Made by a program: the position numbers and the translations under genes. This document shows positions 1 to 64,000 of a stretch of DNA of 64,000 bases, in pieces. The stretch lies in contig JAFYLZ010000004.1 in assembly GCA_017556795.1 (NCBI GenBank), positions 124,001-188,000 of the forward strand, written 5' to 3'. Origin of the DNA: Candidatus Saccharimonadota bacterium (GTDB taxonomy: Bacteria; Patescibacteriota; Saccharimonadia; Saccharimonadales; Saccharimonadaceae). Under the pieces are notes generated by a model. The model was not told the DNA's origin. It saw only the letters and a program-made list of their open reading frames with translations, and searched no databases. Positions within the stretch are counted from its first letter, which is position 1; each line of letters begins with the position of its first letter.

Positions 1-923
1 GCGGTTGGAGCAAGCAAAGCGACTTGTGCGCCGCCGAGAATTGCGTTGTAGGCAGCCATGGCGGCAACCATGGTTTTGCCAGAGCCGACATCGCCTTGGA
101 GCAGGCGGTTCATCGGCGTAGTCTTGTCCATATCTTTGAAGATTTCCCAAGCTGCGCCGCGTTGTGCGTTAGTGAGTTTGAATGGTAAGTCGCTGACGAA
201 CTTTTCGATCTTTTTGTTGTACGGGATTGCTAATGATTCGAGCTTGTCGTTCTCGGAGCGGTTTAATTTGGCGGCGAGAATTAACTCGAATAACTCTTCG
301 TAAGCGAGGTAGTCGCGGGCTTCTTTGATGGATTTTTCGGACTTTGGGAAATGAATTTTGAAAAGCGACTCCCTTCTTTTGCCGGCTGGCACGGTAGGGA
401 GAAAATCTGGAATTTCGGCGAAGCGGTCGCGCGAATTATTAATGAGACGTTTAAAGCCGGTGGATTTAACTTTGCCGTGTGCTACATAAATTGGCGCGAG
501 TCCGGCGGAACGTTCGATCTCGTCGGCTTCGGCGGCGGATGGCGACATTAAACAAAAGCGGCCGTTTCTAAGCTCAAAATTGCCAGTAAAATAATACTCT
601 TTATCAGGCTTGAATTGATTGACGCGGTAGGCTTGGTTGAACCAAACGGCTTTAACGAAACCGGTGTCGTCACGAATTACGCCTTCCGTTACGGTGAGGC
701 GGCGGAATTTGGCGAAACGAGAAACGGCGGCAGTGACGCGGCCTTTAATAACGACTTTGCCTGGTTGCATAGCGGCAATGGTGGTTGGAGCGGAAAAATT
801 TTCGTAATCTTTTGGTAAATTATAGAAAAAGTCGCGCACGGTTTTGATGCCGGCTTTTTTTAAAATCTCAGCAGTTTTCGGGCCGATGCCTTTGAGACTC
901 TCGACCGACTCCTCTAAATTCAT
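1..923 (-). CDS. recG: ATP-dependent DNA helicase RecG, N-terminal part (cut by window edge)
   Basis: RecG remodels stalled replication forks and branched DNA. The first 307 residues are visible; the rest lies left of the window. The protein starts MNLEESVESLKGIGPKTAEI, a helix-hairpin-helix-like opening, followed by the OB-fold wedge region and LLQGDVGSGKT, the Walker A loop near residue 297. Family members are about 680-700 residues, so over half is missing. A TATAAT box (930-935, minus strand) ends 6 nt before the ATG with no Shine-Dalgarno, predicting a leaderless mRNA. The motif order is diagnostic; PriA would have a different N-terminus. Confidence 0.93.
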   Translation of the reverse strand, partial: MNLEESVESLKGIGPKTAEILKKAGIKTVRDFFYNLPKDYENFSAPTTIAAMQPGKVVIKGRVTAAVSRFAKFRRLTVTEGVIRDDTGFVKAVWFNQAYRVNQFKPDKEYYFTGNFELRNGRFCLMSPSAAEADEIERSAGLAPIYVAHGKVKSTGFKRLINNSRDRFAEIPDFLPTVPAGKRRESLFKIHFPKSEKSIKEARDYLAYEELFELILAAKLNRSENDKLESLAIPYNKKIEKFVSDLPFKLTNAQRGAAWEIFKDMDKTTPMNRLLQGDVGSGKTMVAAMAAYNAILGGAQVALLAPT

Positions 924-941
924 AAGACTATTATATCAAAA

Positions 942-1613
942 TTAATCAGCGCGTTTTGAATGCTCGGCGCGCCACTTGTCGACTTCGCCGTGGTTGCCGG
1001 AAAGCAAAATATCTGGCACGGTCATGCCGCGAAAGTCGTATGGCTTGGTGTACTGTGGGTATTCGAGATTGTCGCCATCCGAAAAAGATTCGATTTCGGC
1101 CGAAGTTTCGCCGCCGAGTACGCCCGGGATTAAACGGACGACAGAATCAACAATGGTGAGGGCCGGCAATTCCCCGCCAGTCAGAACGAATTTTCCGAGC
1201 GAAATTTTGTAGTCGACGATTGACAGGATGCGCTCGTCGTAACCTTCGTAATGTGGGCAAAGAATAATAAAATGTTTGGTCTCGTCGTCTTTGACGTTGG
1301 CGAATTCGCGGGCTTTTTCTTGATTCCAAATTTCACCAACTGGAGTCGGGAGAATAACTTTGGCTTCCGGGTCTTTTTCTTTGACGGACTCAATAGCGTT
1401 AAAAACCGGTTCGCAGCGTAGCAGCATGCCATCGCCACCACCGTAAGGCGTGTCGTCGACCGATTTGTGCGGACCGAGGCCAAAATCGCGTAAGTTAACA
1501 AAATCAAACTCAGCGAGACCCTTATCCTGGGCCTTCCACATCATGGAAGTATTAAGATAAGGCTCCAAAGCTTCTTTAAAAAGCGTAATGATGGTGAACT
1601 TGATTTTTGCCAT
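942..1613 (-). CDS. trmD: tRNA (guanine-N1)-methyltransferase TrmD
   Basis: TrmD methylates G37 of tRNAs next to the anticodon using SAM, which prevents frameshifting. The 223 residues hold the SPOUT trefoil-knot signatures: DDTPYGGGDGMLL near residue 54, CPHYEGYDERI near 119 and TGGELPALTIVDSVVRL near 145. The usual length is 230-255, so the C-terminal domain is slightly short. The ATG at 1613 has a TATAAT box (1621-1626) 7 nt upstream and no ribosome-binding site. It is 18 bp upstream of recG, which has its own -10 box. Identification is secure. Confidence 0.96.
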   Translation of the reverse strand: MAKIKFTIITLFKEALEPYLNTSMMWKAQDKGLAEFDFVNLRDFGLGPHKSVDDTPYGGGDGMLLRCEPVFNAIESVKEKDPEAKVILPTPVGEIWNQEKAREFANVKDDETKHFIILCPHYEGYDERILSIVDYKISLGKFVLTGGELPALTIVDSVVRLIPGVLGGETSAEIESFSDGDNLEYPQYTKPYDFRGMTVPDILLSGNHGEVDKWRAEHSKRAD

Positions 1614-1627
1614 ATATTATATTATAA

Positions 1628-1655
1628 CAAAAAATCCCCCGTTTGGGGGATTTTT
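1628..1655 (-). terminator. Intrinsic terminator after the small membrane protein gene
   Basis: AAATCCCCC-GTTT-GGGGGATTT stem followed by a U-run on the minus strand. It closes the transcript of the gene at 1668-2072 and lies right against the trmD -10 box. Confidence 0.85.
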
Positions 1656-1667
1656 CATTGTCCTAAA

Positions 1668-2072
1668 TTAGTCTTTTTTGCCTTTGCAGAAACGAATGAT
1701 AGCAATGGCTGCTTCGTAGACGAAGCGGATGAAGACTAGGTAGAAGAAGGTTTCAAAAGCTGCCCATGGTTGGCCATAGGTGGTAAGGGTTTTGAGACCA
1801 TTCATAAGGTAAGTGAAGGAAACATAGTAGAAGCAGATTCTAGCTAGGTCTTCAGCAAAGTTGCCTTTGAAGAGGAAGAAGTTTTTAACATCTTCGGCTG
1901 GTTTGCGTTTTTCAGCACCTTTTTTGAAGTAGGTGAAGAAAATAAAGAGGGCAGCCGTGACGATAGCACCTAGGACAATGGTGCAGATCTGCCAGCTGGT
2001 CTCTGGGTTAAAAGTGTTGCTGTTGGCAGCGGTGAGTTGGTTCCCAAGACTATACAAATCTGAGAGATTCAT
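1668..2072 (-). CDS. Small integral membrane protein of unknown function
   Basis: 134 residues, unrecognised. Three hydrophobic segments are visible: about 28-50 (ICTIVLGAIVTAALFIFF), about 78-95 (ARICFYYVSFTYLMNG) and about 105-125 (FETFFYLVFIRFVYEAAIAI). A KKGAEKRKP stretch between the first two suggests a short charged cytoplasmic loop, and the tail is basic (CKGKKD). A Shine-Dalgarno AAGGAG lies 8 nt before the ATG and the gene ends in its own terminator. It is divergent from rarA. The layout resembles DUF4282-type proteins, but I would not assign it. Confidence 0.8.
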   Translation of the reverse strand: MNLSDLYSLGNQLTAANSNTFNPETSWQICTIVLGAIVTAALFIFFTYFKKGAEKRKPAEDVKNFFLFKGNFAEDLARICFYYVSFTYLMNGLKTLTTYGQPWAAFETFFYLVFIRFVYEAAIAIIRFCKGKKD

Positions 2073-2162
2073 TTTATAACTCCTTTAATTATTATTAATT
2101 TAAATATAACATAAATATTTTTTTTGTGTGACTTTTTATGTTTTTTTATATATAATCTGGGT

Positions 2163-3383
2163 ATGAATAGAGTACCACTGGCGGAGCGTATGCGTCCGCG
2201 CAAATTGGACGAGGTGGTGGGCCAAGAAAACATCATTGGTGATGGCAAAATTTTGACAGAGATCGTCCGTTTGAAGGAGCCGGTCAACTTGATTTTTTGG
2301 GGTCCTCCGGGCACTGGCAAAACTACTTTGGCTCGTATTTTGGCGCACGAATTCGAGGCAGATTTTGTTGAAATTTCGGCTGTGACTTCTGGAAAAAAAG
2401 ATATTGAAGAAGTGATTCAGCGTGCTAAAACTAACTGGAATTTGAAGATTCGTACCGTGCTGTTCGTGGATGAAATTCACCGCTTTAACAAAGCGCAACA
2501 AGATGCGTTTTTGCCGCACGTTGAGTCTGGGCTGATTACTTTGATTGGTGCAACTACTGAGAATCCGTCGTTTGAAGTGATCTCACCTTTGCTTTCTCGC
2601 TCGCGCGTAGTCGTGGTGTCGCCGCTTTCAAAGGATGCGATTTTGACCGTGCTCGAGCGCGCAGCAAAAAGTGAAGGCTTAAAGATTGTCAAGAAAATGA
2701 CCAAAACCGCGGGTCGCAAAATTACCGAGGACGCCCTGGATTATTTGGCGGAGCTTTCGGGCGGCGATGCGCGTTCGGCGCTTGGCGATTTGGAGCTTTC
2801 ACTTTCCCTGTCTGACAAAATTGATCGCGACGTAGTTAAAGAAGCGGCTGGCCGCAAACTACCTGGATATGATAAGAAAGGCGACAACCATTACGACACT
2901 ATTTCGGCATTTATTAAATCAATGCGCGGTTCCGATGTGGACGCGGCTTTGTATTATTTGGCGCGCATGGTGGAGGCCGGCGAGGATCCAAAATTTATTG
3001 CTCGCCGCATGGTGATTTTCGCTTCAGAAGATATTGGTTTGGCTGGTAACGGCGCCTTGAGTCTTGCAACTGCCTGTTTCCAGGCCGTGGAACGTGTGGG
3101 TATGCCGGAGGCTGGTTTGATTTTGGCGCATACTGTAATTGCGCTCGCTAAGTCCAAGAAGAATCGCGATTCTGCCAATGCTTGGTATAAGGCGCAAGAT
3201 TTGGCACGCAAAACTATGGGTGAACCGGTGCCGGTTTGGCTACGCAACGCGCCGACCAAATTGATGAAAGATTTAGGCTATGGCAAAGGGCAAAAATGGG
3301 AGTCTGGGTTCCATCTTGATAAAAACTATTTGCCGGATTCGATTAAGAACGAAAAAATCTTTGTTAGTAAGACTACGAATTAG
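2163..3383 (+). CDS. rarA: Replication-associated recombination protein RarA (MgsA/WRNIP1 family AAA+ ATPase)
   Basis: A clamp-loader-like AAA+ ATPase acting at stalled forks. 406 residues from the ATG at 2163 (MNRVPLAERMRPRKLDEVVG). Walker A is GPPGTGKTTLARI, Walker B is VLFVDEIHRFNKAQQDAF, sensor 1 is GATTENPSFEV, and the C-terminal tetramerisation region follows (FIKSMRGSDVDAALYYLARM). The frame stays open upstream to a TTG, but TATAAT at 2151-2156 ends 6 nt before the chosen ATG, so the longer version would begin upstream of the likely +1. The mRNA is predicted leaderless. Confidence 0.94.
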   Translation: MNRVPLAERMRPRKLDEVVGQENIIGDGKILTEIVRLKEPVNLIFWGPPGTGKTTLARILAHEFEADFVEISAVTSGKKDIEEVIQRAKTNWNLKIRTVLFVDEIHRFNKAQQDAFLPHVESGLITLIGATTENPSFEVISPLLSRSRVVVVSPLSKDAILTVLERAAKSEGLKIVKKMTKTAGRKITEDALDYLAELSGGDARSALGDLELSLSLSDKIDRDVVKEAAGRKLPGYDKKGDNHYDTISAFIKSMRGSDVDAALYYLARMVEAGEDPKFIARRMVIFASEDIGLAGNGALSLATACFQAVERVGMPEAGLILAHTVIALAKSKKNRDSANAWYKAQDLARKTMGEPVPVWLRNAPTKLMKDLGYGKGQKWESGFHLDKNYLPDSIKNEKIFVSKTTN

Positions 3384-3396
3384 TACTTTCCAAAGC

Positions 3397-5178
3397 TTAT
3401 TGTTCTTCGATGAAGGCGCCGCTTTGGCGAGACCAGAGTCGGTAGTAGCTGCCTTTTTTCTTGAGTAATTCTTTGTGAGAGCCTTCTTCGATGATTTTGC
3501 CATCTTCCAAAACTACGATGCGATCGAGATTGGCGACGGTGGAAAGACGGTGAGCGATTACAATGGAGGTGCGGTCTTTCATGAGGTTGTTTAAAGCCTC
3601 CTGAATTAGGGCTTCGGATTCGGAGTCGAGAGCCGAAGTGGCTTCGTCTAGTACGAGGATTGGCGCGTCTTTGAGGATGGCGCGGGCGATAGCGATGCGC
3701 TGGCGTTGGCCGCCAGAAAGCTTGATGCCGCGTTCACCGACCAAGGTTTCGTAACCGTTTGGCAAATCTTTGATGAAGCCTTCGACGTTGGCGAGCCTAG
3801 ACGCGCGAATAATGGCCGAACGGCTGGCGTCTGGATTGGCGTAGGCGATGTTTTCGGCAATCGTGCGATGGAACAGAGCGGTTTCTTGTGGAACGTAGGC
3901 GATGTTTTCGCGCAAGGAATTTTGGGTGACTTCTTTGATATTTTGGCCATCGATAAAGATGCTGCCGGCGTCGACATCGGCGAAGCGAAGAAGTAGCTTG
4001 GTAAGAGTAGTTTTGCCGGAGCCAGAAATGCCAACTAGGCCAATGCGCTCGCCTGGTTTAATGGTGAGCGAGAAGTTTTTGAAGATTTTTTCTTTGGCTT
4101 CGTGGTGACGGAAAGTGATATCGTCGAATACGATTTCGCTCTTTTTGATAACTAGTTTCTTAGCATTTGGTGCATCTACGACTTCGTCTGGCATGTCGAG
4201 GATACGAATCATGTCGCGAGCATCGCCAAGGCTGCTATTGATGTTCTTAAAAATATGGGTGATGTCATAAAGATCGCCGAGCAAGGTTTGTGAATATGAC
4301 ACGATGAGTACGAGGGTTGAAACCGAAAGGCCAAACCAAATCGTGCCGGTCATTAGGAAGAATACCAAGGCGGCAGTGAGCCCCATGATGGAAACGCTAA
4401 ACAACAGGTCGCGTTTGATGGTGGCGCGCATGATTTTGTTTGAGGTGTTAAACCAGCGATTCTGGAAGTGGCGGTAGCGGCGCTGTTCGTGTTTTTCTTT
4501 GGCATAAGATTTGACGGATGTAATGTTGGAAACTGAGTCCGAAAGTTGGCCGGTCTTTTTGGCGACGTCGGCGGCTTCTTCTTCGCTGTAATCGGCGATT
4601 TTGCGGAAAGACAATGCGGAAAAAAGTGTGTAAAGCGCAACAACGCCGAGGATGATTAATGTGAATAATGGCGTGCGTTGCCAGAGAATAACAGTAACAC
4701 AGATAAGGTAAGTGAGGATTGGGATTAAGTCCCAAATCACAACATCCATGAACCTTTCAAAGGCGCTAATTAATTTGTTGGTTTGCGAAACGATTGATCC
4801 GGAAAAGCGGTCGTTGTGAAATTGCATGGATTGTTCGCAAACGGTATTGAACGCTAAGCCGTCCAGGTCGCGCATCGAGAGTAACTCCATGCGCCAGCAG
4901 CAGAAGAGCCTGAGTTTTTCGAGTACCAGACTGTTAAGAATTGCCAGTGCGAGATAAATCAAAGCTTCTGGCAACACGATGGTGAAGATTTCCTGTTCGG
5001 TGAGACCGCTAGAAACTTTATCAATAATGTCAGCAAAAACGAAGACGCTCAGCACGTTGCGGATAAAAATCACGGCTGGCGACAAAATGAAGAAGCCAAG
5101 TGATAGCCATTTGTACTTTTTTACTTCGCGCCAGTAATAATGAAGGACGCGGGATGTCATGTTATCTTTTTTCTTCAT
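3397..5178 (-). CDS. ABC exporter, fused permease and ATPase (half-transporter)
   Basis: 593 residues with an N-terminal six-helix exporter domain (to about 310) and a C-terminal ATPase. Walker A is GLVGISGSGKTTLTKLL, the signature is LSGGQRQRIAIARAI, and Walker B is ILVLDEATSALDSES with its catalytic Glu, so a homodimer with two competent sites is possible. The start is placed at MKKKDNMTSRV (5178), because a TATAAT box at 5188-5193 ends 9 nt before it; the frame runs open further upstream but lacks start signals. It is divergent from ppa. The substrate (lipid, peptide or drug) cannot be read from sequence. Confidence 0.9.
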   Translation of the reverse strand: MKKKDNMTSRVLHYYWREVKKYKWLSLGFFILSPAVIFIRNVLSVFVFADIIDKVSSGLTEQEIFTIVLPEALIYLALAILNSLVLEKLRLFCCWRMELLSMRDLDGLAFNTVCEQSMQFHNDRFSGSIVSQTNKLISAFERFMDVVIWDLIPILTYLICVTVILWQRTPLFTLIILGVVALYTLFSALSFRKIADYSEEEAADVAKKTGQLSDSVSNITSVKSYAKEKHEQRRYRHFQNRWFNTSNKIMRATIKRDLLFSVSIMGLTAALVFFLMTGTIWFGLSVSTLVLIVSYSQTLLGDLYDITHIFKNINSSLGDARDMIRILDMPDEVVDAPNAKKLVIKKSEIVFDDITFRHHEAKEKIFKNFSLTIKPGERIGLVGISGSGKTTLTKLLLRFADVDAGSIFIDGQNIKEVTQNSLRENIAYVPQETALFHRTIAENIAYANPDASRSAIIRASRLANVEGFIKDLPNGYETLVGERGIKLSGGQRQRIAIARAILKDAPILVLDEATSALDSESEALIQEALNNLMKDRTSIVIAHRLSTVANLDRIVVLEDGKIIEEGSHKELLKKKGSYYRLWSRQSGAFIEEQ

Positions 5179-5244
5179 AAAAATATTATTATATAATTCC
5201 AGGATAAATGCAAGCATTTTGGCATTTTTTATATAAAAAATAAA

Positions 5245-5278
5245 ACATGTTATAATGTAGGGTATAAAAATAACATGT
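5245..5278. promoter_or_regulatory. Inverted repeat around the ppa -10 box (possible operator)
   Basis: ACATGTTA (5245-5252) and TAACATGT (5271-5278) form a perfect 8-bp inverted repeat with an 18-nt centre. The left arm overlaps the TATAAT box (5251-5256) of the ppa promoter. A dimeric repressor could sit here. This is inferred from geometry only. Confidence 0.45.
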
Positions 5279-5292
5279 AACATGGAGAAAAC

Positions 5293-5838
5293 ATGGCAGA
5301 TTTTAATAAAGTTTTGACTCCGGGGGACTATGAAAACGGCGAGCTTAACGTTGTGATTGAAATTCCAACCGGCTCAAACCACAAGATTGAATGGGATCGT
5401 GAACACGCTTGCTTTATGCTAGACCGCGTCGAACCAGTTGCTTTTGCTAAACCATGCAACTACGGTTTTATTCCACAAACGATTGACGAAGACGGCGATG
5501 AGCTTGATGTCCTCATGATTACCGACCAACCACTTACGACTGGTATTTGGATGAAGGCTAAAATCCTTGGCGTGATGAAATTCGTCGATGGTGGCGAAGT
5601 TGACGATAAAATCATCTGTGCCCCAGAAGACGATCGCAACAACGGCGACTGTTACGGCTCACTCGAAGATTTGCCAAAGCAAACTTTGAAGCAAATTGAG
5701 TTCCACTTCAACCACTACAAAGATTTGAAGAAACCAGGCTCAACCGAGGTTAAAGGCTTCTTCGGCGTGGACGAAGCAAAAGAAGTGATTGCTGAATCTA
5801 TCAAGCGCTGGAACGAATCTGACCGCGCAAGCAAATAA
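5293..5838 (+). CDS. ppa: Inorganic pyrophosphatase (family I)
   Basis: Soluble enzyme hydrolysing PPi to two phosphates, which pulls nucleic-acid and aminoacyl-tRNA synthesis forward. 181 residues, normal for the bacterial hexameric type. The metal-binding signature DEDGDELDVL is near residue 66, and EIPTGSNHKIEWD near residue 24 and YGFIPQT near 55 are typical. TATAAT is at 5251-5256, followed by a 30-nt leader with GGAG 5 nt before the ATG, so unlike most neighbours this gene is not leaderless. A bidirectional terminator follows. Confidence 0.96.
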   Translation: MADFNKVLTPGDYENGELNVVIEIPTGSNHKIEWDREHACFMLDRVEPVAFAKPCNYGFIPQTIDEDGDELDVLMITDQPLTTGIWMKAKILGVMKFVDGGEVDDKIICAPEDDRNNGDCYGSLEDLPKQTLKQIEFHFNHYKDLKKPGSTEVKGFFGVDEAKEVIAESIKRWNESDRASK

Positions 5839-5846
5839 TTAGATAC

Positions 5847-5879
5847 AAAAAACTCCCGCATTGGTTGTGGGAGTTTTTT
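5847..5879. terminator. Bidirectional terminator between ppa and an orphan gene
   Basis: AACTCCC and GGGAGTT stem (5851-5857 with 5869-5875), with A- and T-runs on either side, serving convergent ppa (+) and the minus-strand gene ending at 5883. Confidence 0.85.
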
Positions 5880-5882
5880 GTT

Positions 5883-6554
5883 TTAGAAGAACATGGCGTT
5901 CTGCACTGTTTCTCCGAATTCGTCGGAATCCATCCATTTGTAGATGGTACTGCTCAGTCCACATCCACAGGCGTCGATGGTGCCGGTGGTGACATGCTCG
6001 TCTCCGTACTCAGCTTTCAGTCGGTGATAGCTTTCCAATTGTTCTTCGTCCAGAATCTTTTCAAAAGCTTGCTGGACGGCCTTGACGTCGATGCTAGCTT
6101 GCTCGAGTATGTCCGGTCTGTCGTAATACCGCAAGCAGTTTGCTCCGACGCATCGATCAAAGACGTCGTCGAAGTGTGCGCAATTGGCCGAAAGGAAGAT
6201 TGGATGGAGTTTCTTGATCAAGCGATCTTCTACTTCGAGCGTATCCTTTTTTATGTAACCCATAAAATAAGGAATGGCCGGTCTGAGGAGATCAAGTTTT
6301 AGTGATGGTTCCGGATCAAGTTTGTCCATTTTGACGATGGTTAGATAGTCGTCCTTGATGAAAAAGCGGGTTCTGTTTTCAGCCCAGTTCTTTCTAAACA
6401 AGGATTCTATCCTGAGCTCATACAGTATATCTCTTGGAGACTTGTTAACGGCTCTATAGATTGCGGCTGCTTCTTTGGAGACTCCCAATTTCTCGAAAGT
6501 ATCCGGTAGTTCGGTCATATCCCCGTAGGGGTACTTGGGTTCTCTGTCTATCAT
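5883..6554 (-). CDS. Orphan protein, distant paralog of the gene at 9612-10367
   Basis: 223 residues, no recognised domain, no signal peptide or membrane segment. It has an N-terminal block LPDTFEKLGVSKEAAAIY, then a charged middle with IPYFMGYIKKDTLEVEDRL, and a helical C-terminus (ERLKAEYGDEH-like, ending ETVQNAMFF). The same order occurs in the 9612-10367 product (LPSSFRDLGMKEDIAAIF; VPYLTDYIREDVHEQLERI). The gene is a stand-alone unit: TATAAT about 80 nt upstream, a U-rich leader, a strong AGGAGG 8 nt before the ATG and a terminator. Four cysteines cluster in the C-terminal half. Function unknown. Confidence 0.85.
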   Translation of the reverse strand: MIDREPKYPYGDMTELPDTFEKLGVSKEAAAIYRAVNKSPRDILYELRIESLFRKNWAENRTRFFIKDDYLTIVKMDKLDPEPSLKLDLLRPAIPYFMGYIKKDTLEVEDRLIKKLHPIFLSANCAHFDDVFDRCVGANCLRYYDRPDILEQASIDVKAVQQAFEKILDEEQLESYHRLKAEYGDEHVTTGTIDACGCGLSSTIYKWMDSDEFGETVQNAMFF

Positions 6555-6657
6555 ATAAAAGTCCTCCTAAACAAAAATTTAAAATACGTGTGCCTGTTTT
6601 TCCGTCAGAACAAAATGACCTTATTATTATAACATAAAAATAAGCAAAATACAAGTT

Positions 6658-8019
6658 TTAGAGCTCGTCGATCTTAACGCGGATTTGCTTAGCCGTGTCA
6701 CGGTCGCGGACGGTGACAGTATCGTCTTCTAGGGTGTCGAAGTCGATGACGATGCATTTTGGCGTACCGATTTCGTCTTGTTTGCGATAGCGTTTGCCGA
6801 TGTTGCCGGAGTCGTCCCAGGTGACAAAAGTATACTTAGCTTTCAAAGCGTCGTAGACGGCTTTGGCTTTTTCGACGAGTTCTGGTTTGTTCTTGAGCAG
6901 TGGCGAAACGCAGAATTTGTACGGTGCGAGAGCTTCTGGGAGCTTCAAAACAACACGCTTTTCGCCGTTGATTTCGTCTTCGGTGTAGGCGGAAGCGAGC
7001 ACGGCCAGGAAGAGACGCTCGACGCCGATTGATGGCTCGATGACGTGTGGTACAAAGGCTTCGCCGGTGTTTTTGTCGCGGTATTCCATGTTTTTGCCGG
7101 ATTCGCGAGCAATGTTTTGAAGATCAAAATCAGTGCGATAGGCAATGCCCATAAGTTCTTCTTCCCCATTCGGATAATCGAACATGACGTCGATGGTGCG
7201 CTTGGAATAGTGGGCACGGTCGGCTTCTGGAACGTCGACTTCGTGGAGTTTCTCGGCTGGAAGATTCATGGTCTCGGTGAGGAATTTGCGGTATTCACCA
7301 AGGATTTGATCAAAGTTCTCTTCCCAAGAGTCTGGGCGGACAAAATACTCAATCTCGAGCTGTGAACATTCGCGGTCGCGCAAGATAAAGTCGCGTGGCG
7401 AAATTTCGTTTCTAAAAGATTTACCGTATTGGCAAAGGCCGAATGGCAAGTTTGGATAAATAGTATCGACGACGTTTTTGTAGTTAGTAAAGATACCTTG
7501 GGCGGTTTCTGGGCGAAGGTAAGCGGTGCTGCGGCGAGCGAGTTCTTTTGAGGCTTCGTCACCGTTGGCGTCTTCTGGCATGACGGCTCCAACGTAGGTT
7601 GAGAACATCATGTTGAACTTGCGGATGTCGCTCCAGTTGGTTTTGCCGCAGTTTGGACAGGCTGGATTGATTGATTTGAATTCTTCGGTAGTGATGCTTT
7701 CAGAAAAACCATCGACGAGTTTGTCGGCGCGGAAACGAGCATGACATTCTTTACATTCGACTAGTGGATCAGCAAAGGTTGAGGTGTGGCCAGAAGCGAC
7801 CCAGGTGCGAGGATTCATCAAGATAGCGGCATCGATGCCGAACATGTTGTCGCGTTGGTCTACCCAGTAGTTCCACCAAGTGTTAGTAATGTTATTCTTG
7901 AGCATGACGCCGAGTGGGCCAAAATCCCAAGTACCGGCCATGCCGCCGTAAATATCGGAGCCTGGAAAAATGAAGCCACGACGTTTACATAAACTTACAA
8001 TGTCGTCTAAATTATTCAT
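6658..8019 (-). CDS. glyS: Glycyl-tRNA synthetase, dimeric (alpha2) type
   Basis: Charges tRNA-Gly. 453 residues, class II core with motif 1 (GIFTNYKNVV), motif 2 (FGLCQYGKSFRNEISPRDF) and motif 3 (EPSIGVERLFLAVL), then the anticodon-binding domain (residues about 350-453). The zinc-ribbon insertion is retained (CKECH and CPNCGK). The start is set at MNNLDDIVSLCKRRGF (8019): TATAAT at 8026-8031 ends 6 nt upstream, and the frame extension further upstream would run through the terminator of the preceding RNA. Leaderless mRNA is expected. Confidence 0.95.
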   Translation of the reverse strand: MNNLDDIVSLCKRRGFIFPGSDIYGGMAGTWDFGPLGVMLKNNITNTWWNYWVDQRDNMFGIDAAILMNPRTWVASGHTSTFADPLVECKECHARFRADKLVDGFSESITTEEFKSINPACPNCGKTNWSDIRKFNMMFSTYVGAVMPEDANGDEASKELARRSTAYLRPETAQGIFTNYKNVVDTIYPNLPFGLCQYGKSFRNEISPRDFILRDRECSQLEIEYFVRPDSWEENFDQILGEYRKFLTETMNLPAEKLHEVDVPEADRAHYSKRTIDVMFDYPNGEEELMGIAYRTDFDLQNIARESGKNMEYRDKNTGEAFVPHVIEPSIGVERLFLAVLASAYTEDEINGEKRVVLKLPEALAPYKFCVSPLLKNKPELVEKAKAVYDALKAKYTFVTWDDSGNIGKRYRKQDEIGTPKCIVIDFDTLEDDTVTVRDRDTAKQIRVKIDEL

Positions 8020-8041
8020 AAGATTATTATAGCATTTTATG

Positions 8042-8201
8042 ATAAAAAAAGAGACGTCTCGCGACAGGTCTCTCTTTTTGCGCTGATGCGCGCCCACCCT
8101 TGGGGCACATTGTTTTGTTTTAATCCGCTGTGTTTGTTTTTAATGTAAGTCTCCACACTCCACTAATTACTCAGTGGAACCCCTGTGAAGCGTATCAGCT
8201 T
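8042..8201 (-). ncRNA. Unassigned structured small RNA (about 160 nt) with its own promoter and terminator
   Basis: A consensus-like promoter (TTGACT at 8231-8236, 17-nt spacer, TATTAT at 8208-8213) predicts transcription from about 8201. The transcript opens with GCUGAUACGC (8199-8190), which pairs with GCGCAUCAGC (8091-8082), a 10-bp closing stem with one mismatch. Inside are a CCACU/AGUGG hairpin, an ACAUU/AAUGU pairing and a GCCC/GGGC hairpin, and then the terminator AGAGAC-loop-GUCUCU with seven Us. No open frame. Length and closed form recall 6S RNA, but I cannot match a known family. It ends just before the glyS promoter. Confidence 0.65.
8046..8075 (-). terminator. Terminator of the small RNA upstream of glyS
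   Basis: AGAGAC and GTCTCT stem (8050-8073) with a run of seven Ts on the minus strand. It separates the RNA from the glyS promoter at 8026-8031. Confidence 0.85.
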
Positions 8202-8207
8202 ATGTTT

Positions 8208-8236
8208 ATAATAAAGCATAAGCATAAAAAAGTCAA
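8208..8236 (-). promoter_or_regulatory. Promoter of the small RNA
   Basis: Minus-strand TTGACT (8236-8231), exactly 17 nt, TATTAT (8213-8208). It is one of the few promoters here with a recognisable -35 box. Confidence 0.75.
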
Positions 8237-8276
8237 GTGGGTTTTTAGGAAATATTTTTGTAATTTTTACAACAGT

Positions 8277-9578
8277 TTAATAGTCTTCTACCAGAGTAAA
8301 TTCTTTGCCGGCGATTGAAATAATTGATTCTGGTTCGGCGCCAAGAGAGGTCAATTCGGCCTTGATTCCTAGCTTTTTCATGATGTCGCGGAGGCGGTTG
8401 ACGCTGGCGTAATTATTAAGGTCGGTACGACGAGCGAATTTCTCGATTTTTTCACCAGTGACGATGAATTTGCCATCGTCGGTACGTTCGACGTTCCAGG
8501 TGTCGCTAGCTTCTTCGCGACTGAGCGAGATGGTTGGGATGTCTTTTGTCTCTTCGGTTTCTTCTGGAATTTCAGCTTCGCGCTCGGCTTTGCGTTCGGA
8601 GACTAGGAAGAGGAGGCGTTTCAAAAGCTCATCGATTCCCTGATGGGCCGGTGCGGAAATAGCGTAGACTTCGGCGTTTGGATTAATAGCCAAGATAGCG
8701 GCCATCTGCATTTTGACAATTTCTTCGTCGACGCCTTCGCATTTAGTGAGAGCGACGATTTCTGGACGATCCTTTAAATCGGAATATTTTTCGAGCTCGG
8801 TGCGGATAGCCTTATAGGCTTCGCCGGCGTCATTATTGTAGATGTCGACAAGATGAAGAAGAACTGCGGTGCGGTCGACATGGCGAAGGAAGTCATGCCC
8901 TAAGCCTTTACCTTCGGAAGCGCCTTCAATAAGGCCAGGAATATCGGCGATCAGGATACTGCCATCGTTAACTTTGGCAATACCAAGGTTTGGCGTAAGA
9001 GTGGTGAATGGATAATCGGCGATTTCTGGTTTGGCGTTTGAGACGACCGAGAGGAAGGTGGATTTGCCGGCATTTGGCAAGCCAACTAGGCCAACATCGG
9101 CTAGGAGTTTGAGCTCGAGTTCGGCTTCGAATTCTTCCCCTGGTTCGCCAACTTCGGCGATGATTGGGGCTTGGCGGGTACTAGATTTAAAGTGAGCGTT
9201 GCCAAAGCCGCCGTCGCCACCTTTGGCGATAACTGCTTCTTGACCATCTTTAACTAAATCAGCGAGCAAAACTCTTTCTTCGCCGGCTTTGTAGACGACG
9301 GTGCCGATCGGAACCTCGACAATTAAGTCTTTGCCGGAGCGGCCAGCTGAGCGGGTGCCGGAGCCGTTTTTGCCGTCTTCGGCGGTTAGAATTGGGGTGA
9401 ATTTAAAATCAAGCAAGGTATTAGTGTCTTTGTCGGCCTTGAAGATAATTGAACCACCTTTGCCACCATCGCCGCCGTCTGGGCCACCTTTTGGAATATA
9501 GATTTCGCGGCGAAAAGATACGGCGCCATCTCCGCCCTTACCAGCTTTCAAACTAACTTTTGCCGTATCTACAAACAT
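8277..9578 (-). CDS. obg: GTPase Obg (CgtA), ribosome assembly factor
   Basis: Obg assists 50S maturation and links it to stringent signalling. 433 residues in the canonical order: glycine-rich Obg fold (1-158, KAGKGGDGAVSFRREIYIPK region), G domain with G1 GLPNAGKSTFL, G3 DIPGLIEGASEGKGLG and G4 LTKCEG, and a C-terminal OCT domain (about 350-433). TATAAT (9585-9590) ends 6 nt before the ATG with no ribosome-binding site. It stands alone, not next to rplU-rpmA as in many bacteria. Secure. Confidence 0.97.
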   Translation of the reverse strand: MFVDTAKVSLKAGKGGDGAVSFRREIYIPKGGPDGGDGGKGGSIIFKADKDTNTLLDFKFTPILTAEDGKNGSGTRSAGRSGKDLIVEVPIGTVVYKAGEERVLLADLVKDGQEAVIAKGGDGGFGNAHFKSSTRQAPIIAEVGEPGEEFEAELELKLLADVGLVGLPNAGKSTFLSVVSNAKPEIADYPFTTLTPNLGIAKVNDGSILIADIPGLIEGASEGKGLGHDFLRHVDRTAVLLHLVDIYNNDAGEAYKAIRTELEKYSDLKDRPEIVALTKCEGVDEEIVKMQMAAILAINPNAEVYAISAPAHQGIDELLKRLLFLVSERKAEREAEIPEETEETKDIPTISLSREEASDTWNVERTDDGKFIVTGEKIEKFARRTDLNNYASVNRLRDIMKKLGIKAELTSLGAEPESIISIAGKEFTLVEDY

Positions 9579-9593
9579 ATCAATATTATAACA

Positions 9594-9622
9594 TAAAAAA
9601 ACTCCCGCTGCTTACGGGAGTT
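9594..9622 (-). terminator. Terminator whose loop contains the stop codon of the orphan gene
   Basis: ACTCCCG (9601-9607) pairs with CGGGAGT (9615-9621), with a minus-strand U-run after it. The TAA stop (9614-9612) lies in the hairpin loop, so ribosomes reaching the stop would cover the terminator. Confidence 0.8.
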
Positions 9623-10367
9623 TGTTTTGAGGCTCTTCTTTAACAGAAAAGGCCTCCTCGGCCAAGTGATAGATCGACTCATAGTCAGAAAGCTTTCTCA
9701 AAATACCCATTAAGACATCGTTGTAGTTTCTGCTTTCCTTCTTTTTGCTCTTGCGGGCCTCGGCGAGGAGCTTGTTGTAGGCGACAAGATGATCGGGGTG
9801 GTAGTGCTGTTTCATGAGCTTTCGTAACTGTCTGATAGTAGGATTTGGATTTGCTTGGATGGCTTCCAGGTCGTCATAGTGCTCTAAACAGAGTTTTAAT
9901 GTACACCTGTATACATAATGCACGAGGTCACTTCCTACATAAAAAGTACCGTGTAAAAATGCTAGATAATAGTCCCTCTCTATCCGCTCGAGTTGCTCAT
10001 GAACATCCTCTCGAATATAGTCCGTGAGATAAGGAACCCCCACCTGGTAAAAATTTACTCTCAGATGGCCTGCGTCAAGTGCATGTGTCCAACCAATTCC
10101 TCCACCAGGTGGATTACCTATAACCATTTCCGCCTTCAGGCCTGTGGGAATGAGCGTTTCTTCGTCTCTTATGTTTTTAACTGAAAGATGAAATCTTCCG
10201 TCATCCATGCGAGCCAGCTCGTTGTTTATACCGTAGGTCCTGGCCTGATCTATCATGCTTTTTGGCGTCATTCCTGCTGCGTCGAAAATCGCAGCAATGT
10301 CCTCTTTCATACCAAGATCACGAAAGGAGCTCGGTAAATCGGCTTTGTTCTTACAAGTGCTTTTCAT
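9612..10367 (-). CDS. Orphan protein, distant paralog of the gene at 5883-6554
   Basis: 251 residues, soluble and unrecognised. The N-terminal LPSSFRDLGMKEDIAAIF and the middle VPYLTDYIREDVHEQLERI align by eye with the 5883-6554 product, followed by a helical His-rich stretch (LMKQHYHPDHLVAYNKLLAE). This copy has an insert around residues 80-100 (GNPPGGGIGW) that the other lacks. The control region matches its paralog: TATAAT, a leader with a GTTATA/TATAAC hairpin, AGGAGG 8 nt before the ATG, and a private terminator. A self-contained cassette between obg and the envelope operon. Function unknown. Confidence 0.85.
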   Translation of the reverse strand: MKSTCKNKADLPSSFRDLGMKEDIAAIFDAAGMTPKSMIDQARTYGINNELARMDDGRFHLSVKNIRDEETLIPTGLKAEMVIGNPPGGGIGWTHALDAGHLRVNFYQVGVPYLTDYIREDVHEQLERIERDYYLAFLHGTFYVGSDLVHYVYRCTLKLCLEHYDDLEAIQANPNPTIRQLRKLMKQHYHPDHLVAYNKLLAEARKSKKKESRNYNDVLMGILRKLSDYESIYHLAEEAFSVKEEPQNKLP

Positions 10368-10465
10368 GGCCTTGTCCTCCTAATTCGTAAGATGCGTTAT
10401 AAAAATATAACTTTTATATTATAACATAATTCCGTCAAAAAGTCACGCTTGAACCAACCTGGCGA

Positions 10466-11560
10466 TTATTTGTAGTGGATGTAGTTGAAGCTGGCGGCTG
10501 CGCTGGCCGAAATGAGGGATTCGGTAACGACGCCGGCGCGGTAGTTATAGTTCATTTCTCGAATGAGAATCGTGCCATCGTCGTTGACGTCTACGACGTA
10601 ACCGACGTGACCGTAGTAACCTTCCATACTTTGGAAGACGTCGCCTGGCTGAGGATTATGGTCGACTGGGAAGCCGGCAGCGGCAGCGTTGGCAGCCCAA
10701 GAATAGGCGTTACCAAGCGTGCCTGGCAAGTCTGGGCGCATATTCCAAGCGTAGCTAGTACATTGACCAGAAGCGTATGGGCCAGAAAGCCAGAGGCTAC
10801 TGTTAATGACAGTAAGGGTCAGACGAGAACCACTAGCACCGATGGTCGTGTAATAGTAAGTCGTGGTTGGTCTGACTGGGGCCGGTGCGACGTATTCTGG
10901 ACGTTCTTCTTCTGGCAAAGTACCGCCTTCGATAGCGATGCGCATACCTTCGGAAATACCAGAAACTTCGATATCGTTGAGGTGCATGATGTCTTCCGCG
11001 GTAGAGCCATAAGTGTCAGCGATTGATTCAAGGGTATCGTCTTCTTTAACCGTATAAACAATACCAGAGACGTTTTTGGTGAGATACAAAGTATCACCCT
11101 CTTCGATGTCGGTAGTTTTGAGGTCGTTAGACCAACGAATTTGGTCGGTAGTAAGGCCGAATTTGTCGGCGATATCTTCCATGGTTTCGCCTTCGCTTAC
11201 GACGTAAGAAATAACGCCACGGGAGAAATTTGAAGTATCAGTGGTGATATTTTTCTCGAGCTTGCCGGTACCGATGGAAGCCTGGCCAATCTCGTAAAGC
11301 GAAGAGGTTGCCACGTAGTTGTAGGCTACGTCACCGGCGCTAGCGAGGTTCAATGCGTTCGAGAGATCTGCCACCACGTATAGCTCGGTGAGCTTATCGG
11401 TGGAGATACGGGTATCGTTTACGTCGAGTGAGGTTAAATCGGTATTGGAGCTGTAAGCCTTATTCAGCACGCCAGCAAAAAGCAAGGCGATGAGGGCAGC
11501 GCCAGATAAAACGTAAAGTGAAATAGTGCGAAGTTTTTGAAAATCTAGCTTCTTTTTCAT
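10466..11560 (-). CDS. Membrane-anchored peptidoglycan hydrolase with two LysM and a CHAP domain
   Basis: 364 residues. An N-terminal hydrophobic anchor or signal (about 13-32, SLYVLSGAALIALLFAG), two LysM peptidoglycan-binding modules (about 117-161 and 168-211), a Pro-rich linker and a CHAP amidase/endopeptidase domain (about 255-364). The CHAP catalytic set is visible: Cys267 in GQCTSYAW, His318 in YYGHVGYV and Glu335/Asn337 in IREMNYN. It overlaps the upstream ruvX-mltG gene by 4 nt (ATGA), so the two wall enzymes are translated together. It likely trims the cell's own wall during growth; action on a host wall is possible but unproven. Confidence 0.9.
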   Translation of the reverse strand: MKKKLDFQKLRTISLYVLSGAALIALLFAGVLNKAYSSNTDLTSLDVNDTRISTDKLTELYVVADLSNALNLASAGDVAYNYVATSSLYEIGQASIGTGKLEKNITTDTSNFSRGVISYVVSEGETMEDIADKFGLTTDQIRWSNDLKTTDIEEGDTLYLTKNVSGIVYTVKEDDTLESIADTYGSTAEDIMHLNDIEVSGISEGMRIAIEGGTLPEEERPEYVAPAPVRPTTTYYYTTIGASGSRLTLTVINSSLWLSGPYASGQCTSYAWNMRPDLPGTLGNAYSWAANAAAAGFPVDHNPQPGDVFQSMEGYYGHVGYVVDVNDDGTILIREMNYNYRAGVVTESLISASAAASFNYIHYK

Positions 11561-13140
11561 AATGATATATTACAGAGAACCTTACAGTGGTCGCGAGCAT
11601 TCTGGTTGTGTTCGGCCTCTGTATTACTATAATACATCTTTCCGTCGTCACCTGTCAAGAAATAAAGGTAACCGGTATTAGCTGGTTCGGTGACTGCCGT
11701 CATCGCGGAAAGCCCTGGGTTGGAGATTGGGCCGCATGGCAGACCGGCGTTCTGGCGGGTGTTGTAGCAAGAATCGACCAAAATAGCATCACCGACAGTG
11801 ATGTCGTCACGGTCACGGTCCGGATCGATAACGTCGAGAGCATAAGTAACGGTAACGTCGCTGCCGAGTGTCATGCCTTGTGCTAGGCGATTAAAGAACA
11901 CGCTAGCTACAGCTGCCTGGTCTTCGGTGTGAGCTTCTTTTTGAACGACTGAGGCAAGCGTGATTCCCTCGTGCAAGCTAAGGCCTTGTGCAGCAAAACG
12001 ATTAACTAGGTCGTTATCTTCGACAACTTTGTCCATACCGAGCAAGAAAGTTTCGAAAATATCTTTGACGGTTGCGCCATTGAAGAATTCGTAGGTTTCA
12101 CCATATAGATAGCCTTCGAGTGAGTCGCCAGCTGGTTTGGTGCTAAGCACCGGAACGTTGTATTCGGCGTGCAAAGCTTCGTCGATTTCTTCGGTGCGAT
12201 AACCGAGCTTAACGAGATTTTTTCTAATATCAAAGATTGTTTCGCCCGGACGGATTGTGAAACTAAAAACGTCTGCGCCGGCCGCGCCTTCGGAAAGGAT
12301 CTTAGCGATATCGCTAGCGCTCATGCCCTGGTTGAGAATGTAGCGGCCACTCATCAAAGCAGCGTCGCCAAAGGATAGCTTGAGATTGATCTTAAAGAAG
12401 AATGGGCTCTTGATCAGCTTGGCTTCTTCCAAGTTGCTAGCGATAGTGTCGACTGAATCGCCTGGCAAGATTGTGAATTCTATATCAGGGCAGCGGTTCT
12501 CGTCGCAGTTTTTAACGATTGGAGTTAGTGAATTGAAGTACCAAAATACGACACCAGCGCAAAGAGCGGCGAGTACGGCGACAATGATAATAGGGGTAAT
12601 AATGAGATTTTTGCGGGTTTTTTTCACGATTTTTTTGGAACTTTCTATAGCTTTTTTGGAATTGAGGCGGGCCTTAGTGGCAACTTTTTTGGTATTACTT
12701 TCTATGATGCCAGGTAAGGGTTCCTCCTTGACGGAGTCTTCGGAATAGGTTTCGACGAAGTCTTGCAGGATGATTGATGCAGCTTCGGCGTCAATGTCGC
12801 CCTTTTCATATTTCTTTTGGCGGGCCTTGAGCCGGCTTTCTGCTTCTACTGAGGTGAGTGATTCGTCTTGGAAACGAATTTTGGCTCCTGGGATTTTTTC
12901 TGTTAAGGTTTTAGCGAAGTTGCGCGCATAGAGGGATTGTTTCGTCTCGTTGCCTTCGTTGCTACGAGGCAGACCAATGACAAAGAATTTCGTACTGTGC
13001 ACATTGGTGAGACGACTGAGCTCTTGCCACTCGTTGCCGTTTACTTCTATGTAGCAAATCGGGACGGCAATCCTAGTGGAAGAGTCAACGCGTGCGACGC
13101 CGATTCGTTTTTCGCCGACGTCTAAGCCGAGAATTTTCAT
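11557..13140 (-). CDS. RuvX/YqgF nuclease fused to MltG endolytic transglycosylase
   Basis: 527 residues in one uninterrupted frame. Residues 1-135 are RuvX/YqgF (LGLDVGEKRIGVA, FQDESLTS, DAEAASIIL), the RNase H-fold family tied to 16S rRNA 5'-end processing. A basic linker (150-178) and one membrane helix (179-202) lead to MltG (about 215-527), which cuts nascent glycan strands; its catalytic Glu402 lies in ASVVQKEAHTE, followed by VFFNRLAQGM and LGSDVTVTYA. The predicted topology places RuvX in the cytoplasm and MltG outside. Normally these are two genes, often neighbours. It follows the 13150 gene by 9 nt and overlaps the CHAP gene by 4. Confidence 0.9.
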   Translation of the reverse strand: MKILGLDVGEKRIGVARVDSSTRIAVPICYIEVNGNEWQELSRLTNVHSTKFFVIGLPRSNEGNETKQSLYARNFAKTLTEKIPGAKIRFQDESLTSVEAESRLKARQKKYEKGDIDAEAASIILQDFVETYSEDSVKEEPLPGIIESNTKKVATKARLNSKKAIESSKKIVKKTRKNLIITPIIIVAVLAALCAGVVFWYFNSLTPIVKNCDENRCPDIEFTILPGDSVDTIASNLEEAKLIKSPFFFKINLKLSFGDAALMSGRYILNQGMSASDIAKILSEGAAGADVFSFTIRPGETIFDIRKNLVKLGYRTEEIDEALHAEYNVPVLSTKPAGDSLEGYLYGETYEFFNGATVKDIFETFLLGMDKVVEDNDLVNRFAAQGLSLHEGITLASVVQKEAHTEDQAAVASVFFNRLAQGMTLGSDVTVTYALDVIDPDRDRDDITVGDAILVDSCYNTRQNAGLPCGPISNPGLSAMTAVTEPANTGYLYFLTGDDGKMYYSNTEAEHNQNARDHCKVLCNISL

Positions 13141-13149
13141 TTTTTGTCC

Positions 13150-15000
13150 TTAAGGATTATTCTTGTTTTCTTCTTTAGTATCTTTTGTATCTTTGGCATT
13201 ATCCGTTTCTTGGATAGTCATTTCGATGGTAATCTTGTTGCTGTCATTTGGCGCAGAGGTGACCCATGGATAGGAGCCTTCGACGGAAATCTGGTTGATG
13301 CCATTGACTGAACCGAGGTCGTGACGAATATCACCGAAGCCTTTGCCTTTGACAAGCTCCATTATATCATTTTCGGTGATTTTTGGACCAGTATAATAGG
13401 TTGCTACGAGTTTGCCGGTGTATCCGGAGTCAGCAGAAGAGAAGTTCTCGATGAATGGATTGCCAATTTCGTAGATTTTTTGATCTTCGGCAAGCTTAGC
13501 GCGGCTAGTGACGTATTCTTCGAGTTTGGCTTTGTCGAGAACGTAGATCGAAGTGGTGGTTTTGACCGTGATGGACGGAATGACGTTGTCGGACACTTCT
13601 TCGTCGACCTTTGGTGAAGATTCTGGATCGGACATGGTTTGCTTGTAGCTGCTGTCGATCTTGATTTTGTCTTCACCGATTTGGTCGTAGAGAGTTTTTT
13701 TGATTTCTTCTTTACGTTCGGAGTTTTCGTTAGCAATTTTGTCCTTAGCGGAAAGGATGTTGTCTCTTGAGACGATGGTGACAGTTTTGTCGGTACCACC
13801 GGTGAAGGCCGCTTCGGAGTAAGCCGTAACGCGATCGTTTGGTGTAGTGAAGCTGGTTTTGTCGATGTTGTAGGCTTCGCCTGGGGCGGCTGCCGTGACG
13901 GAAACCTTAGCGGAACGCAAACAGCCATTGCGAAGTAGGCTGATTGGTGATTTATTTTCGCATTCGTTGTCGTCGCCGCTCCAAGAAAGAGAGACGTCCG
14001 AGTTGGAATAGAAGGTTAGACCACCAGCTTTGAAAGCGGAGCCGGAGTTGATGTTGAGTGGTCTGTTGATATCACTATCCCAGAAGCCAGCCTGAATGAT
14101 GATCTCGCCAGAGGCTTTTTCGCCGACGTTCTTGGTGCCGGTAGCGGTAAATTCAGTCTTTTGTTCTTCTTCGATTTTGACTTCTTCGAGATAGAAGATG
14201 CCTTCAGCGATGCTTTCTTCGGTTGGGTCGGTCGTAAGGGTGACTGATTCCCTGAATGGGTTGCTGTCGGTGCGAACTTGAACGGTGATTTTAGCAGCTG
14301 GAGCAATCACGAGAGCCCAGACTAGGAACAAAATCATGAAGACTAAAGCAATGGAGCCAATGATGACCCATTTCTTGTAAGTTTGAAGCCAAGCGATAAC
14401 TGGATTGCTGGATTTGGATTTTTCCTTCTTCTCTTTTTTGGCTTTCTTTTCTTCCTTCTTGGCGGCCTTGGTGGCAGTGGCGAGTTCTTTGTCTTTTTTG
14501 GAATCGGCTTTGCCGTCTTTATCGTCAGACTTTTCTTCTGTTTCTGCTTCGGCCTCTTCGCCTTCTTTGTCGTCAGATTTTTCTTCAGCTTCTTCGGTCT
14601 CTTCGGTTTTTTCGGATTCTTCCTCGGCGGCGTCTTCGTCTTCGACTTTGGTGCCGTCGTTGACTTTGACTGGCGCTTCTTCTAGAACTTCTTCGCTAGC
14701 CGCGTCGTCAGTAGCGTCGTCGAGCGACGGGATGGTTGGCGCAGTTTGAAGATTTTTAGTAACAGGAATTTTAGCAGTCGCAGCGAGTTTGACGATCGAA
14801 GGATCGGTTGTCACAAAAACGACTTGTTTGTTTTTGGCCGAACTAGCTTTGGTGATTAATTTGATATTTACCACACTTCTTAACACACCACTCTTTTTTG
14901 GTGGTACTAGAGCGACGATTTTTTCTTTAGCGGATTCGAGTTTCGAAATGATATTCGTAATATCATCATCCGGTTCAATATAAATAACGTCTTTATTCAT
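13150..15000 (-). CDS. Single-pass envelope protein with acidic/Lys-rich linker, baseplate-J-like (putative)
   Basis: 616 residues. The N-terminal 90 residues form a compact domain (IYIEPDDDITNIISKLESAK then VALVPPKKSGVL) of a type I associate with CPR envelope proteins. Residues about 95-205 are low-complexity Glu/Asp/Lys, then one membrane helix (about 215-237, WVIIGSIALVFMILFLVWAL) and an extracellular beta-rich region with several paired cysteines. Such proteins are often labelled baseplate-J-like in Saccharibacteria; that label is from memory. TATATT ends 6 nt before the ATG. It heads the operon with ruvX-mltG and the CHAP hydrolase, suggesting a wall or surface role. Confidence 0.72.
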   Translation of the reverse strand: MNKDVIYIEPDDDITNIISKLESAKEKIVALVPPKKSGVLRSVVNIKLITKASSAKNKQVVFVTTDPSIVKLAATAKIPVTKNLQTAPTIPSLDDATDDAASEEVLEEAPVKVNDGTKVEDEDAAEEESEKTEETEEAEEKSDDKEGEEAEAETEEKSDDKDGKADSKKDKELATATKAAKKEEKKAKKEKKEKSKSSNPVIAWLQTYKKWVIIGSIALVFMILFLVWALVIAPAAKITVQVRTDSNPFRESVTLTTDPTEESIAEGIFYLEEVKIEEEQKTEFTATGTKNVGEKASGEIIIQAGFWDSDINRPLNINSGSAFKAGGLTFYSNSDVSLSWSGDDNECENKSPISLLRNGCLRSAKVSVTAAAPGEAYNIDKTSFTTPNDRVTAYSEAAFTGGTDKTVTIVSRDNILSAKDKIANENSERKEEIKKTLYDQIGEDKIKIDSSYKQTMSDPESSPKVDEEVSDNVIPSITVKTTTSIYVLDKAKLEEYVTSRAKLAEDQKIYEIGNPFIENFSSADSGYTGKLVATYYTGPKITENDIMELVKGKGFGDIRHDLGSVNGINQISVEGSYPWVTSAPNDSNKITIEMTIQETDNAKDTKDTKEENKNNP

Positions 15001-15047
15001 ATTTAAAATATAACATATTTTATGCCGCTTGTGTTAAAATAAAGAAA

Positions 15048-16382
15048 ATGAGCATTTTCAGCCGAAAACAGGCTCCAGCGCCTAGTAATAATGGTGGCTC
15101 GGCATTGTCTGAGCTTGCTTTGAATTCCATTAATGATGGGGTAATTATTGCTGACGCGAACGGCACCGTACGCTTTGCCAACCCGGCGGCTAGTCGTATG
15201 GTGGGAGCGAATGCTTTGCTTAATCCGATTGGCGTAAGCTATAGAAATGTCTTGCAATTAGAGTCCAAAGAAGGCCGGGCGTTTTCCGAACAAGAGAATC
15301 CGTTGATTGTTGCGATGAATACTTATCGTCCGCTCGATGCTTTTCGTTGTAGTTTGATTGTCGGCAATACCGGCAAACGAATCCCGGTAGCGGTTTCGGT
15401 CGTTAATGCCAATGACGCCGCGAGGAGTCGCATTATTACTTTCCGCAATATCGCAAAAGAGCTCGAAGAGGAGGGCGCACAGACCGAATTTATTTCGACC
15501 GCCTCGCACGAGATGCGTACGCCAGTGGCTTCGATTGAGGGTTATTTGTCGCTTGCGCTGAATCCGCAGACGGCGACGATTGATAATCGTGCCAAGGGAT
15601 ATCTTGACGCTGCCCACGCTGCTGCCAAACACCTTGGCAAATTGTTCCAGGACTTGCTTGATGTAACAAAGGCCGATGATGGTCGCGTGAAACCGAATTT
15701 TGTGCCGGTTGAAATGGTGACCACGGTGCAAAATATGGCCAACAATTACAACGCGCAGTTTAACAAAGACGGCAAAGTGCATTATACTTTTGGTTCGTCC
15801 GACGGGCGCTTGATGGCGACCGATCTGAAGGTGGCGCAGGTTGTTTATGCGTCGGTGGATCTGAATTTCTTGCAAGAAATTATGGATAATTTGATGGAGA
15901 ATGCCATCAAATATACGCCGGCGGGTGGCTCGATTTGGGTGAGCGTGCGTGGCGACGGCGATCGTGTTTTGATTAACGTGACTGATACCGGCATTGGCAT
16001 TTCGGCGGACGATATCCAACACATTTTCCAGAAATTCTATCGTGCCGATAATTCTGACACGCGCGAAATTGGCGGTACCGGACTCGGGCTTTATCTTACG
16101 AAGAGTCGCGTCGAAGCGATGGGCGGTAAGATTTGGGTGGAATCTGGTTTTGGTGAAGGTTCAACTTTCTTTGTGTCTTTGCCAAGAATTTCTACGGAAG
16201 AATACAATAAACGTTTGTTCGTTTTGAAGAATCAGCAGCAGTTCGCAGCGGCCCAAGCGGCCAGGCGCGCACAGCTACGCGCGGCTCCGGTAACTCCAGC
16301 GGCCAGACCGGCTATGCGACCAACCACCATGCAACCAATGATGAGAACTAACCAACAAGTAAAGAACGGAGGAAAAATATGA
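15048..16382 (+). CDS. Soluble PAS-domain sensor histidine kinase
   Basis: 444 residues with no membrane segment, so it senses a cytoplasmic signal. PAS domain at about 20-135 (NDGVIIADANGTVRFAN), HisKA with His154 in STASHEMRTPVAS, and HATPase at about 275-390 with N-box ENAIKYTPAGG, G1 DTGIGIS and G2 GGTGLGLYL. The Arg/Pro/Met-rich tail (about 410-444) is unassigned. TAAAAT lies 7 nt before the ATG, so it is likely leaderless. Its stop codon overlaps the start of the response regulator (ATGA), making a clear two-component pair. Confidence 0.94.
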   Translation: MSIFSRKQAPAPSNNGGSALSELALNSINDGVIIADANGTVRFANPAASRMVGANALLNPIGVSYRNVLQLESKEGRAFSEQENPLIVAMNTYRPLDAFRCSLIVGNTGKRIPVAVSVVNANDAARSRIITFRNIAKELEEEGAQTEFISTASHEMRTPVASIEGYLSLALNPQTATIDNRAKGYLDAAHAAAKHLGKLFQDLLDVTKADDGRVKPNFVPVEMVTTVQNMANNYNAQFNKDGKVHYTFGSSDGRLMATDLKVAQVVYASVDLNFLQEIMDNLMENAIKYTPAGGSIWVSVRGDGDRVLINVTDTGIGISADDIQHIFQKFYRADNSDTREIGGTGLGLYLTKSRVEAMGGKIWVESGFGEGSTFFVSLPRISTEEYNKRLFVLKNQQQFAAAQAARRAQLRAAPVTPAARPAMRPTTMQPMMRTNQQVKNGGKI

Positions 16383-16861
16383 CAAAAATAATGATAGTAG
16401 AAGACGATTTGGCGCTTCGTGAGATTTACAGTATTCGCTTGACGGCTGAAGGCTATACTATCGTGGTGGCTGGTGATGGCGAAGAAGCTTTGGCAGTGGC
16501 TGCTCAGGAAAAGCCAGATTTGATTTTGTCTGACGTGATGATGCCGAAAATCTCCGGTTTTGATATGTTGGATATTCTGCGCTCGACTCCGGAACTGAAG
16601 GACACGAAGGTCGTGATGATGACGGCACTTAGCTCGCCAGAGCAGCGCGCACGTGGCGAAGCTTTGGGCGCGGATCGTTATTTGGTAAAATCTCAAGTTG
16701 GTATCGAAGATGTTGTTAATGTGATTCACGAAGTCTTAGGCGACGCAGCGGCGCCAGCCCCAGCTCCAGCTGAAGCGGCAGCTCCGGCCGCAGCCCCAGC
16801 TCCAGCTCCGCAACCAGTGCAAGGAGATTTGAATGCAGCCCCAGTCAATCCGGCTCAATAA
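16379..16861 (+). CDS. Single-domain response regulator with Pro/Ala tail
   Basis: 160 residues. Receiver domain 1-122 with the acidic pair in VEDD (9-10), phospho-acceptor Asp52 in LILSDVMMPK, a conserved Thr in VVMMTALSS and Lys in YLVKSQ. There is no DNA-binding output domain; residues 124-160 are a flexible Ala/Pro tail. It probably acts by protein-protein contact or as a phosphate shuttle. The last 29 nt overlap the start of the pseudouridine synthase gene, whose ribosome-binding site AAGGAG lies inside the tail codons. Confidence 0.92.
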   Translation: MTKIMIVEDDLALREIYSIRLTAEGYTIVVAGDGEEALAVAAQEKPDLILSDVMMPKISGFDMLDILRSTPELKDTKVVMMTALSSPEQRARGEALGADRYLVKSQVGIEDVVNVIHEVLGDAAAPAPAPAEAAAPAAAPAPAPQPVQGDLNAAPVNPAQ

Positions 16862-17519
16862 ATTCTTGGCCGAGAGGCTCGGTTTATCCAGGCGCGAAGC
16901 AGATGCCGCAATTGCTAGCGGCAAAGTTTTGATTAATGGTAAACCGGCGGCTCTAGGGGCCAGAGTTGACAAAGACACCGAAGTATGCTATAATAAAAAG
17001 GTAGTCCCACATGAGGTGGGCTTTTCTTATATCGCTTTCAATAAACCGGTTGGCTATGTTTGTTCGCGCCGGGCACAGGGTGAAACGCCGACGCTTTATT
17101 CCCTTTTGCCGGCTGATTTTCAGAAATTCAAGACCGTAGGTCGTCTTGATAAGGATTCTTCCGGCCTAATTCTTTTGACCAATGATGGCGATTTCGCTTT
17201 CGAGATGACGCACCCGAAATTTTATAAAGAAAAAGTCTACGAGGTTGAACTGGACCGCGAGCTAGAGCCTTTGCATCAGCAAATGATTGCCGATTTTGGT
17301 GTCGAGCTAGAAGACGGCACGTCGAAATTCGCTGTAGTGCGTAGCGGCGAGGGTCGCAAGAATTTCCAAGTGATTTTGAACGAAGGTCGCAACCGCCAGA
17401 TTCGTCGCACTTTTGCGGCGTTGGGATACAGAGTAGTCAAATTACACCGCATCCAATTCGGGCGTTACCAATTAGCCGGACTTGAGCCTGGCAAATATGA
17501 AGAAGTTAAGAAATATTAG
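16833..17519 (+). CDS. Ribosomal large-subunit pseudouridine synthase, RsuA/RluB family
   Basis: 228 residues: S4 RNA-binding domain (1-60, IRLNKFLAERLGLSRREAD) and a pseudouridine synthase core with catalytic Asp in GRLDKDSSGLILLTNDG and the NEGRNRQIRR motif. Homologs are 230-300 residues; RluB versus RsuA cannot be decided by eye. The start at 16833 overlaps the response regulator by 29 nt and has AAGGAG 7 nt upstream. It shares a 4-nt convergent overlap with the FtsA-like gene, with no terminator between. A TATAAT plus short hairpin and T-run lie inside this gene (16989-17026). Confidence 0.93.
   Translation: MQPQSIRLNKFLAERLGLSRREADAAIASGKVLINGKPAALGARVDKDTEVCYNKKVVPHEVGFSYIAFNKPVGYVCSRRAQGETPTLYSLLPADFQKFKTVGRLDKDSSGLILLTNDGDFAFEMTHPKFYKEKVYEVELDRELEPLHQQMIADFGVELEDGTSKFAVVRSGEGRKNFQVILNEGRNRQIRRTFAALGYRVVKLHRIQFGRYQLAGLEPGKYEEVKKY
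16989..17026 (+). promoter_or_regulatory. Internal -10 box followed directly by a terminator-like hairpin, inside a CDS
   Basis: TATAAT (16989-16994), then CCCAC-ATGAG-GTGGG (17005-17020 region) and CTTTTC. A start at about 17001 would produce a hairpin of about 25 nt and stop. It could equally be chance within codons. Confidence 0.3.
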
Positions 17520-18733
17520 TTTTGCAATAACTTGGCGAGTTTGGTGCGGAGGTTATTTTCGTCTGGCGCACTAGCGAGCGTGTCGACGCCGACGCGGAGC
17601 AAACCGAGTGCGGTGGCATAGGAATGGTCAATCGGGGTCTTGGTTTTATATGTAATACCTGGCAAAGTTGCTACGTCAATGATGTTGATGGTTGGGCGGC
17701 GTGAGAACGGCAGGTCTTGATACCAATCAGAAAGCGCAAGCATTTCTTGGAGTGGCATGAGGCTGGCGCCACCACCACAAAGCAGGACGTTGCGCGGTAA
17801 AACTTCGAGAGTATTGAAATCTTCTAGGGCAACTTCGACGCCGGTAATCCAAACGTTGAGGTTGCGCTCGACGGCTTTTTCGACTTTTGGTTTGATCTTA
17901 GCGTCGAGATTTTCGAGGTCGAGTTTGTAGCCTTCGGCAGTATCAAAATCAACGCCGAGCCCGTCGGCAATTTGCTTGGTAAAGCTGCGGCCACCAATCG
18001 AGAACATCCTGGTGCCATCAACGCCACCATCGTCTACGACGGCGATGTCGGTAGTGCCGCCACCGATGTCGATGACGATGCCAGAGAAGGTTGATTCGAG
18101 ATCGTCGCCGAGGCAAGCGCGGCAGACAGCGAATGGTTCAACTGCTACGGTAAGCAATTCAAGGTCGAGTTCGGCGCAGACTTTTTCAATAGCCGAAACG
18201 TGAATAAGTGGCGCAAAGGCGGTATAGAATTGAATAACAATGTCAGAACCCTTAAAACCAATTGGGTTAGAAATTTTGTAGCCGTCAATCGTGAGTGAAA
18301 CGATGGCGGAATTAATCAAGCGAACTTCAACGTTCTTATTGCCGGTTTCGAGCGCCACGGTTTTTCTAGCGGCTTCACCAGCGCGTTCCTGAACCTTGTT
18401 AATAATAATCGACATTTCATGATCGGTAATTGGCTTATTCGGGTTTTCGCGGTGATAACGCACGGTGGTCGTGGTGCCCTTGATGAGTTCACCAGCAATG
18501 CCGACGACAGCAAGCTTAGCGGTTTCGCCAGCTTCTTCTTCGGCGTCGAGCAGGGCTTTTTCGCAAACAGAAATTACGGCTGGAATATCAGCGATAGCAC
18601 CAGCAAAAATATTAGTCGGGGCCTGCTTAGCGCGGCCAACACCAATTACATCAAGCTCGCCTTTGCGGTTGGATTTTGCAATAACGGCTTTGACGAATTC
18701 GGTACCAATATCTAAAGCCAGGATAGTGCTCAT
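17516..18733 (-). CDS. FtsA/PilM-like actin-fold ATPase
   Basis: 405 residues of the ASKHA fold: phosphate-1 loop LALDIGTEFVKAVIA at the N-terminus, phosphate-2 VIDIGGGTTDIAVVDDGG near 227 and the adenosine motif LLCGGGASLMPL near 335. The SHS2 insertion at about 85-165 supports FtsA/PilM over MreB or DnaK. FtsA tethers FtsZ to the membrane, whereas PilM is the type IV pilus assembly ATPase. The C-terminus lacks a clear amphipathic membrane-targeting helix, and neither ftsZ nor pil genes lie in this window, so the choice is open. TATACT ends 6 nt before the ATG (leaderless). Confidence 0.8.
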   Translation of the reverse strand: MSTILALDIGTEFVKAVIAKSNRKGELDVIGVGRAKQAPTNIFAGAIADIPAVISVCEKALLDAEEEAGETAKLAVVGIAGELIKGTTTTVRYHRENPNKPITDHEMSIIINKVQERAGEAARKTVALETGNKNVEVRLINSAIVSLTIDGYKISNPIGFKGSDIVIQFYTAFAPLIHVSAIEKVCAELDLELLTVAVEPFAVCRACLGDDLESTFSGIVIDIGGGTTDIAVVDDGGVDGTRMFSIGGRSFTKQIADGLGVDFDTAEGYKLDLENLDAKIKPKVEKAVERNLNVWITGVEVALEDFNTLEVLPRNVLLCGGGASLMPLQEMLALSDWYQDLPFSRRPTINIIDVATLPGITYKTKTPIDHSYATALGLLRVGVDTLASAPDENNLRTKLAKLLQN

Positions 18734-18754
18734 ACTTAAAGTATAACACAGAAA

Positions 18755-20626
18755 TTATTCTAGAACAGCTTTGATGCGGCGAATGCCAGCAGCGGAAGAT
18801 TCTTCTTTGACGATCTTGAATGAATTAAGAACGCCGGTATGCTCAACGTGTGGGCCGCCACAGACCTCGCGGGAGACCGGATCGTTCTCGTCGCCGATGG
18901 TGTAGACGGTAAGCATGTCTGGATATTTATCCCAGAATTGGCCGTGGGCTTTCAAAGTGTTTTTAGCAAATTCTTTTTCGTATTCGGCGTGGACGACTGG
19001 CAGATCGGCCTTGATCCATTCGTTGACTTGAGCCTCGACTTTGCTGAGTTCTTCCTCGGTCATTTTGTGGTCGAGATTGAAGTCGAAACGGACACGTTCG
19101 GAAGTAATATTGGAGCCTTTTTGGCAGATTGATGGATCGACTAATTTTTGCAAAGCAGCAAGCAATAAATGGCAGGCGGTGTGATATTTGACGGTTTGTT
19201 CGCCGTGGTCTTCGAGACCGCCCTTGAACATGCCTTTTGAAGCGGTTTTGCTGCGTTCGCGTTGTTCGGCGAGGGCAGCTTCAAATTCTTGCTGATAATT
19301 GTCGGAAAGTTTGATGTTCTCGCGATAGCATTCCTCGATTGAGAGTTCGAGTGGGAAGCCGTAGGTGTCCTGGAGTTTAAACAAATCGGCACCAGTCAAA
19401 GATTTACCGAGTTTTTTGAGCTCGCGGAGGCCTTTATTAAGAGTTTGGCGGAAAGCGCGTTCTTCTTTTTCGAGAACGGCGAGAGCGTCATTGCGATGGC
19501 TCAGGATGTCATCTTTTAGTTCGGTGTAGTTTCCGGCGATGACTGGAACAATGGTTGGCAAAAAATTATCGGCGATACCAAGATCGAGGGCACGCAAAAT
19601 AGCACGGCGAATGAAGCGGCGAAGCGCGTAGCCCTGAGCCTTGTTGGATGGGGTGAGACCCTGCGCGGCGAGCAAGTAAGCGCCACGTAGATGATCGGCA
19701 ATAATGCGCATTTCGTCGGTGTTGGTGTCGTAGGATTTGCCGGACAATTCTTCGAGTTTTTTGATGATTGGTTGCATCAAAGAAATCTTAAAGACGTCAA
19801 AGCTATTAATCGAAGCGGCAGTGATGCGCTCTAAGCCACCACCAAAGTCGACGTTCTTTTTCTCGAGTTCTTCAAAAGTGCCGTCGTCTTTTCGGCGATA
19901 TTGCATGAAGACTTGGTTGCCAATTTCCATGAAGCGGGCGCCATCCGAAGCTGGGTGAGCGAGGCCGTATTTTTCAACGTCTTGCTTGTCTTCGCCAAAA
20001 TCATAAAAAACTTCAGAGTCTGGACCACATGGGTCGCCGAGCGGAGTGGTTTCGATGCCACCGCCACGGCTCCACCAGTTTTCGTGGTCGTCGTAGAAGA
20101 AAATGTGTTCGCCTGGTTTGATGCCGCGCTTGTCGCCTTCCTCGGCGGAGCCGATTTCGGCAATTTTAGCGTCGATGCCGGCTTCTTTAAAGACGGTCTG
20201 CCAAATTGTGGCAGCTTCTTCATCTTTTGGAATGCCATATTTTTCGTTGCCAATAAAACAAGTGACGTAGATTTTGTTTGGATCGAGGCCGATTTCCTTA
20301 GTTAAGAATTCGAAGAAATTGCGAATTTGTTCTTCTTTGAAGTAATCGCCAAGGGACCAGTTACCGAGCATTTCAAAAACGGTTGTGTGGCGTGGGTCGC
20401 CAACATCTTCGATGTCTTGCAAGCGAAGTGAAGGTTGGGAGTCGGTCAGTCTAGTGCCGGCTGGGTGGGTTTTGCCAAGCAAATATGGCAAAAGTGGCTG
20501 CATGCCAGAGCCGGTAAAGAGCGTAGTTGGGTCGTTTTCGAGCACGAGTGGTGCTGGCGCAATGACTTGATGGCCTTTTTTAACTTGAAAATCTAAAAAT
20601 TTTTGACGAACTTCATTTGCATTCAT
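18755..20626 (-). CDS. alaS: Alanyl-tRNA synthetase, short form lacking the C-terminal domain
   Basis: 623 residues against about 870 in most bacteria. The class II catalytic core is complete (LFTGSGMQPLLPYLLG, TVFEMLGNWSLGDYF, GGGLERITA), as is the middle domain. The editing domain that clears Ser/Gly mischarging keeps its zinc ligands (HTACHLL near 495 and CGGPHVEHTG near 594). The protein stops at RRIKAVLE, where other AlaRS continue into the oligomerising DHHA1/C-Ala domain. No frameshift is evident, and the next gene starts a separate frame. TATAAT (20634-20639) is 7 nt before the ATG. Confidence 0.93.
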   Translation of the reverse strand: MNANEVRQKFLDFQVKKGHQVIAPAPLVLENDPTTLFTGSGMQPLLPYLLGKTHPAGTRLTDSQPSLRLQDIEDVGDPRHTTVFEMLGNWSLGDYFKEEQIRNFFEFLTKEIGLDPNKIYVTCFIGNEKYGIPKDEEAATIWQTVFKEAGIDAKIAEIGSAEEGDKRGIKPGEHIFFYDDHENWWSRGGGIETTPLGDPCGPDSEVFYDFGEDKQDVEKYGLAHPASDGARFMEIGNQVFMQYRRKDDGTFEELEKKNVDFGGGLERITAASINSFDVFKISLMQPIIKKLEELSGKSYDTNTDEMRIIADHLRGAYLLAAQGLTPSNKAQGYALRRFIRRAILRALDLGIADNFLPTIVPVIAGNYTELKDDILSHRNDALAVLEKEERAFRQTLNKGLRELKKLGKSLTGADLFKLQDTYGFPLELSIEECYRENIKLSDNYQQEFEAALAEQRERSKTASKGMFKGGLEDHGEQTVKYHTACHLLLAALQKLVDPSICQKGSNITSERVRFDFNLDHKMTEEELSKVEAQVNEWIKADLPVVHAEYEKEFAKNTLKAHGQFWDKYPDMLTVYTIGDENDPVSREVCGGPHVEHTGVLNSFKIVKEESSAAGIRRIKAVLE

Positions 20627-20644
20627 AGAGATAATTATACCACA

Positions 20645-21679
20645 TTAATCAATAATTCCGCCGCCAAGACAAATCTGGTCGTCGTAGATAACGACGGATT
20701 GGCCGGAGGCTGGACGTTTGACTTCGTTTTTGAAAATAATCTTTTTACCATCGAATTTAGCTTCGATAAGTGGCGCGCGGTGGCGAAGGCGCACTAAAAC
20801 TTTTTCTGGAGTTTTGTCGCAGCGCAGAACGACGTCTTTGAGTGGTAATTCTTTGGTCCACAAATTGTCGTCATTCAAATTGCGCGAAACGTAAACGATA
20901 TTTTTGTCCAAATCTTTTTTCACGACGTAGTATGGCAAACCGCCGCCAATGTAGAGGCCGTGGCGCTGGCCGATGGTGTAGAAAATGGCACCTTCGTGAT
21001 GACCGAGTACGGTTTCGGTTTCGATCTCGCGGATTTCGCCCGGCTTAATATCGATGTATTCTTTCAGAAAATCTTTCATGCCGACTTCGCCGACAAAACA
21101 GACACCCATCGATTCTTTTTTGTAGGCATTGTGTAGATTGTTTTTCTCGGCGAGTTTTTTGACGTCCGGCTTCAACATGTCGCCAATTGGAAAAAGCGTG
21201 TGCTCGAGCGATTCTTTGGAAATGCGATAAAGGAAGTAGGTTTGATCCTTGTTATCGTCGGTGGCGCGAAGCAAATTTTTGCCATCGGTTTTGGCGTAGT
21301 GGCCGGTGGCAATGTAGTCGCCGCCGCGGCGCATGGCTTCTTCGTAGAACATTTTAAACTTAATTTCTTGGTTGCACATGATGTCCGGATTTGGCGTGTT
21401 GCCTTTTTTGAATTCGTCGAGCATGTAGTCGACGACGCGTTTTTTGTAGGCATCTTCAAAATCCCAAACTTCAAAATCAAGGTCGAGTTTGGTGGCGACG
21501 CGTTTGGCGTCGGCGAGGTCTTCGGCCCATGGACACTTCATGCCCGGAAGATCCTTAGACCAGTTTTTCATGTAGACGCCGATGACGTTGTAGCCTTGCT
21601 CCTTCAAAATTAAGGCCGACACGCTGGAATCGACGCCGCCGCTCATGCCAAGATAGACGGTTTTATTTGCGGCGCTCAT
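20645..21679 (-). CDS. mnmA: tRNA-specific 2-thiouridylase MnmA
   Basis: Places sulfur on U34 of Lys, Glu and Gln tRNAs. 344 residues: PP-loop SGGVDSSVSALIL at residue 14, the first catalytic Cys in DIMCNQEIKF, and the second Cys in ESMGVCFVGEVGMKDFL, followed by the C-terminal beta-barrel ending DQICLGGGIID. Slightly shorter than the usual 355-370. It overlaps the upstream cysteine desulfurase gene by 17 nt, which fits direct sulfur supply from that enzyme; no TusA-E relay is present in the window. Confidence 0.95.
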   Translation of the reverse strand: MSAANKTVYLGMSGGVDSSVSALILKEQGYNVIGVYMKNWSKDLPGMKCPWAEDLADAKRVATKLDLDFEVWDFEDAYKKRVVDYMLDEFKKGNTPNPDIMCNQEIKFKMFYEEAMRRGGDYIATGHYAKTDGKNLLRATDDNKDQTYFLYRISKESLEHTLFPIGDMLKPDVKKLAEKNNLHNAYKKESMGVCFVGEVGMKDFLKEYIDIKPGEIREIETETVLGHHEGAIFYTIGQRHGLYIGGGLPYYVVKKDLDKNIVYVSRNLNDDNLWTKELPLKDVVLRCDKTPEKVLVRLRHRAPLIEAKFDGKKIIFKNEVKRPASGQSVVIYDDQICLGGGIID

Positions 21680-22802
21680 ATTCTTCCTTTACCACGCGGT
21701 TAATAATTTCCGCGGCCTGCTTGATATTTTCTTCGTCGTTTAATTCGCCGAGCGACAAGCGGAGTGAGCCGGCGATCTCTTCGTCGGTGAGGCCAATAGC
21801 AGCGAGAGTGTGGGATTTTTGGCCTTTTGATGCGGCGCAAGCGGCGCCGGTTGAGACGTAGACTTCGGCTTCTTCAAGTTTAAAAATTAAACGCTCGGCA
21901 TCGAGGCCCGGGAATGAGACTGGACAGAAGTTGGCAAGCTGATGTTTAGTAGAACCGAGGAAAATTGGCTCGACGGTTCCCTTTTTCAATTCATCGCGGA
22001 GAATTTTGACGAGCTTTTCGTATTTTTTGCGGTTGCCGTTTAGATGCTCTTTGGCTTCTCTGAAAGCGGTCGCAAAACCAATCACGCCGGCGACGTTTTC
22101 GGTGCCGGAGCGCAAGCCGTTTTCTTGGCCACCGCCAAAAATCAGTGGCTTCAAACGTACGTCATGCGAGAGATAAAGCGCGCCAACGCCTTTTGGTCCG
22201 TAGACTTTGGCGGAATTGACCGTAAGCAAATCGACGCCGAGGCGCGAGACGTTGATGTCAAGTAGATTCATAGCTTGTGAGGCGTCGGAATGGAGGAAAA
22301 TCGGCGTTTTGTCGCCAGCGGCCAAGCGGCGTTCGCGTTCGGCGCGAATCAAGCTGGCAATTTCGGCGAGTGGCTGGATGGTGCCGAGCTCGTTGTTTGC
22401 GAGGGCGACCGAAACTAGTTCCACGTCAGCGGAAAGCTTCTTTTTGAAATCATTCAAATCGACTAGGCCATTTTTTAAAACGGCGATTTCTTCGTAATTG
22501 TAGTTTTTGGCAACATTCAAGACTGAATCATGCTCGGTGGCAAGCACTAGGCATTTTTTCTTGATCAGTGAAAAAGCCAGGTTGTTGGCTTCGGTAGCGC
22601 CGGAAGTGATGACGAGATCGTTATTTTTGGCGCCAACGCAGTGAGCGATGGTCGATTTGGCGTCTTCGTAAGCAGCGCGAACTTTTTTGGCCGGCAAATA
22701 AGCAGCGGAAGGATTAAAAAAGTCATCCGCAAAGTATGGTTGCATTGCGGTGAGGGCCTTTTTGGAAACCGGCGTCGCGGCAGCGTGATCAAGATAAATC
22801 AT
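21663..22802 (-). CDS. Cysteine desulfurase, IscS/NifS type
   Basis: PLP enzyme that moves sulfur from cysteine to a carrier. 379 residues; it opens IYLDHAAATPVSKKAL, the PLP-lysine is in LTVNSAKVYGPKGVGAL, and the catalytic loop Cys is in STGAACAASKGQKSHTL. The AACAA loop marks the class I (IscS/NifS) group rather than SufS. The 17-nt overlap with mnmA makes tRNA thiolation its likely main job. TATAAT (22810-22815) is 7 nt before the ATG. A second, class II-type desulfurase lies at 50579-51742. Confidence 0.93.
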   Translation of the reverse strand: MIYLDHAAATPVSKKALTAMQPYFADDFFNPSAAYLPAKKVRAAYEDAKSTIAHCVGAKNNDLVITSGATEANNLAFSLIKKKCLVLATEHDSVLNVAKNYNYEEIAVLKNGLVDLNDFKKKLSADVELVSVALANNELGTIQPLAEIASLIRAERERRLAAGDKTPIFLHSDASQAMNLLDINVSRLGVDLLTVNSAKVYGPKGVGALYLSHDVRLKPLIFGGGQENGLRSGTENVAGVIGFATAFREAKEHLNGNRKKYEKLVKILRDELKKGTVEPIFLGSTKHQLANFCPVSFPGLDAERLIFKLEEAEVYVSTGAACAASKGQKSHTLAAIGLTDEEIAGSLRLSLGELNDEENIKQAAEIINRVVKEEYERRK

Positions 22803-22827
22803 ATCTTATATTATAACATAATTTTGA

Positions 22828-22866
22828 TAAAAATAAAGAATAGACCCCGCAAGGTCTATTCTTTTG
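22828..22866 (-). terminator. Terminator after the small anchored protein gene
   Basis: AAGAATAGACC (22836-22846) pairs perfectly with GGTCTATTCTT (22853-22863); the A-rich flank gives a U-run on the minus strand. Confidence 0.85.
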
Positions 22867-22868
22867 AA

Positions 22869-23282
22869 TTACTCAGTTGTTTCGGCTGGTTGCTCGGTTT
22901 TTGCGACGGCCTTAAAGGTGATTTCCTTGTCGCCGGAAGTGAGTTTGAGCGTCTTGGCGCCACGATCGATGGAATAAGTATATTCGTCTTCTACATCATA
23001 AAACCATTTGGTCTCGATTTTGAGCGTGTTGCCCTCGGTTGCCCAGAGAAAATCGTAGTCATTAATGTGGCCATTGGTCGTGAGCGAACCTTTGCCGATT
23101 TCGGTGAAATTCCAGACGACATTTTCGGCATCAACTTCTACCCATTCGCCATTTTCGACGAGGAACTCCGCGTCGCGCGTGTCTGGCTGCTTTAAAATTT
23201 TGAATAAAAGATAGCCCGCACCGCAAAGCAATGTGATGAGGCCGATAATAAATATGATGATGGCAAGACGTTTCTTTTTCAT
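22869..23282 (-). CDS. Small membrane-anchored protein with beta-rich outer domain
   Basis: 137 residues, unrecognised family. The N-terminus is a basic start plus one hydrophobic helix (about 7-29, AIIIFIIGLITLLCGAGYLL). The rest is predicted outside: repeated short strands with aromatic and Gly residues (GHINDYDFLWATEGNTLKI, then YTYSIDRGAKTLKL) resembling the YDFSGDTL-type repeats seen in small lipoprotein-like DUFs. There is no lipobox. TAAAAT ends 6 nt before the ATG (leaderless), and the gene has its own terminator. Confidence 0.8.
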   Translation of the reverse strand: MKKKRLAIIIFIIGLITLLCGAGYLLFKILKQPDTRDAEFLVENGEWVEVDAENVVWNFTEIGKGSLTTNGHINDYDFLWATEGNTLKIETKWFYDVEDEYTYSIDRGAKTLKLTSGDKEITFKAVAKTEQPAETTE

Positions 23283-23303
23283 AGTTTCATTTTAGCATAA
23301 GTT

Positions 23304-24032
23304 TTAAATGCCAAAAAGATTAAGCACGTTTTTGGAGGTGATTTCGGCAACTTCTTCTTTGTTTGTGGCGGTTTTTTCGGCTAACCACTCGGCAATTTCT
23401 TTGATATAAGCCGGCTCGTTTTTGGTGCCGCGATATGGAGTTGGGGCCAGGAACGGTGCATCGGTCTCGAGAATAATGCGCTCGAGCGGTGGCGTTGGTA
23501 GGGTGGAATAGGTAGCGAGGCCGTTTACGCCAACGTAGAAATTAGTTTCGTTCAAAATGCGCTTCAAAGTCTTTTTGCTGTCCGAAAAAGAGTGCATGAC
23601 GCCTCTGATTTCTGGGAAATTTTGAATGATAGCGAAGAAATCGTCAAAAGCCTCGCGAATATGGAAACTGACCGGGAGGTTTTTGTCCTGAGCTAGCTGC
23701 AAAAGTTGTTCGAATAGCTTGATTTGATCCTCGCGGGTTTCTGGCGAATAGTGATAATCGAGGCCGATTTCACCGATTCCGACGAGTTTGGCGCTGCCGG
23801 TTGGCTTCTCGACGGCGAATTTTTGGCATTCGCTCGGATGGATGCCATAGGTATAGAAAACGTTGTCATGTTTTTCGGCAAAAGTGCGGGCGGTTTCAGA
23901 GTCGTTTGGGTCGGTACCGATGCAGATGATTTTGGTGACGCCGGCTGCGGCAGCTTTTTTGATGGCCTGCTCGGCCTCTTTTTCGGTAAAGAATTCGCGG
24001 TCGTGCAAGTGGCAATGAGAATCAATTAACAT
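23304..24032 (-). CDS. tatD: TatD-family metal-dependent hydrolase (DNase)
   Basis: 242 residues of the amidohydrolase-type TIM barrel: metal site DSHCHLHD at the N-terminus, GEIGLDYHY near 88, SFHIREAFDDF near 125 and GVMHSFSDS near 147, with ETDAPFLAPTPYRG near 190. TatD proteins are 3'-5' exonucleases and D-aminoacyl-tRNA deacylase-like enzymes in DNA repair or turnover. TATAAT (24039-24044) ends 6 nt before the ATG. It is often next to metG or rsmA; here it stands alone. Confidence 0.93.
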   Translation of the reverse strand: MLIDSHCHLHDREFFTEKEAEQAIKKAAAAGVTKIICIGTDPNDSETARTFAEKHDNVFYTYGIHPSECQKFAVEKPTGSAKLVGIGEIGLDYHYSPETREDQIKLFEQLLQLAQDKNLPVSFHIREAFDDFFAIIQNFPEIRGVMHSFSDSKKTLKRILNETNFYVGVNGLATYSTLPTPPLERIILETDAPFLAPTPYRGTKNEPAYIKEIAEWLAEKTATNKEEVAEITSKNVLNLFGI

Positions 24033-24045
24033 ATTTTTATTATAA

Positions 24046-24072
24046 CAGAAAAGCCCCGCGAGGGGCGGGGCT
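24046..24072 (-). terminator. GC-rich terminator facing tatD
   Basis: AGCCCCGC (24052-24059) pairs with GCGGGGCT (24065-24072), followed by TTTT on the minus strand. It would stop minus-strand readthrough from typA just before the tatD promoter. Confidence 0.8.
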
Positions 24073-24253
24073 AGACTGAGTTAAGGTGTTTTTAGAGCTT
24101 TCGGCATCGAGTATGATTTCGTTTAATGTGCGTTTCAGTTTTTTACTTTTTGTCTAGATTAACAGGGGTGGCGATGGTGGCTATAATGGGTGGATTTTAA
24201 AATGGTTAAGATTAGGTATTGATTTTTTCTACAAAATGGTGTATAATATGTAG
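24073..24253 (+). promoter_or_regulatory. Tandem promoters for the 24254-24608 RNA
   Basis: Two near-consensus promoters point rightwards, each with a 17-nt spacer: TTAACA (24159-24164) with TATAAT (24182-24187), and TTGATT (24219-24224) with TATAAT (24242-24247). No open frame of note lies between them. The stretch 24073-24158 shows nothing beyond a CTAGAC/GTCTAG pair (24071-24076, 24152-24157). Confidence 0.7.
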
Positions 24254-24608
24254 TACGGTGTATGAGTTATGCCTTTGTTCTTTGTCAGCTAGTTCGATAG
24301 CAGGCTTTCCAAAACCTGCCATCTCTATCCCTCTATGATAAGCGCTGAGAGCACTTACTGCTAAAAGAATTCACTATTCCAATGTGTGCTCTCGAAAACC
24401 AAACTTCTTGTTCCAGAAGACGTTGGCCGGTCGCTTTATTTTCCTTTTAAACATTCGCATTTGAGCGTCAGTTGCCAGTTGCCGTTTAAAAGGGCCTCCT
24501 TTCATGACTGTCCAACAATAAATCCAAATTCCGAAAAACACCTACTAGACAAGAACAATTTTAACTCATCACTAATATCTGCCCCGTGGCTTAGCTACGG
24601 GGCTTTCT
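24254..24608 (+). ncRNA. Unassigned structured RNA of about 350 nt with closing helix and terminator
   Basis: Starts downstream of two promoters and ends at an intrinsic terminator. The ends pair: ATGAGTTA (24262-24269) with TAACTCAT (24562-24569), continued by TTGTTCTTTGTC (24275-24286) with GACAAGAACAA (24548-24558), one bulge. Inside are hairpins GCAGG/CCTGC (24300-24319), GAGAGCAC/GTGCTCTC (24347-24393), CTTCT/AGAAG (24404-24419) and a 10-bp CCTTTTAAAC/GTTTAAAAGG (24443-24493). CCTCCTTTC (24495-24503) equals the usual 16S anti-Shine-Dalgarno tail. Signature sequences of RNase P, tmRNA and SRP RNA were looked for and not seen. No convincing protein frame. Confidence 0.7.
24581..24608 (+). 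terminator. Terminator of the structured RNA
   Basis: GCCCCGTGG-CTTAG-CTACGGGGC (24581-24603) followed by TTTCTCTT on the plus strand; the minus-strand side lacks a U-run, so it belongs to the RNA and not to typA. Confidence 0.8.
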
Positions 24609-24619
24609 CTTGCTCTAAA

Positions 24620-26434
24620 TTAGGCGCGGTTTTCGCGTTTTCTCTTGATTGGATCGAGTTGACGCTTCCTCAAACGGAGCGATTTAGGAGTAACTTCAAG
24701 AAGTTCATCGTCGAGCAAAAAGTCTAGACACTGCTCCAAAGAGAGCTGTGTATAAGGGGTGAGCTGAATGGCGCCATCCGAAGCGTGGGTGCGCATATTG
24801 GTGAGCTGTTTCTCTTTACAGACGTTGATATCGAGGTCGTCTTTTTTATTAGAAAGACCGACGATCATACCCTGATAAACTGGTACCTGTGGTGGAATAT
24901 AGAGAATACCACGGGCTTGGGCGGCATCGAGCGCATAAGAGGTAGAAATACCGGATTCGAAGGCAATTAGGGCGCCGTTGCGTTCTGGTTTGTACTTAGT
25001 GTCGACTGGACGGTAGCCGTTGGCGACGCTAGACATAAGAACGGTGCCTTTTGTGGCGGTCATTAACATGTTGCGAAGGCCGATAAGGGCGGAGGTGGAA
25101 ATTTCATAGGTAAAGCGGGTGGCACCGGTGGAGGTGAGTTCTTGGCTCTTTAGTTCAGCTTTTCTGATACCGAGTTCTTGGGAGACGGCACCGACGAATT
25201 CTGGCTCGACTTCAACGGTGAGCTCTTCGACTGGTTCGCATTTGACGCCGTCGATCTCTTTGTAGACGACTTCTGGGCGACCGGCTTCGAGTTCGTAGCC
25301 TTCGCGGCGCATGGTTTCGATCAAAACTGAAAGGTGTAATTCCCCGCGGCCAGATACCTTGTAACCAAGGCCATCTGGAACGATTTTGAGGGCGATGTTG
25401 GTTTCGAGCTCTTTTTCGAGGCGTTCAGCAATCTGACGAGAGGTGGTAAATTCACCTTCTTTGCCTTTAAGCGGTGAAGTATTTGGGCCGATGTAGATAG
25501 AAAGAGTAGGCGGTTCGAGCTCGATGGTTGGCAAAGCTTCTGGATTGTCGCCGCTAGCGATAGTGTCGCCAATGTTGGCTTCGCTAACACCGGTAAGAGC
25601 GACGATGTCGCCAGCAATAGCGAGCTCAGTTTCCTCTTTGCCAAGACCTTTATAGGTGAAGAGACGGTCGATTTTGGCGGTTTTGCTGGTGCCGTTTTGT
25701 AAGATTTTGACAGTTTGGCCTTTTTTCAGAGAACCGCGGAAAATTTTACCAATACAGTATTTGCCAAGGTAATTATCGGCAGCGAGTGCAGCCACGAGTA
25801 GTTGGGCGCCTTTGTCGGCGTTTTCATCGACTTTTGGTGCTGGAATATCGTGGATAATTGATTCGAAAACAACGTGCAAATCGTTGTCTAGGTCAGTAGT
25901 TTTGCCAGCTTTGCCATCGCGGGCGATAGCGTAGTAAATTGGGTAATTAAGCTGTGATTCGTCGGTAGCAAGCTCCAAGAAGAGATCGGCGATTTCGCCT
26001 TCAACCTCTTCGATACGGGCAGCTGGTTTATCAATTTTGTTAATAATTACCACTGGTTTAAGCTTCAAATCCAAAGCCTTTTTCAAGACGAATTTGGTCT
26101 GTGGCATTGGGCCTTCCTGAGCATCAACTACGAGAATGACGCCGTCAGCCATATTGAGCGTACGTTCGACTTCACCAGAGAAATCGGCGTGGCCTGGAGT
26201 ATCAATAATGTTGATTTTGTAACCATTGTAAAAGATTGCAGTCTGTTTTGCGGTAATCGTGATGCCACGCTCGTGTTCCTGGTCCATGGAGTCCATGATC
26301 AGAGTCTGGGACATTTCGGCCTGGTTGTCGCGGAAGGTGTGAGACTGTTTTAAAAGTCCATCAACAAGAGTCGTCTTGCCGTGGTCGACATGGGCGATAA
26401 TTGCAACGTTTCTGATGAACTCTTTTTCTAACAT
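24620..26434 (-). CDS. typA: Ribosome-associated translational GTPase TypA/BipA
   Basis: 604 residues with the EF-G-like layout: G1 AHVDHGKTTLV, G2 RGITI, G3 DTPGHADF and G4 NKID, then domain II, domain III, domain V (SGRGELHLSVLIETMRREG) and the BipA-specific C-terminal domain ending in a basic tail (LRKRQLDPIKRKRENR). BipA supports 50S assembly and stress growth. TATAAT is 7 nt before the ATG. Nothing is missing. The stop is 12 nt from the terminator hairpin of the convergent RNA. Confidence 0.96.
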   Translation of the reverse strand: MLEKEFIRNVAIIAHVDHGKTTLVDGLLKQSHTFRDNQAEMSQTLIMDSMDQEHERGITITAKQTAIFYNGYKINIIDTPGHADFSGEVERTLNMADGVILVVDAQEGPMPQTKFVLKKALDLKLKPVVIINKIDKPAARIEEVEGEIADLFLELATDESQLNYPIYYAIARDGKAGKTTDLDNDLHVVFESIIHDIPAPKVDENADKGAQLLVAALAADNYLGKYCIGKIFRGSLKKGQTVKILQNGTSKTAKIDRLFTYKGLGKEETELAIAGDIVALTGVSEANIGDTIASGDNPEALPTIELEPPTLSIYIGPNTSPLKGKEGEFTTSRQIAERLEKELETNIALKIVPDGLGYKVSGRGELHLSVLIETMRREGYELEAGRPEVVYKEIDGVKCEPVEELTVEVEPEFVGAVSQELGIRKAELKSQELTSTGATRFTYEISTSALIGLRNMLMTATKGTVLMSSVANGYRPVDTKYKPERNGALIAFESGISTSYALDAAQARGILYIPPQVPVYQGMIVGLSNKKDDLDINVCKEKQLTNMRTHASDGAIQLTPYTQLSLEQCLDFLLDDELLEVTPKSLRLRKRQLDPIKRKRENRA

Positions 26435-26475
26435 GACGACAATTATAACACGAAATGCGCCAAAAAGCTAGAGAT

Positions 26476-28224
26476 TTAGTGGCGCCATTTACCACCAGTG
26501 TCCGGAGCGAGCGGGATGAATGGTTCGGCCACTGCTGGAGCTTCGACTCGCAGTACTTCTGTTACTGGCTCTTCGATTACTTCAACGCTACCGCGTCCGC
26601 CAATCGTATTGAGGTCGATTTCGACCGCATCGCCGCGCGTAGAATCGGAAAGCGGTACTAGTCTAAGCAGATTTTCGTGGCTGTGATCAATGTCGCTTAG
26701 GATAATCTCGTGCTCGGCAGTGGAGCCCAAAATCGCGTCACTTAAAATTACCGTAACTTCCCTAGCGTCGGTATCAAATGTAACATGAGTCTGTCCGCTT
26801 TCGTCTATCCAGCTATCGGTAATGGTGAGAGTTGGTTTGTTTGGCATGTCAGTGTCAATATCGACGCGTGGCAAACTGTCGTAGCGAGCGTGAATTTCAT
26901 TTGCAGCGAGCTCGAATTCTTCGGTGCTGAGAATAATTTTGCCGTCGGTTTGCTCGGTGAGCTCGACGTAGTATTCGCTATTTTCCGGCTCGGTGACGAC
27001 GTAGATGTTGACCGGGTCAATGCGGCGGCTGAGTTCGACAACGTCAATGAGGCTAATGCCGTCAATGTCTGGTAAATGGTAGGAGGCGTCGGTGAGGATG
27101 ATCAACGATTTGGTGGCACCCATTTTCCAGTCCAATTCATCCATAGCGTGATAAGCGGCGGACAGTAGTGACTCTGGCTCGTCACCGCCTTCGCTAGCCA
27201 GAATTTCATTAAGCTCGGCAACGAAAAGTTCTAGTGTACAGGTTTCGAAATCGCAATGTTGTCGTGGCTCGTAAAGTTCTTGCAAATCGCGATAGTCGTA
27301 CAAGGCGACGCGCCCGCCTTTTTCAAAAGTTTGGATGGCAAATTCGATGGCGCGTTCCTTATATTTTTTGATAAATCGGCCCATCGAGCCGGTCGAATCG
27401 ATTAAGATTGCCGTGTCGTGTGGTGAATAGTAGGCGTTTTCGATCGCAAAGGCGGTGGTGATTTTGTCAAAGATGTAGCGTGAAGCGTCTTCGTAGAGAC
27501 CGTCGCGAATGTAGCTGACGTGGTCTTCGATACTTGGGTTAAAGAAATTGCTACACATGATGTCTTTGGTGTTGCACCAAGTGCCAAGTTTACCAATGAA
27601 GGCTTCTGGCTCGTATGGGCGATAGCTGCCGAGAATTCCCTCGTAGGCAAAACAGTCCGGCACGTAGCGACGATAGTCCGAAAGGTCGCGGTTGTAGCAG
27701 GCGGCCGGGATTGGATGCTCCAAATCGTTTTTCCCTTCCGGCAAATACAGTTTTGGATCGCCAAAAGTCGCTGCGTAGATAATTTTGTCGGTGTTCAGCT
27801 CGCCAAGGGTTTTCGAAATTACCATGGCGCCTTGCGAGTAGCCGGCCAAAACGAATTTGGAACTAGAACAAGTGGTGTTGACGACGCGCTTTAATTCTTC
27901 GGCGCCGGCGTTGATGCTGTCGCCAAACGTCCCGCTTTCGCCGCCGCTAAAAAACGCGCCGACCAAAGTTCCAACATCCGTCACCGAGACGGCCGGATAA
28001 TCCAAATCCCTAAAATTGTAAGTTAATGAGAGCGCCGACATTTTCTCCGACATGGCTTCTTGGAAAGCGTGGTAGCTTTCGCCCTCGTCTTGGGTCTCGC
28101 CTGAGCCGCGGATGAAGACGAATTCGACGTCCGCGCAGCCGGTTTCGGCGGCTAAGGCTTGGACCGGCAGACCAGTCGCCAACATCCCGGCTATGATTAA
28201 AATTGATAGAATTTTTTTGATCAC
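26476..28224 (-). CDS. Secreted cutinase-like serine esterase fused to a von Willebrand factor A domain
   Basis: 582 residues. The signal peptide (1-26) ends VQALAA. Residues about 28-255 match the cutinase alpha/beta-hydrolase fold: FIRGSGETQ near 38, nucleophile Ser130 in LAGYSQGAM, Asp221 in WCNTKDIMC and His235 in IEDHVSY, with Cys217/Cys224 placed as in cutinases. Residues about 268-430 are a vWA domain with MIDAS DSTGSM (276-281). The remaining 150 residues are beta-rich, ending PLAPDTGGKWRH, which resembles a sorting motif but lacks a following helix. The start is GTG with AAGGAGAG upstream. Cutinases are mostly fungal and actinobacterial, so transfer from an actinobacterial host is plausible. 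Confidence 0.85.
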   Translation of the reverse strand: MIKKILSILIIAGMLATGLPVQALAAETGCADVEFVFIRGSGETQDEGESYHAFQEAMSEKMSALSLTYNFRDLDYPAVSVTDVGTLVGAFFSGGESGTFGDSINAGAEELKRVVNTTCSSSKFVLAGYSQGAMVISKTLGELNTDKIIYAATFGDPKLYLPEGKNDLEHPIPAACYNRDLSDYRRYVPDCFAYEGILGSYRPYEPEAFIGKLGTWCNTKDIMCSNFFNPSIEDHVSYIRDGLYEDASRYIFDKITTAFAIENAYYSPHDTAILIDSTGSMGRFIKKYKERAIEFAIQTFEKGGRVALYDYRDLQELYEPRQHCDFETCTLELFVAELNEILASEGGDEPESLLSAAYHAMDELDWKMGATKSLIILTDASYHLPDIDGISLIDVVELSRRIDPVNIYVVTEPENSEYYVELTEQTDGKIILSTEEFELAANEIHARYDSLPRVDIDTDMPNKPTLTITDSWIDESGQTHVTFDTDAREVTVILSDAILGSTAEHEIILSDIDHSHENLLRLVPLSDSTRGDAVEIDLNTIGGRGSVEVIEEPVTEVLRVEAPAVAEPFIPLAPDTGGKWRH

Positions 28225-28319
28225 ATTTCTCTCCTTGTTTAATTGACGCCGCGATTGTTAGCACATTTAAAATAGAAATCAACCCGCAGCGTGATATAAT
28301 GGTTGAAAACGGAGGCGAA

Positions 28320-28868
28320 ATGAATAAGAAACAACTCGAGTGGGATGAATATTTCATGAAAATTGCCGAAACTGCTGCGCTTAAATCCAAGGACCCAGTC
28401 AGCAAAAACGGCTGCGTAATTGTCGACCCGGACCACCGTGTGGTATCGATGGGCTACAATGGCCTAATTCGTGGGGCCGATGAGTCAAAAATGACGCTTT
28501 CTGAGCGCCCAATGAAATACCATTTCTCGACTCATTCCGAAATGAACGCAATCTTGTTCGCACATCGCGATTTGAAGGATTGTACGATTTACAATTTGAT
28601 GGCTACTTGCGACAACTGTTTGAAATATTGTTTGCAGGCCGGCATCAAGCGTTTCGTCTACAAGCAATTCAGAGTTAATTCTTACAAAACCGATCCAAGC
28701 AAATCAATGACTAACTATGAAAGCGACGAAGCGGTAGTTCGCTTGCTCGCTTCGATGCCAGAAGTTGAAACTTTCAACATCACGAACGGCAAAACATACG
28801 TCGAAGAAATTCTCGAATCATACGACGAGAAATCTGAAGAATACAAAAAACTTAAAAGCTGGCTCTAG
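28320..28868 (+). CDS. dCMP/cytidine deaminase family protein (ComEB-like)
   Basis: 182 residues. Zinc-site motifs HSEMNAI (His plus catalytic Glu) and TCDNCLKYC (two Cys ligands) place it with dCMP deaminases, which make dUMP from dCMP. The substrate is inferred from the family and from the adjacent tmk and ung genes. The start is set at MNKKQLEWDEYF (28320): GGAGG lies 5 nt upstream, while an in-frame ATG at 28299 overlaps the TATAAT box (28295-28300) and cannot be used. Confidence 0.88.
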   Translation: MNKKQLEWDEYFMKIAETAALKSKDPVSKNGCVIVDPDHRVVSMGYNGLIRGADESKMTLSERPMKYHFSTHSEMNAILFAHRDLKDCTIYNLMATCDNCLKYCLQAGIKRFVYKQFRVNSYKTDPSKSMTNYESDEAVVRLLASMPEVETFNITNGKTYVEEILESYDEKSEEYKKLKSWL

Positions 28869-28870
28869 AT

Positions 28871-29518
28871 TCACCAATTAATCGGCTTTAAGCCATGCGC
28901 TTCTAAGTAGGCGTTGGTTTTTGAAAACGGTTTGCTCCCAAAGAATCCGTTGTGTGCAGAAAGTGGTGATGGATGGGCGGATTCCAGAACCAAATGTTTG
29001 GACGAATCGATCAAGGATTTTTTGCTGCGCGCATCGCGGCCCCACAAAATAAAGACTAAATTGGATTTTTCGGCATTCAAATATTTAATAACGGCTTCGG
29101 TAAAAGTTTCCCAGCCTTTGCCGCGGTGGCTACCAGCTTTGTGCGCCTCGACGGTAAGAACATTATTTAAAAGCAATACGCCCTGATTTTGCCAATTAAC
29201 GAGGTTTCCCGTTTTATTAGCATGTGAGCCAGTGTCGCTGTCGATTTCTTTGTAGATATTAATGAGTGATGGCGGAATTGGTTGGCTGTCTGGTACCGAA
29301 AAAGCTAGACCCATGGCGGCGCCCGGCGTGTGGTATGGATCTTGGCCTAGGATTACGACTTTGACTTCATTTAGGTCAGTAGTGAAAGCTTTAAAAACCT
29401 GAGTTTTGGCGGGAAAAATTCGCTTAGTATCGTAGGCGGCATGCAAAAATTCGGCTAGTTCCCTAAAATACGGTTTGGCGAACTCAGAGTCTAAAAACGG
29501 TTTCCAGGACGGGTGCAT
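28871..29518 (-). CDS. ung: Uracil-DNA glycosylase, family 1
   Basis: Removes uracil from DNA. 215 residues with the family 1 motifs GQDPYHTPGAAMGLAFSVP (catalytic Asp, uracil-stacking Tyr/Phe) and HPSPLSAHNGFF (His motif; leucine loop). The length is normal (about 220). It starts 1 nt after the tmk stop and is co-transcribed with it. It is convergent with the dCMP deaminase gene with 2 nt between them. Confidence 0.96.
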   Translation of the reverse strand: MHPSWKPFLDSEFAKPYFRELAEFLHAAYDTKRIFPAKTQVFKAFTTDLNEVKVVILGQDPYHTPGAAMGLAFSVPDSQPIPPSLINIYKEIDSDTGSHANKTGNLVNWQNQGVLLLNNVLTVEAHKAGSHRGKGWETFTEAVIKYLNAEKSNLVFILWGRDARSKKSLIDSSKHLVLESAHPSPLSAHNGFFGSKPFSKTNAYLEAHGLKPINW

Positions 29519-29519
29519 T

Positions 29520-30131
29520 TTAGAGCCCGAAAAGTTTTAGCAGCTCTTTTTGGATATCTTCAATGGATGGGCTGGCGTCGACGATTGGAATATTAAAATC
29601 TTTGGCGATGCTGACGTAGGCTTTGTCGACTTTGTGCTGGAAGTCCATTGATTTCGATTCAAAAGTATCGTTTTTGGAGTTGTCGTCGCGGCTGCTTTGG
29701 CGAGCGAAACGTTCTTTGTCTGGCAAGGTCAAAATCACGGAGCGATCTGGCTTGACGTATGGTTCTGGCATTGATTCTTTGGTGACACGAATGATTTTGC
29801 TGCGCGAAACGCCTTGGCCGTAGCCTTGGTAGGCGAGCGTAGACCACCAGTTGCGAGCAGAAATTACGTAGCCGCCTTCTTTTAAGACCGGCTCGGCGAG
29901 TTTGCGCCAGAGCTCTTGGCGGGCAGCCGTAAATAACAGAACATGCGTGAATGGTTCGAGATTGTATTTTTTGTCTTTAATGATGCGGCGGAGTTCGTGA
30001 GCGGATTCAAGGTCGCCGTCTGGTTCGTGCATGGTGATGACTGGTTTGCCGGTTTTCTTAAGATGTTCGGCGAGTAATTCGACCTGCGTAGATTTGCCAG
30101 TAGCGTCCTGGCCCTCGATGACGATATACAT
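29520..30131 (-). CDS. tmk: Thymidylate kinase
   Basis: Phosphorylates dTMP to dTDP. 203 residues: P-loop IEGQDATGKSTQVELL, the DR-like dTMP site (SARNWWSTLAYQGYGQG; the canonical DRY is replaced by ARNWW) and a lid region ERFARQSSRD. The ARNWW variant of the DR(Y/W) motif is unusual and worth noting. Leader with TACAAT, then AAGGAG before the ATG. First gene of the tmk-ung pair. Confidence 0.9.
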   Translation of the reverse strand: MYIVIEGQDATGKSTQVELLAEHLKKTGKPVITMHEPDGDLESAHELRRIIKDKKYNLEPFTHVLLFTAARQELWRKLAEPVLKEGGYVISARNWWSTLAYQGYGQGVSRSKIIRVTKESMPEPYVKPDRSVILTLPDKERFARQSSRDDNSKNDTFESKSMDFQHKVDKAYVSIAKDFNIPIVDASPSIEDIQKELLKLFGL

Positions 30132-30161
30132 GAAAAAACTCCTTTTTTCTATTGTAACACT

Positions 30162-31937
30162 TTAATCTTCTTTGAACTGCGAATTATAGAGCTCGGCGTA
30201 GAAGCCGTGTTTCTTCAGAAGTTCGTCGTGGTTGCCCTGCTCGATGATGTTGCCATCTTTCATAACGAGAATGAGGTCGGCGTTGCGAATGGTAGATAAA
30301 CGGTGAGCAATCACGAACGATGTACGGCCCTCAGTAATCTTTTCAAAGGCAGCTTGCACGAGATGCTCGGTGCGGGTATCAACGTTTGAAGTGGCTTCGT
30401 CCAGGATGAGCATTGGCGGGTTGGCCGTGACGACGCGGGCGACAGTGAGTAGTTGTTTTTCGCCGGCGGAAATGTTGTCAGAATCTTCATTGATGACGGT
30501 TTGATAGGCGTGTGGTAACGATTCGATAACGTGGTGGACGTTAGAAATCTTGGCAGCTTTTTTGACATCTTCGTCGGTGGCGTCTGGGTTGCCGTACTTG
30601 AGATTCTCGGCGATAGTGCCGGAGAAAAGCCAGGTGTCTTGCAAGACCATACCGAACAGTCCGCGGACCTCGGCACGACTCAGCTCGTTGATTGGCGTGT
30701 CGTCGATAGTGATGTAGCCGGAATCTGGTTCGTAGAAGCGCATCAAAAGATTGATAATTGTGGTTTTGCCGGCGCCGGTTGGGCCAACGATGGCAACCTG
30801 CTGACCAGGTAAAATCTTAGCGGAGAAATCTTTAATGATTGGACGTTTTTTGTCGTAGCTAAAGTTGACGTGATGGAACTCGACGGCACCTTTGACTTTT
30901 TCAATCGTTTGCTTGGCTTCATCGGCTGGCTCCTCGGTCTCGGCGGTAAATTCAAATACGCGTTCGGCAGCAGCGAGCAATGATTGGATAGTGGCAGTTG
31001 AAGATGCGACTTCGTTAATCGGACGGTTGAAACGTGTGACATACTGAATGAAGGCTTGGATGTTGCCAAGGCTAATGCGGCCTTCGAGCACAAAGTAGCC
31101 ACCAACGATACAAGTCACGACGTAGCCGAGATTGGTGAAGATGTGAGTGACTGGAATGGCAAGCATCGAGAAGACCTGGGCGCGCATGGCAGTGCGGGCG
31201 AGTTTCTTGTTGGTCTTATCAAAATCGTTCAAGGTTTCCGTTTCGTGCGAATTTGATTTAATGACGATTTGGCCAGAATAATTCTCTTCGATTTTACTAT
31301 TCAAAACGCCGAGCGTGGCTTGCTGCTCGCGGAAGTATTTTTGGGCGAAGCCAGCAATCTTGCCGACCACGATAATCGAAAGCAGCACCGTGACGACGGA
31401 AATAATAAGTAGCGGCACGGAAGTCATGGCCATGATAATAATGACACCAACAATCGTGATGATGTTAAACGAAAGATCGGTAATCACTTGGTGCATGGTC
31501 ATCGCGATGACGTCGATATCGTTAGACATACGTGAAAGCACGTCGCCGAATTTGTGAGTGTCGAAATAGCTAATCGGCAGGCGCGAGATTTTGTCGATAA
31601 CTTGGTTGCGCAAGCTGCGAGTGTATTTTGCGGTCACGATGGTGAGGATGCAGGACGAAATATAAGTGAGGAGTCCGGAAATCACAAAGAGTAAAATGGC
31701 GATGAGGGCTTTTTCGCCGAGTGCATTCCAGTCAAGGCCGGTAGCGAGAGTATTTTTGGCGATGTCAGTCATTTCGCCGAGTAGTTTTGGCGTGAAGAGG
31801 CCGGTGATGGCTGAAACGACGGTTAGAAAAATAGCGGTAAAAATAGCAAGACGGAAGCGCTTCAAAGAACGCACAAAAGTTTTGAAAGCGAGCTTGGTGT
31901 TCTTGGCTTTGCCGGCGTCGATGGTTGGTTTAGGCAT
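30162..31937 (-). CDS. ABC exporter subunit A (permease-ATPase), catalytically competent Walker B
   Basis: 591 residues: six-helix exporter domain (about 30-320) and ATPase with Walker A AIVGPTGAGKTTIINLL and Walker B MLILDEATSNVDTRT (catalytic Glu present). Its signature is SAGEKQLLTVAR, a departure from LSGGQ. Partner of the gene at 31930-33684, with which it overlaps by 8 nt; a GGAGG site lies before its ATG. Together they fit heterodimeric multidrug exporters with one consensus and one degenerate ATP site. Confidence 0.92.
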   Translation of the reverse strand: MPKPTIDAGKAKNTKLAFKTFVRSLKRFRLAIFTAIFLTVVSAITGLFTPKLLGEMTDIAKNTLATGLDWNALGEKALIAILLFVISGLLTYISSCILTIVTAKYTRSLRNQVIDKISRLPISYFDTHKFGDVLSRMSNDIDVIAMTMHQVITDLSFNIITIVGVIIIMAMTSVPLLIISVVTVLLSIIVVGKIAGFAQKYFREQQATLGVLNSKIEENYSGQIVIKSNSHETETLNDFDKTNKKLARTAMRAQVFSMLAIPVTHIFTNLGYVVTCIVGGYFVLEGRISLGNIQAFIQYVTRFNRPINEVASSTATIQSLLAAAERVFEFTAETEEPADEAKQTIEKVKGAVEFHHVNFSYDKKRPIIKDFSAKILPGQQVAIVGPTGAGKTTIINLLMRFYEPDSGYITIDDTPINELSRAEVRGLFGMVLQDTWLFSGTIAENLKYGNPDATDEDVKKAAKISNVHHVIESLPHAYQTVINEDSDNISAGEKQLLTVARVVTANPPMLILDEATSNVDTRTEHLVQAAFEKITEGRTSFVIAHRLSTIRNADLILVMKDGNIIEQGNHDELLKKHGFYAELYNSQFKED

Positions 31938-33684
31938 GGCGGGCCTCCTTCAACTCTTTTTCGTACTCGGCTTCGGAAATTTGTGACTTCACAATTTCTT
32001 GGTAAATTGGACAGGATTTCAAAAGTTCTTTATGATTCCCTTTGCCAACAACTTTGCCTTGGTCTAGAACGATGATTTGATCGGCGTTTTTGATCGTGCT
32101 GACGCGCTGCGCAACGATAATCGTGACGGCTGATTTGGTAATCTTAGTAAGCGCTTGGCGCAAATTGGCGTCGGTTTTCATGTCGAGCGCTGAGAATGAA
32201 TCGTCGAATACGAAAATGCTTGGATTTTTGCAAATGGCGCGCGCGATTGAAAGACGTTGTTTTTGGCCGCCCGAAACGTTGGTACCGCCCTGGGCGATTT
32301 GGTAGTTGTACTGTTTTGGTAATTTCTCGATAAAGTCGGCAGCTTGAGCAATCTTGGCAGCATTCTTGACATCGTCTAGGCTGGCACGTGGTGCGCCGAA
32401 AGCGATGTTCTCTTTGACGCTGCCCGAGAACAACATGCCACGCTGTGGCACGAAACCAATTAACGAAATCAAATCTTCGCGCGAGTAGTCTTTGATGTCG
32501 AGACCGTTGATGAGAATTTGGCCGCTGGTCGCTTCAAAGAAACGTGGAACTAAATTAATCAAAGTTGATTTGCCGGAACCAGTAGAGCCGACGATTGCGG
32601 TGGTTTGTCCGGCTTCGGCGCGGAATGAAATATTTGAAAGGACTTTTTCCTCGGCTTTTTCGTAGGCGAAATCAACGTCCTTAAATTCGACCGAAGGCGT
32701 GCGCTCAATATTACCGGCAGTTTGCTTTTTCCAATGGATTTTTGGCTTGGTGCCAAGCACTTCGTTGATACGACCGGCCGACACGTTGGCGCGTGGGAGC
32801 ATAATGAACAGCACCGAAAGTAGCAAGAACGAAATCATCACCTGGCCTACGTACTGGGCGAAGGCGGCCATGTTGCCGAGATACGCGATGTCTTTTTGAA
32901 GAAGTGAAATGCCGACCCACGAACAAAGCAAGGTCATGCCATTAAACACGATGTTGATTAATGGGTTTTGAAGGTTGAGAATTTTTTCAATAAAGATGAT
33001 AGTCCTCGTCATCTCGTCGTTGGTTTTCTCAAACTTCTTTTTCTCGTATTTTTCTTTGTTGAAAGCGCGGATGACGCGGAGGCCAGTGAGGTTCTCGCGG
33101 GTGAGGAGGGTGATTTTATCGAGCAATTTCTGGAAGATTTTGAACTTTGGCACGACGAGCGCCATGATGGTGAAGACGGAAAGTAGAATGGCGCCGGCAG
33201 AGACGGCGATAATCCAGGTCATGTCTGGCGCGGTTTCAAAGGCCATAAATAGTGCGACGATACAGAACATTGGTGCGCGCACCAACATCGACAGAATCAT
33301 CGTGATGGCTTGTTGGACTTGGTTGATGTCGTTGGTGGTACGAGTAATGAGCGATGCAGTGCTGAAATTTTTAGCGTCGGCAAGGTCAAAGCTAATAACT
33401 TTGGCAAAAATATCACGACGCAGATCCTTGCTAAAGTTGGCGCCGATGCGGGCGGCAAAGAGATTCGAAACCAGTGCGCCCACGGCCGAAAGTACGGCGA
33501 GTCCAAGCATCAAAAGGCCGGTACGCCAGATAAAATCCATGTCGCTAGGTACGATGCCGTCATTAATGATGTCGGCCATGAGAGCCGGCAAACGCAGCGT
33601 ACAATAAACCTGTAAAGCGGTTGAGGCAAGCAAAATAATCACTTGTAAAATATATGGTTTTAGATATTTGAACAACCTCAACAT
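31930..33684 (-). CDS. ABC exporter subunit B, degenerate Walker B
   Basis: 584 residues with the same architecture. Walker A is AIVGSTGSGKSTLINLV, the signature is the canonical VSGGQKQRLSIAR, but Walker B is IFVFDDSFSALD, with Asp in place of the catalytic Glu. Its ATP site pairs with the altered signature of subunit A, so one of the two sites should be non-hydrolytic, as in TM287/288-like exporters. TATAAT lies 8 nt before the ATG (leaderless). First gene of the pair. Substrate unknown. Confidence 0.92.
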   Translation of the reverse strand: MLRLFKYLKPYILQVIILLASTALQVYCTLRLPALMADIINDGIVPSDMDFIWRTGLLMLGLAVLSAVGALVSNLFAARIGANFSKDLRRDIFAKVISFDLADAKNFSTASLITRTTNDINQVQQAITMILSMLVRAPMFCIVALFMAFETAPDMTWIIAVSAGAILLSVFTIMALVVPKFKIFQKLLDKITLLTRENLTGLRVIRAFNKEKYEKKKFEKTNDEMTRTIIFIEKILNLQNPLINIVFNGMTLLCSWVGISLLQKDIAYLGNMAAFAQYVGQVMISFLLLSVLFIMLPRANVSAGRINEVLGTKPKIHWKKQTAGNIERTPSVEFKDVDFAYEKAEEKVLSNISFRAEAGQTTAIVGSTGSGKSTLINLVPRFFEATSGQILINGLDIKDYSREDLISLIGFVPQRGMLFSGSVKENIAFGAPRASLDDVKNAAKIAQAADFIEKLPKQYNYQIAQGGTNVSGGQKQRLSIARAICKNPSIFVFDDSFSALDMKTDANLRQALTKITKSAVTIIVAQRVSTIKNADQIIVLDQGKVVGKGNHKELLKSCPIYQEIVKSQISEAEYEKELKEARHA

Positions 33685-33721
33685 GAGCTTTAATTATAGT
33701 GCTTTTTTAAAGTTTTTTCAA

Positions 33722-33760
33722 TGAAAAAGCGGCGACTAGAAATGGAATTGTCGCCGCTTA
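33722..33760 (-). terminator. Terminator overlapping the stop codon of the orphan gene
   Basis: AAGCGGCGAC and GTCGCCGCTT form a 10-bp stem followed by a U-run on the minus strand. The TAA stop (33760-33758) is part of the stem. Confidence 0.85.
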
Positions 33761-34192
33761 GAAAGTTTTGAGCTCTGGTAGCCACAAGGTTACCGGTTCT
33801 ACTAAAGTTTCTATGGTGAGCTCGGTGGTTTCGGGGTCTTTGACCGCGAAAAGGCCCATAAAAACTTTGTCTGTTGCAGTGTGGCCGGTCTCCGGATCCT
33901 GGCTAAATGAATAGATAAAACAATTAGCGAATGGATCTTCTTCCGGGTTGTAGTGAAGGTGTATATAGAATGACCTGATGCTGGTAACCTTAACTCCCCT
34001 ACGATAGTTCAATCGGCCTTTCCATTTTTTGGATAACTGATGATATTTAACTATATCAGTCAGCAGGCCTCTTACGCTACTGCTTTCGTCTCCGTTCGGG
34101 GCTAATGCCACGCGGAGAATTTTAAAGATACAATTAGTGATTGCCTGGTCGGCTTTTTTGCCATCCGGTTCCACTACGATAATCTTTCCCAT
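33758..34192 (-). CDS. Orphan soluble protein
   Basis: 144 residues, unrecognised. No signal or membrane segment. It begins MGKIIVVEPDGKKADQAITN, has a mixed alpha/beta look, and contains YKLHYNPEEDP-like and DPETGHTATDKVFMGLFAVKD stretches separately (about 95-125). A free-standing unit: TATAAT, a short leader, a strong GAGGAGGTGA before the ATG and a private terminator overlapping the stop. Together with the genes at 5883, 9612, 37932, 38651, 56149 and 61316 it belongs to the Shine-Dalgarno-led class. Confidence 0.8.
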   Translation of the reverse strand: MGKIIVVEPDGKKADQAITNCIFKILRVALAPNGDESSSVRGLLTDIVKYHQLSKKWKGRLNYRRGVKVTSIRSFYIHLHYNPEEDPFANCFIYSFSQDPETGHTATDKVFMGLFAVKDPETTELTIETLVEPVTLWLPELKTF

Positions 34193-34266
34193 GTCATCAC
34201 CTCCTCACGAAAAAGATTACTCTAATTATACAATATTTTCCCTAAAAATACAAGATAGAACAGACG

Positions 34267-35334
34267 TTATTTGGACTTTTTGTAGTGCGTAACGCTTTTG
34301 TCGAAATGCATCAAGAGATAGGTGATACCGCCGAGCAAAATGTAGGCGTAGTACGAGAAGAAGCGCCAGATGAGCATGGCCCAGAAGACGTAGCCGGATG
34401 AAAGCGCGGAGAAGACAACGTAGAAGGTACCCTCGGCGGCGCCAGCGTTGCCCGGAGTTGGGATGAAGTAGACGGCCGAAGTGACGGCGACAACCGAGAC
34501 GAAGCACGGGATAAAGTCGATATTGGCGCCAAAGGCGTTCAAAACGAAGAATGGAATAGATGAAATTAAAACATGGAACGCGACAGACATCAGGATGGTC
34601 TTTAGGAACAGGCCGCGAGTTTTGAGAATGAGTTTGACGCAGCGGGCGTATTCGTTGACGCCGTGCTCGGCTTTTTTGATGGCTTCGTGCTTGCTTTTGA
34701 TAACGTGGATTTTGGCTAGGAATCTAACGCCGAGCGTGATGATCTCGGTGGTGGTTTTTGGTAGGAAGGTGGCGATCAAAACGGCGATTGGCCAGAAAGC
34801 GTAGAATAAAAGACCAAAACAAGCAGCGGCGATGAGCGGAGTGTTATTGATGGCGATGCTACCGAGCGAGAAACAAAGAACGGCGATGACGAGGAAGCCG
34901 AGTTGCCCGGAAATCATGCTGATAATTGGAATGGTGGTGGCGAGGCCGCCGCCGACGTTGGTGTTTTTGTTCATGTAGTAAATCTGGAATGGTTGGCCAC
35001 CGATGGCGGCAGGCGTAATGTTGTCGTAATAGCGACCGATCAAAACGGCGCGGCGAGCGTCTTTGTGAGCTTTCCTAAGTTCAGCGCGGGTTTTAAAATT
35101 GCAGGTCTTTTTCATGATCATCAAAAACTTTCGCACTTCCAAAAACAGCGCGACACAGAAAGCGATGATGGCCGGGATCAAGAACCAGAAGTTGAATTTG
35201 ACTTCGCTAAATTTTACGGCGTTTTCGGAATTACCAAATTCGGAGAAAGCCGTGATAGCGATGACGGCAACGTTGAGCGCTACGAAAAGCAGCGTTAATA
35301 AAATTTTGCGGGTTGATTTCTTTTTCTTTGGCAT
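34267..35334 (-). CDS. Lysylphosphatidylglycerol synthase TM-region family (flippase-like) membrane protein
   Basis: 355 residues with about eight membrane helices. RYYDNITPAAIGGQPFQIYY and IPTPGNAGAAEG are the family hallmarks (MprF flippase domain, Pfam LPG_synthase_TM); the synthase domain of MprF is absent. It probably moves a lipid or polyprenyl-linked sugar across the membrane; the substrate is not readable. The start at 35334 (MPKKKKSTRK) is 1 nt after the stop of the upstream permease gene, so translation is coupled; the frame extends further upstream but only by overlapping that gene. Confidence 0.85.
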   Translation of the reverse strand: MPKKKKSTRKILLTLLFVALNVAVIAITAFSEFGNSENAVKFSEVKFNFWFLIPAIIAFCVALFLEVRKFLMIMKKTCNFKTRAELRKAHKDARRAVLIGRYYDNITPAAIGGQPFQIYYMNKNTNVGGGLATTIPIISMISGQLGFLVIAVLCFSLGSIAINNTPLIAAACFGLLFYAFWPIAVLIATFLPKTTTEIITLGVRFLAKIHVIKSKHEAIKKAEHGVNEYARCVKLILKTRGLFLKTILMSVAFHVLISSIPFFVLNAFGANIDFIPCFVSVVAVTSAVYFIPTPGNAGAAEGTFYVVFSALSSGYVFWAMLIWRFFSYYAYILLGGITYLLMHFDKSVTHYKKSK

Positions 35335-35335
35335 A

Positions 35336-36445
35336 TTATTCGCGGATTGATTTAATGTTTGGATATTCTTCGATGAGGACACGGATACATCCGGCGATTG
35401 GGATAGCGAGAATGGCACCAACGAGGCCGAAGAGATACATACCGATTACCATAGCGGCGAGAATTGCGACGGCTGGGAGCCTAAGAGCGTCGCCTTGGAT
35501 TTTTGGTGCGATGGCGTTGTTTTCGATTTGAGCGTAGATGATGTAGACGCCAACAAAGATGACAGCGGCGATTGGCGACGAGAAGGCTAGGATGGCGGCG
35601 ACCAGACAGGCGCTAATGATCTGGCCGAACATTGGGATAAGATAGAAGACAAAGGCGATGAGCCCCATTGGTACGGCGAGGCTGGCCGAGAAGTTGAAGA
35701 TAAGAGAAAGGATAAAGACGAGTAGCATCGTGAAGCCACCATCAAGCATGGCGACGAGTACTTGACGTGATGCGTAGGTAGAAATTACGTTGCTCATGCG
35801 GGCGACGATGCGCTTGGCGACGGTGACGGCTTTTTGGTCTTCCTTGCGGGAACCCAGGCTGCGCCAAATAACATCGGTAATCTCGTGACCTTCGAGCATG
35901 AATAGTAGTGTGAGGACTAGGATTAGAATGCCTTTCATGATGAGGTCGCCGATGACACCGATACTAGAAATGACTGTGCTGCCGAGATTGCCAAGGAAGC
36001 CGTTACTAAAGTCTGAAAGAACTTTGGTGATTTCTTCTTGGAGGTTGTTGACGCCGATGCTATGGCCGAATTCATTAATTCCCTCCCATCCACCAATGCT
36101 TTCGTTGAATCTGGTTGGAAGCTGTTGGACGAATTTGGAAGTTTCGTTAACGACAACTGGGCCGACGATGGCGACGATGGTGATAACGAACACCACGATA
36201 ATTGAATATGCAATGGCGGCGGAGGCGGCGCGGTGCGATTTGCTAACGCCGAGGTGCTTGGTGAGGAATTTATTCAGGCGGTTGACCAGCGGTTTAAGTG
36301 CAATAGCTAGGAAGATAGAAATGCCGATAATGATAAGGGCGGCTGAGGCCTTATAGAAGAAAAAGATTACTAATAAAATAGCAAGCAAAACTAACCAAAA
36401 ACGAATAATGGTTTTAGTGTCAACTTCTACAATATTTTTTGACAT
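35336..36445 (-). CDS. AI-2E/PerM (UPF0118) family membrane permease
   Basis: 369 residues with seven or eight helices and the family hallmarks: the N-terminal pair (FWLVLLAILLVIFFFYKASA), a central soluble stretch (120-165) and the C-terminal GVYIIYAQIENNAIAPKIQG motif. Despite the name, many members act in ion or lipid-linked export rather than AI-2. TATAAT, then AAGGAGG before the ATG. Operon with the flippase-like gene 1 nt downstream. Confidence 0.9.
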   Translation of the reverse strand: MSKNIVEVDTKTIIRFWLVLLAILLVIFFFYKASAALIIIGISIFLAIALKPLVNRLNKFLTKHLGVSKSHRAASAAIAYSIIVVFVITIVAIVGPVVVNETSKFVQQLPTRFNESIGGWEGINEFGHSIGVNNLQEEITKVLSDFSNGFLGNLGSTVISSIGVIGDLIMKGILILVLTLLFMLEGHEITDVIWRSLGSRKEDQKAVTVAKRIVARMSNVISTYASRQVLVAMLDGGFTMLLVFILSLIFNFSASLAVPMGLIAFVFYLIPMFGQIISACLVAAILAFSSPIAAVIFVGVYIIYAQIENNAIAPKIQGDALRLPAVAILAAMVIGMYLFGLVGAILAIPIAGCIRVLIEEYPNIKSIRE

Positions 36446-36635
36446 ATACCTCCTTGATAACTCGATTATATCATAAAGATTTTAGAAAATATGATATAAT
36501 ATTTAAGATAAAGACCGAGTTTTATGCTAGAAAATATGCCGAATATATGTTATAATAATAGAGTGAGCTACAAACGTAGCCATGTTTTTTTAAATATTTG
36601 TTTCCCGAAGGAATTTTTGAAGGAGGTGTAAGGAG
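36446..36635 (+). promoter_or_regulatory. tgt leader with two -10 boxes and a short attenuator-like hairpin
   Basis: TATAAT at 36495-36500 and again at 36551-36556. Downstream lies GCTAC-AAAC-GTAGC (36567-36580), CATG and seven Ts (36585-36591), a small intrinsic-terminator shape, then AGGAGG (36621-36626). The next gene unit (37864-37931) has the same layout. It does not match the preQ1-I consensus. Confidence 0.5.
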
Positions 36636-37826
36636 ATGGGGACGATGTTTGAAGCTGAAAAAACTTTGTCGAACGGCCTTGGCCGTATCGGCGTGATTCA
36701 TACTGCGCATGGCGATATCAAAACGCCAGCTTTCATGGTGGTGGGGACGCACGGTAAGGTGAAGTTTTTGAGTATGGACGATTTGTCCGATTTGGGCGCG
36801 CAGGCGATGCTCTCGAACGGGTATCACTTACGCAGAAAGGCTGCAGAAATTACGGCGGCTGGTGGACTTGCCAAGTGGTCTGGCTGGAATGGTCCAACGT
36901 TGACTGATTCTGGCGGATTTCAGGTAATGTCGCTCGGCTCTGGTATGGGCAAGGTAGTCTCGATGAGGCGCAAGCCTGGTCTTGCTAACGCGGCACACAA
37001 GGATCGTTTGGCGATAGTTACGGAAAAAGGCGTTGATTTTGTTGATCCGTTCGATAAGTCGCCAGATTTTATCGGTCCGGAGGAATCAATGAGGATTCAG
37101 TGTCAAATCGGTTCCGATATCCATATGGCCTTTGACGAACTGACGACGATTACGGACTCTTATGAATATAACGTGGACGCCTTGGCGCGCACCGAGCGTT
37201 GGGCGGAACGTTCTCTGAAGGAGCACAAGAAGCACTGTGATGACTTAGGTTATCATCAGTATCTCTATGGCGTATTACAGGGGGGTCGCTGGGAAGATTT
37301 GCGTCGTTCTACCGCGCGCAAGCTTGGAGCAATGGACTTTGATGGGTATGGCCTTGGCGGCTCTTTTGAAAAAGAGGCTCTTGGCGATATTCTGCGCTGG
37401 TGCAATGAAGAGCTGCCGTTTGATAAGCCAAAACATTTGTTAGGGCTCTCTCATCCGGATGATATCTTTATTGGCGTAGAAATGGGCGCAGACACATTCG
37501 ATTGTGTGGCCCCAATGCGTGAGGCTCGCCATGGCAGGATCTATACCCGTGACGGCAACATCAACTTGCGCAAATGCGCTGGTTCTGATGAGCCTCTTGA
37601 CGAAAGTTGCGACTGTTTAACTTGTAAAGCTGGTTTGACCAGAGGCAAGCTGAGGGCGCTTTGGAAGAGTGGCGATGAACGATTAAAAGAGATATTTTAT
37701 AATATGGCCACAGTTCACAATACGCGCTTTATTGTCCGTTTGATGGAGGAAATCCGCCAGTCTATCCTCGAGGATCGCTTCTATGAGTTCAGAGATGAAT
37801 TCCTGAAACGTTACTATGGGAAATAA
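36636..37826 (+). CDS. tgt: Queuine/preQ1 tRNA-ribosyltransferase
   Basis: Exchanges guanine 34 of GUN-anticodon tRNAs for a 7-deazaguanine. 396 residues: substrate site LTDSGGFQVMSLG near 86, nucleophile Asp in FDCVAPMREARHGR, and the zinc site CDCLTCKAG plus a His in ATVHNTRF. The usual FDECTP reads FDELTT here. No queC-F or queA occurs in the window, so salvage of a precursor is likely. The start at 36636 is supported by AGGAGG at 36621-36626; an ATG at 36645 with AAGGAG is an alternative. Unlike other housekeeping genes here it uses a long leader and a strong ribosome-binding site. Confidence 0.92.
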   Translation: MGTMFEAEKTLSNGLGRIGVIHTAHGDIKTPAFMVVGTHGKVKFLSMDDLSDLGAQAMLSNGYHLRRKAAEITAAGGLAKWSGWNGPTLTDSGGFQVMSLGSGMGKVVSMRRKPGLANAAHKDRLAIVTEKGVDFVDPFDKSPDFIGPEESMRIQCQIGSDIHMAFDELTTITDSYEYNVDALARTERWAERSLKEHKKHCDDLGYHQYLYGVLQGGRWEDLRRSTARKLGAMDFDGYGLGGSFEKEALGDILRWCNEELPFDKPKHLLGLSHPDDIFIGVEMGADTFDCVAPMREARHGRIYTRDGNINLRKCAGSDEPLDESCDCLTCKAGLTRGKLRALWKSGDERLKEIFYNMATVHNTRFIVRLMEEIRQSILEDRFYEFRDEFLKRYYGK

Positions 37827-37831
37827 AATGG

Positions 37832-37860
37832 GCCCCGTCTTTGATGACGGGACTCTTTTT
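37832..37860 (+). terminator. Terminator after tgt
   Basis: CCCGTC (37834-37839) pairs with GACGGG (37846-37851), then CTCTTTTT. Moderate strength. Confidence 0.65.
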
Positions 37861-37864
37861 GTGT

Positions 37865-37931
37865 TATACTGAGGTCAGTGGGCAAATGCCCATATTTTTT
37901 AAAAGAAGTTCTCTTGAAGGAGGTGGAATTT
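37865..37931 (+). promoter_or_regulatory. Promoter and attenuator-like leader of the orphan gene at 37932
   Basis: TATACT (37865-37870), then TGGGC-AAAT-GCCCA (37879-37892) followed by a T-run (to 37900), then AAGGAGGTGG before the ATG. The hairpin with a four-base AAA-Y loop and T-run closely mirrors the tgt leader. Confidence 0.5.
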
Positions 37932-38486
37932 ATGTCGCCAAGGAACTTCGAACTTTACAATAAACGAAGCGTAAGTGTCTATGATCGCAACAAGAAAAAT
38001 GAATACTACAATATTTGCCAGTTTCTGAATAAGTGGGCGAAGCTAATCTTTACCGACCCCGATCTGGGTGATCCAGAGAATATCATAGTATTCTTTGATT
38101 TTGGAGATTATGGTGCCGGCGGTTGCAAGCCCAAAAATCTATCTCGTATAGTTTGGACTGGCAATCAAAAAGTTGCGGCAATGAGAGCTGTTGCGGACCC
38201 CAAGGAGGACTATGAGAACAAATCGTCCAAAGACGTTAAGTTGGTGGAATATGATATTCTCGACAACGCCAAGATGTTATGGGGTGATGATGGTTTTCCA
38301 ATGTCTGTCAGTGCGGTTTATACGCGACAGTGGTGGGTTACGGTTACCGTAAACAGAATTTGCAGTGTTCGCGAGCAGGATGGCACTTTCGTCCAGGCAT
38401 CTATGCCTCGGACAACCGAAGAATGCGAACGTGCCTTAGAGAAGGCATTGTCGCAATCTGATTGCTTTAGACGCTTCGGATCATGA
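37932..38486 (+). CDS. Orphan soluble protein
   Basis: 184 residues, unrecognised. No signal or membrane segment. It starts MSPRNFELYNKRSVSVYD, with a KNEYYNICQFLNKWAKLIF helix and alternating strands; FDFGDYGAGGCKPKNLSRI (about 57-75) and VYTRQWWVTVTVNRIC (about 128-143) are the most distinctive stretches. The start is set by AGGAGG 7 nt before ATG 37932; the frame is open further upstream but that part lies over the attenuator hairpin. Its own terminator follows. Stop codon TGA. Confidence 0.8.
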   Translation: MSPRNFELYNKRSVSVYDRNKKNEYYNICQFLNKWAKLIFTDPDLGDPENIIVFFDFGDYGAGGCKPKNLSRIVWTGNQKVAAMRAVADPKEDYENKSSKDVKLVEYDILDNAKMLWGDDGFPMSVSAVYTRQWWVTVTVNRICSVREQDGTFVQASMPRTTEECERALEKALSQSDCFRRFGS

Positions 38487-38490
38487 AAAA

Positions 38491-38524
38491 GTTTCCCGCC
38501 AAGGGTTTTGGCGGGACTTTTTTA
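38491..38524 (+). terminator. Terminator after the orphan gene
   Basis: TCCCGCCAA and TTGGCGGGA perfect 9-bp stem followed by CTTTTTTT. Confidence 0.9.
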
Positions 38525-38650
38525 ACAGGGGTGCTTCCCTATTGCGGTATTGCTTTTTTTGCGATTTTGTGCTATAATAAAAGGAGTACCTTAATAAGCA
38601 AAGGTGTTTTGGATTTGGATCAAGTATTTCGTAAAAGGAGGGCAAATACT

Positions 38651-39418
38651 ATGAAACAACAACGAGAGTTTACGATGATTATGATCGGCGTTACGGTTTT
38701 TATGGTTATATTCCTAATCGTGACAATGGTAGTTTGTATTCCTCAGATTAACAAGCCGAAGGAGACAGAGTCTATCGAAGAATCAACAACCACAATGACG
38801 TTCGTCACCCCGGCAAACGTCTACGAACCCCGTGTCGTAGGAAAAAACGTCTACATTCAGGTAGACGGAAGCGTAACCGGTGACGAGTTCGTAAATGTTC
38901 GCGCAGAACCCAATATGTCCGACAGATACAAGGTCGGCAGATTGGAGTCTGGCACAAGAATGATTGTCAACGAGTACTATACCGATAACGAGTTTGTCGG
39001 ATTTCCGGCAGATGCAGTTAAAGGCGTTATCGATGTTGACGATGAGGATGGGATCATCTGGATGTCCGGATATTATCTGCACGTTAGTGCATTCGATTAT
39101 CCGGAAACAGCAGAGAATCCGGAAGGACTGGTTGTTCTCGATGTGTCGTCTAACTATAAGAAGATTACCATCGTGAACAATAACCCGAATGTAAGAGCTA
39201 CGCCGAATACGAAAAATAATCAGAACGTGTACGGCTATATTACTGAGGGGACAATCATTCACCCGAGTGTCATCGTAACCAACGATACCTACACCTTCTA
39301 CGGTGTAAAGGTAGATGAAATCAAGGATTTCGTCGAGGTCGTCGGTTATGGCCACATGGAATACGATAAAGACGGTATCCTTTGGATATCATCATCGTAC
39401 GCACAGCTTGGTTATTGA
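38651..39418 (+). CDS. Membrane-anchored protein with two bacterial SH3-like modules
   Basis: 255 residues. A short cytoplasmic start, then one membrane helix (about 9-32, MIMIGVTVFMVIFLIVTMVV), a Thr/Glu linker, and two SH3b-type repeats outside: VNVRAEPNMSDRYKVGRLES (about 82-100) and PNVRATPNTKNNQNVYGYI (about 188-206), each followed by a WMSGYYL/WISSSYA end. SH3b modules bind wall peptides, so a wall-sensing or wall-binding role is inferred. ATG 38651 is chosen because AAAGGAGGG lies 8 nt upstream; TATAAT is about 75 nt further up. Confidence 0.82.
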   Translation: MKQQREFTMIMIGVTVFMVIFLIVTMVVCIPQINKPKETESIEESTTTMTFVTPANVYEPRVVGKNVYIQVDGSVTGDEFVNVRAEPNMSDRYKVGRLESGTRMIVNEYYTDNEFVGFPADAVKGVIDVDDEDGIIWMSGYYLHVSAFDYPETAENPEGLVVLDVSSNYKKITIVNNNPNVRATPNTKNNQNVYGYITEGTIIHPSVIVTNDTYTFYGVKVDEIKDFVEVVGYGHMEYDKDGILWISSSYAQLGY

Positions 39419-39440
39419 TTGAGTTAAGCACCCTATTTGA

Positions 39441-39468
39441 GAACCCCGCATTTGCGGGGTTTTCTTTT
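39441..39468 (+). terminator. Terminator after the SH3-like gene
   Basis: AACCCCGCA-TTT-GCGGGGTT hairpin (39442-39461) followed by TTCTTTT on the plus strand. Confidence 0.88.
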
Positions 39469-40816
39469 ATTTCAAGTATTGCCAGATGGAACCGTCCGGG
39501 GTGTCTTTGATAGTAATTCCCTTAATTTCTAGTTCGTGGCGAATGTCGTCTGATTTAGCCCAGTCTTTTGCGGCGCGGGCTTTTTCGCGCTCCGAGATCA
39601 GAGCTTTATCTTCCTTAGAAATATCTTGGACGCTATCGATTAAGCCAAGCCCAAACAGGCTATCGATATCGCGCCAATCATCGAGCGAAATTTCGGCGGT
39701 GTTGTCGATAATAGCAAAGGCTTCGGCCGAATTGAGGTTATTATCCAGCGCTTCGAGAACTTTCTTAAAGAATTCCCTGTTGGTTTTTTGCGGCTTCTGG
39801 AGTTCAAGGGCGATGCGGTTTCGCCAGTTCAAACGGCGGTTTTTGGCGGCGTCGAGGCCACCAAAGGTAAAGTTGCGGTCACCCTGATAGTGGCCCTGAA
39901 GAACCCAAAGCTTGTAATCGAGCGGCGCGAAGCCACGCTCTGCTAGATCGGCCAATGTATAAATATTGCCGGTCGATTTAGCGATGCGTTCGCCGTCGAT
40001 ATTGATGAAATTACAGTGTAGCCAATAGTTAGCCAAAGGTTTGCCGGAAATAGCGTAGGTTTGAGCGATCTCGTTGGTGTGGTGAACCGGAATATGGTCG
40101 ATGCCGCCGGTGTGGATGTCGATTGGCTCGCCGAGTTCGGCGTCAATGATGGTAGAACACTCAATGTGCCAGCCTGGGTAGCCTGGGCGGCCGAGATAGT
40201 CCCAGCGCATGGCGTGTTTTTCGCCTGGTTTGATGAACTTCCAGACTGCAAAATCGGCAGCACCGTGTTTTTCGTCGCTGAATTCAACGCGGGCGCCAGC
40301 TTTTAATTTATCGAGATCGAGCCCGGCGAATTTGGCGTAATCTGGGAATTTGGCGACGTCGAAATAGATGCCGTCGCTAGTTTCATAAGTGAAACCGTTG
40401 GCAGTCATCGCGTCGACGGCGGCCTTAACTTCCTCAACATAATCAGTGGCACGGCAGATTTTTTCTGGTTCGAGCAGATTCAAGGCGTGGAAACTGTCCA
40501 TGAATTCATTGATGTAATAATCGGCGACTTCCCAAACGGTCTTGTTTTCTTTGCGGGCGCCTTTTTCGAGCTTGTCTTCGCCATCGTCGCCGTCCGAGAC
40601 GAGGTGGCCGACGTCGGTCATGTTCATGACGCGGTTAACTTTGTAGCCATTGGCGATCAAAGTGCGCACGAGCAAATCCCAATAAATATACGAGGCAAAA
40701 TTACCGATATGTGGCGAGCTGTAGACGGTTGGGCCACAGGTATAAACTTTAACGATCCCGTCGGAAATCGGTTTGAAGGTTTCAAGTTTTTTGCTGGCGG
40801 TATTATAGAGCTTCAT
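39467..40816 (-). CDS. cysS: Cysteinyl-tRNA synthetase
   Basis: 449 residues, class I. HIGH appears as HIGN in SSPHIGNFASYIYWD, and KMSKS as RIAKSTGN; the zinc ligands are in VYTCGPTVY, HIECS and GGIDHIPVHHTNE. The C-terminal DALR-type anticodon domain is present. Third gene of an operon after nrnA and the hydrolase gene, overlapping the latter by 14 nt, with no ribosome-binding site of its own. Confidence 0.95.
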   Translation of the reverse strand: MKLYNTASKKLETFKPISDGIVKVYTCGPTVYSSPHIGNFASYIYWDLLVRTLIANGYKVNRVMNMTDVGHLVSDGDDGEDKLEKGARKENKTVWEVADYYINEFMDSFHALNLLEPEKICRATDYVEEVKAAVDAMTANGFTYETSDGIYFDVAKFPDYAKFAGLDLDKLKAGARVEFSDEKHGAADFAVWKFIKPGEKHAMRWDYLGRPGYPGWHIECSTIIDAELGEPIDIHTGGIDHIPVHHTNEIAQTYAISGKPLANYWLHCNFINIDGERIAKSTGNIYTLADLAERGFAPLDYKLWVLQGHYQGDRNFTFGGLDAAKNRRLNWRNRIALELQKPQKTNREFFKKVLEALDNNLNSAEAFAIIDNTAEISLDDWRDIDSLFGLGLIDSVQDISKEDKALISEREKARAAKDWAKSDDIRHELEIKGITIKDTPDGSIWQYLK

Positions 40817-41519
40817 GGACCATCCTTTCTAAAATTTCCATTAACTTAGTATACTTGATGCGTGAAATACTATGATGCCCGGTAGTCTTAATTAAATTCA
40901 AATACTTTGGGTTGTTTTTGGCAAGAGTTTTTAGGTTGCGAATCGAAATGAGCGGATCTTCGTCGCCATAAATTAAGTCGGCTGGCGTGGTGAGATCTTC
41001 GAAAGTTTTCTGATTCTTAATATTAAACACGATATTATTCATCGTATTCATAAAAATGCGACTCTTGAGTAGTTTTGGGTCAATTTTTTGATAGAAAAGA
41101 TTATTTTTCGGGTCGGAAGTGAGAAATCTAATTTCTTCGCGGGAGAAAACTGGTGGCGAAAGCAAGACTAAGCGTTCGATGGCTTTTTTGTGCTCGTGGG
41201 CGTAGCGGCTAACGAGTAGGGTGCCAAGTGAATGACCAACCAGTACGACTGGCGTGTTGATTTTGGCTAGTGAATTCTCGAGCGCCGCAAGCTGTTCCTC
41301 GTAATTATATTCGAGCGAATGGCGATGCGATGATTTGCCGAAGCCAAGCCAATCAAAAGTAATAAAACGGACGTTTTCGAGGCTTTTAGTTCCCTCTAAG
41401 AATTTTAGGGCGTTATGCCAATTGCGAGAATCAGTACCGATGCCGTGCATCAAAACGACGGCCAAAACTGGTTTTTTGGGTTTGCTGTCGTGCGTTTTTT
41501 TAAGTTTTAATTTAAACAT
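40803..41519 (-). CDS. Alpha/beta-hydrolase
   Basis: 238 residues. Oxyanion region VLMHGIGTDSRNWHNAL, nucleophile elbow VGHSLGTLLVSRYAHEH, acid in YGDEDPLIS and a His in TTGHHSISRIKYTKL complete the triad. No signal peptide, so cytoplasmic. The substrate is unknown; the fold groups with MhpC/BioH-like esterases. Overlaps nrnA upstream by 8 nt and cysS downstream by 14 nt, so it is translated as part of that operon. Confidence 0.88.
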   Translation of the reverse strand: MFKLKLKKTHDSKPKKPVLAVVLMHGIGTDSRNWHNALKFLEGTKSLENVRFITFDWLGFGKSSHRHSLEYNYEEQLAALENSLAKINTPVVLVGHSLGTLLVSRYAHEHKKAIERLVLLSPPVFSREEIRFLTSDPKNNLFYQKIDPKLLKSRIFMNTMNNIVFNIKNQKTFEDLTTPADLIYGDEDPLISIRNLKTLAKNNPKYLNLIKTTGHHSISRIKYTKLMEILERMVHEAL

Positions 41520-42495
41520 TCTCGGCCTCTAGCTCTGGCACTAATTTGACGAGGTCGTGGACAACTTCTTCATAGGTAGTGTCGTAAGTGCGGAAGCCGG
41601 CGGCAAATGGATGCCCGCCACCGCCAAAGTAGCCGGCGATTTTTTCGGCGATTGGTGCGTCGGAACTGGTGCGGATTTTGCCGGTAACTTTGCCGTCTGG
41701 ATAGGTCTTAATGGCAACGGCGACTTTGACGCCTTCGACGAGGCGCATTTCTTCGAGAATCAAAACGTTTGGATTATATTCGTCGGAATATTCGCGGATA
41801 TCGTCCCATGGGATGTGGACAGTAGCAAGTTCGCCATCCAAAGAATACTCGATGCGTTTGATTAAATCAGCTTTGTAATCGAGGATGCGTGGCGATTTTT
41901 TCATGAATTCGCGGCGGCGTTCTTCGAGCTCGGAGACGTTGGCGCCTAGCTCGGTAAGTTCGGCCGAAACGCGGAAGGTATCGGCAGAAACTGAAGCGCT
42001 GGTGAGGCCCAAAGTATCAGACAATAGGCCTTGGAAGATGGCTTCGGCGGCTGACTTGTCGATAGCGATATTTTCGGACTTAGCGATGCGATAAATCAAG
42101 CTACAACAAGCCGGCAGGGTCTCGATAATCGACTCATGTGGAAAGCTCAGATCGTCTTCGGTTTCGTGGTGGTCGAGCACCAAAACCGGTGCCGTAAAGA
42201 GGCGGTTTTTGATGGCGGCGTCATCTAAGAGTTTGCTAAGTAAAATTTCGGCGGCCGTATCGACAATAATGTAGCCATCGGCACGGAAGTTAAACTCGTT
42301 CGTCACGCGAGACCAATCAGCAAAATAATGAAGATATTTTGGAATATCAACCGGGCAGTACAAACTAATCTTTTTATCCGGCAGCAAATAATCGAGTGCG
42401 ATGGCAGACCCGAGTGAGTCGCCGTCTGGGTTCTCGGCCTGAATAATACAAAGAGATTTTTTGTCTTTAATAAAGTCTGAAAAAACGTTGTACAT
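41512..42495 (-). CDS. DHH/DHHA1 phosphoesterase, NrnA-like oligoribonuclease/pAp phosphatase
   Basis: 327 residues. DHH-domain motifs NPDGDSLGSAIALDY, VDTAAEILLSKL and LDHHETEDD, and the DHHA1 motif GGGGHPFAAGF. In the first motif the expected His before NPDGD is replaced (QAENPDGD), which removes a usual metal ligand, so activity should be checked. The NrnA type degrades nanoRNA, c-di-AMP products or pAp. The start is set at MYNVFSDFIKDK (42495) with TATAAT 7 nt upstream. First gene of a three-gene operon; divergent from yqeG. Confidence 0.85.
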   Translation of the reverse strand: MYNVFSDFIKDKKSLCIIQAENPDGDSLGSAIALDYLLPDKKISLYCPVDIPKYLHYFADWSRVTNEFNFRADGYIIVDTAAEILLSKLLDDAAIKNRLFTAPVLVLDHHETEDDLSFPHESIIETLPACCSLIYRIAKSENIAIDKSAAEAIFQGLLSDTLGLTSASVSADTFRVSAELTELGANVSELEERRREFMKKSPRILDYKADLIKRIEYSLDGELATVHIPWDDIREYSDEYNPNVLILEEMRLVEGVKVAVAIKTYPDGKVTGKIRTSSDAPIAEKIAGYFGGGGHPFAAGFRTYDTTYEEVVHDLVKLVPELEAENV

Positions 42496-42534
42496 ATCTA
42501 ATATTATAACATATATCTGTGCTATAATCATTCC

Positions 42535-42981
42535 ATGAGTATTTTGCGTACCGATCGAAAATTTGACCGTTTTGAGGACGTGACGCCGGAAGTTTTGAAG
42601 GCGGAAAACGTTAAATTGTTGCTCTGTGATCTTGATAACACTCTGACGGAGCGTCTCTCGCGCGAGCCGGTTGATGGCTTGGAAGAATGGGTGAAAAGCC
42701 TTAATAAGGCTGGCATTAAATTAGTGATTATTTCGAATAACATTTTCAAGAAACGCGTACAGGGTTTTTGCGAACCATACAACATTAGCTGTGTTTGGTG
42801 GGCAAAAAAGCCAATGAGTGTGCATTTGACCCAAGCTCGCAAAGTAGCTGGCGTGCCAAAAAAGAACACCGTAATGTTAGGCGATAAATGGTCTACCGAT
42901 GTGCTTGCCGCCAAGTTTGCTGGCATTCGCGGTTGGAAAGTAGAACACCGCAAAAGCTACATGAAAGAACAAGAAAAATAA
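42535..42981 (+). CDS. YqeG-family HAD-IIIA phosphatase
   Basis: 148 residues. HAD motif I LLCDLDNTLTERL, motif II (LVIISNN), Lys in WWAKKPMS and motif III MLGDKWSTDVLAAKFAG. YqeG proteins are phosphatidylglycerophosphate-phosphatase-like (Gep4 relatives), and cdsA lies convergently next door, which supports a phospholipid role. TATAAT (42523-42528) ends 6 nt before the ATG (leaderless). Confidence 0.9.
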   Translation: MSILRTDRKFDRFEDVTPEVLKAENVKLLLCDLDNTLTERLSREPVDGLEEWVKSLNKAGIKLVIISNNIFKKRVQGFCEPYNISCVWWAKKPMSVHLTQARKVAGVPKKNTVMLGDKWSTDVLAAKFAGIRGWKVEHRKSYMKEQEK

Positions 42982-42983
42982 GA

Positions 42984-43655
42984 TTAAAGTAAAATCAATA
43001 AAATCGTAGCGGCAAAGGCCATCGAATCGATGCGGTCTAGGTAACCGCCGTGGCCGCCGCGTCCACCGACGAGGATTTCGAACTTATCGAAGAAAGGATT
43101 TTTGACGACAATCTCGCTAGAGTCTTTGATTTTGTAGCGACGCTTGAGGAAGCTTTCGAACAAATCACCAATCACGGCGAGCGGGCCAGCTAGCAAGAAA
43201 AGATAATCGGTGGAGTTGGTCGCAAGCAGGGTGATACCAACTAGTAGAAATGAACAGACTAGACCCATGAAAGTGCCTTCCCAGGTTTTGTTTTTGGAAA
43301 CAAAACGGAATGGACGCGACTTCTTGAACAATGTGCCGCCGATTAATCCACCAAAGATGTAGGCGAAGACGTCGTAGCCACAAACACCAAAGATCAAGAG
43401 GACGATTTGCAAAGTGTTGATTCTGGCGACGAAGATGGAGCCAAAGACTAGCAAGGCGATTTCGATCAAAACCAAGCTAATCCACCAAATTTTGGCGTGT
43501 TGTTTAAAGAAACTTAGTAGCTCGATGCCGGCCACGACAGCAAAAACGCCGTAAAAAACCTTAAACGGCATACTATCTAAGGTAAAAATGGTGGCTGCTG
43601 CAATAGCGAGCAGTGCAAGCGAAGCAATTAGACGTGTGATGAAATTATTAGTCAC
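42984..43655 (-). CDS. cdsA: Phosphatidate cytidylyltransferase CdsA
   Basis: Makes CDP-diacylglycerol from phosphatidate and CTP at the membrane. 223 residues with about seven helices. C-terminal signature: SKNKTWEGTFMG, GDLFESFLKRRYKIKDSS and GGRGGHGGYLDRIDS. The family is usually 260-300 residues, so the N-terminal helices are reduced. GTG start with AGGAGAG upstream and TATAAT further up. Convergent with yqeG, 2 nt apart. Confidence 0.92.
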   Translation of the reverse strand: MTNNFITRLIASLALLAIAAATIFTLDSMPFKVFYGVFAVVAGIELLSFFKQHAKIWWISLVLIEIALLVFGSIFVARINTLQIVLLIFGVCGYDVFAYIFGGLIGGTLFKKSRPFRFVSKNKTWEGTFMGLVCSFLLVGITLLATNSTDYLFLLAGPLAVIGDLFESFLKRRYKIKDSSEIVVKNPFFDKFEILVGGRGGHGGYLDRIDSMAFAATILLILL

Positions 43656-43687
43656 AAAAGCTCTCCTGCTTTTATTATAACAACTAA

Positions 43688-44293
43688 TTAAAGATTTGTG
43701 CGATTTTCGAGTGCGGCAGACAAAGTGATTTGGTCAGCGTAGGACAAATCAACGCCGAGTGGTAAGCCGCGAGCCAGGCGGGTAATTTTGAGGCCAGGAG
43801 TTTTTTCGTGGAGAATTTTTTCGATGAGAAGCGCAGTTCCCTCACCTTCGATAGATGGGTTGGTAGCAATAATAACTTCTTTGACGGCATCTTTTTCGAC
43901 GCGTTCAGCAAGCTCTTTGATATGCAATTCGTCTGGCGTAATGCCATCAATTGGCGAGAAGGCCCCGCCTAGCACGTGATAAGTGCCTTTGTAGCCATGA
44001 GTTTGCTCGATGGCGTAAATATCAAGCGGCTCCTCGACGACAAGCACGGTAGTCTTGTCGCGTTCTGGGTCGCTGTAGAGCGGCGAGATTTCCTCGTCGG
44101 CATTAATCAATGCAAAAGTCACTGGACAGGATTTGACGCCGTCGTGCAGATTACCGATAGTTTCGGCAAGTTCTTTGGCTACGTTCGGACTGGAACGAAA
44201 AAGATAGTAAGCATAACGCTCGGCAGTGCGCGGACCAACGCCCGGCAAATGGCTTAACGCTTCAACGGCGTCAGAGAGCGCCTGTGGTAGCAT
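43688..44293 (-). CDS. recR: Recombination mediator RecR lacking its zinc-finger cysteines
   Basis: 201 residues. The N-terminal helix-hairpin-helix HLPGVGPRTAERYAYYLF, Toprim (VVEEPLDIYAIEQT, YHVLGGAFSPIDG) and the C-terminal Walker B-like part are intact. The region that normally holds C-x2-C...C-x2-C reads KSCPVTFALINADEEISPLY, with one Cys left, so it should not bind zinc in the usual way. Starts directly after the ybaB stop (classical ybaB-recR pair). Confidence 0.93.
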   Translation of the reverse strand: MLPQALSDAVEALSHLPGVGPRTAERYAYYLFRSSPNVAKELAETIGNLHDGVKSCPVTFALINADEEISPLYSDPERDKTTVLVVEEPLDIYAIEQTHGYKGTYHVLGGAFSPIDGITPDELHIKELAERVEKDAVKEVIIATNPSIEGEGTALLIEKILHEKTPGLKITRLARGLPLGVDLSYADQITLSAALENRTNL

Positions 44294-44590
44294 TTAGAAT
44301 CCTAGGTTACCGAGACCACCCATGAGTGGTTTCATTTTGTCAGTAGCGATTTCTTGAGCTTTAGCAAAGCCATCACGCATACAGTTCTCGATCCAGCGTT
44401 CGAGTTCGTGAATGTCATCAAGATCAATTTTCTCAGGATCGATGGTTACTTTGCGAACTTTGAGTTCACCGGTGATTTGAACGACGACGGCGCCGTCACC
44501 AGCTTCAACTTCAACGATTTCGTTCTTTAATTCTTTTTGAGCCTTTCTGAGTTGGTTCAACATTTTCATTTGGTCCATTGTCTGACCCAT
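44294..44590 (-). CDS. Nucleoid-associated protein YbaB/EbfC
   Basis: 98 residues, normal for the family. Starts MGQTMDQMKMLNQLRKAQKE, with an amphipathic N-terminal helix, VKVTIDPE-like strand (VRKVTIDPEKID) and a glycine-rich tail (MGGLGNLGF). Binds DNA as a tweezer-like dimer. AAGGAG before the ATG. It lies between the GT-C-like gene and recR; dnaX, its usual neighbour, is about 3 kb upstream. Confidence 0.95.
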   Translation of the reverse strand: MGQTMDQMKMLNQLRKAQKELKNEIVEVEAGDGAVVVQITGELKVRKVTIDPEKIDLDDIHELERWIENCMRDGFAKAQEIATDKMKPLMGGLGNLGF

Positions 44591-44593
44591 GGT

Positions 44594-46036
44594 TTATTCT
44601 CCTTCTACTGTATATAGATATATTATATCAGAGTTATCTGATTTTTCCGAGGTAATTATGCGAGAAAGGTGGTAGCCTTCTGGTGTTTTGGCTGGTTTCT
44701 TTAAGAAGGCCAACGCGCGGTCTTTGGTTGGTGTGTCGGTAACCTTGAGATCAGTTGAGCCCTCGAGGATTTTGTAGAAGTCATATTCGACTGATTCCGG
44801 CTCGGCCACGATAGTTTCGTTGGTGAGTTTTTCGCGGATAATCGATAGATTGTTTGTATAGTATGGCGCAACGTTTGGGTTGAAGCGGTAGCTGTACATG
44901 TTATGCAGAATGTTTGGCAAGATAATGATAGCAAACAAGATTGATAGTGGGATTAAGGCCGAAATACGAGCGTATGGGTTTTCTGGGAAGAGGCCGTACC
45001 ATTTTTCCAGTACATACTTAAGACCGTGCGCAACGAGGATAGATAAAGGAATAATGATAAATACGACAGAACTTGGATTGAAGCCAGTAATGACGACTGT
45101 GAAAATAAGAAGCAGTGTAGCGATTGAGTTGCGTGAGGCAAAGAAGCCTTTGGTGGTCGAGAAGAGGCCGATCGGGGCGAGAGCGAATACTGGCAAGCTA
45201 ACGAGCGGTGACAAAATTGGGCCGTCTGGGCTGGTGCTCCACGAGAAAATTGGCATCATGCCGTTCGCGATATTGTTGAAGAATTCGCCAGTGACGAAGT
45301 CTTTAGCAAAGAATAATTCCATCATGACGCTTGGGGCTTGAACGATATTAGTGATCAGCAAGGCGATGCCGGCCACAACGATAAGGGCGGTAATAATGAA
45401 AGGAATCTTTGGTAGGCGTTTAATCACGAAGCGTAGGTGTGGTTGCGATAAGACAAAAATCACACAGAAGATTGCAAAGTAAATCATGTATGGTGTAAAG
45501 ATAGACAAAAGTAGCGACAAAGCAAATGCAAAACAAAAGATTGGCTCTGGGCGTTTTTCGCCTTGGATTTTGGAACCGAGCCAGAGCAAGAGAACTGGCC
45601 AGAATACCAACATGATAAGCGGAGTGCCGGTACCGATTAATGATAGGAAGATAGTCGAGAGCGTCATCAAAATTGACGCGAGCAAGGATACGTTGTTTTT
45701 AAACCAGCGGTTTAGGATCAAGATTAAGAGGAAGCCGAGCAAGATGCCGATGATAATGTTTGGTAGTTTAATTGCGAACGGCGTAAGGCCAAAAGCCAGG
45801 ATAGAAACTTTTTGTAAAAGACGGTATGGAAGATCAACCAAGTCACCATTAAAGACGGCGTCTGGCTCGAGGTTGTATGAACTAACGGCTGATTCCATTT
45901 CGGCGGTAGAAAGGTTTTTCTGGGCAATCAGAGGGACCAAAAAGAGCAAGCCCACGAAAGCCAACCCTAGCAGAATATAGCCGATTTTGAAGCGATGCTT
46001 ATACAAAAAAAGTTTAGAAATAATAATTTTCTTCAC
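44594..46036 (-). CDS. Polytopic membrane protein, GT-C glycosyltransferase-like (putative)
   Basis: 480 residues with about eleven hydrophobic helices and a soluble C-terminal tail (about 395-480). After the first helix there is an acidic loop (STAEMESAVSSYNLEPDAVF) reminiscent of the catalytic loop of dolichyl/undecaprenyl-phosphate-sugar transferases, but no secure signature. GTG start with TATACT 6 nt upstream. It heads the operon with ybaB and recR. The function could also be flippase-type; confidence is mostly in the gene itself. Confidence 0.7.
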   Translation of the reverse strand: MKKIIISKLFLYKHRFKIGYILLGLAFVGLLFLVPLIAQKNLSTAEMESAVSSYNLEPDAVFNGDLVDLPYRLLQKVSILAFGLTPFAIKLPNIIIGILLGFLLILILNRWFKNNVSLLASILMTLSTIFLSLIGTGTPLIMLVFWPVLLLWLGSKIQGEKRPEPIFCFAFALSLLLSIFTPYMIYFAIFCVIFVLSQPHLRFVIKRLPKIPFIITALIVVAGIALLITNIVQAPSVMMELFFAKDFVTGEFFNNIANGMMPIFSWSTSPDGPILSPLVSLPVFALAPIGLFSTTKGFFASRNSIATLLLIFTVVITGFNPSSVVFIIIPLSILVAHGLKYVLEKWYGLFPENPYARISALIPLSILFAIIILPNILHNMYSYRFNPNVAPYYTNNLSIIREKLTNETIVAEPESVEYDFYKILEGSTDLKVTDTPTKDRALAFLKKPAKTPEGYHLSRIITSEKSDNSDIIYLYTVEGE

Positions 46037-46051
46037 ATAACCAGTATAGCG

Positions 46052-47416
46052 TTATTCGCGAGTTTTGTCCAGCGACATGAAACGGAGAAGTTCTGGGTGG
46101 AAGTAGAGTTCAACCTTACCGACGGCGCCATGGCGGTGCTTAGCGATAATCAGCTCAGTAATGTGAGTGTCTTCGTAGTTGTCATCATGAATCTTGTAAT
46201 AGTCTGGACGGTGTAAGAATACTACAAGGTCGGCGTCCTGCTCGATAGAACCGGAGTCACGAAGGTCGGACAAGACTGGGCGCGGATCGTCACGGCCGGT
46301 CACGTTACGAGAAAGCTGAGCCAAAGCGATAACTGGAACTTTGAGTTCGCGGGCGAGAATCTTTAGGCCGCGGGAAACTTCGGAAACTTCCTGCACGCGG
46401 TTGCCGGCGTAGCGGTTGGTACCCTGGATAAGCTGTAAGTAGTCGATAATGATAATACCAACGTCGTGGTCGTGCATGGCGCGGCGGGCTTTGTTCCTAA
46501 GTTCCATGATGTTCATGGAGCTGGTGTCGTCGATATAGAGCGGCAAATCGTCGAGTTCACCCATAGCATCGGTGACACGATTGAATTCCTCGTCGGAAAT
46601 ATTACCGGTACGGATGTGCCAGTTGTCGACGCCGGAAACATCAGAAATAATACGTTCGATAATTTCGTTGGCGGCCATCTCCATTGAGAAGAAAAGGACA
46701 CCCTTGTTGTTGTATTTAGCAATGTTGTAGGCAATGTTTTGTGCGAAAGTCGTTTTACCCATGGCCGGGCGAGCACCGACGATGACGAGGTCACCTTTTT
46801 GGAAACCAGCGGTTTTATTATCGAGATCACGGAAACCAGATTTAAGGCCACGCAAGGCGCCTTTGTTCTTGCGAAGATCTTCGATGCGCTCTAATGCGTC
46901 GGCGAGCAACTCGTCCATTGGTGTGTAGTCGGTTTTAATTAATTTGCCGGAAACATCGAAGAGGATTTTTTCGGCTTTGCCAACCAATTCCATAACATCG
47001 GAGTCATCTTCGTAGGCTTTGTCGGCGATGGCGCTACCAGCAACGATTAAGTTGCGGCGAACGGAGGCTTTATCGACAATGTTGGCGTAGGCCTTAGCGT
47101 GTGAAGCGGTTGGAACGAAGTTAGAAAGCTCGATTAAGTACGGTGCGCCACCAATTTCTTTGAGTTTCTTAGTGGTTTTGAGCTCGTCAGTAAGAGTAAG
47201 AGTATCGATCGGTAAATGCTTGTTATAAAGGCTGACCATGGCTTCAAAAATTGTTTGATGCCTAGGTTCGTAGAAGTCCTTGGCTTGGACGATGGAAGAA
47301 ACTTCTGGGAAGATTTCGTCGCCATCAGAAATCAAGATTGCACCAAGCAATGATTTTTCGGCTGCGACATCCTGTGGTGGAATGCGGCCAGAATCAGAAT
47401 GGGATTTTTCCGCCAT
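46052..47416 (-). CDS. dnaB: Replicative DNA helicase DnaB
   Basis: 454 residues. N-terminal primase-interaction domain (GRIPPQDVAAEKSLLGAIL), RecA-like ATPase with Walker A VGARPAMGKTTFAQN, H2/Walker B IIIIDYLQLIQG and the arginine-finger region (SDLRDSGSIEQDADLVVFL). No intein. The start is set at MAEKSHSDSGR (47416) by AGAGGAGG 8 nt upstream and a TATAAT inside the end of dnaX; it overlaps dnaX by 23 nt. Confidence 0.95.
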   Translation of the reverse strand: MAEKSHSDSGRIPPQDVAAEKSLLGAILISDGDEIFPEVSSIVQAKDFYEPRHQTIFEAMVSLYNKHLPIDTLTLTDELKTTKKLKEIGGAPYLIELSNFVPTASHAKAYANIVDKASVRRNLIVAGSAIADKAYEDDSDVMELVGKAEKILFDVSGKLIKTDYTPMDELLADALERIEDLRKNKGALRGLKSGFRDLDNKTAGFQKGDLVIVGARPAMGKTTFAQNIAYNIAKYNNKGVLFFSMEMAANEIIERIISDVSGVDNWHIRTGNISDEEFNRVTDAMGELDDLPLYIDDTSSMNIMELRNKARRAMHDHDVGIIIIDYLQLIQGTNRYAGNRVQEVSEVSRGLKILARELKVPVIALAQLSRNVTGRDDPRPVLSDLRDSGSIEQDADLVVFLHRPDYYKIHDDNYEDTHITELIIAKHRHGAVGKVELYFHPELLRFMSLDKTRE

Positions 47417-48794
47417 TTTTTTCGACCTCCTCTGCTCCACCCATTATACCAGAAATTTTAGCGACCAACGGATTTTCGTTGTGCTCCAAGCGTTCATCTA
47501 CGTCGTGAATTTCGAGTTTAACGCCTTCTAGCACGCTGACGATGATGGCGCGGTTGTTTGGACGCTCGATGATAGTTTTGATAATACGTTTAAGCGGATA
47601 AATATGTAGCGATGAGCCGTCAAATTGATGCTCGGTTTTCTTGAGTTGGGCAGAAATTGCGTTGTTCTTGGCTTCAACCGCGTCGATGAAACCGTCCCAG
47701 TTAAAGTCGGCGGCTTTGATGGTCGGCGCTGCGGCTGGTTCGGTCGGAGCTTCTGCTTTTGGAGCTTCTTTTGGCGCAGCTACGGGGGTGCTAAGCGGTG
47801 TGACTTTTGGCGTTGGGACTCTGGCTGGAGCTGGCGCCGGTGCGGCCGGCCTGGTGGTCGGTGCTGGAACGAGAGTAGTCAAAGCAACAAGTAGTTTAGC
47901 TTCAGCAAATGGACTTTTGACATTGGTAAGATGATCGAGCAACTTAAGGACGCTTGGCTCAGGATTTTTAAGGATAGCGTCGATTAATTCTTCGGCGATA
48001 GTCTCGGCTTTAACGTTGGCGTTGAAGAGGTTTTTAAGAATATCAGAAATCTGTGCAAGGTCGCCAGCGGTGTAGGATGCCAGTAGTTTAGTAATTAACT
48101 CTTCTTCTGGCAAGCCGAAGGTTTGAACGATGAAATCTTTGGTGATTTTTTCGGTGCCGAAATTGGCGATTTGATCAAGTAAGGACAAGGTATCGCGGAA
48201 CGAACCGCCGCCGCGTTTGACGAGCAAAGTCAAAGCGTCGTCGTCGATATTGATTTTTTCTTTGGCGGCAATTTTTTTGACATAGTCAAACATGACCTTA
48301 AAGTCGGCAAGGTTAAAAGTGAATACCTGAGCGCGCGAAGTAATGGTGACTGGAACTTTGTAGGCGTCCGTAGTCGCCATGATGAAGACAGCGTGTTTTG
48401 GTGGCTCCTCCAAAGTTTTAAGTAAAGCATTGAAGGCTTCTTTGGTAAGCATGTGAACTTCGTCGATGATGTAGACTTTGTATTTACCTTCGGTTGGGGC
48501 GATGGCAACTTTTTCGCGTAGTTCCCTGATGTTGTCGATACCTCGGTTGGAGGCGCCATCGATTTCGATGATGTCGACATAGTTATCCTCGAGTTCATAT
48601 TTGAAATTGTTGATCTCATGGGCGAAAATACGGGCGACGGAAGTTTTGCCGCAACCGCGTGGGCCGACGAACAAGTAGGCGTGCGAAATGTTTTTGGACT
48701 CGAGAGATTTTTTGAGGGTGCTGACGACTTGGTCTTCGCCGATGACGTCGGCCAGACTTTTTGGACGATATTTACGATACAGCACCTTTCCCAT
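47394..48794 (-). CDS. dnaX: DNA polymerase III subunit gamma/tau, without zinc module
   Basis: Clamp-loader ATPase, 466 residues. Walker A GPRGCGKTSVARIF, Walker B YIIDEVHMLTKEAF and sensor ITSRAQVFTF. The Cys4 zinc module normally inserted between Walker A and the EIDAASN motif is missing; HEINNFKYELEDNYVDIIEI runs straight through. An Ala/Pro-rich linker (about 310-365) precedes a short tau-like tail. No slippery A6-7 frameshift site is obvious. TATAAT is 8 nt before the ATG. Confidence 0.95.
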   Translation of the reverse strand: MGKVLYRKYRPKSLADVIGEDQVVSTLKKSLESKNISHAYLFVGPRGCGKTSVARIFAHEINNFKYELEDNYVDIIEIDGASNRGIDNIRELREKVAIAPTEGKYKVYIIDEVHMLTKEAFNALLKTLEEPPKHAVFIMATTDAYKVPVTITSRAQVFTFNLADFKVMFDYVKKIAAKEKINIDDDALTLLVKRGGGSFRDTLSLLDQIANFGTEKITKDFIVQTFGLPEEELITKLLASYTAGDLAQISDILKNLFNANVKAETIAEELIDAILKNPEPSVLKLLDHLTNVKSPFAEAKLLVALTTLVPAPTTRPAAPAPAPARVPTPKVTPLSTPVAAPKEAPKAEAPTEPAAAPTIKAADFNWDGFIDAVEAKNNAISAQLKKTEHQFDGSSLHIYPLKRIIKTIIERPNNRAIIVSVLEGVKLEIHDVDERLEHNENPLVAKISGIMGGAEEVEKNGGKIPF

Positions 48795-48811
48795 ATGGAT
48801 TTATTATAGCA

Positions 48812-48843
48812 TGAAAAAATATCCCCGTTAGGGGATATTTTCG
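48812..48843 (-). terminator. Terminator after the 48851 gene
   Basis: AAATATCCCC-GTTA-GGGGATATTT perfect hairpin (48817-48840) with a U-run on the minus strand; it lies just upstream of the dnaX promoter. Confidence 0.9.
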
Positions 48844-48850
48844 TAAAGCT

Positions 48851-49378
48851 TTACAAAGCGGCTTCGACTGCTGCCCAGTTGGCGAGCTTGGCCTTTTCTG
48901 GGTCGGCTGGGATAATTACAGAAACCTGAGAACCTTCGCGCAAGTGGAAGTAAGTAACTGAAGCATAAAGCACCTCGTACTCTTTGCCGGCAACTTCTAC
49001 AAAGTATTTGTCGTCGTGGTGAGTAAGAGTACCGATAACGGTTTTGCGTTCGATTGGGCCAATTTGCTTGTAGAGGAATTTACCATCTTCGGTGATGGTA
49101 AGTTTCATAATGTCGCCCTCAACGAGTTTGGACTTAGAAGCATAGTTGGCTGGGACTGGATAGTTTTTACCATCTGGACCAATCATGATTTGGCCATCAA
49201 AGATGCCTTCAATAACTTTGCCTTCTGGGGTGCTAACGATTGAGTTGTTTGGGGCAGTAATAACGGCGCCGTCGCCAAGAACGGAGTTTAGCAATTCTTT
49301 TGCAGCAGCCAAATTAGTCTCAGCTTCGCCGATGAGGCTGCGTAAACGCTTTATTTGTTTTTCTGGGAGTTCAGACAT
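48851..49378 (-). CDS. Conserved hypothetical protein (coiled coil plus beta-barrel-like domain)
   Basis: 175 residues. The N-terminal helix (1-35, ELPEKQIKRLRSLIGEAETN) looks like a short coiled coil. The rest is strand-rich: IFDGQIMIGPDGKNYPVPAN and VEGDIMKLTITEDGKFLYKQ suggest an OB-like fold. I recall similar proteins as conserved across Saccharibacteria without a function. The start is ATG 49378 (an adjacent GTG at 49381 is possible) with GAGG close upstream and TTGACA/TATAAT further up. Monocistronic with a terminator. Confidence 0.82.
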   Translation of the reverse strand: MSELPEKQIKRLRSLIGEAETNLAAAKELLNSVLGDGAVITAPNNSIVSTPEGKVIEGIFDGQIMIGPDGKNYPVPANYASKSKLVEGDIMKLTITEDGKFLYKQIGPIERKTVIGTLTHHDDKYFVEVAGKEYEVLYASVTYFHLREGSQVSVIIPADPEKAKLANWAAVEAAL

Positions 49379-49513
49379 CACCTCGCATCCTGTCTAAAAT
49401 ATAGTATTAATATTATATTATATCTGGGTCAAAAACATGTCAAGTTTTTTCTAACGATTTTTTCCACCGAAAAAACAGTGGTCGGCGCAAAAATGTTGTA
49501 AATAATACATGCA
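49379..49513 (-). promoter_or_regulatory. Promoter region of the 48851 gene
   Basis: The minus strand shows TTGACA, a 15-nt gap and overlapping TATAAT-TATAAT boxes, then a leader of about 40 nt. A weak CCAC/GTGG hairpin near 49460-49490 may end the upstream gene. Confidence 0.5.
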
Positions 49514-50560
49514 TTATTCAGCGGCTTTGTATAGGCCGGTGTGTTTCTGATTGTCGTAGAGCATGGTTGGGATGCCCTTGAGGCGGAGCTCGTTTTCGAC
49601 AATGGCGCGGTTTTTCTCAATTAGCGTATTGATCTGGTCGGAGTGAGCTGCGGCGCGAATGTCGGAGACCTCCTGTTCGCTAAGGCCTAGCTCGGACATG
49701 AATTCATCGAGTTTAGCGGCGGCTTCGTCGGCTGAATAGATATTGTTGAACTTGGATTGGAAGTTGGTGCCGTCGTCATCGCGAGTGGTGAAGATGCGAT
49801 CGAGTAATTTGACGGTGAGTTCTGGATTTGCTTCGTTTAGCGCGTAGGCGGTACGGACGATGAGGTCGGAGTTTCTGAACTTAAAGCCGCCGTCTGGATT
49901 CTTGATGGCAAACAAAACGATTTTGACATTGTAGCTATCGAAGAAGCCGCTGCTCTTTTGGTTGAGATAGGAAGCTAGACAGACTGAGCAACCTGGGTCG
50001 AGAATATCGACAGCGGTTGGTTGATTGTTTTCTTTAACGGTGAAAGTGTAGAAATCAAAATTGTCAGGATTGTAATCTTTGAACTTGTCTGGAATGGCGC
50101 CAAAGATTTCGCCCCACTCCTCGAACCAGCGACCGGTAGCTTCAAAAATATTGGACGGCTCGGATTCGTCGATGCTGCAGACTTCGGCGCCGAGTGAGCA
50201 GGCGGCTGGCTTGGTGACGTTGCAGGTGCCAAGCGCCCAGAGCGCGAGCAGAGATTTGATAGCAGTAAGGAGTGCCCAGACGGCGACGACGACAATAATT
50301 ACTGAGACAATTTCAATAATGGCGCTGAGTGGTTTGATCCAAGTCGGGTGTTTAATAATAACGCGGCTAAGCAGCGTGTTTTTAACATCTTCCTTGAACC
50401 CGGTCTCACATTTTTGAAGGCGGATTTTTTTGCCAAGACAGCCCCAGGATTTTTTGAGCATCTGGAGGTATTTTTTGCCGACCTCGCGCTTAAAAATCGA
50501 AATAATAGCGACGAAAATGCCGATAATGGCAAGGATAATAAAAGCAGCTATGCACACCAT
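49514..50560 (-). CDS. Membrane protein with an extracytoplasmic DsbA/thioredoxin-like domain
   Basis: 348 residues. Helix 1 at 2-22 and helix 2 at about 80-105 (IIEIVSVIIVVVAVWALLTA) with a basic cytoplasmic loop between. The domain after residue 110 contains LDPGCSVCLASYL, a CxxC redox site, an alpha-helical insertion and GIPTMLYDN with the cis-proline expected of a thioredoxin fold. Additional paired cysteines lie at about 115-130 (GTCNV, AACSLGAEVC). It may introduce or shuffle disulfides in exported proteins such as the Cys-rich cutinase-vWA protein. No VKOR- or DsbB-like partner is seen here. Confidence 0.82.
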   Translation of the reverse strand: MVCIAAFIILAIIGIFVAIISIFKREVGKKYLQMLKKSWGCLGKKIRLQKCETGFKEDVKNTLLSRVIIKHPTWIKPLSAIIEIVSVIIVVVAVWALLTAIKSLLALWALGTCNVTKPAACSLGAEVCSIDESEPSNIFEATGRWFEEWGEIFGAIPDKFKDYNPDNFDFYTFTVKENNQPTAVDILDPGCSVCLASYLNQKSSGFFDSYNVKIVLFAIKNPDGGFKFRNSDLIVRTAYALNEANPELTVKLLDRIFTTRDDDGTNFQSKFNNIYSADEAAAKLDEFMSELGLSEQEVSDIRAAAHSDQINTLIEKNRAIVENELRLKGIPTMLYDNQKHTGLYKAAE

Positions 50561-50578
50561 AATATATAAATAGTAGCA

Positions 50579-51742
50579 CTACTTGAGGATTTTAGCGAGA
50601 GCGTTCTGGACTTTTTCGATGTCTTCTTTAGTGGTGTGAAGACCGAGCGAAAAACGAATAAGTGGTGGGTAGTGGCAGATATGATCAAGGTAATAATGCA
50701 CGCAGAAGTAGCCGGTGCGAGCCATGATTCCCTCGCGCGAGAGAGCTTCGCCGAGCAAATGCGAATCGATGCCGTCGATATAGAAGCTCATGGTTGGGTT
50801 GGCTTCGTGATTGACGAGATGTACTTTTGGCGAAGCTTTCAGAAAATCATAGAGCGCTTGGTAATTGTCGGTGAGATTTTGCCAGTCGGATTTTTTGCGA
50901 GAGTTTAGCCAATCAAGCGCGGCGCCAAGACCAATGATTTCGCCCCAGGCCTGCAAGCCGGATTCGAATTTGGTATAAATGTGGTTTGGTGAATCGGCAG
51001 AAAGTTGATATGAATCTTTGTCGACGTCGTCGACCATGCCACCGCCAACGAAGTAAGTATGCAATTTGTTAAGCAAGGATTTTTTCCAAACGATTACGCC
51101 AAGTGAAGGTGCGTAAAGTTTGTGAGCCGAGAAACAGATCGCGTCAGCATCGGTTTTTTCGAGAATGCTGGAGCTATGGGCCATGGCTTGGGCAGCATCG
51201 ATAATAATTAGGCCACCGGCTTTATGAACAGCCTTAATTAGTTCGTTGATGTTGAGTAATTTGCGTCCATCGATGTTGCTGGCGCAGTTGACTACTACGA
51301 GGGCTTTTTTGAAATTGTAATCATCTAGTGGAATTGAGCCGTCGTCGTTTCGCTTCATGACGATGCGTGGCAGGCCAGTACGTTCAGAAAAAGCCATTGT
51401 AGAAAGGAATGGTGAGTTGTGCTCGATGTCGGAAGTCATGACCTTTTCAAAAAGGCTTGGCTCAAGTTGGTTCAAAAGTAGGTTGATGCCGTAGGTGGTA
51501 TTGAGTGTAAATGAAACGGTATATTCTTTGGCTTTGAGTTTTAAGAATTTGAGAACTTTTTCACGGGTTTCGTCGACTTTGGCATCGGTGAGTTTGCCCC
51601 ACTTGTATTTGGCGCGTTCACCACAAGCGTTGAAATTTAAATAATAGTCGTTAATAGCATCAATGACTGGCTTTGGACGGAGGGATTGGCAAGCGCTATC
51701 AAGATAAACATCGCCAGGTTTTAAGTAATTAAAATCATTCAT
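50579..51742 (-). CDS. Class V aminotransferase, SufS/CsdA-like cysteine desulfurase
   Basis: 387 residues. PLP-lysine in CFSAHKLYAPSLGV, N-terminal VYLDSACQSLRPKPVIDA, C-terminal ARTGYFCVHYYLD with the single catalytic Cys typical of class II (SufS) desulfurases. No sufU/sufBCD adjoins it. The start is set at MNDFNYLKPGDVYL (51742): TATAAT (51749-51754) ends 6 nt upstream. Distinct from the IscS-type enzyme at 21663-22802. Confidence 0.88.
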   Translation of the reverse strand: MNDFNYLKPGDVYLDSACQSLRPKPVIDAINDYYLNFNACGERAKYKWGKLTDAKVDETREKVLKFLKLKAKEYTVSFTLNTTYGINLLLNQLEPSLFEKVMTSDIEHNSPFLSTMAFSERTGLPRIVMKRNDDGSIPLDDYNFKKALVVVNCASNIDGRKLLNINELIKAVHKAGGLIIIDAAQAMAHSSSILEKTDADAICFSAHKLYAPSLGVIVWKKSLLNKLHTYFVGGGMVDDVDKDSYQLSADSPNHIYTKFESGLQAWGEIIGLGAALDWLNSRKKSDWQNLTDNYQALYDFLKASPKVHLVNHEANPTMSFYIDGIDSHLLGEALSREGIMARTGYFCVHYYLDHICHYPPLIRFSLGLHTTKEDIEKVQNALAKILK

Positions 51743-51757
51743 AGGATTATTATAGCA

Positions 51758-51933
51758 TTTGCACTGAAGCAATTGGACTTTTCGCAAACTTTAACTCGCG
51801 CCAGGATAGCCTCACTCATGCTCGTCAATTAAAAAACCGGTGCTTTCCGGTTTTTTAATTGGAGCATTCGCTCGGCTCTCTTGGGCTCGTTAAAAATGTT
51901 TGCCAAAAAGCCCAATTGCTCCAGCGCAAACAA
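51758..51933. repeat. Long imperfect inverted repeat with arms of about 80 nt
   Basis: Arms of about 80 nt fold around a TGCTTT centre (51841-51846). The inner 15 bp are perfect (CAATTAAAAAACCGG, a bidirectional terminator core); further out, matches include ATGCTC/GAGCAT, GCAAAC/GTTTGC and AGCAATTGG/CCAATTGCT, about 75-80% paired overall. It fills the gap between the rplL terminator and the SufS-like promoter. No open frame. Confidence 0.8.
51826..51861. terminator. Bidirectional terminator core of the inverted repeat
   Basis: AATTAAAAAACCGG-TGCTTT-CCGGTTTTTTAATT: GC-rich inner stem flanked by A- and T-tracts, symmetric for both strands. Confidence 0.75.
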
Positions 51934-51957
51934 AAAATCCCCTGACGGGGATCTTTT
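51930..51957 (-). terminator. Terminator of rplJ-rplL
   Basis: ATCCCC-TGAC-GGGGAT hairpin with a run of six Ts on the minus strand, 30 nt after the rplL stop. Confidence 0.85.
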
Positions 51958-51984
51958 GCACATTTAGCTAACCTAAACGAACAA

Positions 51985-52356
51985 TTAAGCGAGTTCGACA
52001 GTTGCGCCAGCTTCTTCGAGAGCTTTCTTCATAGCCTCGGCATCAGCTTTAGCGACTTTTTCTTTGACGGTTGCAGGAGCACCATCGACAATAGCCTTAG
52101 CTTCGCCAAGACCAAGTCCGGTAGCTTCTTTAACAGCTTTGATGACGGCGATCTTTTGAGCGCCAGCGTCCTTAAGGACAACATCAAATTCAGATTTGCC
52201 TTCATCGGCAGCAGCAGCACCACCGTCAGCGACAACAGCAACAGCTGCGGCTGGCTCGATGCCATATTCGTCCTTGAGGACGGTTTTGAGTTCATTGACT
52301 TCGAGAACGGTCATATTGACGAGCTCTTCGGCCAATTTTTTAATATCGGTAGCCAT
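51985..52356 (-). CDS. rplL: 50S ribosomal protein L7/L12
   Basis: Stalk protein, 123 residues. N-terminal dimerisation helices ([20 protein letters not shown]), an Ala-rich hinge (about 38-55) and the C-terminal domain [26 protein letters not shown]-like [11 protein letters not shown] and the end EAGATVELA. Binds EF-Tu/EF-G. Lies 36 nt after rplJ in the standard order, with an AGGAG site. Confidence 0.98.
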
Positions 52357-52392
52357 AATATCTCCTTATTAATAATATAGTGAATTGATTGC

Positions 52393-52884
52393 TTATTTCT
52401 CTTCGCGGTTTTCGAGTCCGGAAACGATGCCATTGACGCCAGAAAGAAGCGTATCGACCACCTGGGCGATAAGTTCGTTCTTGGTTGGCAACGAACCGAG
52501 TGCGACTACCTCGTCTTTGGAGAGGTTAGCGCCTTCGTTATTGAAACCACCAATAAGTTCCATCTTATTGTGGGTCTTTGCGAATTTAGAAAGGACCTTA
52601 GCGGCGCTGAAATCTTCGTCTGAGCCGATGGCGTAGAGAAGTTGGCCGGTAAGACCAGTCGTTTCGGTGTCTTTGTAAGCAGCGATTTCTTTCATCGCAA
52701 CTTTAAGAAGACGGTTCTTCACGACTTTGATTTTGACGTCGGATTCGCGAGCGAGTTTGCGGAGCTCTTGGAGTTCAGCAACGGTGAGACCTTCGTATTT
52801 AGCGTAGGTGACCATCTTTGAATTGTTCAAAAGCTCGGTCAAATCAGCAACCAATGTAGTCTTTTTATCTTTTGAAATTGCCAT
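52393..52884 (-). CDS. rplJ: 50S ribosomal protein L10
   Basis: 163 residues. AISKDKKTTLVADLTELLNN and TYAKYEGLTVAELQELRKLA are typical L10 starts, then the C-terminal helix (NGIVSGLENREEK) that binds L12 dimers. It is preceded by an L10 leader that probably gives feedback control. Starts near AAAGGAAC 6-7 nt before the ATG. Confidence 0.97.
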   Translation of the reverse strand: MAISKDKKTTLVADLTELLNNSKMVTYAKYEGLTVAELQELRKLARESDVKIKVVKNRLLKVAMKEIAAYKDTETTGLTGQLLYAIGSDEDFSAAKVLSKFAKTHNKMELIGGFNNEGANLSKDEVVALGSLPTKNELIAQVVDTLLSGVNGIVSGLENREEK

Positions 52885-53012
52885 AAAAAGTTCCTTTGGT
52901 TAAATTTTGACATGGTTAGCTAAACTGTTAAACAGCGTCACCAAATAAAACAAGAATTTGCCTCGGTGGCATGATTAAAGGGTAAACCCTCGCCACTGTC
53001 TTTGGTAACTGG
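52885..53012 (-). promoter_or_regulatory. Ribosomal protein L10 leader (autoregulatory RNA)
   Basis: The minus strand carries ACCAAAGACAGTGGCGAGGG, the L10-binding kink-turn region, then GGGTTTACCC, ATGCCACCGAGG pairing back to the GTGGC arm, and a GGTGACGCTG/CAGTTTAGCT stem, ending before the rplJ ribosome-binding site. The order matches the known L10 leader family, where L10(L12)4 binding represses the operon. Confidence 0.85.
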
Positions 53013-53022
53013 TATAATTATA
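53013..53022. promoter_or_regulatory. Shared palindromic -10 element for rplJ (-) and rlmH (+)
   Basis: TATAATTATA holds TATAAT for the plus strand (53013-53018) and TATAAT for the minus strand (53022-53017). The two divergent promoters overlap, so only one can be open at a time. Confidence 0.75.
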
Positions 53023-53044
53023 GCAAATATCAGGAGAAAAAGCA

Positions 53045-53476
53045 ATGATAAAAATTTTGGCGGGCGGAAAGAAGGCGAGTGGCGCCTATCAGGAGCTAAT
53101 TTCTGAGTACGAAAAGCGCCTTAAAAAGCCGTTTGACCTTGAATGGCGAGTGATGGACGAGGATAAATTGACCGCTGAGCTCACCAAATGGCCGTTTTCT
53201 GGGCGTGATTTCGTGATTTTGTGCGATGAGCGCGGCAAGATGTTTGGCTCGCCGGAATTCGCGCAGGTGCTCGAGAACAATTTTAATTACAGCAAAAACA
53301 TCGTGATCATTATTGGTGGAGCCTATGGCTTTGACGAAGAGATTCGTTCGCGCGCTGATCTAGTCTGGTCTTTTTCTAAGCTGGTCTTCCCTCATATGCT
53401 GTTTAGGGTGATGGTGACCGAGCAAATTTACCGTGCGCAGGAAATTTTAAACGGCGGCAAATATCACCACGAATAA
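53045..53476 (+). CDS. rlmH: 23S rRNA pseudouridine-1915 N3-methyltransferase RlmH
   Basis: 143 residues. SPOUT knot motifs: FVILCDERGK, IVIIIGGAYGFDEE (SAM loop) and the C-terminal HMLFRVMVTEQIYRAQEIL plus YHHE that contacts rRNA. Acts on helix 69 of assembled 70S ribosomes. The leader of about 20 nt carries AGGAGA before the ATG. Divergent from rplJ through a shared -10 element. Confidence 0.95.
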   Translation: MIKILAGGKKASGAYQELISEYEKRLKKPFDLEWRVMDEDKLTAELTKWPFSGRDFVILCDERGKMFGSPEFAQVLENNFNYSKNIVIIIGGAYGFDEEIRSRADLVWSFSKLVFPHMLFRVMVTEQIYRAQEILNGGKYHHE

Positions 53477-53505
53477 AAAATCACCCCTTTTCGGGGTGAT
53501 TTTTG
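53475..53505. terminator. Bidirectional terminator between rlmH and the PAE-repeat gene
   Basis: AAATCACCCC-TTTT-CGGGGTGATTT-like hairpin with A/T-tracts on both sides, between convergent genes. Confidence 0.88.
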
Positions 53506-53513
53506 TTAGCTAA

Positions 53514-54443
53514 TTATTTGCGGCCACTTACGAAGGTGACGAGACCTTTTTCGTTGACGGTAGCTTCGATGTATCTAGCTGCAGTGGAACCGACCCAGAG
53601 ATATTCTTTGGTGTCGTAGCTAGAGCGCCTAGACAAGAGACCATCGACGCCGCCGAGCGCAGCTTTGAGTTCGGCATAGGAGATGCCGTCTTCGATGCGG
53701 TCAGCGACTGTGTCATAGCCGTCAAGGTTGACGTCGCTAGTATGAGCGGAGTATTCGTAATCTACTTCAAGATCAACTTTGCCGTAGTCGGAGAATTTGG
53801 CCTTTAACTCATCGCCGTTGTCGAATTTCCAAGTGTAAGTTTTGCTATAGGAAGAGCTGCTTGGGCCAAGAGTGCCGTTGAAACCAATGGCTTGGTTATA
53901 TTGTTCGATAGTAACACCTTCGGAGTTGTCGAGATTTGCGATACAATCGGCGGCAGAGCTACATTTATTAAGAGTTTTGTTTGCGATGTACGAATCGGAG
54001 CTGTATCCGTAATCGTCGTACCCGTAGCTTTGCTCTTCGTCGTCGCCCATGAGATCCTCGCCGAATTGTTCAGCTATTTCAATATTGGCGAGCTCGGTTT
54101 CGGCATCTTTCTTGGCGGCATTGTTATGGTTGTTGTTGACAATGATAATTGCAACGACGGCGGCAATGACTACTACGCCGAGAATGCTACAAATTGCAAT
54201 GATGGCTGCTTTGTTAGAATTGGCTGGAGCGGCTGGAGCGGCAGCTGGTGCTTCGACTGGGGCTGGCTCGACTGGAGCTGGAGCTTCAACTGGGGCTGGA
54301 GCCTCTTCGACTGGGGCTTCAACTGGGGCCTCTTCGATAGGAGCTGGAGCTTCTTCGACTGGAGCTTCGACGACTGGCTCTTCGACTGGGGTTGTTTCTG
54401 GTGCCTCTGGGGCTGGTGTGGTTGGAATATTTTCGTTATCCAT
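53514..54443 (-). CDS. Single-pass membrane protein with Pro/Ala/Glu repeats and a C-terminal beta domain
   Basis: 309 residues. Residues 1-75 are Pro/Ala/Glu/Val repeats (APVEEAPAPVEAPAP pattern), cytoplasmic by topology; one helix at about 80-102 (AAIIAICSILGVVVIAAVVA); outside, an acidic Tyr/Ser linker (SYGYDDYGYSSDSY) and a domain from about 165 with two Cys (CSSAADC) and BLIP-like strands (YTWKFDNGDELKAKFSDYGK; EYLWVGSTAARYIEATVNE) as in DUF3862-type proteins. SD AAGGAAG; 21 nt after the upstream membrane gene. Function unknown. Confidence 0.82.
   Translation of the reverse strand: MDNENIPTTPAPEAPETTPVEEPVVEAPVEEAPAPIEEAPVEAPVEEAPAPVEAPAPVEPAPVEAPAAAPAAPANSNKAAIIAICSILGVVVIAAVVAIIIVNNNHNNAAKKDAETELANIEIAEQFGEDLMGDDEEQSYGYDDYGYSSDSYIANKTLNKCSSAADCIANLDNSEGVTIEQYNQAIGFNGTLGPSSSSYSKTYTWKFDNGDELKAKFSDYGKVDLEVDYEYSAHTSDVNLDGYDTVADRIEDGISYAELKAALGGVDGLLSRRSSYDTKEYLWVGSTAARYIEATVNEKGLVTFVSGRK
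54225..54425. repeat. In-frame tandem Pro/Ala/Glu-coding repeat
   Basis: Degenerate repeats of GGAGCTGGAGCTTC- and GACTGGGGC-like units (6-15 nt) coding the PAE segment. Prone to slippage, so its length may vary between strains. Confidence 0.75.
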
Positions 54444-54464
54444 ATTCTTCCTTTTTAATTATTA

Positions 54465-55016
54465 TTAACTATTATGTTTTGTGTTCGTAAACTGGAAAAC
54501 TGCGCCGACAACAGCGATGCCGACAATCATGAGGAGTGCATAGAGGCTACCGCGGCCACCAATGCTTGGGAATATAGTCAAAATTGCGTCAGTAATGACG
54601 AAAGAACCGGCGATAGCGGTGATGGCGATGGTGGCTGGTTTCATCATATTAACAGCGAGGGCGCCAAGGATAACGCCAAGGATACAGGCGATGCCGATAA
54701 CTTCGCCACTGATGCCAAATTGGTTGATGGCGACGGCAAGCGTGGTAAAGAATGCAAGTAAGCCAACGCAGAGTTTCTCGATCGAGAAGCCGAGCAAAGA
54801 CAATAATAGACCGCCGGCGATTGGCAAGAGGAATTGCCAAAGGTCTGATTCGCGAATGGCTGGCATACTATCGTTGATAAATGGCATAAGATGCGTCATT
54901 AACGTGTAGCCGATGATGAACCACGCGATAAAGAAGACGATTTTTTTAAGTTTGTAGCCAAAAAGGCAGACAAACGCACCTAAAATTAAGGCTAGAATTA
55001 CTTCGTAATTTTCCAT
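54465..55016 (-). CDS. TMEM198/DUF4203-like membrane protein
   Basis: 183 residues with seven short helices, glycine-rich (ILALILGAFVCLFGYKLKK, PIAGGLLLSLLGFSIEK). The helix pattern and FGYKLKK opening resemble the DUF4203/TMEM198 family; function unknown. The start is set at MENYEVILALIL (55016): TACAAT ends 6 nt upstream, and the frame further up crosses the rplA terminator. Forms an operon with the PAE-repeat gene. Confidence 0.82.
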   Translation of the reverse strand: MENYEVILALILGAFVCLFGYKLKKIVFFIAWFIIGYTLMTHLMPFINDSMPAIRESDLWQFLLPIAGGLLLSLLGFSIEKLCVGLLAFFTTLAVAINQFGISGEVIGIACILGVILGALAVNMMKPATIAITAIAGSFVITDAILTIFPSIGGRGSLYALLMIVGIAVVGAVFQFTNTKHNS

Positions 55017-55031
55017 AAGCTTATTGTAGCA

Positions 55032-55063
55032 CAAAAAAGAGCCCCGCGGGGAGGCTCTTTTTA
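55032..55063. terminator. Terminator after rplA
   Basis: AAAAAGAGCC and GGCTCTTTTT arms around CCGCGGGGA (55035-55062); symmetric, U-run on the minus strand. Confidence 0.88.
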
Positions 55064-55069
55064 GCAATC

Positions 55070-56011
55070 TTATTTGTAAAGATTTTCGATAGCGATCGAA
55101 GGGCCCATAGTAGTCGTGATGAATGCGGACTTCACATAGGTGCCTTTGAGGCTGGCTGGTTTTTGAGCTTTCAAGCTCTCGAAGAACACGTTAGCGTTCT
55201 CGAGGAGTTTGTCGGCGCCAAAGGAAACTTTGCCAAGACCGATGTGGACGATAGCTTGTTTGTCGACACGGTACTCAACTTTACCAGCTTTGGCTTCTTT
55301 GACGGCTTTTTCAACATCCATGGTAACGGTGCCAGCTTTTGGATTTGGCATGAGACCTTTTGGACCAAGGAGACGTGCGAATTTACCAAGTTTTGGCATG
55401 TAAGCTGGAGTAGAAATAAGAACGTCGAAATCAATTACGCCTTTTTCGAGTTGCTTCAAGAACTCTTCGTCTTCGGCGATGTCGGCACCAGCAGCTTTGG
55501 CGGCTTTAGCAACATCGAGTGGGGCGAAAACAGCGACACGCACGGTTTTACCGTTGCCGTTTGGCAAGACGATAGTGGTGCGGATGTTTTGATCAGCTTG
55601 ACGTGGGTCAACACCAAGGCGGATATGAGCCTCGACGCTGGCGTCAAATTTGGCTGGGTTGGTCTTAATAGCAAGCTCGAGAGCTTCTTTAAGGCTGTAT
55701 TCCTTGCCTTTTTCGACTAATTTAGCGGCTTCTTGATATTTTTTGCCACGGCGTTCGATTTTTGGACGAGTGACTGGCTTGGCGCCTTTTGGTTTTTCGG
55801 CGGCAGCTTTGTCTTCGGCAGCACGCTCAGCTTTTTTAGCTTGGCGCTCTTCCTCGGCCTTAACTTCTTCGACGTGTTTTTTGGAACGTTTGCCAGCTTT
55901 GGCAAATTGTTCCTCGGTATCGGCTACTTCTTCGACAGCTTCAACGGCTTCTTCGGTAGCTTTGACTGCTTCGTCAGCAGCTTCAGTAGATTTGACCTCT
56001 TCTTTGGTCAT
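55070..56011 (-). CDS. rplA: 50S ribosomal protein L1 with long charged N-terminal extension
   Basis: 313 residues; the L1 core (about 85-313) has [38 protein letters not shown] and [20 protein letters not shown]. The first 85 residues are Glu/Ala/Lys-rich and not part of normal L1 (about 230 residues). The start is set at [11 protein letters not shown] (56011) by AAAGGA upstream; an in-frame ATG at 56056 would add 15 residues. The leader has TATAAT (56074-56079) and a GGCCAAAAGCC hairpin that could serve L1 autoregulation. It has its own promoter, unlike the usual rplK-rplA operon. Confidence 0.93.
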
Positions 56012-56103
56012 TTTGAATCCTTTCTGTGGTGATAACGGCTTTTGGCCTCCCAACATGATTAATAATGCTCTATATTATACATGAGTTTGATGAAAAATGC
56101 AAG

Positions 56104-56133
56104 AGAAAAAAGAGGGAGCCTTGCGGTTCCCTC
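56104..56133 (-). terminator. Terminator after the orphan gene between rplK and rplA
   Basis: GAGGGAGCC-TTGC-GGTTCCCTC hairpin (56111-56132) followed by a U-run on the minus strand. Confidence 0.82.
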
Positions 56134-56148
56134 GGGAAGAAAATGTCA

Positions 56149-56610
56149 CTAAGAGACTTCTTTTTCAGCCAGTTTGGCCATAGCTCGTCTGCTGAGCTCG
56201 TTTGGGCAGTATTGATTATAGCTTCTACCATGCTTTTTGACTTTGTCGATTTGGTCTTCAAAATGCTTAATACGGTCTCGCAACGTGATGTAGGCGACAC
56301 CGCCTAGGTACGTTTTTTCGATTACGGTAATCAACTTTTTAACCTCTTGGTCGGTTTTGCGGAGTAAGTATTGCTGAGCCGCCCCCTGGCTGTCGAGTTT
56401 AAGGAATTCGATATTTGGGAACTCGTCCAGTATGTATGTGGGGATACGTTGTATTGGGGCAATTCTGAGTCTGCGTTTCTCGGCGAGTTTTGCTTTGTAG
56501 TTATCGCAGATAGTGCGATACTCTTCGCTGTACTGTTTCCAAAGTTCCATTGCCTGAATATATAGCTCCGGGTAGTGTTTTTCTTCCTGTTTAATGTACG
56601 ATTTTGCCAT
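56149..56610 (-). CDS. Orphan helical protein inserted between rplK and rplA
   Basis: 153 residues, soluble, mostly helical and basic; unrecognised. KQEEKHYPELYIQAMELWKQ and YRTICDNYKAKLAEKRRLRI suggest a long helix or coiled coil, and the C-terminus has KVKKHGRSYNQYCPNELSRR. A self-contained unit: TATAAT (56639-56644), AGGAGG before the ATG and a private terminator. The leader can fold CCTAT with ATAGG, the latter overlapping the Shine-Dalgarno. Related in organisation to the other SD-led orphans. Confidence 0.82.
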   Translation of the reverse strand: MAKSYIKQEEKHYPELYIQAMELWKQYSEEYRTICDNYKAKLAEKRRLRIAPIQRIPTYILDEFPNIEFLKLDSQGAAQQYLLRKTDQEVKKLITVIEKTYLGGVAYITLRDRIKHFEDQIDKVKKHGRSYNQYCPNELSRRAMAKLAEKEVS

Positions 56611-56619
56611 TTTTCTAGA

Positions 56620-56638
56620 CCTCCTATGGCGAAATAGG
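56620..56638 (-). promoter_or_regulatory. Leader hairpin overlapping the ribosome-binding site of the 56149 gene
   Basis: On the mRNA CCTAT (56638-56634) pairs with ATAGG (56627-56623), and AGGAGG (56625-56620) shares three bases with the stem. Partial masking of the ribosome-binding site is possible; a 5-bp stem is weak. Confidence 0.4.
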
Positions 56639-56660
56639 ATTATATTGTCTCATAAAACAA

Positions 56661-56700
56661 CAAAAAAGTCAACCCGCATATGTTTTGTGGGTTGACTTTG
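56661..56700 (-). terminator. Terminator of the secE-nusG-rplK operon
   Basis: AAGTCAACCC (56666-56675) pairs with GGGTTGACTT (56689-56698), followed by a U-run on the minus strand. Confidence 0.9.
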
Positions 56701-56705
56701 TAATC

Positions 56706-57134
56706 TTAGTCAGCGACTTCTACGCCCATTGAGCGAGCAGTGCCGGCGACGATTTTGATGGCGCCTTCGATATCGTTGGCGTTAAGTTGATCCATCTTTT
56801 TGTTAGCAATTTCTTCGAGCTGAGCGCGGGTGATTTTGCCGACCTTGTCGACGTTTGGCTTGCCCGAACCTTTTTCGATTTTAATAGCTTCACGGATGAG
56901 GTCATCAACTGGTTGTCCGAGACAGACCCAATCAAAGGTACGATCTTCGTAGACTTTGATGTGAACGATGACGTTCTTGCCCATGAAATCTTTGGTTTTT
57001 TCGTTGAATGGATTGATGAAATCCATCATGTTAAGTCCCCATTGACCAAGGGTTGAACCAACCGGAGGTCCAGCGGTGGCTTTACCGCCAGGGATACGCA
57101 ACTTGAGGTTGCCGATGACTTTCTTTTCTGCCAT
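56706..57134 (-). CDS. rplK: 50S ribosomal protein L11
   Basis: 142 residues. Opens with KVIGNLKLRIPGGKATAGPP, then PVGSTLGQWGLNMMDFINPFN and the C-terminal rRNA-binding domain ending GTARSMGVEV. Part of the GTPase-associated centre. Third gene of the secE-nusG-rplK operon, which stops at a terminator instead of continuing into rplA. Confidence 0.97.
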   Translation of the reverse strand: MAEKKVIGNLKLRIPGGKATAGPPVGSTLGQWGLNMMDFINPFNEKTKDFMGKNVIVHIKVYEDRTFDWVCLGQPVDDLIREAIKIEKGSGKPNVDKVGKITRAQLEEIANKKMDQLNANDIEGAIKIVAGTARSMGVEVAD

Positions 57135-57194
57135 GATAATTTTTTCCTCTTTCCGAGTACGTAACTCAGATATTATACTATAGTTTTTAGAATT

Positions 57195-57740
57195 TTACAA
57201 TTGTTTAACCTGCAAAGCGTCGAGCTCGACTGGTGTTTCGCGACCAAACATCGAGACCATAACTTTGAGCTTGCCCTTGGCGGCGTCGATTTCGGAAACG
57301 GTACCATCGAAGCCCTTGAATGGACCATCGGTGATAGAAACCACTTCGCCGATTTCGTATTTGACGGAGAATTTTGGATCTTCTACGCCCATACGTTTCT
57401 TGATTTTGGCAATTTCCTTTTCGGAAACTGGGGTTGGCTGAGTGCCGGTACCGATAAAGCCGGTTACACCAGGGGTGTTGCGAATGATGTACCAGGTTTC
57501 ATCAGACAATTTCATCTCGACCAAGACGTAGCCTTGAAGGATCTTACGATCGACAACTTTGCGTTTGCCATTCTTGATTTCGATTTGTTTTTCTTTTGGC
57601 ACGATAGCCTCGAAGATTTTGTCGGCCATTTCAACGGTGTTAACGCGTTGGTTGATAGAGTCGGCGACCTTGTCTTCGTATCCGCTGTAGGTAGAAATTG
57701 CGTACCAGGCGCGGGTGTCGTCATAACGGTTTACTGCCAT
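57195..57740 (-). CDS. nusG: Transcription antitermination factor NusG
   Basis: 181 residues: NGN domain (WYAISTYSGYEDKVADSIN, LVEMKLSDETWYIIRNTPGV, GFIGTG) and C-terminal KOW domain (VSITDGPFKGFDGTVSEID). Binds RNA polymerase and couples it to the ribosome. AAGGAG 4 nt before the ATG; 8 nt after secE. Normal length. Confidence 0.97.
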   Translation of the reverse strand: MAVNRYDDTRAWYAISTYSGYEDKVADSINQRVNTVEMADKIFEAIVPKEKQIEIKNGKRKVVDRKILQGYVLVEMKLSDETWYIIRNTPGVTGFIGTGTQPTPVSEKEIAKIKKRMGVEDPKFSVKYEIGEVVSITDGPFKGFDGTVSEIDAAKGKLKVMVSMFGRETPVELDALQVKQL

Positions 57741-57748
57741 AATTCTCC

Positions 57749-58144
57749 TTATTTCAAAATATTACTAAATATAAATTGGAATAACATATCGAGCAAAACG
57801 AGGATGATAATGAAAAATGCAGTGTAGACTAAGACTGCAAAGACCATTTTCCAGGTTGCTTTACGGTTTGGCCAGCGAACTTGGCGGATTTCACGCCACG
57901 AATCGCGGAAATAGCGGCCGATAGCGCAGAATGGGCGGAAAAGAATGAATGGTTTTTTACCACCCTTGTCTTTTTTAGCCTTTTTCTCAGCTTTTACGGC
58001 AGCCTTTTTGGCCTTTTTGTCTTTTTGATCGACTTTTTTGTCTTTTAGTACGACTTTTTTCCGAGTTATGACCGGCTCAGCGGCAGTTTGCTCGGATTTA
58101 CCAGAGTCGTTAGCTTTAATGCGAGTAATTTTCGCTTTGGCCAT
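57749..58144 (-). CDS. secE: Preprotein translocase subunit SecE with Lys-rich extension
   Basis: 131 residues. The C-terminal 65 hold the SecE core: FRDSWREIRQVRWPNRKATW followed by one membrane helix (FAVLVYTAFFIIILVLLDML). The N-terminal 65 are Lys/Ala-rich (KKVDQKDKKAKKAAVKAEKK), not needed for the translocase core. Clamps SecY. First gene of secE-nusG-rplK. AAGGAG before the ATG. Confidence 0.93.
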   Translation of the reverse strand: MAKAKITRIKANDSGKSEQTAAEPVITRKKVVLKDKKVDQKDKKAKKAAVKAEKKAKKDKGGKKPFILFRPFCAIGRYFRDSWREIRQVRWPNRKATWKMVFAVLVYTAFFIIILVLLDMLFQFIFSNILK

Positions 58145-58157
58145 ATTTAACTCCTTA

Positions 58158-58194
58158 TTAAAAAAAGTCTGTTACCAGACTTGTCAATAGTATA
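58158..58194 (-). promoter_or_regulatory. secE promoter and 5'-terminal terminator-like hairpin
   Basis: TATACT (58194-58189) predicts a start near 58182, exactly where AAGUCUG-GUAA-CAGACUU begins; seven Us follow, then AAGGAG and the secE ATG. A 7-bp hairpin with a U-tract at the very 5' end could attenuate or stabilise the operon mRNA. Confidence 0.55.
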
Positions 58195-58231
58195 GCAAAA
58201 AACAAGGGGGTTGTAAATGGGTTTTGCCGGT

Positions 58232-59191
58232 TTAGTACCAAAATTCTTTCGGTAGTTTTTCGGCGATTTTTTGATGGAAGTCGTAGTCGAAATTTTCGAG
58301 GCGTTCTGGGTGCTTGGTTTTGAAGTATTTTTTACGGATTTCATCGGCTGTCATGAGGTCGCCGGCGAGGAGCTGGTATTTTTTGAACAGATTAAGGCCG
58401 CGTTTGAAATTCTTTGGTGGCAAAACGGCAACCGGGAGAAAGTCGCAAGCGGCTTTTTCGTCGGTGAGGAGCTTGATGGCGAGGATGGACATGGTTGGGA
58501 TGACATCTTCTTCCTTTTTGTAGACGGCTGGGGTTTTAAAAACGGTGCGCTGCCTGGTGGCGGATGGCGCGACGAAAATCATGCCGCCGTCTTTGACGAT
58601 GTTGATGGAAAGATCGGTATAGATCTCGCGGAAGTCGCGCTTAATGCGGCTAGCAGCTTCGTAGATTTCGCTGTCTTCTTTGATGCCGAGCTTTTTCCAG
58701 GTGGATGGGGTGATGGTAGGGGTGATGATGATGCCAAGGGCTTTCAGGCGGTCGTAATCGCCGGCAAGAGCTTCGTACCATGGCAAATTGACTGGGAATA
58801 GTACTGGCTTGTCGCCCCAAAGTTCGAATTTGATGAGCAGGATGCGGCCGATTTCGCCGAGACTTGGGTGGTTAAAACCGAGCACGAGGCCGTTTTTGGT
58901 GTCTGGGAAAGTGGATTTATCGTAAATAACTGGTGTAATTTTGTGTAGATTTTTGACAATGCGAGCCTTGGCCTTTTCGAGGCGCTTCTTGGGATTGTTT
59001 TTGTGGCCAACGTGATAAAAATGATTGATGGCAAGATGGCAGACTTTGCCAACTGGGACCATTTCCTTGCGGAGTTTTTCCCCGCCGAGGGATTTGAGAA
59101 GTGAATAATTGCGATGCTGAAGCTTGTCGATGATTTGCTCGGACGAAAGCTTGTTGAGGTCGGCCGGACTGAAGGTAAGTTTTTTGCTCAT
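58232..59191 (-). CDS. PlsC-like acyltransferase family protein (putative)
   Basis: 319 residues without membrane helices. GLVLGFNHPSLGEIGRILLI resembles the NHxxxxD/E motif of glycerol-phosphate acyltransferases, and GGMIFVAPSATRQRTVFK stands where motif III (FPEGTRS) is expected, but both are altered, so activity is uncertain. The start is set at MSKKLTFSPADLNK (59191), with TATAAT 9 nt upstream; the frame above overlaps the tRNA promoter. Single gene, divergent from tRNA-Gln. Confidence 0.72.
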   Translation of the reverse strand: MSKKLTFSPADLNKLSSEQIIDKLQHRNYSLLKSLGGEKLRKEMVPVGKVCHLAINHFYHVGHKNNPKKRLEKAKARIVKNLHKITPVIYDKSTFPDTKNGLVLGFNHPSLGEIGRILLIKFELWGDKPVLFPVNLPWYEALAGDYDRLKALGIIITPTITPSTWKKLGIKEDSEIYEAASRIKRDFREIYTDLSINIVKDGGMIFVAPSATRQRTVFKTPAVYKKEEDVIPTMSILAIKLLTDEKAACDFLPVAVLPPKNFKRGLNLFKKYQLLAGDLMTADEIRKKYFKTKHPERLENFDYDFHQKIAEKLPKEFWY

Positions 59192-59285
59192 GATAGTTTG
59201 ATTATAGCATGACCGCTTTAAATACAAGCGGTTTTGTGCGCGACGGGTGGCAAAAATGTGAGTTTTGTAGTATAATGTATGGCAT

Positions 59286-59360
59286 TGGAGCGTCGCCAAG
59301 TGGTAAGGCAGCGGGTTCTGGTCCCGCCATTCGAGGGTTCGAATCCTTCCGCTCCAGCCA
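59286..59360 (+). tRNA. tRNA-Gln (anticodon CTG), CCA encoded
   Basis: Acceptor TGGAGCG (59286-59292) with CGCTCCA (59350-59356), D-arm with GTGGTAAGGC, anticodon stem GCGGG/CCCGC around TTCTGGT (anticodon CTG, reads CAG), T-arm AGGGTTCGAATCCTT, discriminator G and encoded CCA. TATAAT (59271-59276) lies 9 nt upstream. The glutamine identity fits the U1-A72 end. Confidence 0.95.
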
Positions 59361-59397
59361 AGGAAAGACCCCTAGTTTTGGCTAGGGGTTTTTCCTT
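59360..59397. terminator. Bidirectional terminator after tRNA-Gln
   Basis: ACCCCTAG (59368-59375) pairs with CTAGGGGT (59382-59389), extended by AAGGAAA/TTTCCTT; serves the tRNA and the convergent zincin gene. Confidence 0.9.
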
Positions 59398-59398
59398 G

Positions 59399-60247
59399 TT
59401 ACAAGTTTTGGCTTGCGAGTTTTTCCTCGTGTTTTCGGAGGGACTCTAGTGTCTGCTCTTTGGCTTGTTCGCAGAATGCTTTGTCGCTAGTGAAAGCTTC
59501 TTCGTCTCTAAAGAAAGCGTTTAATGCTGCGTCTACCGTGGTGCCCATGATGTGGGCTTCATCTTCAATTAGTTGACTTCTGTAACCATGGTAGCTCTCT
59601 TTAGGGCTTTTATAGTTTTTGAAATTTGTTTCATATAGAAGGCCCCTCAACGTGCCGGATTTTTTAGAAAAATCATCTTGGTGGGCGTGCCACAATTCGT
59701 GTGCGACCGTGGAAATCATTTTGCTGGCGAGAGCTTTAGCATCGTTTCCGTGTTCACTGCTAGCTTTTTCGAAATTAAACCAAAAGGTATTTGAGCCTGG
59801 CATATATAGGCCCCACGTGTTGGCGGTCTCTTCGGTTTTTGGTAAAGGCTCGATCCTGATATCGTTTTCTAAGCCATATATTTCAGAGAAAAGCTTAACT
59901 GTGCCATTGATGCTCTTGTCTATACCGATGCCGTCTTTGTCTTCCGCAAATTGATTAACTAAGTCACCGATTTCGGCAGTTGAAGCGTAAATTCCGAAGG
60001 CGTATGGATTGATAAATTGTTTTTCCCACTCTTCTCTAGAGCTGAGCTCGTCGTTGATGTCTGTCTGAACAAGGGCGTCGGTGTCTATTGGTGCATCGTC
60101 GATATTTTTCAATTTTACTTGGTTGAAGCCATACCATTTGTTGAGAAAATTTTTATTTCTGTCAAAAGCCCCCACCTCTTCGGACATCTTGGCAAAAGAA
60201 TTTTCGCTACTAGGAGTGTCTGGGTTTAGAGATGTTTCAGCGTTCAT
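59399..60247 (-). CDS. HExxH zinc metallopeptidase-like protein
   Basis: 282 residues. STVAHELWHAHQDDF (about 188-202) is a zincin HExxH motif, and LIEDEAHIMG, about 40 residues on, supplies the likely third ligand (Glu), as in gluzincin-like peptidases. No signal peptide or membrane helix, so it is cytoplasmic or exported by another route. The N-terminal 100 residues are acidic and unassigned. The start is set at MNAETSLNPDTP (60247) with TACAAT 6 nt upstream. Target unknown. Confidence 0.8.
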   Translation of the reverse strand: MNAETSLNPDTPSSENSFAKMSEEVGAFDRNKNFLNKWYGFNQVKLKNIDDAPIDTDALVQTDINDELSSREEWEKQFINPYAFGIYASTAEIGDLVNQFAEDKDGIGIDKSINGTVKLFSEIYGLENDIRIEPLPKTEETANTWGLYMPGSNTFWFNFEKASSEHGNDAKALASKMISTVAHELWHAHQDDFSKKSGTLRGLLYETNFKNYKSPKESYHGYRSQLIEDEAHIMGTTVDAALNAFFRDEEAFTSDKAFCEQAKEQTLESLRKHEEKLASQNL

Positions 60248-60274
60248 GTTTGTATTGTAGCACAAATGGTCGGA

Positions 60275-60844
60275 TTATTTCGCCTTATACCATTTGGCGA
60301 ACTGCTCGATAGCGTCGCCGTAGTATGAGGCTTTGAGCGCCTGATCTTCGTCGCCGATTTCGGCGAGCGTGCGAGTTTCGCCGTCCGGAATGTAGAAAAA
60401 GTCGTGCCAGCGGCCGTCTTTGCCGCGCAGCTTAGTGGCAATGGTGCCCTCGCTGCCGCCAGAAAAGACGACTGGCTCTTTGCCTGGTTCACAAAAGGCG
60501 AAGCAGTGCTCGATGCGGGCCTTACGGTTAGTTTCATCCTTCAACATGTTGAGGAATTTTTCCTCGCCGATTTGTTTGTCGAAATAAGCGTTATATGGGC
60601 CAGGTAGTCCGCCGAGCGCCTCGATATAGAGGCCGGTGTCGGATTTTAGGCATGGTTTGCCGAGCTTTTCGGCGGCGTATTTAGCTGAAAAAGCGGCAAC
60701 TTCAGCACAGGTTTTGGCTTGGATTTCGTAGATTTCGAAATCTGGGTTCATGGCCTGGAGGTCGAACCCGTATTTGTCTTTTAGATAAATCTCGGCTTCG
60801 CGGAGTTTGTATTTGTTAGTAGTGAGATAGATTAATTCTTTCAT
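60275..60844 (-). CDS. rdgB: XTP/dITP pyrophosphatase (RdgB/HAM1)
   Basis: 189 residues. TTNKYKLREAEIYL opening (usual TxNxxK), SDTGLYIEALGGLPGPY with the catalytic Asp, FSGGSEGTI, and a C-terminal YYGDAIEQFAKWYK. It removes deaminated purine NTPs. The SHRxxAxxK/R motif of the family is weak at the end (ASYYGDAI). The start is at 60844 (MKELIYLTTNKY) with AAGGGGA upstream; the longer upstream frame is antisense to the ASCH gene and rejected. Confidence 0.88.
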   Translation of the reverse strand: MKELIYLTTNKYKLREAEIYLKDKYGFDLQAMNPDFEIYEIQAKTCAEVAAFSAKYAAEKLGKPCLKSDTGLYIEALGGLPGPYNAYFDKQIGEEKFLNMLKDETNRKARIEHCFAFCEPGKEPVVFSGGSEGTIATKLRGKDGRWHDFFYIPDGETRTLAEIGDEDQALKASYYGDAIEQFAKWYKAK

Positions 60845-60907
60845 GGCGAATCCCCTTTTCGTTATTTTAACACGTTTTACAAGATGAAAATGTGCCATAA
60901 TATACTC

Positions 60908-61258
60908 ATGGCAACACACGAAATGAATCTACAACCAAGATACTTCGACTATATGAAGGACGGCACCAAGCGTATCGAGCTGCGCCTCTACGATGAAAAA
61001 CGTAGCCAAATTCAACTTGGCGATATTATTGAGTTTTCTAAATCGGAAAACGACAAGTTGAGGGTCGAAGTGATTGGACTCCTTCGCTACAATTCTTTCA
61101 AAGATTTGTTTGAGGATTTTGATATTTCAATTTTGGCCGACGCTTCGATGACAAAAGAGGAGCTCCTGAATGCCCTTAGCGAGTTCTATACTCCAGAAAA
61201 ACAGGCCCAGTACGGTGTTGTCGGTATTCGCCTAAAAATTACTTTAGAAAAAAGATAG
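60908..61258 (+). CDS. ASCH-domain protein
   Basis: 116 residues. LQPRYFDYMKDGTKRIELRL and IQLGDIIEFSKSEND match the ASCH fold, a PUA-like RNA-binding or nuclease domain often linked to translation or nucleotide control. FYTPEKQAQYGVVGIRLK ends it. The start is MATHEMNLQ (60908): CATAAT ends 6 nt upstream, and the frame above lies over the promoter. Divergent from rdgB, possibly sharing a control region. Confidence 0.85.
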   Translation: MATHEMNLQPRYFDYMKDGTKRIELRLYDEKRSQIQLGDIIEFSKSENDKLRVEVIGLLRYNSFKDLFEDFDISILADASMTKEELLNALSEFYTPEKQAQYGVVGIRLKITLEKR

Positions 61259-61282
61259 CCCCGCCGAAAAGGCGAGGCTATC
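61248..61282 (-). terminator. Terminator after the beta-helix protein gene
   Basis: ATAGCC (61255-61260) with GGCTAT (61276-61281) and an inner CGCC/GGCG, followed by CTTTTTTC on the minus strand; it overlaps the ASCH stop codon on the other strand. Confidence 0.75.
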
Positions 61283-61315
61283 ACGCAAAAAAGAAGAAAG
61301 GAAACAGGGAAACTG

Positions 61316-62023
61316 TTAGACGGCAGTAATGATTGCCGTTACAGTTGCTTTTTCGGTCTGCTTATTGCGGCGCTTCGAAATTGGCGCGGCAATAATGCTA
61401 CGATTGGACACCACGGTTGTGCCGTAAGGATTAAATGCGAGGGCAGTGTGTGTAAGTGTGCCATCCTCGTATTTTTTCGTCTTATTTACGGTTACATGTC
61501 CGTACAGCGTTGTCTTATTGCCGATAATGGCGTTGCCGCCGACAATCGAATTGCCGGTTACGATGCACTTATCGCGCAATACGGCGTGATCTTTGATAAT
61601 GATATGGTGATAGGGCGGCTCAATAGCCGAATCGCGCCAAGCCTCTATGAGGCTGCCGCAGCTCATCATATCTTTGTATCTGCAGACCGTGCCGCGAACG
61701 ACCGCGTTGCCAAACAATTTTGCCCGGCCTCTGATTTCGGTGTTGCCACCGACTCTAGCATTACTACGAATTTTAGCGTGGTCACAGACCAGGCAGTCTC
61801 CGTAGATTAATGCGTTGCCAGATACGTAGGCCTTGTCTATGACAGCAGCCCGTTCGTCTACCCAACAATCGCCGTCTTGCGACAAATTGCGATAGTCTTG
61901 GACGAATCCGCCGTAGTCACCTCTTTTGATGCCGTGGCGAGGAATATTCCTCATTGCCCTGATCTGATAGCAGACTACTCCGTTGATTTCCAGCTTTCTT
62001 CCTTTAACCAGTCTATATTTCAT
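61316..62023 (-). CDS. Left-handed beta-helix (hexapeptide-repeat) protein, phage-like
   Basis: 235 residues. N-terminal YRLVKGRKLEINGVVCYQIR and GDYGGFVQDYRNLSQDGDCW are typical of a phage/prophage-associated family, then imperfect hexapeptide turns (VDERAAVIDKAYVSGNALIY, RSNARVGGNTEIRGRAKLFG) to about residue 180, as in LpxA-like beta-helices, and a basic tail. No acyltransferase catalytic His is clear. A stand-alone cassette: TTGACA-17-GATAAT promoter, leader with GGGG/CCCC pairing, GGGGGG before the ATG, own terminator. Transfer from a phage is plausible. Confidence 0.8.
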   Translation of the reverse strand: MKYRLVKGRKLEINGVVCYQIRAMRNIPRHGIKRGDYGGFVQDYRNLSQDGDCWVDERAAVIDKAYVSGNALIYGDCLVCDHAKIRSNARVGGNTEIRGRAKLFGNAVVRGTVCRYKDMMSCGSLIEAWRDSAIEPPYHHIIIKDHAVLRDKCIVTGNSIVGGNAIIGNKTTLYGHVTVNKTKKYEDGTLTHTALAFNPYGTTVVSNRSIIAAPISKRRNKQTEKATVTAIITAV

Positions 62024-62097
62024 AGACCAATCCCCCCTTTGCCGTGATGATAAAGAACATTTGTCTTGGGGTAAACAAAAAACTTCCCCTACCTTTT

Positions 62098-62126
62098 ATT
62101 ATCTCACAGATTGCGTATTTTGTCAA
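62098..62126 (-). promoter_or_regulatory. Promoter of the beta-helix gene
   Basis: Minus strand TTGACA (62126-62121), exactly 17 nt, GATAAT (62103-62098). The best -35 box in the window; most genes here show none. Confidence 0.75.
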
Positions 62127-62148
62127 TACTTTTCCCTGTTCTCGAACA

Positions 62149-62179
62149 AAAATCCGGCCCCGTAACGAGACCGGATTTG
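62149..62179 (-). terminator. Terminator of the MacB-like ABC operon
   Basis: AAATCCGG (62150-62157) pairs with CCGGATTT (62171-62178), followed by TTTTTGTT on the minus strand. Confidence 0.88.
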
Positions 62180-62186
62180 AGACGGT

Positions 62187-63494
62187 TTATTCGTAGCGCA
62201 AAGCGTCGATTGGGTTTTTCTTTGAGGCTTTTCTGGCTGGCAAAGTACCGGCGAGGAAGGCGATAAACATGATGATCAGAACGATGCCAATCATCGTGAG
62301 TGGCTCAAAGATGGTGAGCTGGAAGGTTGGGAAGTCCTTGAGGAAGGTATCGTGCGCTATGGCGCTGACGGCGGTACCAACAATCATCGAAAGAACTACG
62401 CCAACAACAGAGCCCCAGAAACCGAGCATAACAGCTTCACAGCTGAAGCTTAAGAACACTTTGCTGTTGCTCATACCGAGAGCTTTGTCGAGGCCGATTT
62501 CGCGAGTGCGCTCCTGGACGGCCATAAACAGAGTGTTGATGATGCCGATAGAGGCTGCGACGAGGGCGATGCCACCAAAGATGTTAAAGACGATCAAGAT
62601 AGCGTCAAAGAAGGTTTGGAACATACCGACTTCGTCTTCGACGGACATGGCGGTAAGGCCGATTTCTTTGAGTTGCTCTTTGATTTCGTCGATTTTGTCT
62701 GGGTCAACGTCGGCGGTAGCTTGATAGCTGCGGTTGAGCTCTGGTGCGATGCCTTCGTAGTTGATCTCGTTGACACGATTCCAGAGGCTGAGGTTGACGC
62801 GGCTGCCGCCCATCGACAAGATGCCAGGGGCTTGGGTGCCCGAGACCTTTACGTCGAGAATGGTTTGGCAATCGCTGCGCTTAATGGCGCTGGTTTGGCA
62901 TTTAGCGTTGCTAGGAACGGCGATTTGCACCGTCTTACCGACGATTTCGCTGACGTCTTCGTATCCGAGAACCTTGGCCATGTCTTCGTTGAGAGCGATT
63001 TCGTAGCCAGCATCTTCGGCGGTGTCTGGCGAAACGCCATTCGACATGTCAAAATTGATGCCTTCGACAACGAGATTGATATTAATGCGGTAGCGTTTGT
63101 CCGTTTTGTCGCTCGTGATGTAATCGGCGGTTGAATTTGGCAAAGCGTTGAATACTTTGACGCCATCGATTTGTTTAGCTTTTTCGATTTGCTCGTCCTT
63201 GATGTAGGTAGAGGCGTTGGAGCTGTCTTTGTCGTCGGTGTATTCTTGTGGGCCATTGCTGCTGATTAGGCTCATGGCGGTTTCGTATGCTTCGGTTGGC
63301 ATCATTTCGAGATAGCCATCGCCGCCCATGTTGGCGATTTGTTTATCCATGAAATCATGGACGCCAGCGTTGATGGCAGAGTTCAAAATGATCGTGAAGC
63401 TACCGACAAAGATAGCAAGAATGGTAAGGAAGCTACGCAACTTGCTGCGCCAAAGGTTGGCGTTGGCGTCGCGGATAATATCTAAGACTTTCAT
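62187..63494 (-). CDS. MacB/FtsX-type ABC transporter permease
   Basis: 435 residues. Four helices: one near the N-terminus (LTILAIFVGSFTIILNSAIN), then a large extracytoplasmic domain (about 45-300) and three C-terminal helices with the FtsX-family motif GIGLDKALG-like (REIGLDKALGMSNSKVFLSF) and the end PARKASKKNPIDALRYE. Such permeases transmit force to periplasmic or surface substrates (lipoprotein release, drug or peptide handling). Overlaps its ATPase gene by 4 nt. Confidence 0.93.
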   Translation of the reverse strand: MKVLDIIRDANANLWRSKLRSFLTILAIFVGSFTIILNSAINAGVHDFMDKQIANMGGDGYLEMMPTEAYETAMSLISSNGPQEYTDDKDSSNASTYIKDEQIEKAKQIDGVKVFNALPNSTADYITSDKTDKRYRININLVVEGINFDMSNGVSPDTAEDAGYEIALNEDMAKVLGYEDVSEIVGKTVQIAVPSNAKCQTSAIKRSDCQTILDVKVSGTQAPGILSMGGSRVNLSLWNRVNEINYEGIAPELNRSYQATADVDPDKIDEIKEQLKEIGLTAMSVEDEVGMFQTFFDAILIVFNIFGGIALVAASIGIINTLFMAVQERTREIGLDKALGMSNSKVFLSFSCEAVMLGFWGSVVGVVLSMIVGTAVSAIAHDTFLKDFPTFQLTIFEPLTMIGIVLIIMFIAFLAGTLPARKASKKNPIDALRYE

Positions 63495-64000
63495 TTCTTG
63501 GCTCCTTTCTTTTTGTCGGTGACGACGGCGCCGTCGGTGATGCGGATTTGACGCTTACACTTGGCAGCCAATTCTTCGTCGTGGGTGACGACAATGAGAG
63601 TAATACCCTTTTCTTTGTTGAGATTAAAGAGTAATTTCTCGATTTTGTCGCCAGTGGCAGAGTCGAGGTTGCCGGTTGGCTCGTCGGCAAAAATCACCTT
63701 TGGATTATTGACGATGGCGCGGGCAATACAAACGCGTTGCTTTTGACCACCAGAGAGGTCCTTGGCTTTATTTTTATATTTGTCGTCGAGCTCGACGGTC
63801 TTCAGAGCTTCCATGGCGCGGCGTTTGCGTTCGCGGCGACCGACGCCGGCGATCTTGAGCGGCAAGATAACGTTGTTCAAGACGCTATCGTTGGCGTTCA
63901 TGAAGAAGCTCTGGAAAACGAAGCCGAACTCCTTGTTGCGCAAGCGGTTGAGCTTGCGGTTTTTAAGTTTGCTGGTGTTTTGTCCGTTAAGACGGATTTC
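63491..64000 (-). CDS. MacB/LolD-type ABC ATPase, C-terminal part (cut by window edge)
   Basis: 170 residues visible and the frame is open to the right edge. Q-loop FGFVFQSFFMNAND, signature LSGGQKQRVCIARAI, Walker B VIFADEPTGNLDSATGDK and H-loop VVTHDEEL. Walker A lies outside the window. Partner of the permease at 62187-63494. The 5' end must be sought to the right. Confidence 0.93.
   Translation of the reverse strand, partial: EIRLNGQNTSKLKNRKLNRLRNKEFGFVFQSFFMNANDSVLNNVILPLKIAGVGRRERKRRAMEALKTVELDDKYKNKAKDLSGGQKQRVCIARAIVNNPKVIFADEPTGNLDSATGDKIEKLLFNLNKEKGITLIVVTHDEELAAKCKRQIRITDGAVVTDKKKGAKK

Follow-up and report, generated by a model that had tools for sequence, protein, structure and literature searches.

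Saccharibacteria have very small genomes and few known regulators, and the roughly 550 bp between tatD (23304–24032, minus strand) and typA (24620–26434, minus strand; both identities confirmed with Pfam) in the Candidatus Saccharimonadota genome studied here (G000) raise the question of what is kept there. A sequence-only reading of the 64,000-nt stretch of DNA analysed (the window) had proposed a 350-nt structured RNA of unknown family in this interval. We find that a plus-strand non-coding unit at about 24254–24610 lies in the intergenic region and that a selected RNA gene very likely exists at this locus, but that positions 24073–24200 are outside the RNA. That outer stretch ends at a minus-strand terminator (24072–24052) just before tatD; CUAGAC/GUCUAG ends precede this terminator and could close a second, approximately 90-nt minus-strand RNA (24052–24160). 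The features of the locus, as defined by scans, by the MFE fold and by comparison with two relatives (G140 and G120, described below), are as follows.

24159–24187, plus strand: second promoter-like site, TTAACA-17-TATAAT (scan, 11/12); not conserved, role doubtful
24219–24247, plus strand: promoter of the RNA, TTGATT-17-TATAAT (promoter scan, 10/12); conserved in comparison with G140
24254–24610, plus strand: non-coding RNA gene, start predicted at about 24254, end at the U-tract past the terminator (fold, comparison, no coding frame, no Rfam match)
24257–24269, plus strand: closing helix P1, 5′ strand (GGUG + AUGAGUUA; MFE fold, end-pairing and arm-swap tests)
24275–24286, plus strand: closing helix P2, 5′ strand (UUGUUCUUUGUC, one bulged U; UUGUUCUU-GUC; MFE fold, end-pairing test)
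24300–24319, plus strand: internal hairpin GCAGG/CCUGC (MFE fold; sequence not conserved)
24347–24393, plus strand: internal hairpin GAGAGCAC/GUGUGCUCUC (MFE fold; sequence not conserved)
24422–24516, plus strand: arm with the conserved element, outer helix 24422–24433/24505–24516, inner stem CCUUUUAAAC/GUUUAAAAGG (24443–24452/24484–24493; MFE fold)
24494–24504, plus strand: conserved 11-nt element GCCUCCUUUCA, identical in G140, 24495–24504 predicted unpaired; anti-Shine–Dalgarno-like
24548–24558, plus strand: closing helix P2, 3′ strand (GACAAGAACAA; MFE fold, end-pairing test)
24562–24573, plus strand: closing helix P1, 3′ strand (UAACUCAU + CACU; MFE fold, compensatory changes relative to G140 and G120)
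24581–24603, plus strand: intrinsic terminator stem, then U-rich tail (terminator scan; related terminator in G140)

The region holds four promoter-like and four terminator-like sites, compared with 1.3 and 0.8 expected. Both of the near-consensus promoters with 17-nt spacers proposed from the sequence are present, but only the near one (24219) is conserved, the far one (24159) being absent from the upstream DNA of G140 and G120. The proposed intrinsic terminator is also found; the promoter and terminator signals expected of a free-standing transcript are present and conserved. The RNA is convergent with typA, and its terminator ends less than 20 nt from the typA stop codon.

Inspection of frames and translations gave no credible reading frame in the unit, in agreement with the sequence-only reading, and the Shine–Dalgarno site plus conserved frame expected of a small protein gene, as in sister species, are absent from the window. 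No family of Rfam 15 (RNase P, tmRNA, SRP and 6S included) gave a gathering-level match over the RNA, and the Rfam check that the sequence-only reading had proposed turned up no known RNA to contradict it. Relaxing the search to E ≤ 10 returned only chance-level matches over the RNA. The best-scoring of these, RsaH (RF01821; 16.2 bits against a gathering threshold of 50, E = 7.9), is likewise a C-rich sRNA with a terminator, and its weak match covers the 3′ part of the RNA. The G140 and G120 loci also had no Rfam match.

The MFE fold of 24254–24612 (−105.1 kcal/mol, z = −6.4, 0 of 100 shuffles as good) recovers the bipartite closing helix, with one bulge in its second part, that had been drawn from the sequence; it joins the ends around several internal hairpins, also as described. 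Without the terminator the fold still scores z = −4.6 (0 of 200 shuffles as good). The minus strand folds less strongly against its own shuffles (z = −4.5), and the plus strand does better than the minus strand by this measure in all three species. The closed structure had been taken as a sign of a selected RNA: the fold does beat all its shuffles, but fold strength by itself is weak evidence and does not discriminate at the typA–tatD site. The small protein genes that relatives carry at this position, which also end in terminators, score equally high (z −3.5 to −7.0), so energy alone does not settle the case and comparative evidence is needed. The RNA ranks about 6th of 321 in a 320-nt folding scan of the 64 kb, with five other windows more extreme, in a coarse scan of 20 shuffles per window whose ranks are approximate. 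Among the 320-nt windows, those at about 38801 (plus strand) and 51601 (minus strand) lie beyond the RNA, with folding z of −7.8 and −7.3.

A DNA search of 174 congeneric genomes yielded one locus that proved real, in G140, where the RNA lies just downstream of typA with the same promoter, 5′ segment and 3′ segment and a related terminator. By typA identity, G140 is the nearest relative of the window (97%), followed by G120 (95%) and then by genomes at 92% and less. G120 has a plus-strand non-coding unit at the typA site whose 5′ end, GAGTATTCCAGTGTTCTTT, matches GAGTATGCCCTGGTTCTTT of G140; both RNAs share place, orientation and 5′ motif with that of the window. The three sequences are divergent, at 220–360 nt. 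As far as seen, the RNA appears confined to these three species, whose typA genes are the most similar (the reading covered the flanks of about 45 typA genes, and strongly diverged copies elsewhere in other genomes could be missed). A housekeeping RNA universal in the genus was rejected, the RNA being found, strongly diverged copies aside, only in G000 and G140 among the 174 genomes, plus G120 by 5′ motif and synteny.

Other candidate homologs were rejected. The promoter word CAAAATGGTGTATAAT is a common promoter style in the 174 congeners, with the RNA behind it only in the window and G140. The pattern CCTCCTTT..ACAAGAAC matched the window, G140 and three unrelated-looking sequences in these genomes, and the 5′-motif matches in congeners G056 and G084 bore no resemblance to the RNA. 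In GTDB contigs the 5′ motif gave the G140 record and a Synergistaceae match whose downstream sequence is unlike the RNA; its 57 matches in viral contigs, none with CCTCCTTT downstream, were taken as chance. A DNA search of the region against plasmids and phages found nothing.

The next relatives (G173, G149, G129, G176 and G137) carry small orphan protein genes at the typA–tatD site. These resemble the RNA in position, orientation and promoter-plus-terminator layout, but differ in having a Shine–Dalgarno site and a frame of about 60–70 aa. In many other congeners examined, tatD directly follows typA in a tight junction. The junction is a turnover spot, with differing small orphan genes among congeners (L030, L036, L116–L120, L022, L029), and in G140 a 282-aa gene with a TTG start (L058 2482–3330, G140:C7) separates the RNA from tatD; neither the window nor G120 has it there.

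Selection on the ends of the RNA was assessed by pairing the first 36 nt with the last 45 nt before the terminator, against 1,000 shuffled pairs. The ends pair at −25.5 kcal/mol in the window (0/1,000 shuffles), −27.7 in G140 (0/1,000) and −19.4 in G120 (1/1,000). Of the five small coding genes, four lack a significant end helix and the fifth, G137, has a marginal one (7/1,000). When arms were swapped, each 5′ arm paired best with its own 3′ arm in all three species. Aligning P1 of the three species on GAGU/ACUC shows pairs in which both bases have changed at four of its eight columns. The homology of P2 is certain only between the window and G140, because the strand pairing with GUUCUUU in G120 sits in a nearer hairpin. 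The end helices co-evolve in the window, G140 and G120.

Fourfold-degenerate sites of typA (62.8% identical) and tatD (61.2%) served as the yardstick between the window and G140. The promoter region (24200–24253) is identical at 49 of 54 columns (91%, binomial P = 3e-6) and the 5′ arm at 79% (P = 0.02); the terminator is 73% identical, which is not significant, and the RNA interior, at 37%, is nearly unalignable. As judged from these alignments, the promoter, the 5′ arm and GCCUCCUUUCA are conserved above synonymous sites, and the best reading is of an RNA that would be young and fast-evolving. Neither the Rfam check nor the comparison, which shows conservation and compensatory closing-helix changes in two relatives only, refutes the sequence-only reading, and its proposal of a selected RNA of unknown family with predicted expression stands. 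To that proposal our analysis adds a distribution limited to three sister species, a conserved anti-Shine–Dalgarno-like element and the finding that fold strength does not discriminate here.

The element GCCUCCUUUCA is 100% identical between the window and G140 and is the longest word shared by their interiors, a length reached by 34 of 2,000 shuffles. Its last 10 nt, CCUCCUUUCA (24495–24504), are predicted to be unpaired (probability 0.86–1.0) with the same boundaries in both species, and immediately after them begins the 3′ strand of a helix, which differs in sequence between the two. G120 carries a degenerate form of the element: CCUUCCCU is predicted unpaired in a comparable stretch and lies outside P2, so the topology differs. 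CCUCCUUUCA is complementary to the strong Shine–Dalgarno sequence UGAAAGGAGG. C-rich single-stranded motifs that bind Shine–Dalgarno sites are established for the Firmicutes sRNAs IsrR, FsrA, RsaE and LhrC (PMC9410917, PMC4132741). The RNA is like these in having a predicted promoter and intrinsic terminator of its own and a C-rich motif, predicted to be unpaired and conserved in the window and G140, that complements Shine–Dalgarno sequence. It differs in belonging to another phylum, in its length of about 350 nt, in its two-part closed end helix and in carrying a single C-rich element, placed within an internal loop. Neither sequence nor structural homology to the four was found, so membership is not claimed. 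In a limited literature search, no description of a regulatory small RNA from Saccharibacteria came up, nor any report of the RNA at this locus.

The RNA is probably a translation regulator, and we give a probability of roughly 40% to its being a lineage-specific, trans-acting sRNA that masks Shine–Dalgarno sites. Transcription of such an RNA would start from the promoter at 24219 and stop at the terminator at 24581–24603; the 5′ and 3′ ends of the RNA would pair, the two-part closing helix shielding the ends and closing a branched interior. One arm would present the single-stranded 10-nt CCUCCUUUCA, which would pair in trans with the Shine–Dalgarno region of a single mRNA or a small set of mRNAs (the ideal target being UGAAAGGAGG) and so block ribosome binding.

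UGAAAGGAGG occurs only twice in G000, antisense to the RNA itself and before an ATPase gene that is presumably virB4-like (a family name taken from reading the protein sequence); the sole other TGAAAGGAGG in this genome is the ribosome-binding site of that gene. The predicted duplex between the G000 RNA and the virB4 leader has 12 continuous base pairs (−20.6 kcal/mol), and the orthologous leaders pair more weakly (−13.4 kcal/mol in G140, −8.9 in G120). Strong pairing is thus seen only in G000 and the target is not conserved, which makes the virB4-like mRNA a possible lead rather than a conserved target. CCUCCUU of any origin matches many Shine–Dalgarno sites, which counts against this reading; the 16S 3′ end was not found in the assemblies with the sequence patterns tried.

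The same RNA could instead serve a protein or the ribosome as a scaffold or decoy, with CCUCCUUUCA acting as a protein-binding or tertiary contact rather than pairing with mRNA. In favour of this, 350 nt is long for an sRNA that acts by pairing, the best-supported element is the closing helix, and no target is conserved; we nevertheless consider this reading somewhat unlikely, as the sole conserved interior element is a Shine–Dalgarno complement and the interior evolves faster than is typical of a protein-bound scaffold. That the interior is unalignable, and that the site holds small, identically oriented orphan ORFs in five close relatives, would also suit a decaying unit, in which a site that receives small genes retains only a promoter–terminator shell, transcribed without selected function. 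Against this, which we judge unlikely, the co-evolution of the end helices in three species and the conservation of promoter, 5′ arm and element above fourfold sites indicate selection, and the closing helix is missing from most of the coding relatives.

An effect in cis, with convergent transcription or antisense pairing controlling the typA transcript and the terminator insulating the neighbours, draws on the close convergence of the two genes and on the only minus-strand terminator in this part of the window being at 24072–24052, so that a typA transcript reading through would run antisense to the RNA. In G140, however, typA has its own terminator ahead of the RNA, which means that the antisense overlap is not a conserved feature, and the closing helix and conserved element would go unexplained; we hold this very unlikely. 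Highly improbable is a small peptide encoded on the minus strand with UGAAAGGAGG as its Shine–Dalgarno site. In G140, UGAAAGGAGG does lie 8 nt before the AUG of an 11-aa frame, and the antisense strand is spanned by a frame of 95 aa, but at the AUG position the window reads ACG with an early stop, and its 95-aa frame is broken except for the last 13 residues, which are promoter DNA. No good minus-strand promoter was found, and the better folding of the plus strand in all three species also argues against it.

A bolder reading, which we regard as quite unlikely, would make this a young class of end-closed Saccharibacteria RNAs, arisen at a gene-turnover site, that expose a mimic of the ribosome's anti-Shine–Dalgarno tail and tune translation of surface or secretion genes (for example, the virB4-like ATPase). 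The discovery is solid though modest: an RNA family that is new and narrowly distributed and that carries an interesting element. If real, it would be an RNA gene born in one small clade that kept its ends and one pairing element while the rest drifted, and a compact, testable case, with relatives carrying protein genes at the same site.

Elsewhere in the window, 26476–28224 (minus strand) encodes a protein of 582 aa in which a cutinase domain precedes a von Willebrand A domain, and 52875–53023 (minus strand) matches the ribosomal protein L10 leader (RF00557) at 48.4 bits against a threshold of 44.

Follow-up and report, generated by a model that had tools for sequence, protein, structure and literature searches.

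A predicted secreted esterase of the cutinase family, joined to a vWA domain and ending in a bare sortase-type tag, in Saccharibacteria

The window, by which we mean the whole 64,000-nucleotide stretch of DNA that was analysed, comes from a genome of 674,245 bases, and the attribution of this DNA to the Saccharibacteria, tiny bacteria thought to live and feed on host bacteria, is supported. The gene studied here (Table 1) encodes a protein of 582 residues in which a signal peptide, a cutinase-family esterase domain, a vWA domain, a beta domain, a disordered linker and a bare sortase-type tag follow one another. The signal peptide site was assigned by eye from the sequence, and the presence of a secretion signal agrees with an earlier sequence-only reading of the same DNA, which had described the product as secreted. 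The gene is flanked by what we take to be a TypA-like gene and a deaminase-like gene, of which the downstream neighbour, presumably a TypA-like GTPase, starts 41 bases past the esterase stop. A TypA-like gene follows the esterase in 10 of 29 loci inspected (the window's own included) and the other loci differ; neither an operon nor an adjacent sortase gene was seen in these esterase neighbourhoods.

Table 1. Parts of the esterase gene and their positions in the window.
Feature	Positions	Strand	Remarks
Whole gene	26476..28224	-	GTG start, 582-aa ORF
Signal peptide, about residues 1-25	28150..28224	-	Hydrophobic stretch then ALA before mature part; model helix 3-14
Cutinase-family domain, residues 30-254	27463..28137	-	Pfam PF01083 and fold matches
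Catalytic Ser130 codon (GYSQG)	27835..27837	-	82/82 homologues
Catalytic Asp221 codon, between C217 and C224	27562..27564	-	82/82 homologues; aligns with C-x3-D-x2-C of fungal cutinase
Catalytic His235 codon	27520..27522	-	82/82 homologues
vWA domain, residues 266-449	26878..27429	-	PF25106; fold nearest integrin beta I-like domains
MIDAS motif DSTGS, residues 276-280	27385..27399	-	D-x-[ST]-x-S in 76/82 homologues
Small beta domain, residues 466-540	26605..26829	-	Strands in AlphaFold2 model
Disordered linker, residues 544-571	26512..26595	-	pLDDT <50; length and sequence differ among species
Bare sortase-type tag LAPDTG, residues 572-577	26494..26511	-	P574, G577 invariant in 20/20
Five-residue tail GKWRH and stop	26476..26493	-	No transmembrane helix after

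Profile, GxSxG Ser-Asp-His triad and modelled fold together place the protein in the cutinase family (PF01083, CE5), with ester hydrolysis as its predicted activity. The Pfam Cutinase profile matches residues 30-254 at 3.7e-17 (63.2 bits against a cut-off of 25.9), and phmmer comparison with solved cutinases gave weak matches (best E 0.00016). S130 lies in GYSQG, D221 in C217-NTK-D-IM-C224, and the triad that these residues form with H235 is intact in all 82 homologues of an alignment from which ten rows had been removed beforehand, nine of them fragments, non-genus or actinobacterial sequences and one a copy of the window gene. C30, C119, C176, C191 and C224 are likewise kept in 82 of 82, and C217 in 81. 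An AlphaFold2 model built from the window protein and 33 homologues (mean pLDDT 82.1, pTM 0.70, residues 544-582 disordered) sets S130 between a strand (123-129) and a helix (131-142), as in a nucleophile elbow. Residues 31-257 of the model match the cutinase-like enzyme 7cc4 at Z 20.4 (rmsd 2.4 A, 184 residues aligned), the acetylxylan esterases 1bs9, 2axe and 1qoz at Z 19.8-19.9 (1bs9 at 19.9) and the mycobacterial Rv3802c (5w95) at Z 19.6, matches that stand for a shared fold and are no proof of function. Because they are tied within one Z unit, the fold carries no substrate information, and "cutinase" is here a family name, acetylxylan esterases and Rv3802c fitting the modelled fold almost equally well. 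The Culp6/Rv3802c carboxylesterase equivalog NF050160 scored 13.4 bits against a cut-off of 570. The window protein shares with fungal cutinase, acetylxylan esterase and Rv3802c the fold, the GYSQG elbow, the triad and the cysteines around the Asp, but differs from them in its fusion to a vWA and a beta domain and in two extra invariant cysteines, C176 and C191. The catalytic set and the cysteine spacing that the sequence-only reading had picked out are thus where it placed them, and the cutinase fold that it proposed is borne out by profile and model, a check for folds other than cutinase having left that assignment standing.

The vWA domain and its DSTGSM metal site, also proposed in that reading, hold up as well. 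VWA_4 (PF25106) matches residues 273-381 at 1.5e-07 (31.6 bits against a cut-off of 27), and residues 265-449 of the model superpose on integrin beta 3ze2 at Z 22.4 (rmsd 2.1 A, 183 residues aligned). The domain has the vWA fold and MIDAS in common with integrin beta I-like domains, but at only 18% identity it is not an integrin. The MIDAS pattern D-x-[ST]-x-S, present in the window protein as DSTGS (276-280), occurs in 76 of 82 homologues as against 82 of 82 for the triad, which suggests that the enzyme is under stricter constraint than the metal site.

The end of the protein, on which the sequence-only reading was silent, reads LAPDTG-GKWRH-stop, and this C-terminal tag is conserved. Once duplicates had been taken out of 102 homologues, 91 were left, of which 74 carry P-x-[T/S/A]-G no more than 12 residues from the end, that is 74 of 82 once nine untagged fragments, non-genus and actinobacterial rows are set aside; the strict form P-[N/D]-T-G occurs in 53 of the 91. 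Shuffled 60-residue C-termini carry Px[TSA]G near the end at a rate of 1.1%. No transmembrane tail follows the tag in the 74 tagged homologues; in 43 of them its G lies exactly two residues before the end, and in 40 the residue next to the G is R or K. The T position is T in 58 tags, S in 10 and A in 6. KAPNTG is the most usual motif (the window protein has APDTG), with mostly A or T rather than L in first position. The linker before it varies, yet the tag keeps a nearly fixed distance from the stop even where homologues are only about 34% identical. The 17 untagged rows comprise the nine set aside together with L044, L036, L032, L039, L046, L048, L134 and L138, of which L044 has its frame cut by a contig end, L036 is a split gene, and L048 and L134 have a variant end with PDCG. 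A similar split, be it real or a sequencing error, affects L126, where the second of the two frames (175 codons) ends FIPKAPNTGVKPN and carries the tag. Of the 718 ORFs of at least 150 residues in 50 named loci with their flanks, 35 proved to end in a bare tag. Every one of them belongs to the cutinase gene, 34 being the cutinase frame itself and the last the second half of the split L126 gene. Judged as a canonical LPXTG protein, the window protein has a motif near its C-terminus, though without L in first position, and in place of the membrane helix and basic tail only GKWRH. Judged as a short-tailed substrate of the AbpA type, it has the motif plus a few end residues, as do 74 of 82 homologues, and sortase cleavage is predicted.

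The same motif recurs on other proteins. P[N/D]TG has 14 DNA-level occurrences in the window's genome, where four proteins (L054, L055, L057 and L058) end in a full sorting signal, [VL]P[ND]TG followed by a helix and basic residues, the esterase is bare, and the other places are internal, antisense-like or in short frames, one of them bare, within a frame of 47 codons that is unlikely to be a gene. Two secreted-looking frames, L052 and L062 (G000 C1:37356 and C4:333259-333287), carry VPNTG with a mid-frame helix and then about 500 more residues, and look like two proteins fused after a sorting signal. Across the genus, K[A/T]P[N/D]TG matched 107 of 170 genomes, and a reversed control pattern did so rarely. 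We fetched 60 such places outside the esterase, chosen by hand from those listed: 35 continue into a helix and basic end, a script classed 13 as bare, and 12 are short frames or unclear. Ten of the bare places are clear (L200, L201, L241, L210, L215, L218, L219, L221, L225 and L254) and three doubtful, namely L226 (a 163-codon frame), L246 (a 14-residue tail) and L250 (which reaches the contig end). In three genomes the bare KAP[N/D]TG sits on a class-3 lipase (L200, Pfam 2.6e-07, with L201 and L241 alike), and L221 carries the bare tag where L217 and L222, apparently of the same family, have the helix. The picture that emerges is of a cutinase-vWA protein with a putative tail-less sorting signal common to several secreted families of the genus; the literature covered, in which subscription journals have a small share, yielded no report of a cutinase or a bare sorting signal in Saccharibacteria.

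Homologues from other genera and families mostly retain a hydrophobic C-terminal helix (15 of 20, score >1.6). L271, from outside the genus, ends LPSTG-helix-KRKRR, and L272 ends bare in VPSSGYQ; L263, L264, L267 and L273 have lower helix scores, the frame of L264 being cut by an in-frame TGA beyond which it reaches a helix. Two changes between the bare and helix-bearing states suffice on a tree of the cutinase domain (67 rows, quick method), which by itself cannot orient gain against loss. Since most outside homologues bear the helix and the outgroup is actinobacterial, loss of the helix with retention of the motif is the most economical account, and probably what happened in this genus.

The genus takes in Ca. 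Nanosyncoccus alces, and we infer it to be Nanosyncoccus. In a genus-wide search the gene was found in 166 of 174 genomes, and in 105 of 110 of good quality, many of its carriers coming from ruminant guts according to their record titles. It is missing from five genomes of at least 94% completeness (G013, G081, G099, G103 and G125), and is therefore not essential everywhere; G013 still has a helix-bearing KAPNTG protein (L199). Beyond the genus, a profile of 20 homologues matched 121 of 392 genomes of the order, in 19 of 156 genera, a few of these matches being to the vWA part only, and across the phylum 12 of 379 genomes gave a PF01083 match, 10 of them above cut-off. The sequence-only reading had implied a link to actinobacterial hosts and proposed a phylogeny, which speaks for such a link only weakly: the saccharibacterial cutinase domains form a large group of their own, with the cutinases of Mycobacterium, Cellulomonas, Tsukamurella and Amycolatopsis outside it, and the homologues from Arthrobacter and Rothia are nested, weakly supported (81), among the saccharibacterial sequences. 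Given this placement the tree shows no recent uptake from a host, and we consider recent uptake from actinobacterial hosts unsupported by it, the method being a quick one and the branches of L154, L178, L179, L263 and L276 long. Arthrobacter (L149) and Nocardioides (L154) have the same cutinase-vWA fusion, and Rothia aeria (L155) a cutinase plus PKD. The Nocardioides halotolerans protein resembles the window protein in its cutinase followed by a vWA with DTTGSM, but differs in an extra PKD and in a C-terminal membrane helix with RRRRR instead of the bare tag.

A separate observation concerns a second genus (g16) and named relatives, whose cutinase genes contain in-frame TGA codons (L264, L148, L145, L151, L152, L330-L332, L334 and L335). 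One aligned aromatic position is TGA in 10 of 21 sequences and W (6), Y (3) or F (2) in the rest; further TGAs in the body of the gene fall mostly at Trp columns, and no TAA or TAG lies inside the frame as drawn. Release factor 2 was found in all 15 genomes searched, and the 44 tRNA places of G306 include tRNA-Trp(cca) and one tRNA without a clear anticodon but none with a tca anticodon. Genome-wide recoding of TGA to Trp is therefore unsupported in this genus, and gene-specific readthrough of TGA as Trp in these cutinase genes is possible.

Sortases that might read such a tag are at hand: all 20 relatives searched have them, and the window's genome encodes three, one of class B (160.4 bits, cut-off 153.75) and a class C-like and a class F-like enzyme, both below their class cut-offs. 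As the class B sortase occurs in just 29 of 170 genomes of the genus, we reject it as general or dedicated reader of the tag, and the reader, if a sortase, should be one of the other two. In the window's genome the class B gene and a frame for a small secreted protein overlap (L256:2607-3572 and 3520-4140); that protein ends SPDTPE-helix-basic and is likely the dedicated substrate of the class B enzyme.

The closest precedent is AbpA of oral streptococci. Its bare LPKTS-AVK end anchors a passenger to the wall by means of an adjacent class B sortase, abpA being followed by its own srtB; deletion of AVK or a change of L, P or T, including T to S or A, abolished amylase binding; and the protein is partly released (PMC4974636). 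A profile for sortases of this type exists in NCBIfam (NF040525, "LPKTxAVK-specific"). AbpA, for which wall anchoring has been shown, and the esterase are alike in being secreted and in ending with a sortase motif and a few terminal residues (three in AbpA) without a helix. Unlike AbpA, however, the esterase has no paired adjacent class B sortase, its motif K[A/T]PNTG is that of helix-bearing substrates, and several unrelated proteins carry the motif in bare form.

We propose, with confidence that is evenly balanced, that the protein is a lipid esterase which is secreted and then fixed in place by a sortase acting on its tail-less tag. It would be exported by Sec, as the signal peptide suggests, and outside the cell its cutinase-family domain, whose fold and residues are seen, would act as a serine ester hydrolase through Ser130-Asp221-His235 while the vWA domain is predicted to bind a partner through a metal at the MIDAS. 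The disordered C-terminus would offer a minimal sortase substrate, LAPDTG and a few residues, lacking the membrane helix that usually holds such a protein, and one of the sortases of the genome would cut between Thr and Gly and join the protein to cell-wall material. Its likely job would be to release fatty acids or lysolipids from host or other nearby cells, to the benefit of an organism that lacks fatty-acid synthesis of its own: no ketoacyl synthase was found in any of the 12 genomes searched, with controls found in 14 of 14. Reading by a sortase is supported by the conserved bare tag, by the occurrence of the same sextet in full sorting signals, by the presence of sortases and by the AbpA precedent. 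Against it stand the 16 of 74 tags that have S or A for T, a change that abolished amylase binding in AbpA, as well as the lack of a sortase beside the gene and the A or T that mostly takes the place of L at the start of the motif. With no helix to retain it, a large share of the protein may just escape.

Other readings of the C-terminus deserve consideration. That the protein is a plain secreted esterase, released from the cell, whose terminal motif is either a relic or an aid to folding or stability, would sit well with the missing membrane helix, with the A or S found for T in some tags and with the partial release described for AbpA itself, but we think it somewhat unlikely, since a relic would not keep a near-fixed spacing to the stop, after a linker that itself varies, in homologues as distant as about 34% identity, and since the same bare sextet stands on unrelated secreted families. 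The tag could instead be a C-terminal signal for another exporter, such as a type IV secretion system, and not be read by a sortase; the end is short and often basic (R or K after G in 40 of 74), and type IV secretion genes have been reported as essential for epibiotic growth (PMC12102498). The Sec signal peptide, the use of the sextet to open classical sorting signals in the same genus, and the alternation of bare and helix-bearing forms inside one family make this quite improbable. A programmed frameshift or readthrough that adds the missing membrane tail, as the position of the motif in a truncated sorting signal might lead one to expect, is so improbable that we have set it aside: the next gene begins 41 bases past the stop in the window, and by eye no post-stop frame gives a helix in 29 loci (the window's included).

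The substrate invites a different alternative, in which the enzyme is mainly a polysaccharide deacetylase of the acetylxylan-esterase kind (CE5) working on plant fibre in the gut, with the vWA domain binding fibre or cell surfaces. The acetylxylan esterases 1bs9, 2axe and 1qoz, at Z 19.8-19.9, are tied with cutinase as structural matches, and the ruminant origin of many carriers, taken from record titles, fits such a diet; the genome, at 674,245 bases, is nonetheless very small, its owner is thought to feed on host bacteria, and a Pfam search found no carbohydrate-binding module in the window protein, so that we hold this reading to be unlikely. A more far-reaching extension of the sortase-attached lipid esterase that we favour is that Nanosyncoccus possesses an entire class of bare-tagged secreted enzymes and adhesins that leave the parasite and are joined, by its own or a host sortase, to the host wall. 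We regard this as a long shot; if it were true, the host surface would become a feeding site through covalently placed bare-tag enzymes and adhesins.

These results bear on how Saccharibacteria take up host lipids and on how their enzymes come to sit at the site of contact, and the esterase provides a nearly genus-wide candidate enzyme with a short, testable C-terminal signal. We know of tail-less sorting signals from one streptococcal protein family only; in an epibiotic genus they may be a general route, and surface proteins of this kind would be missed by annotation tools that require a helix after LPXTG.
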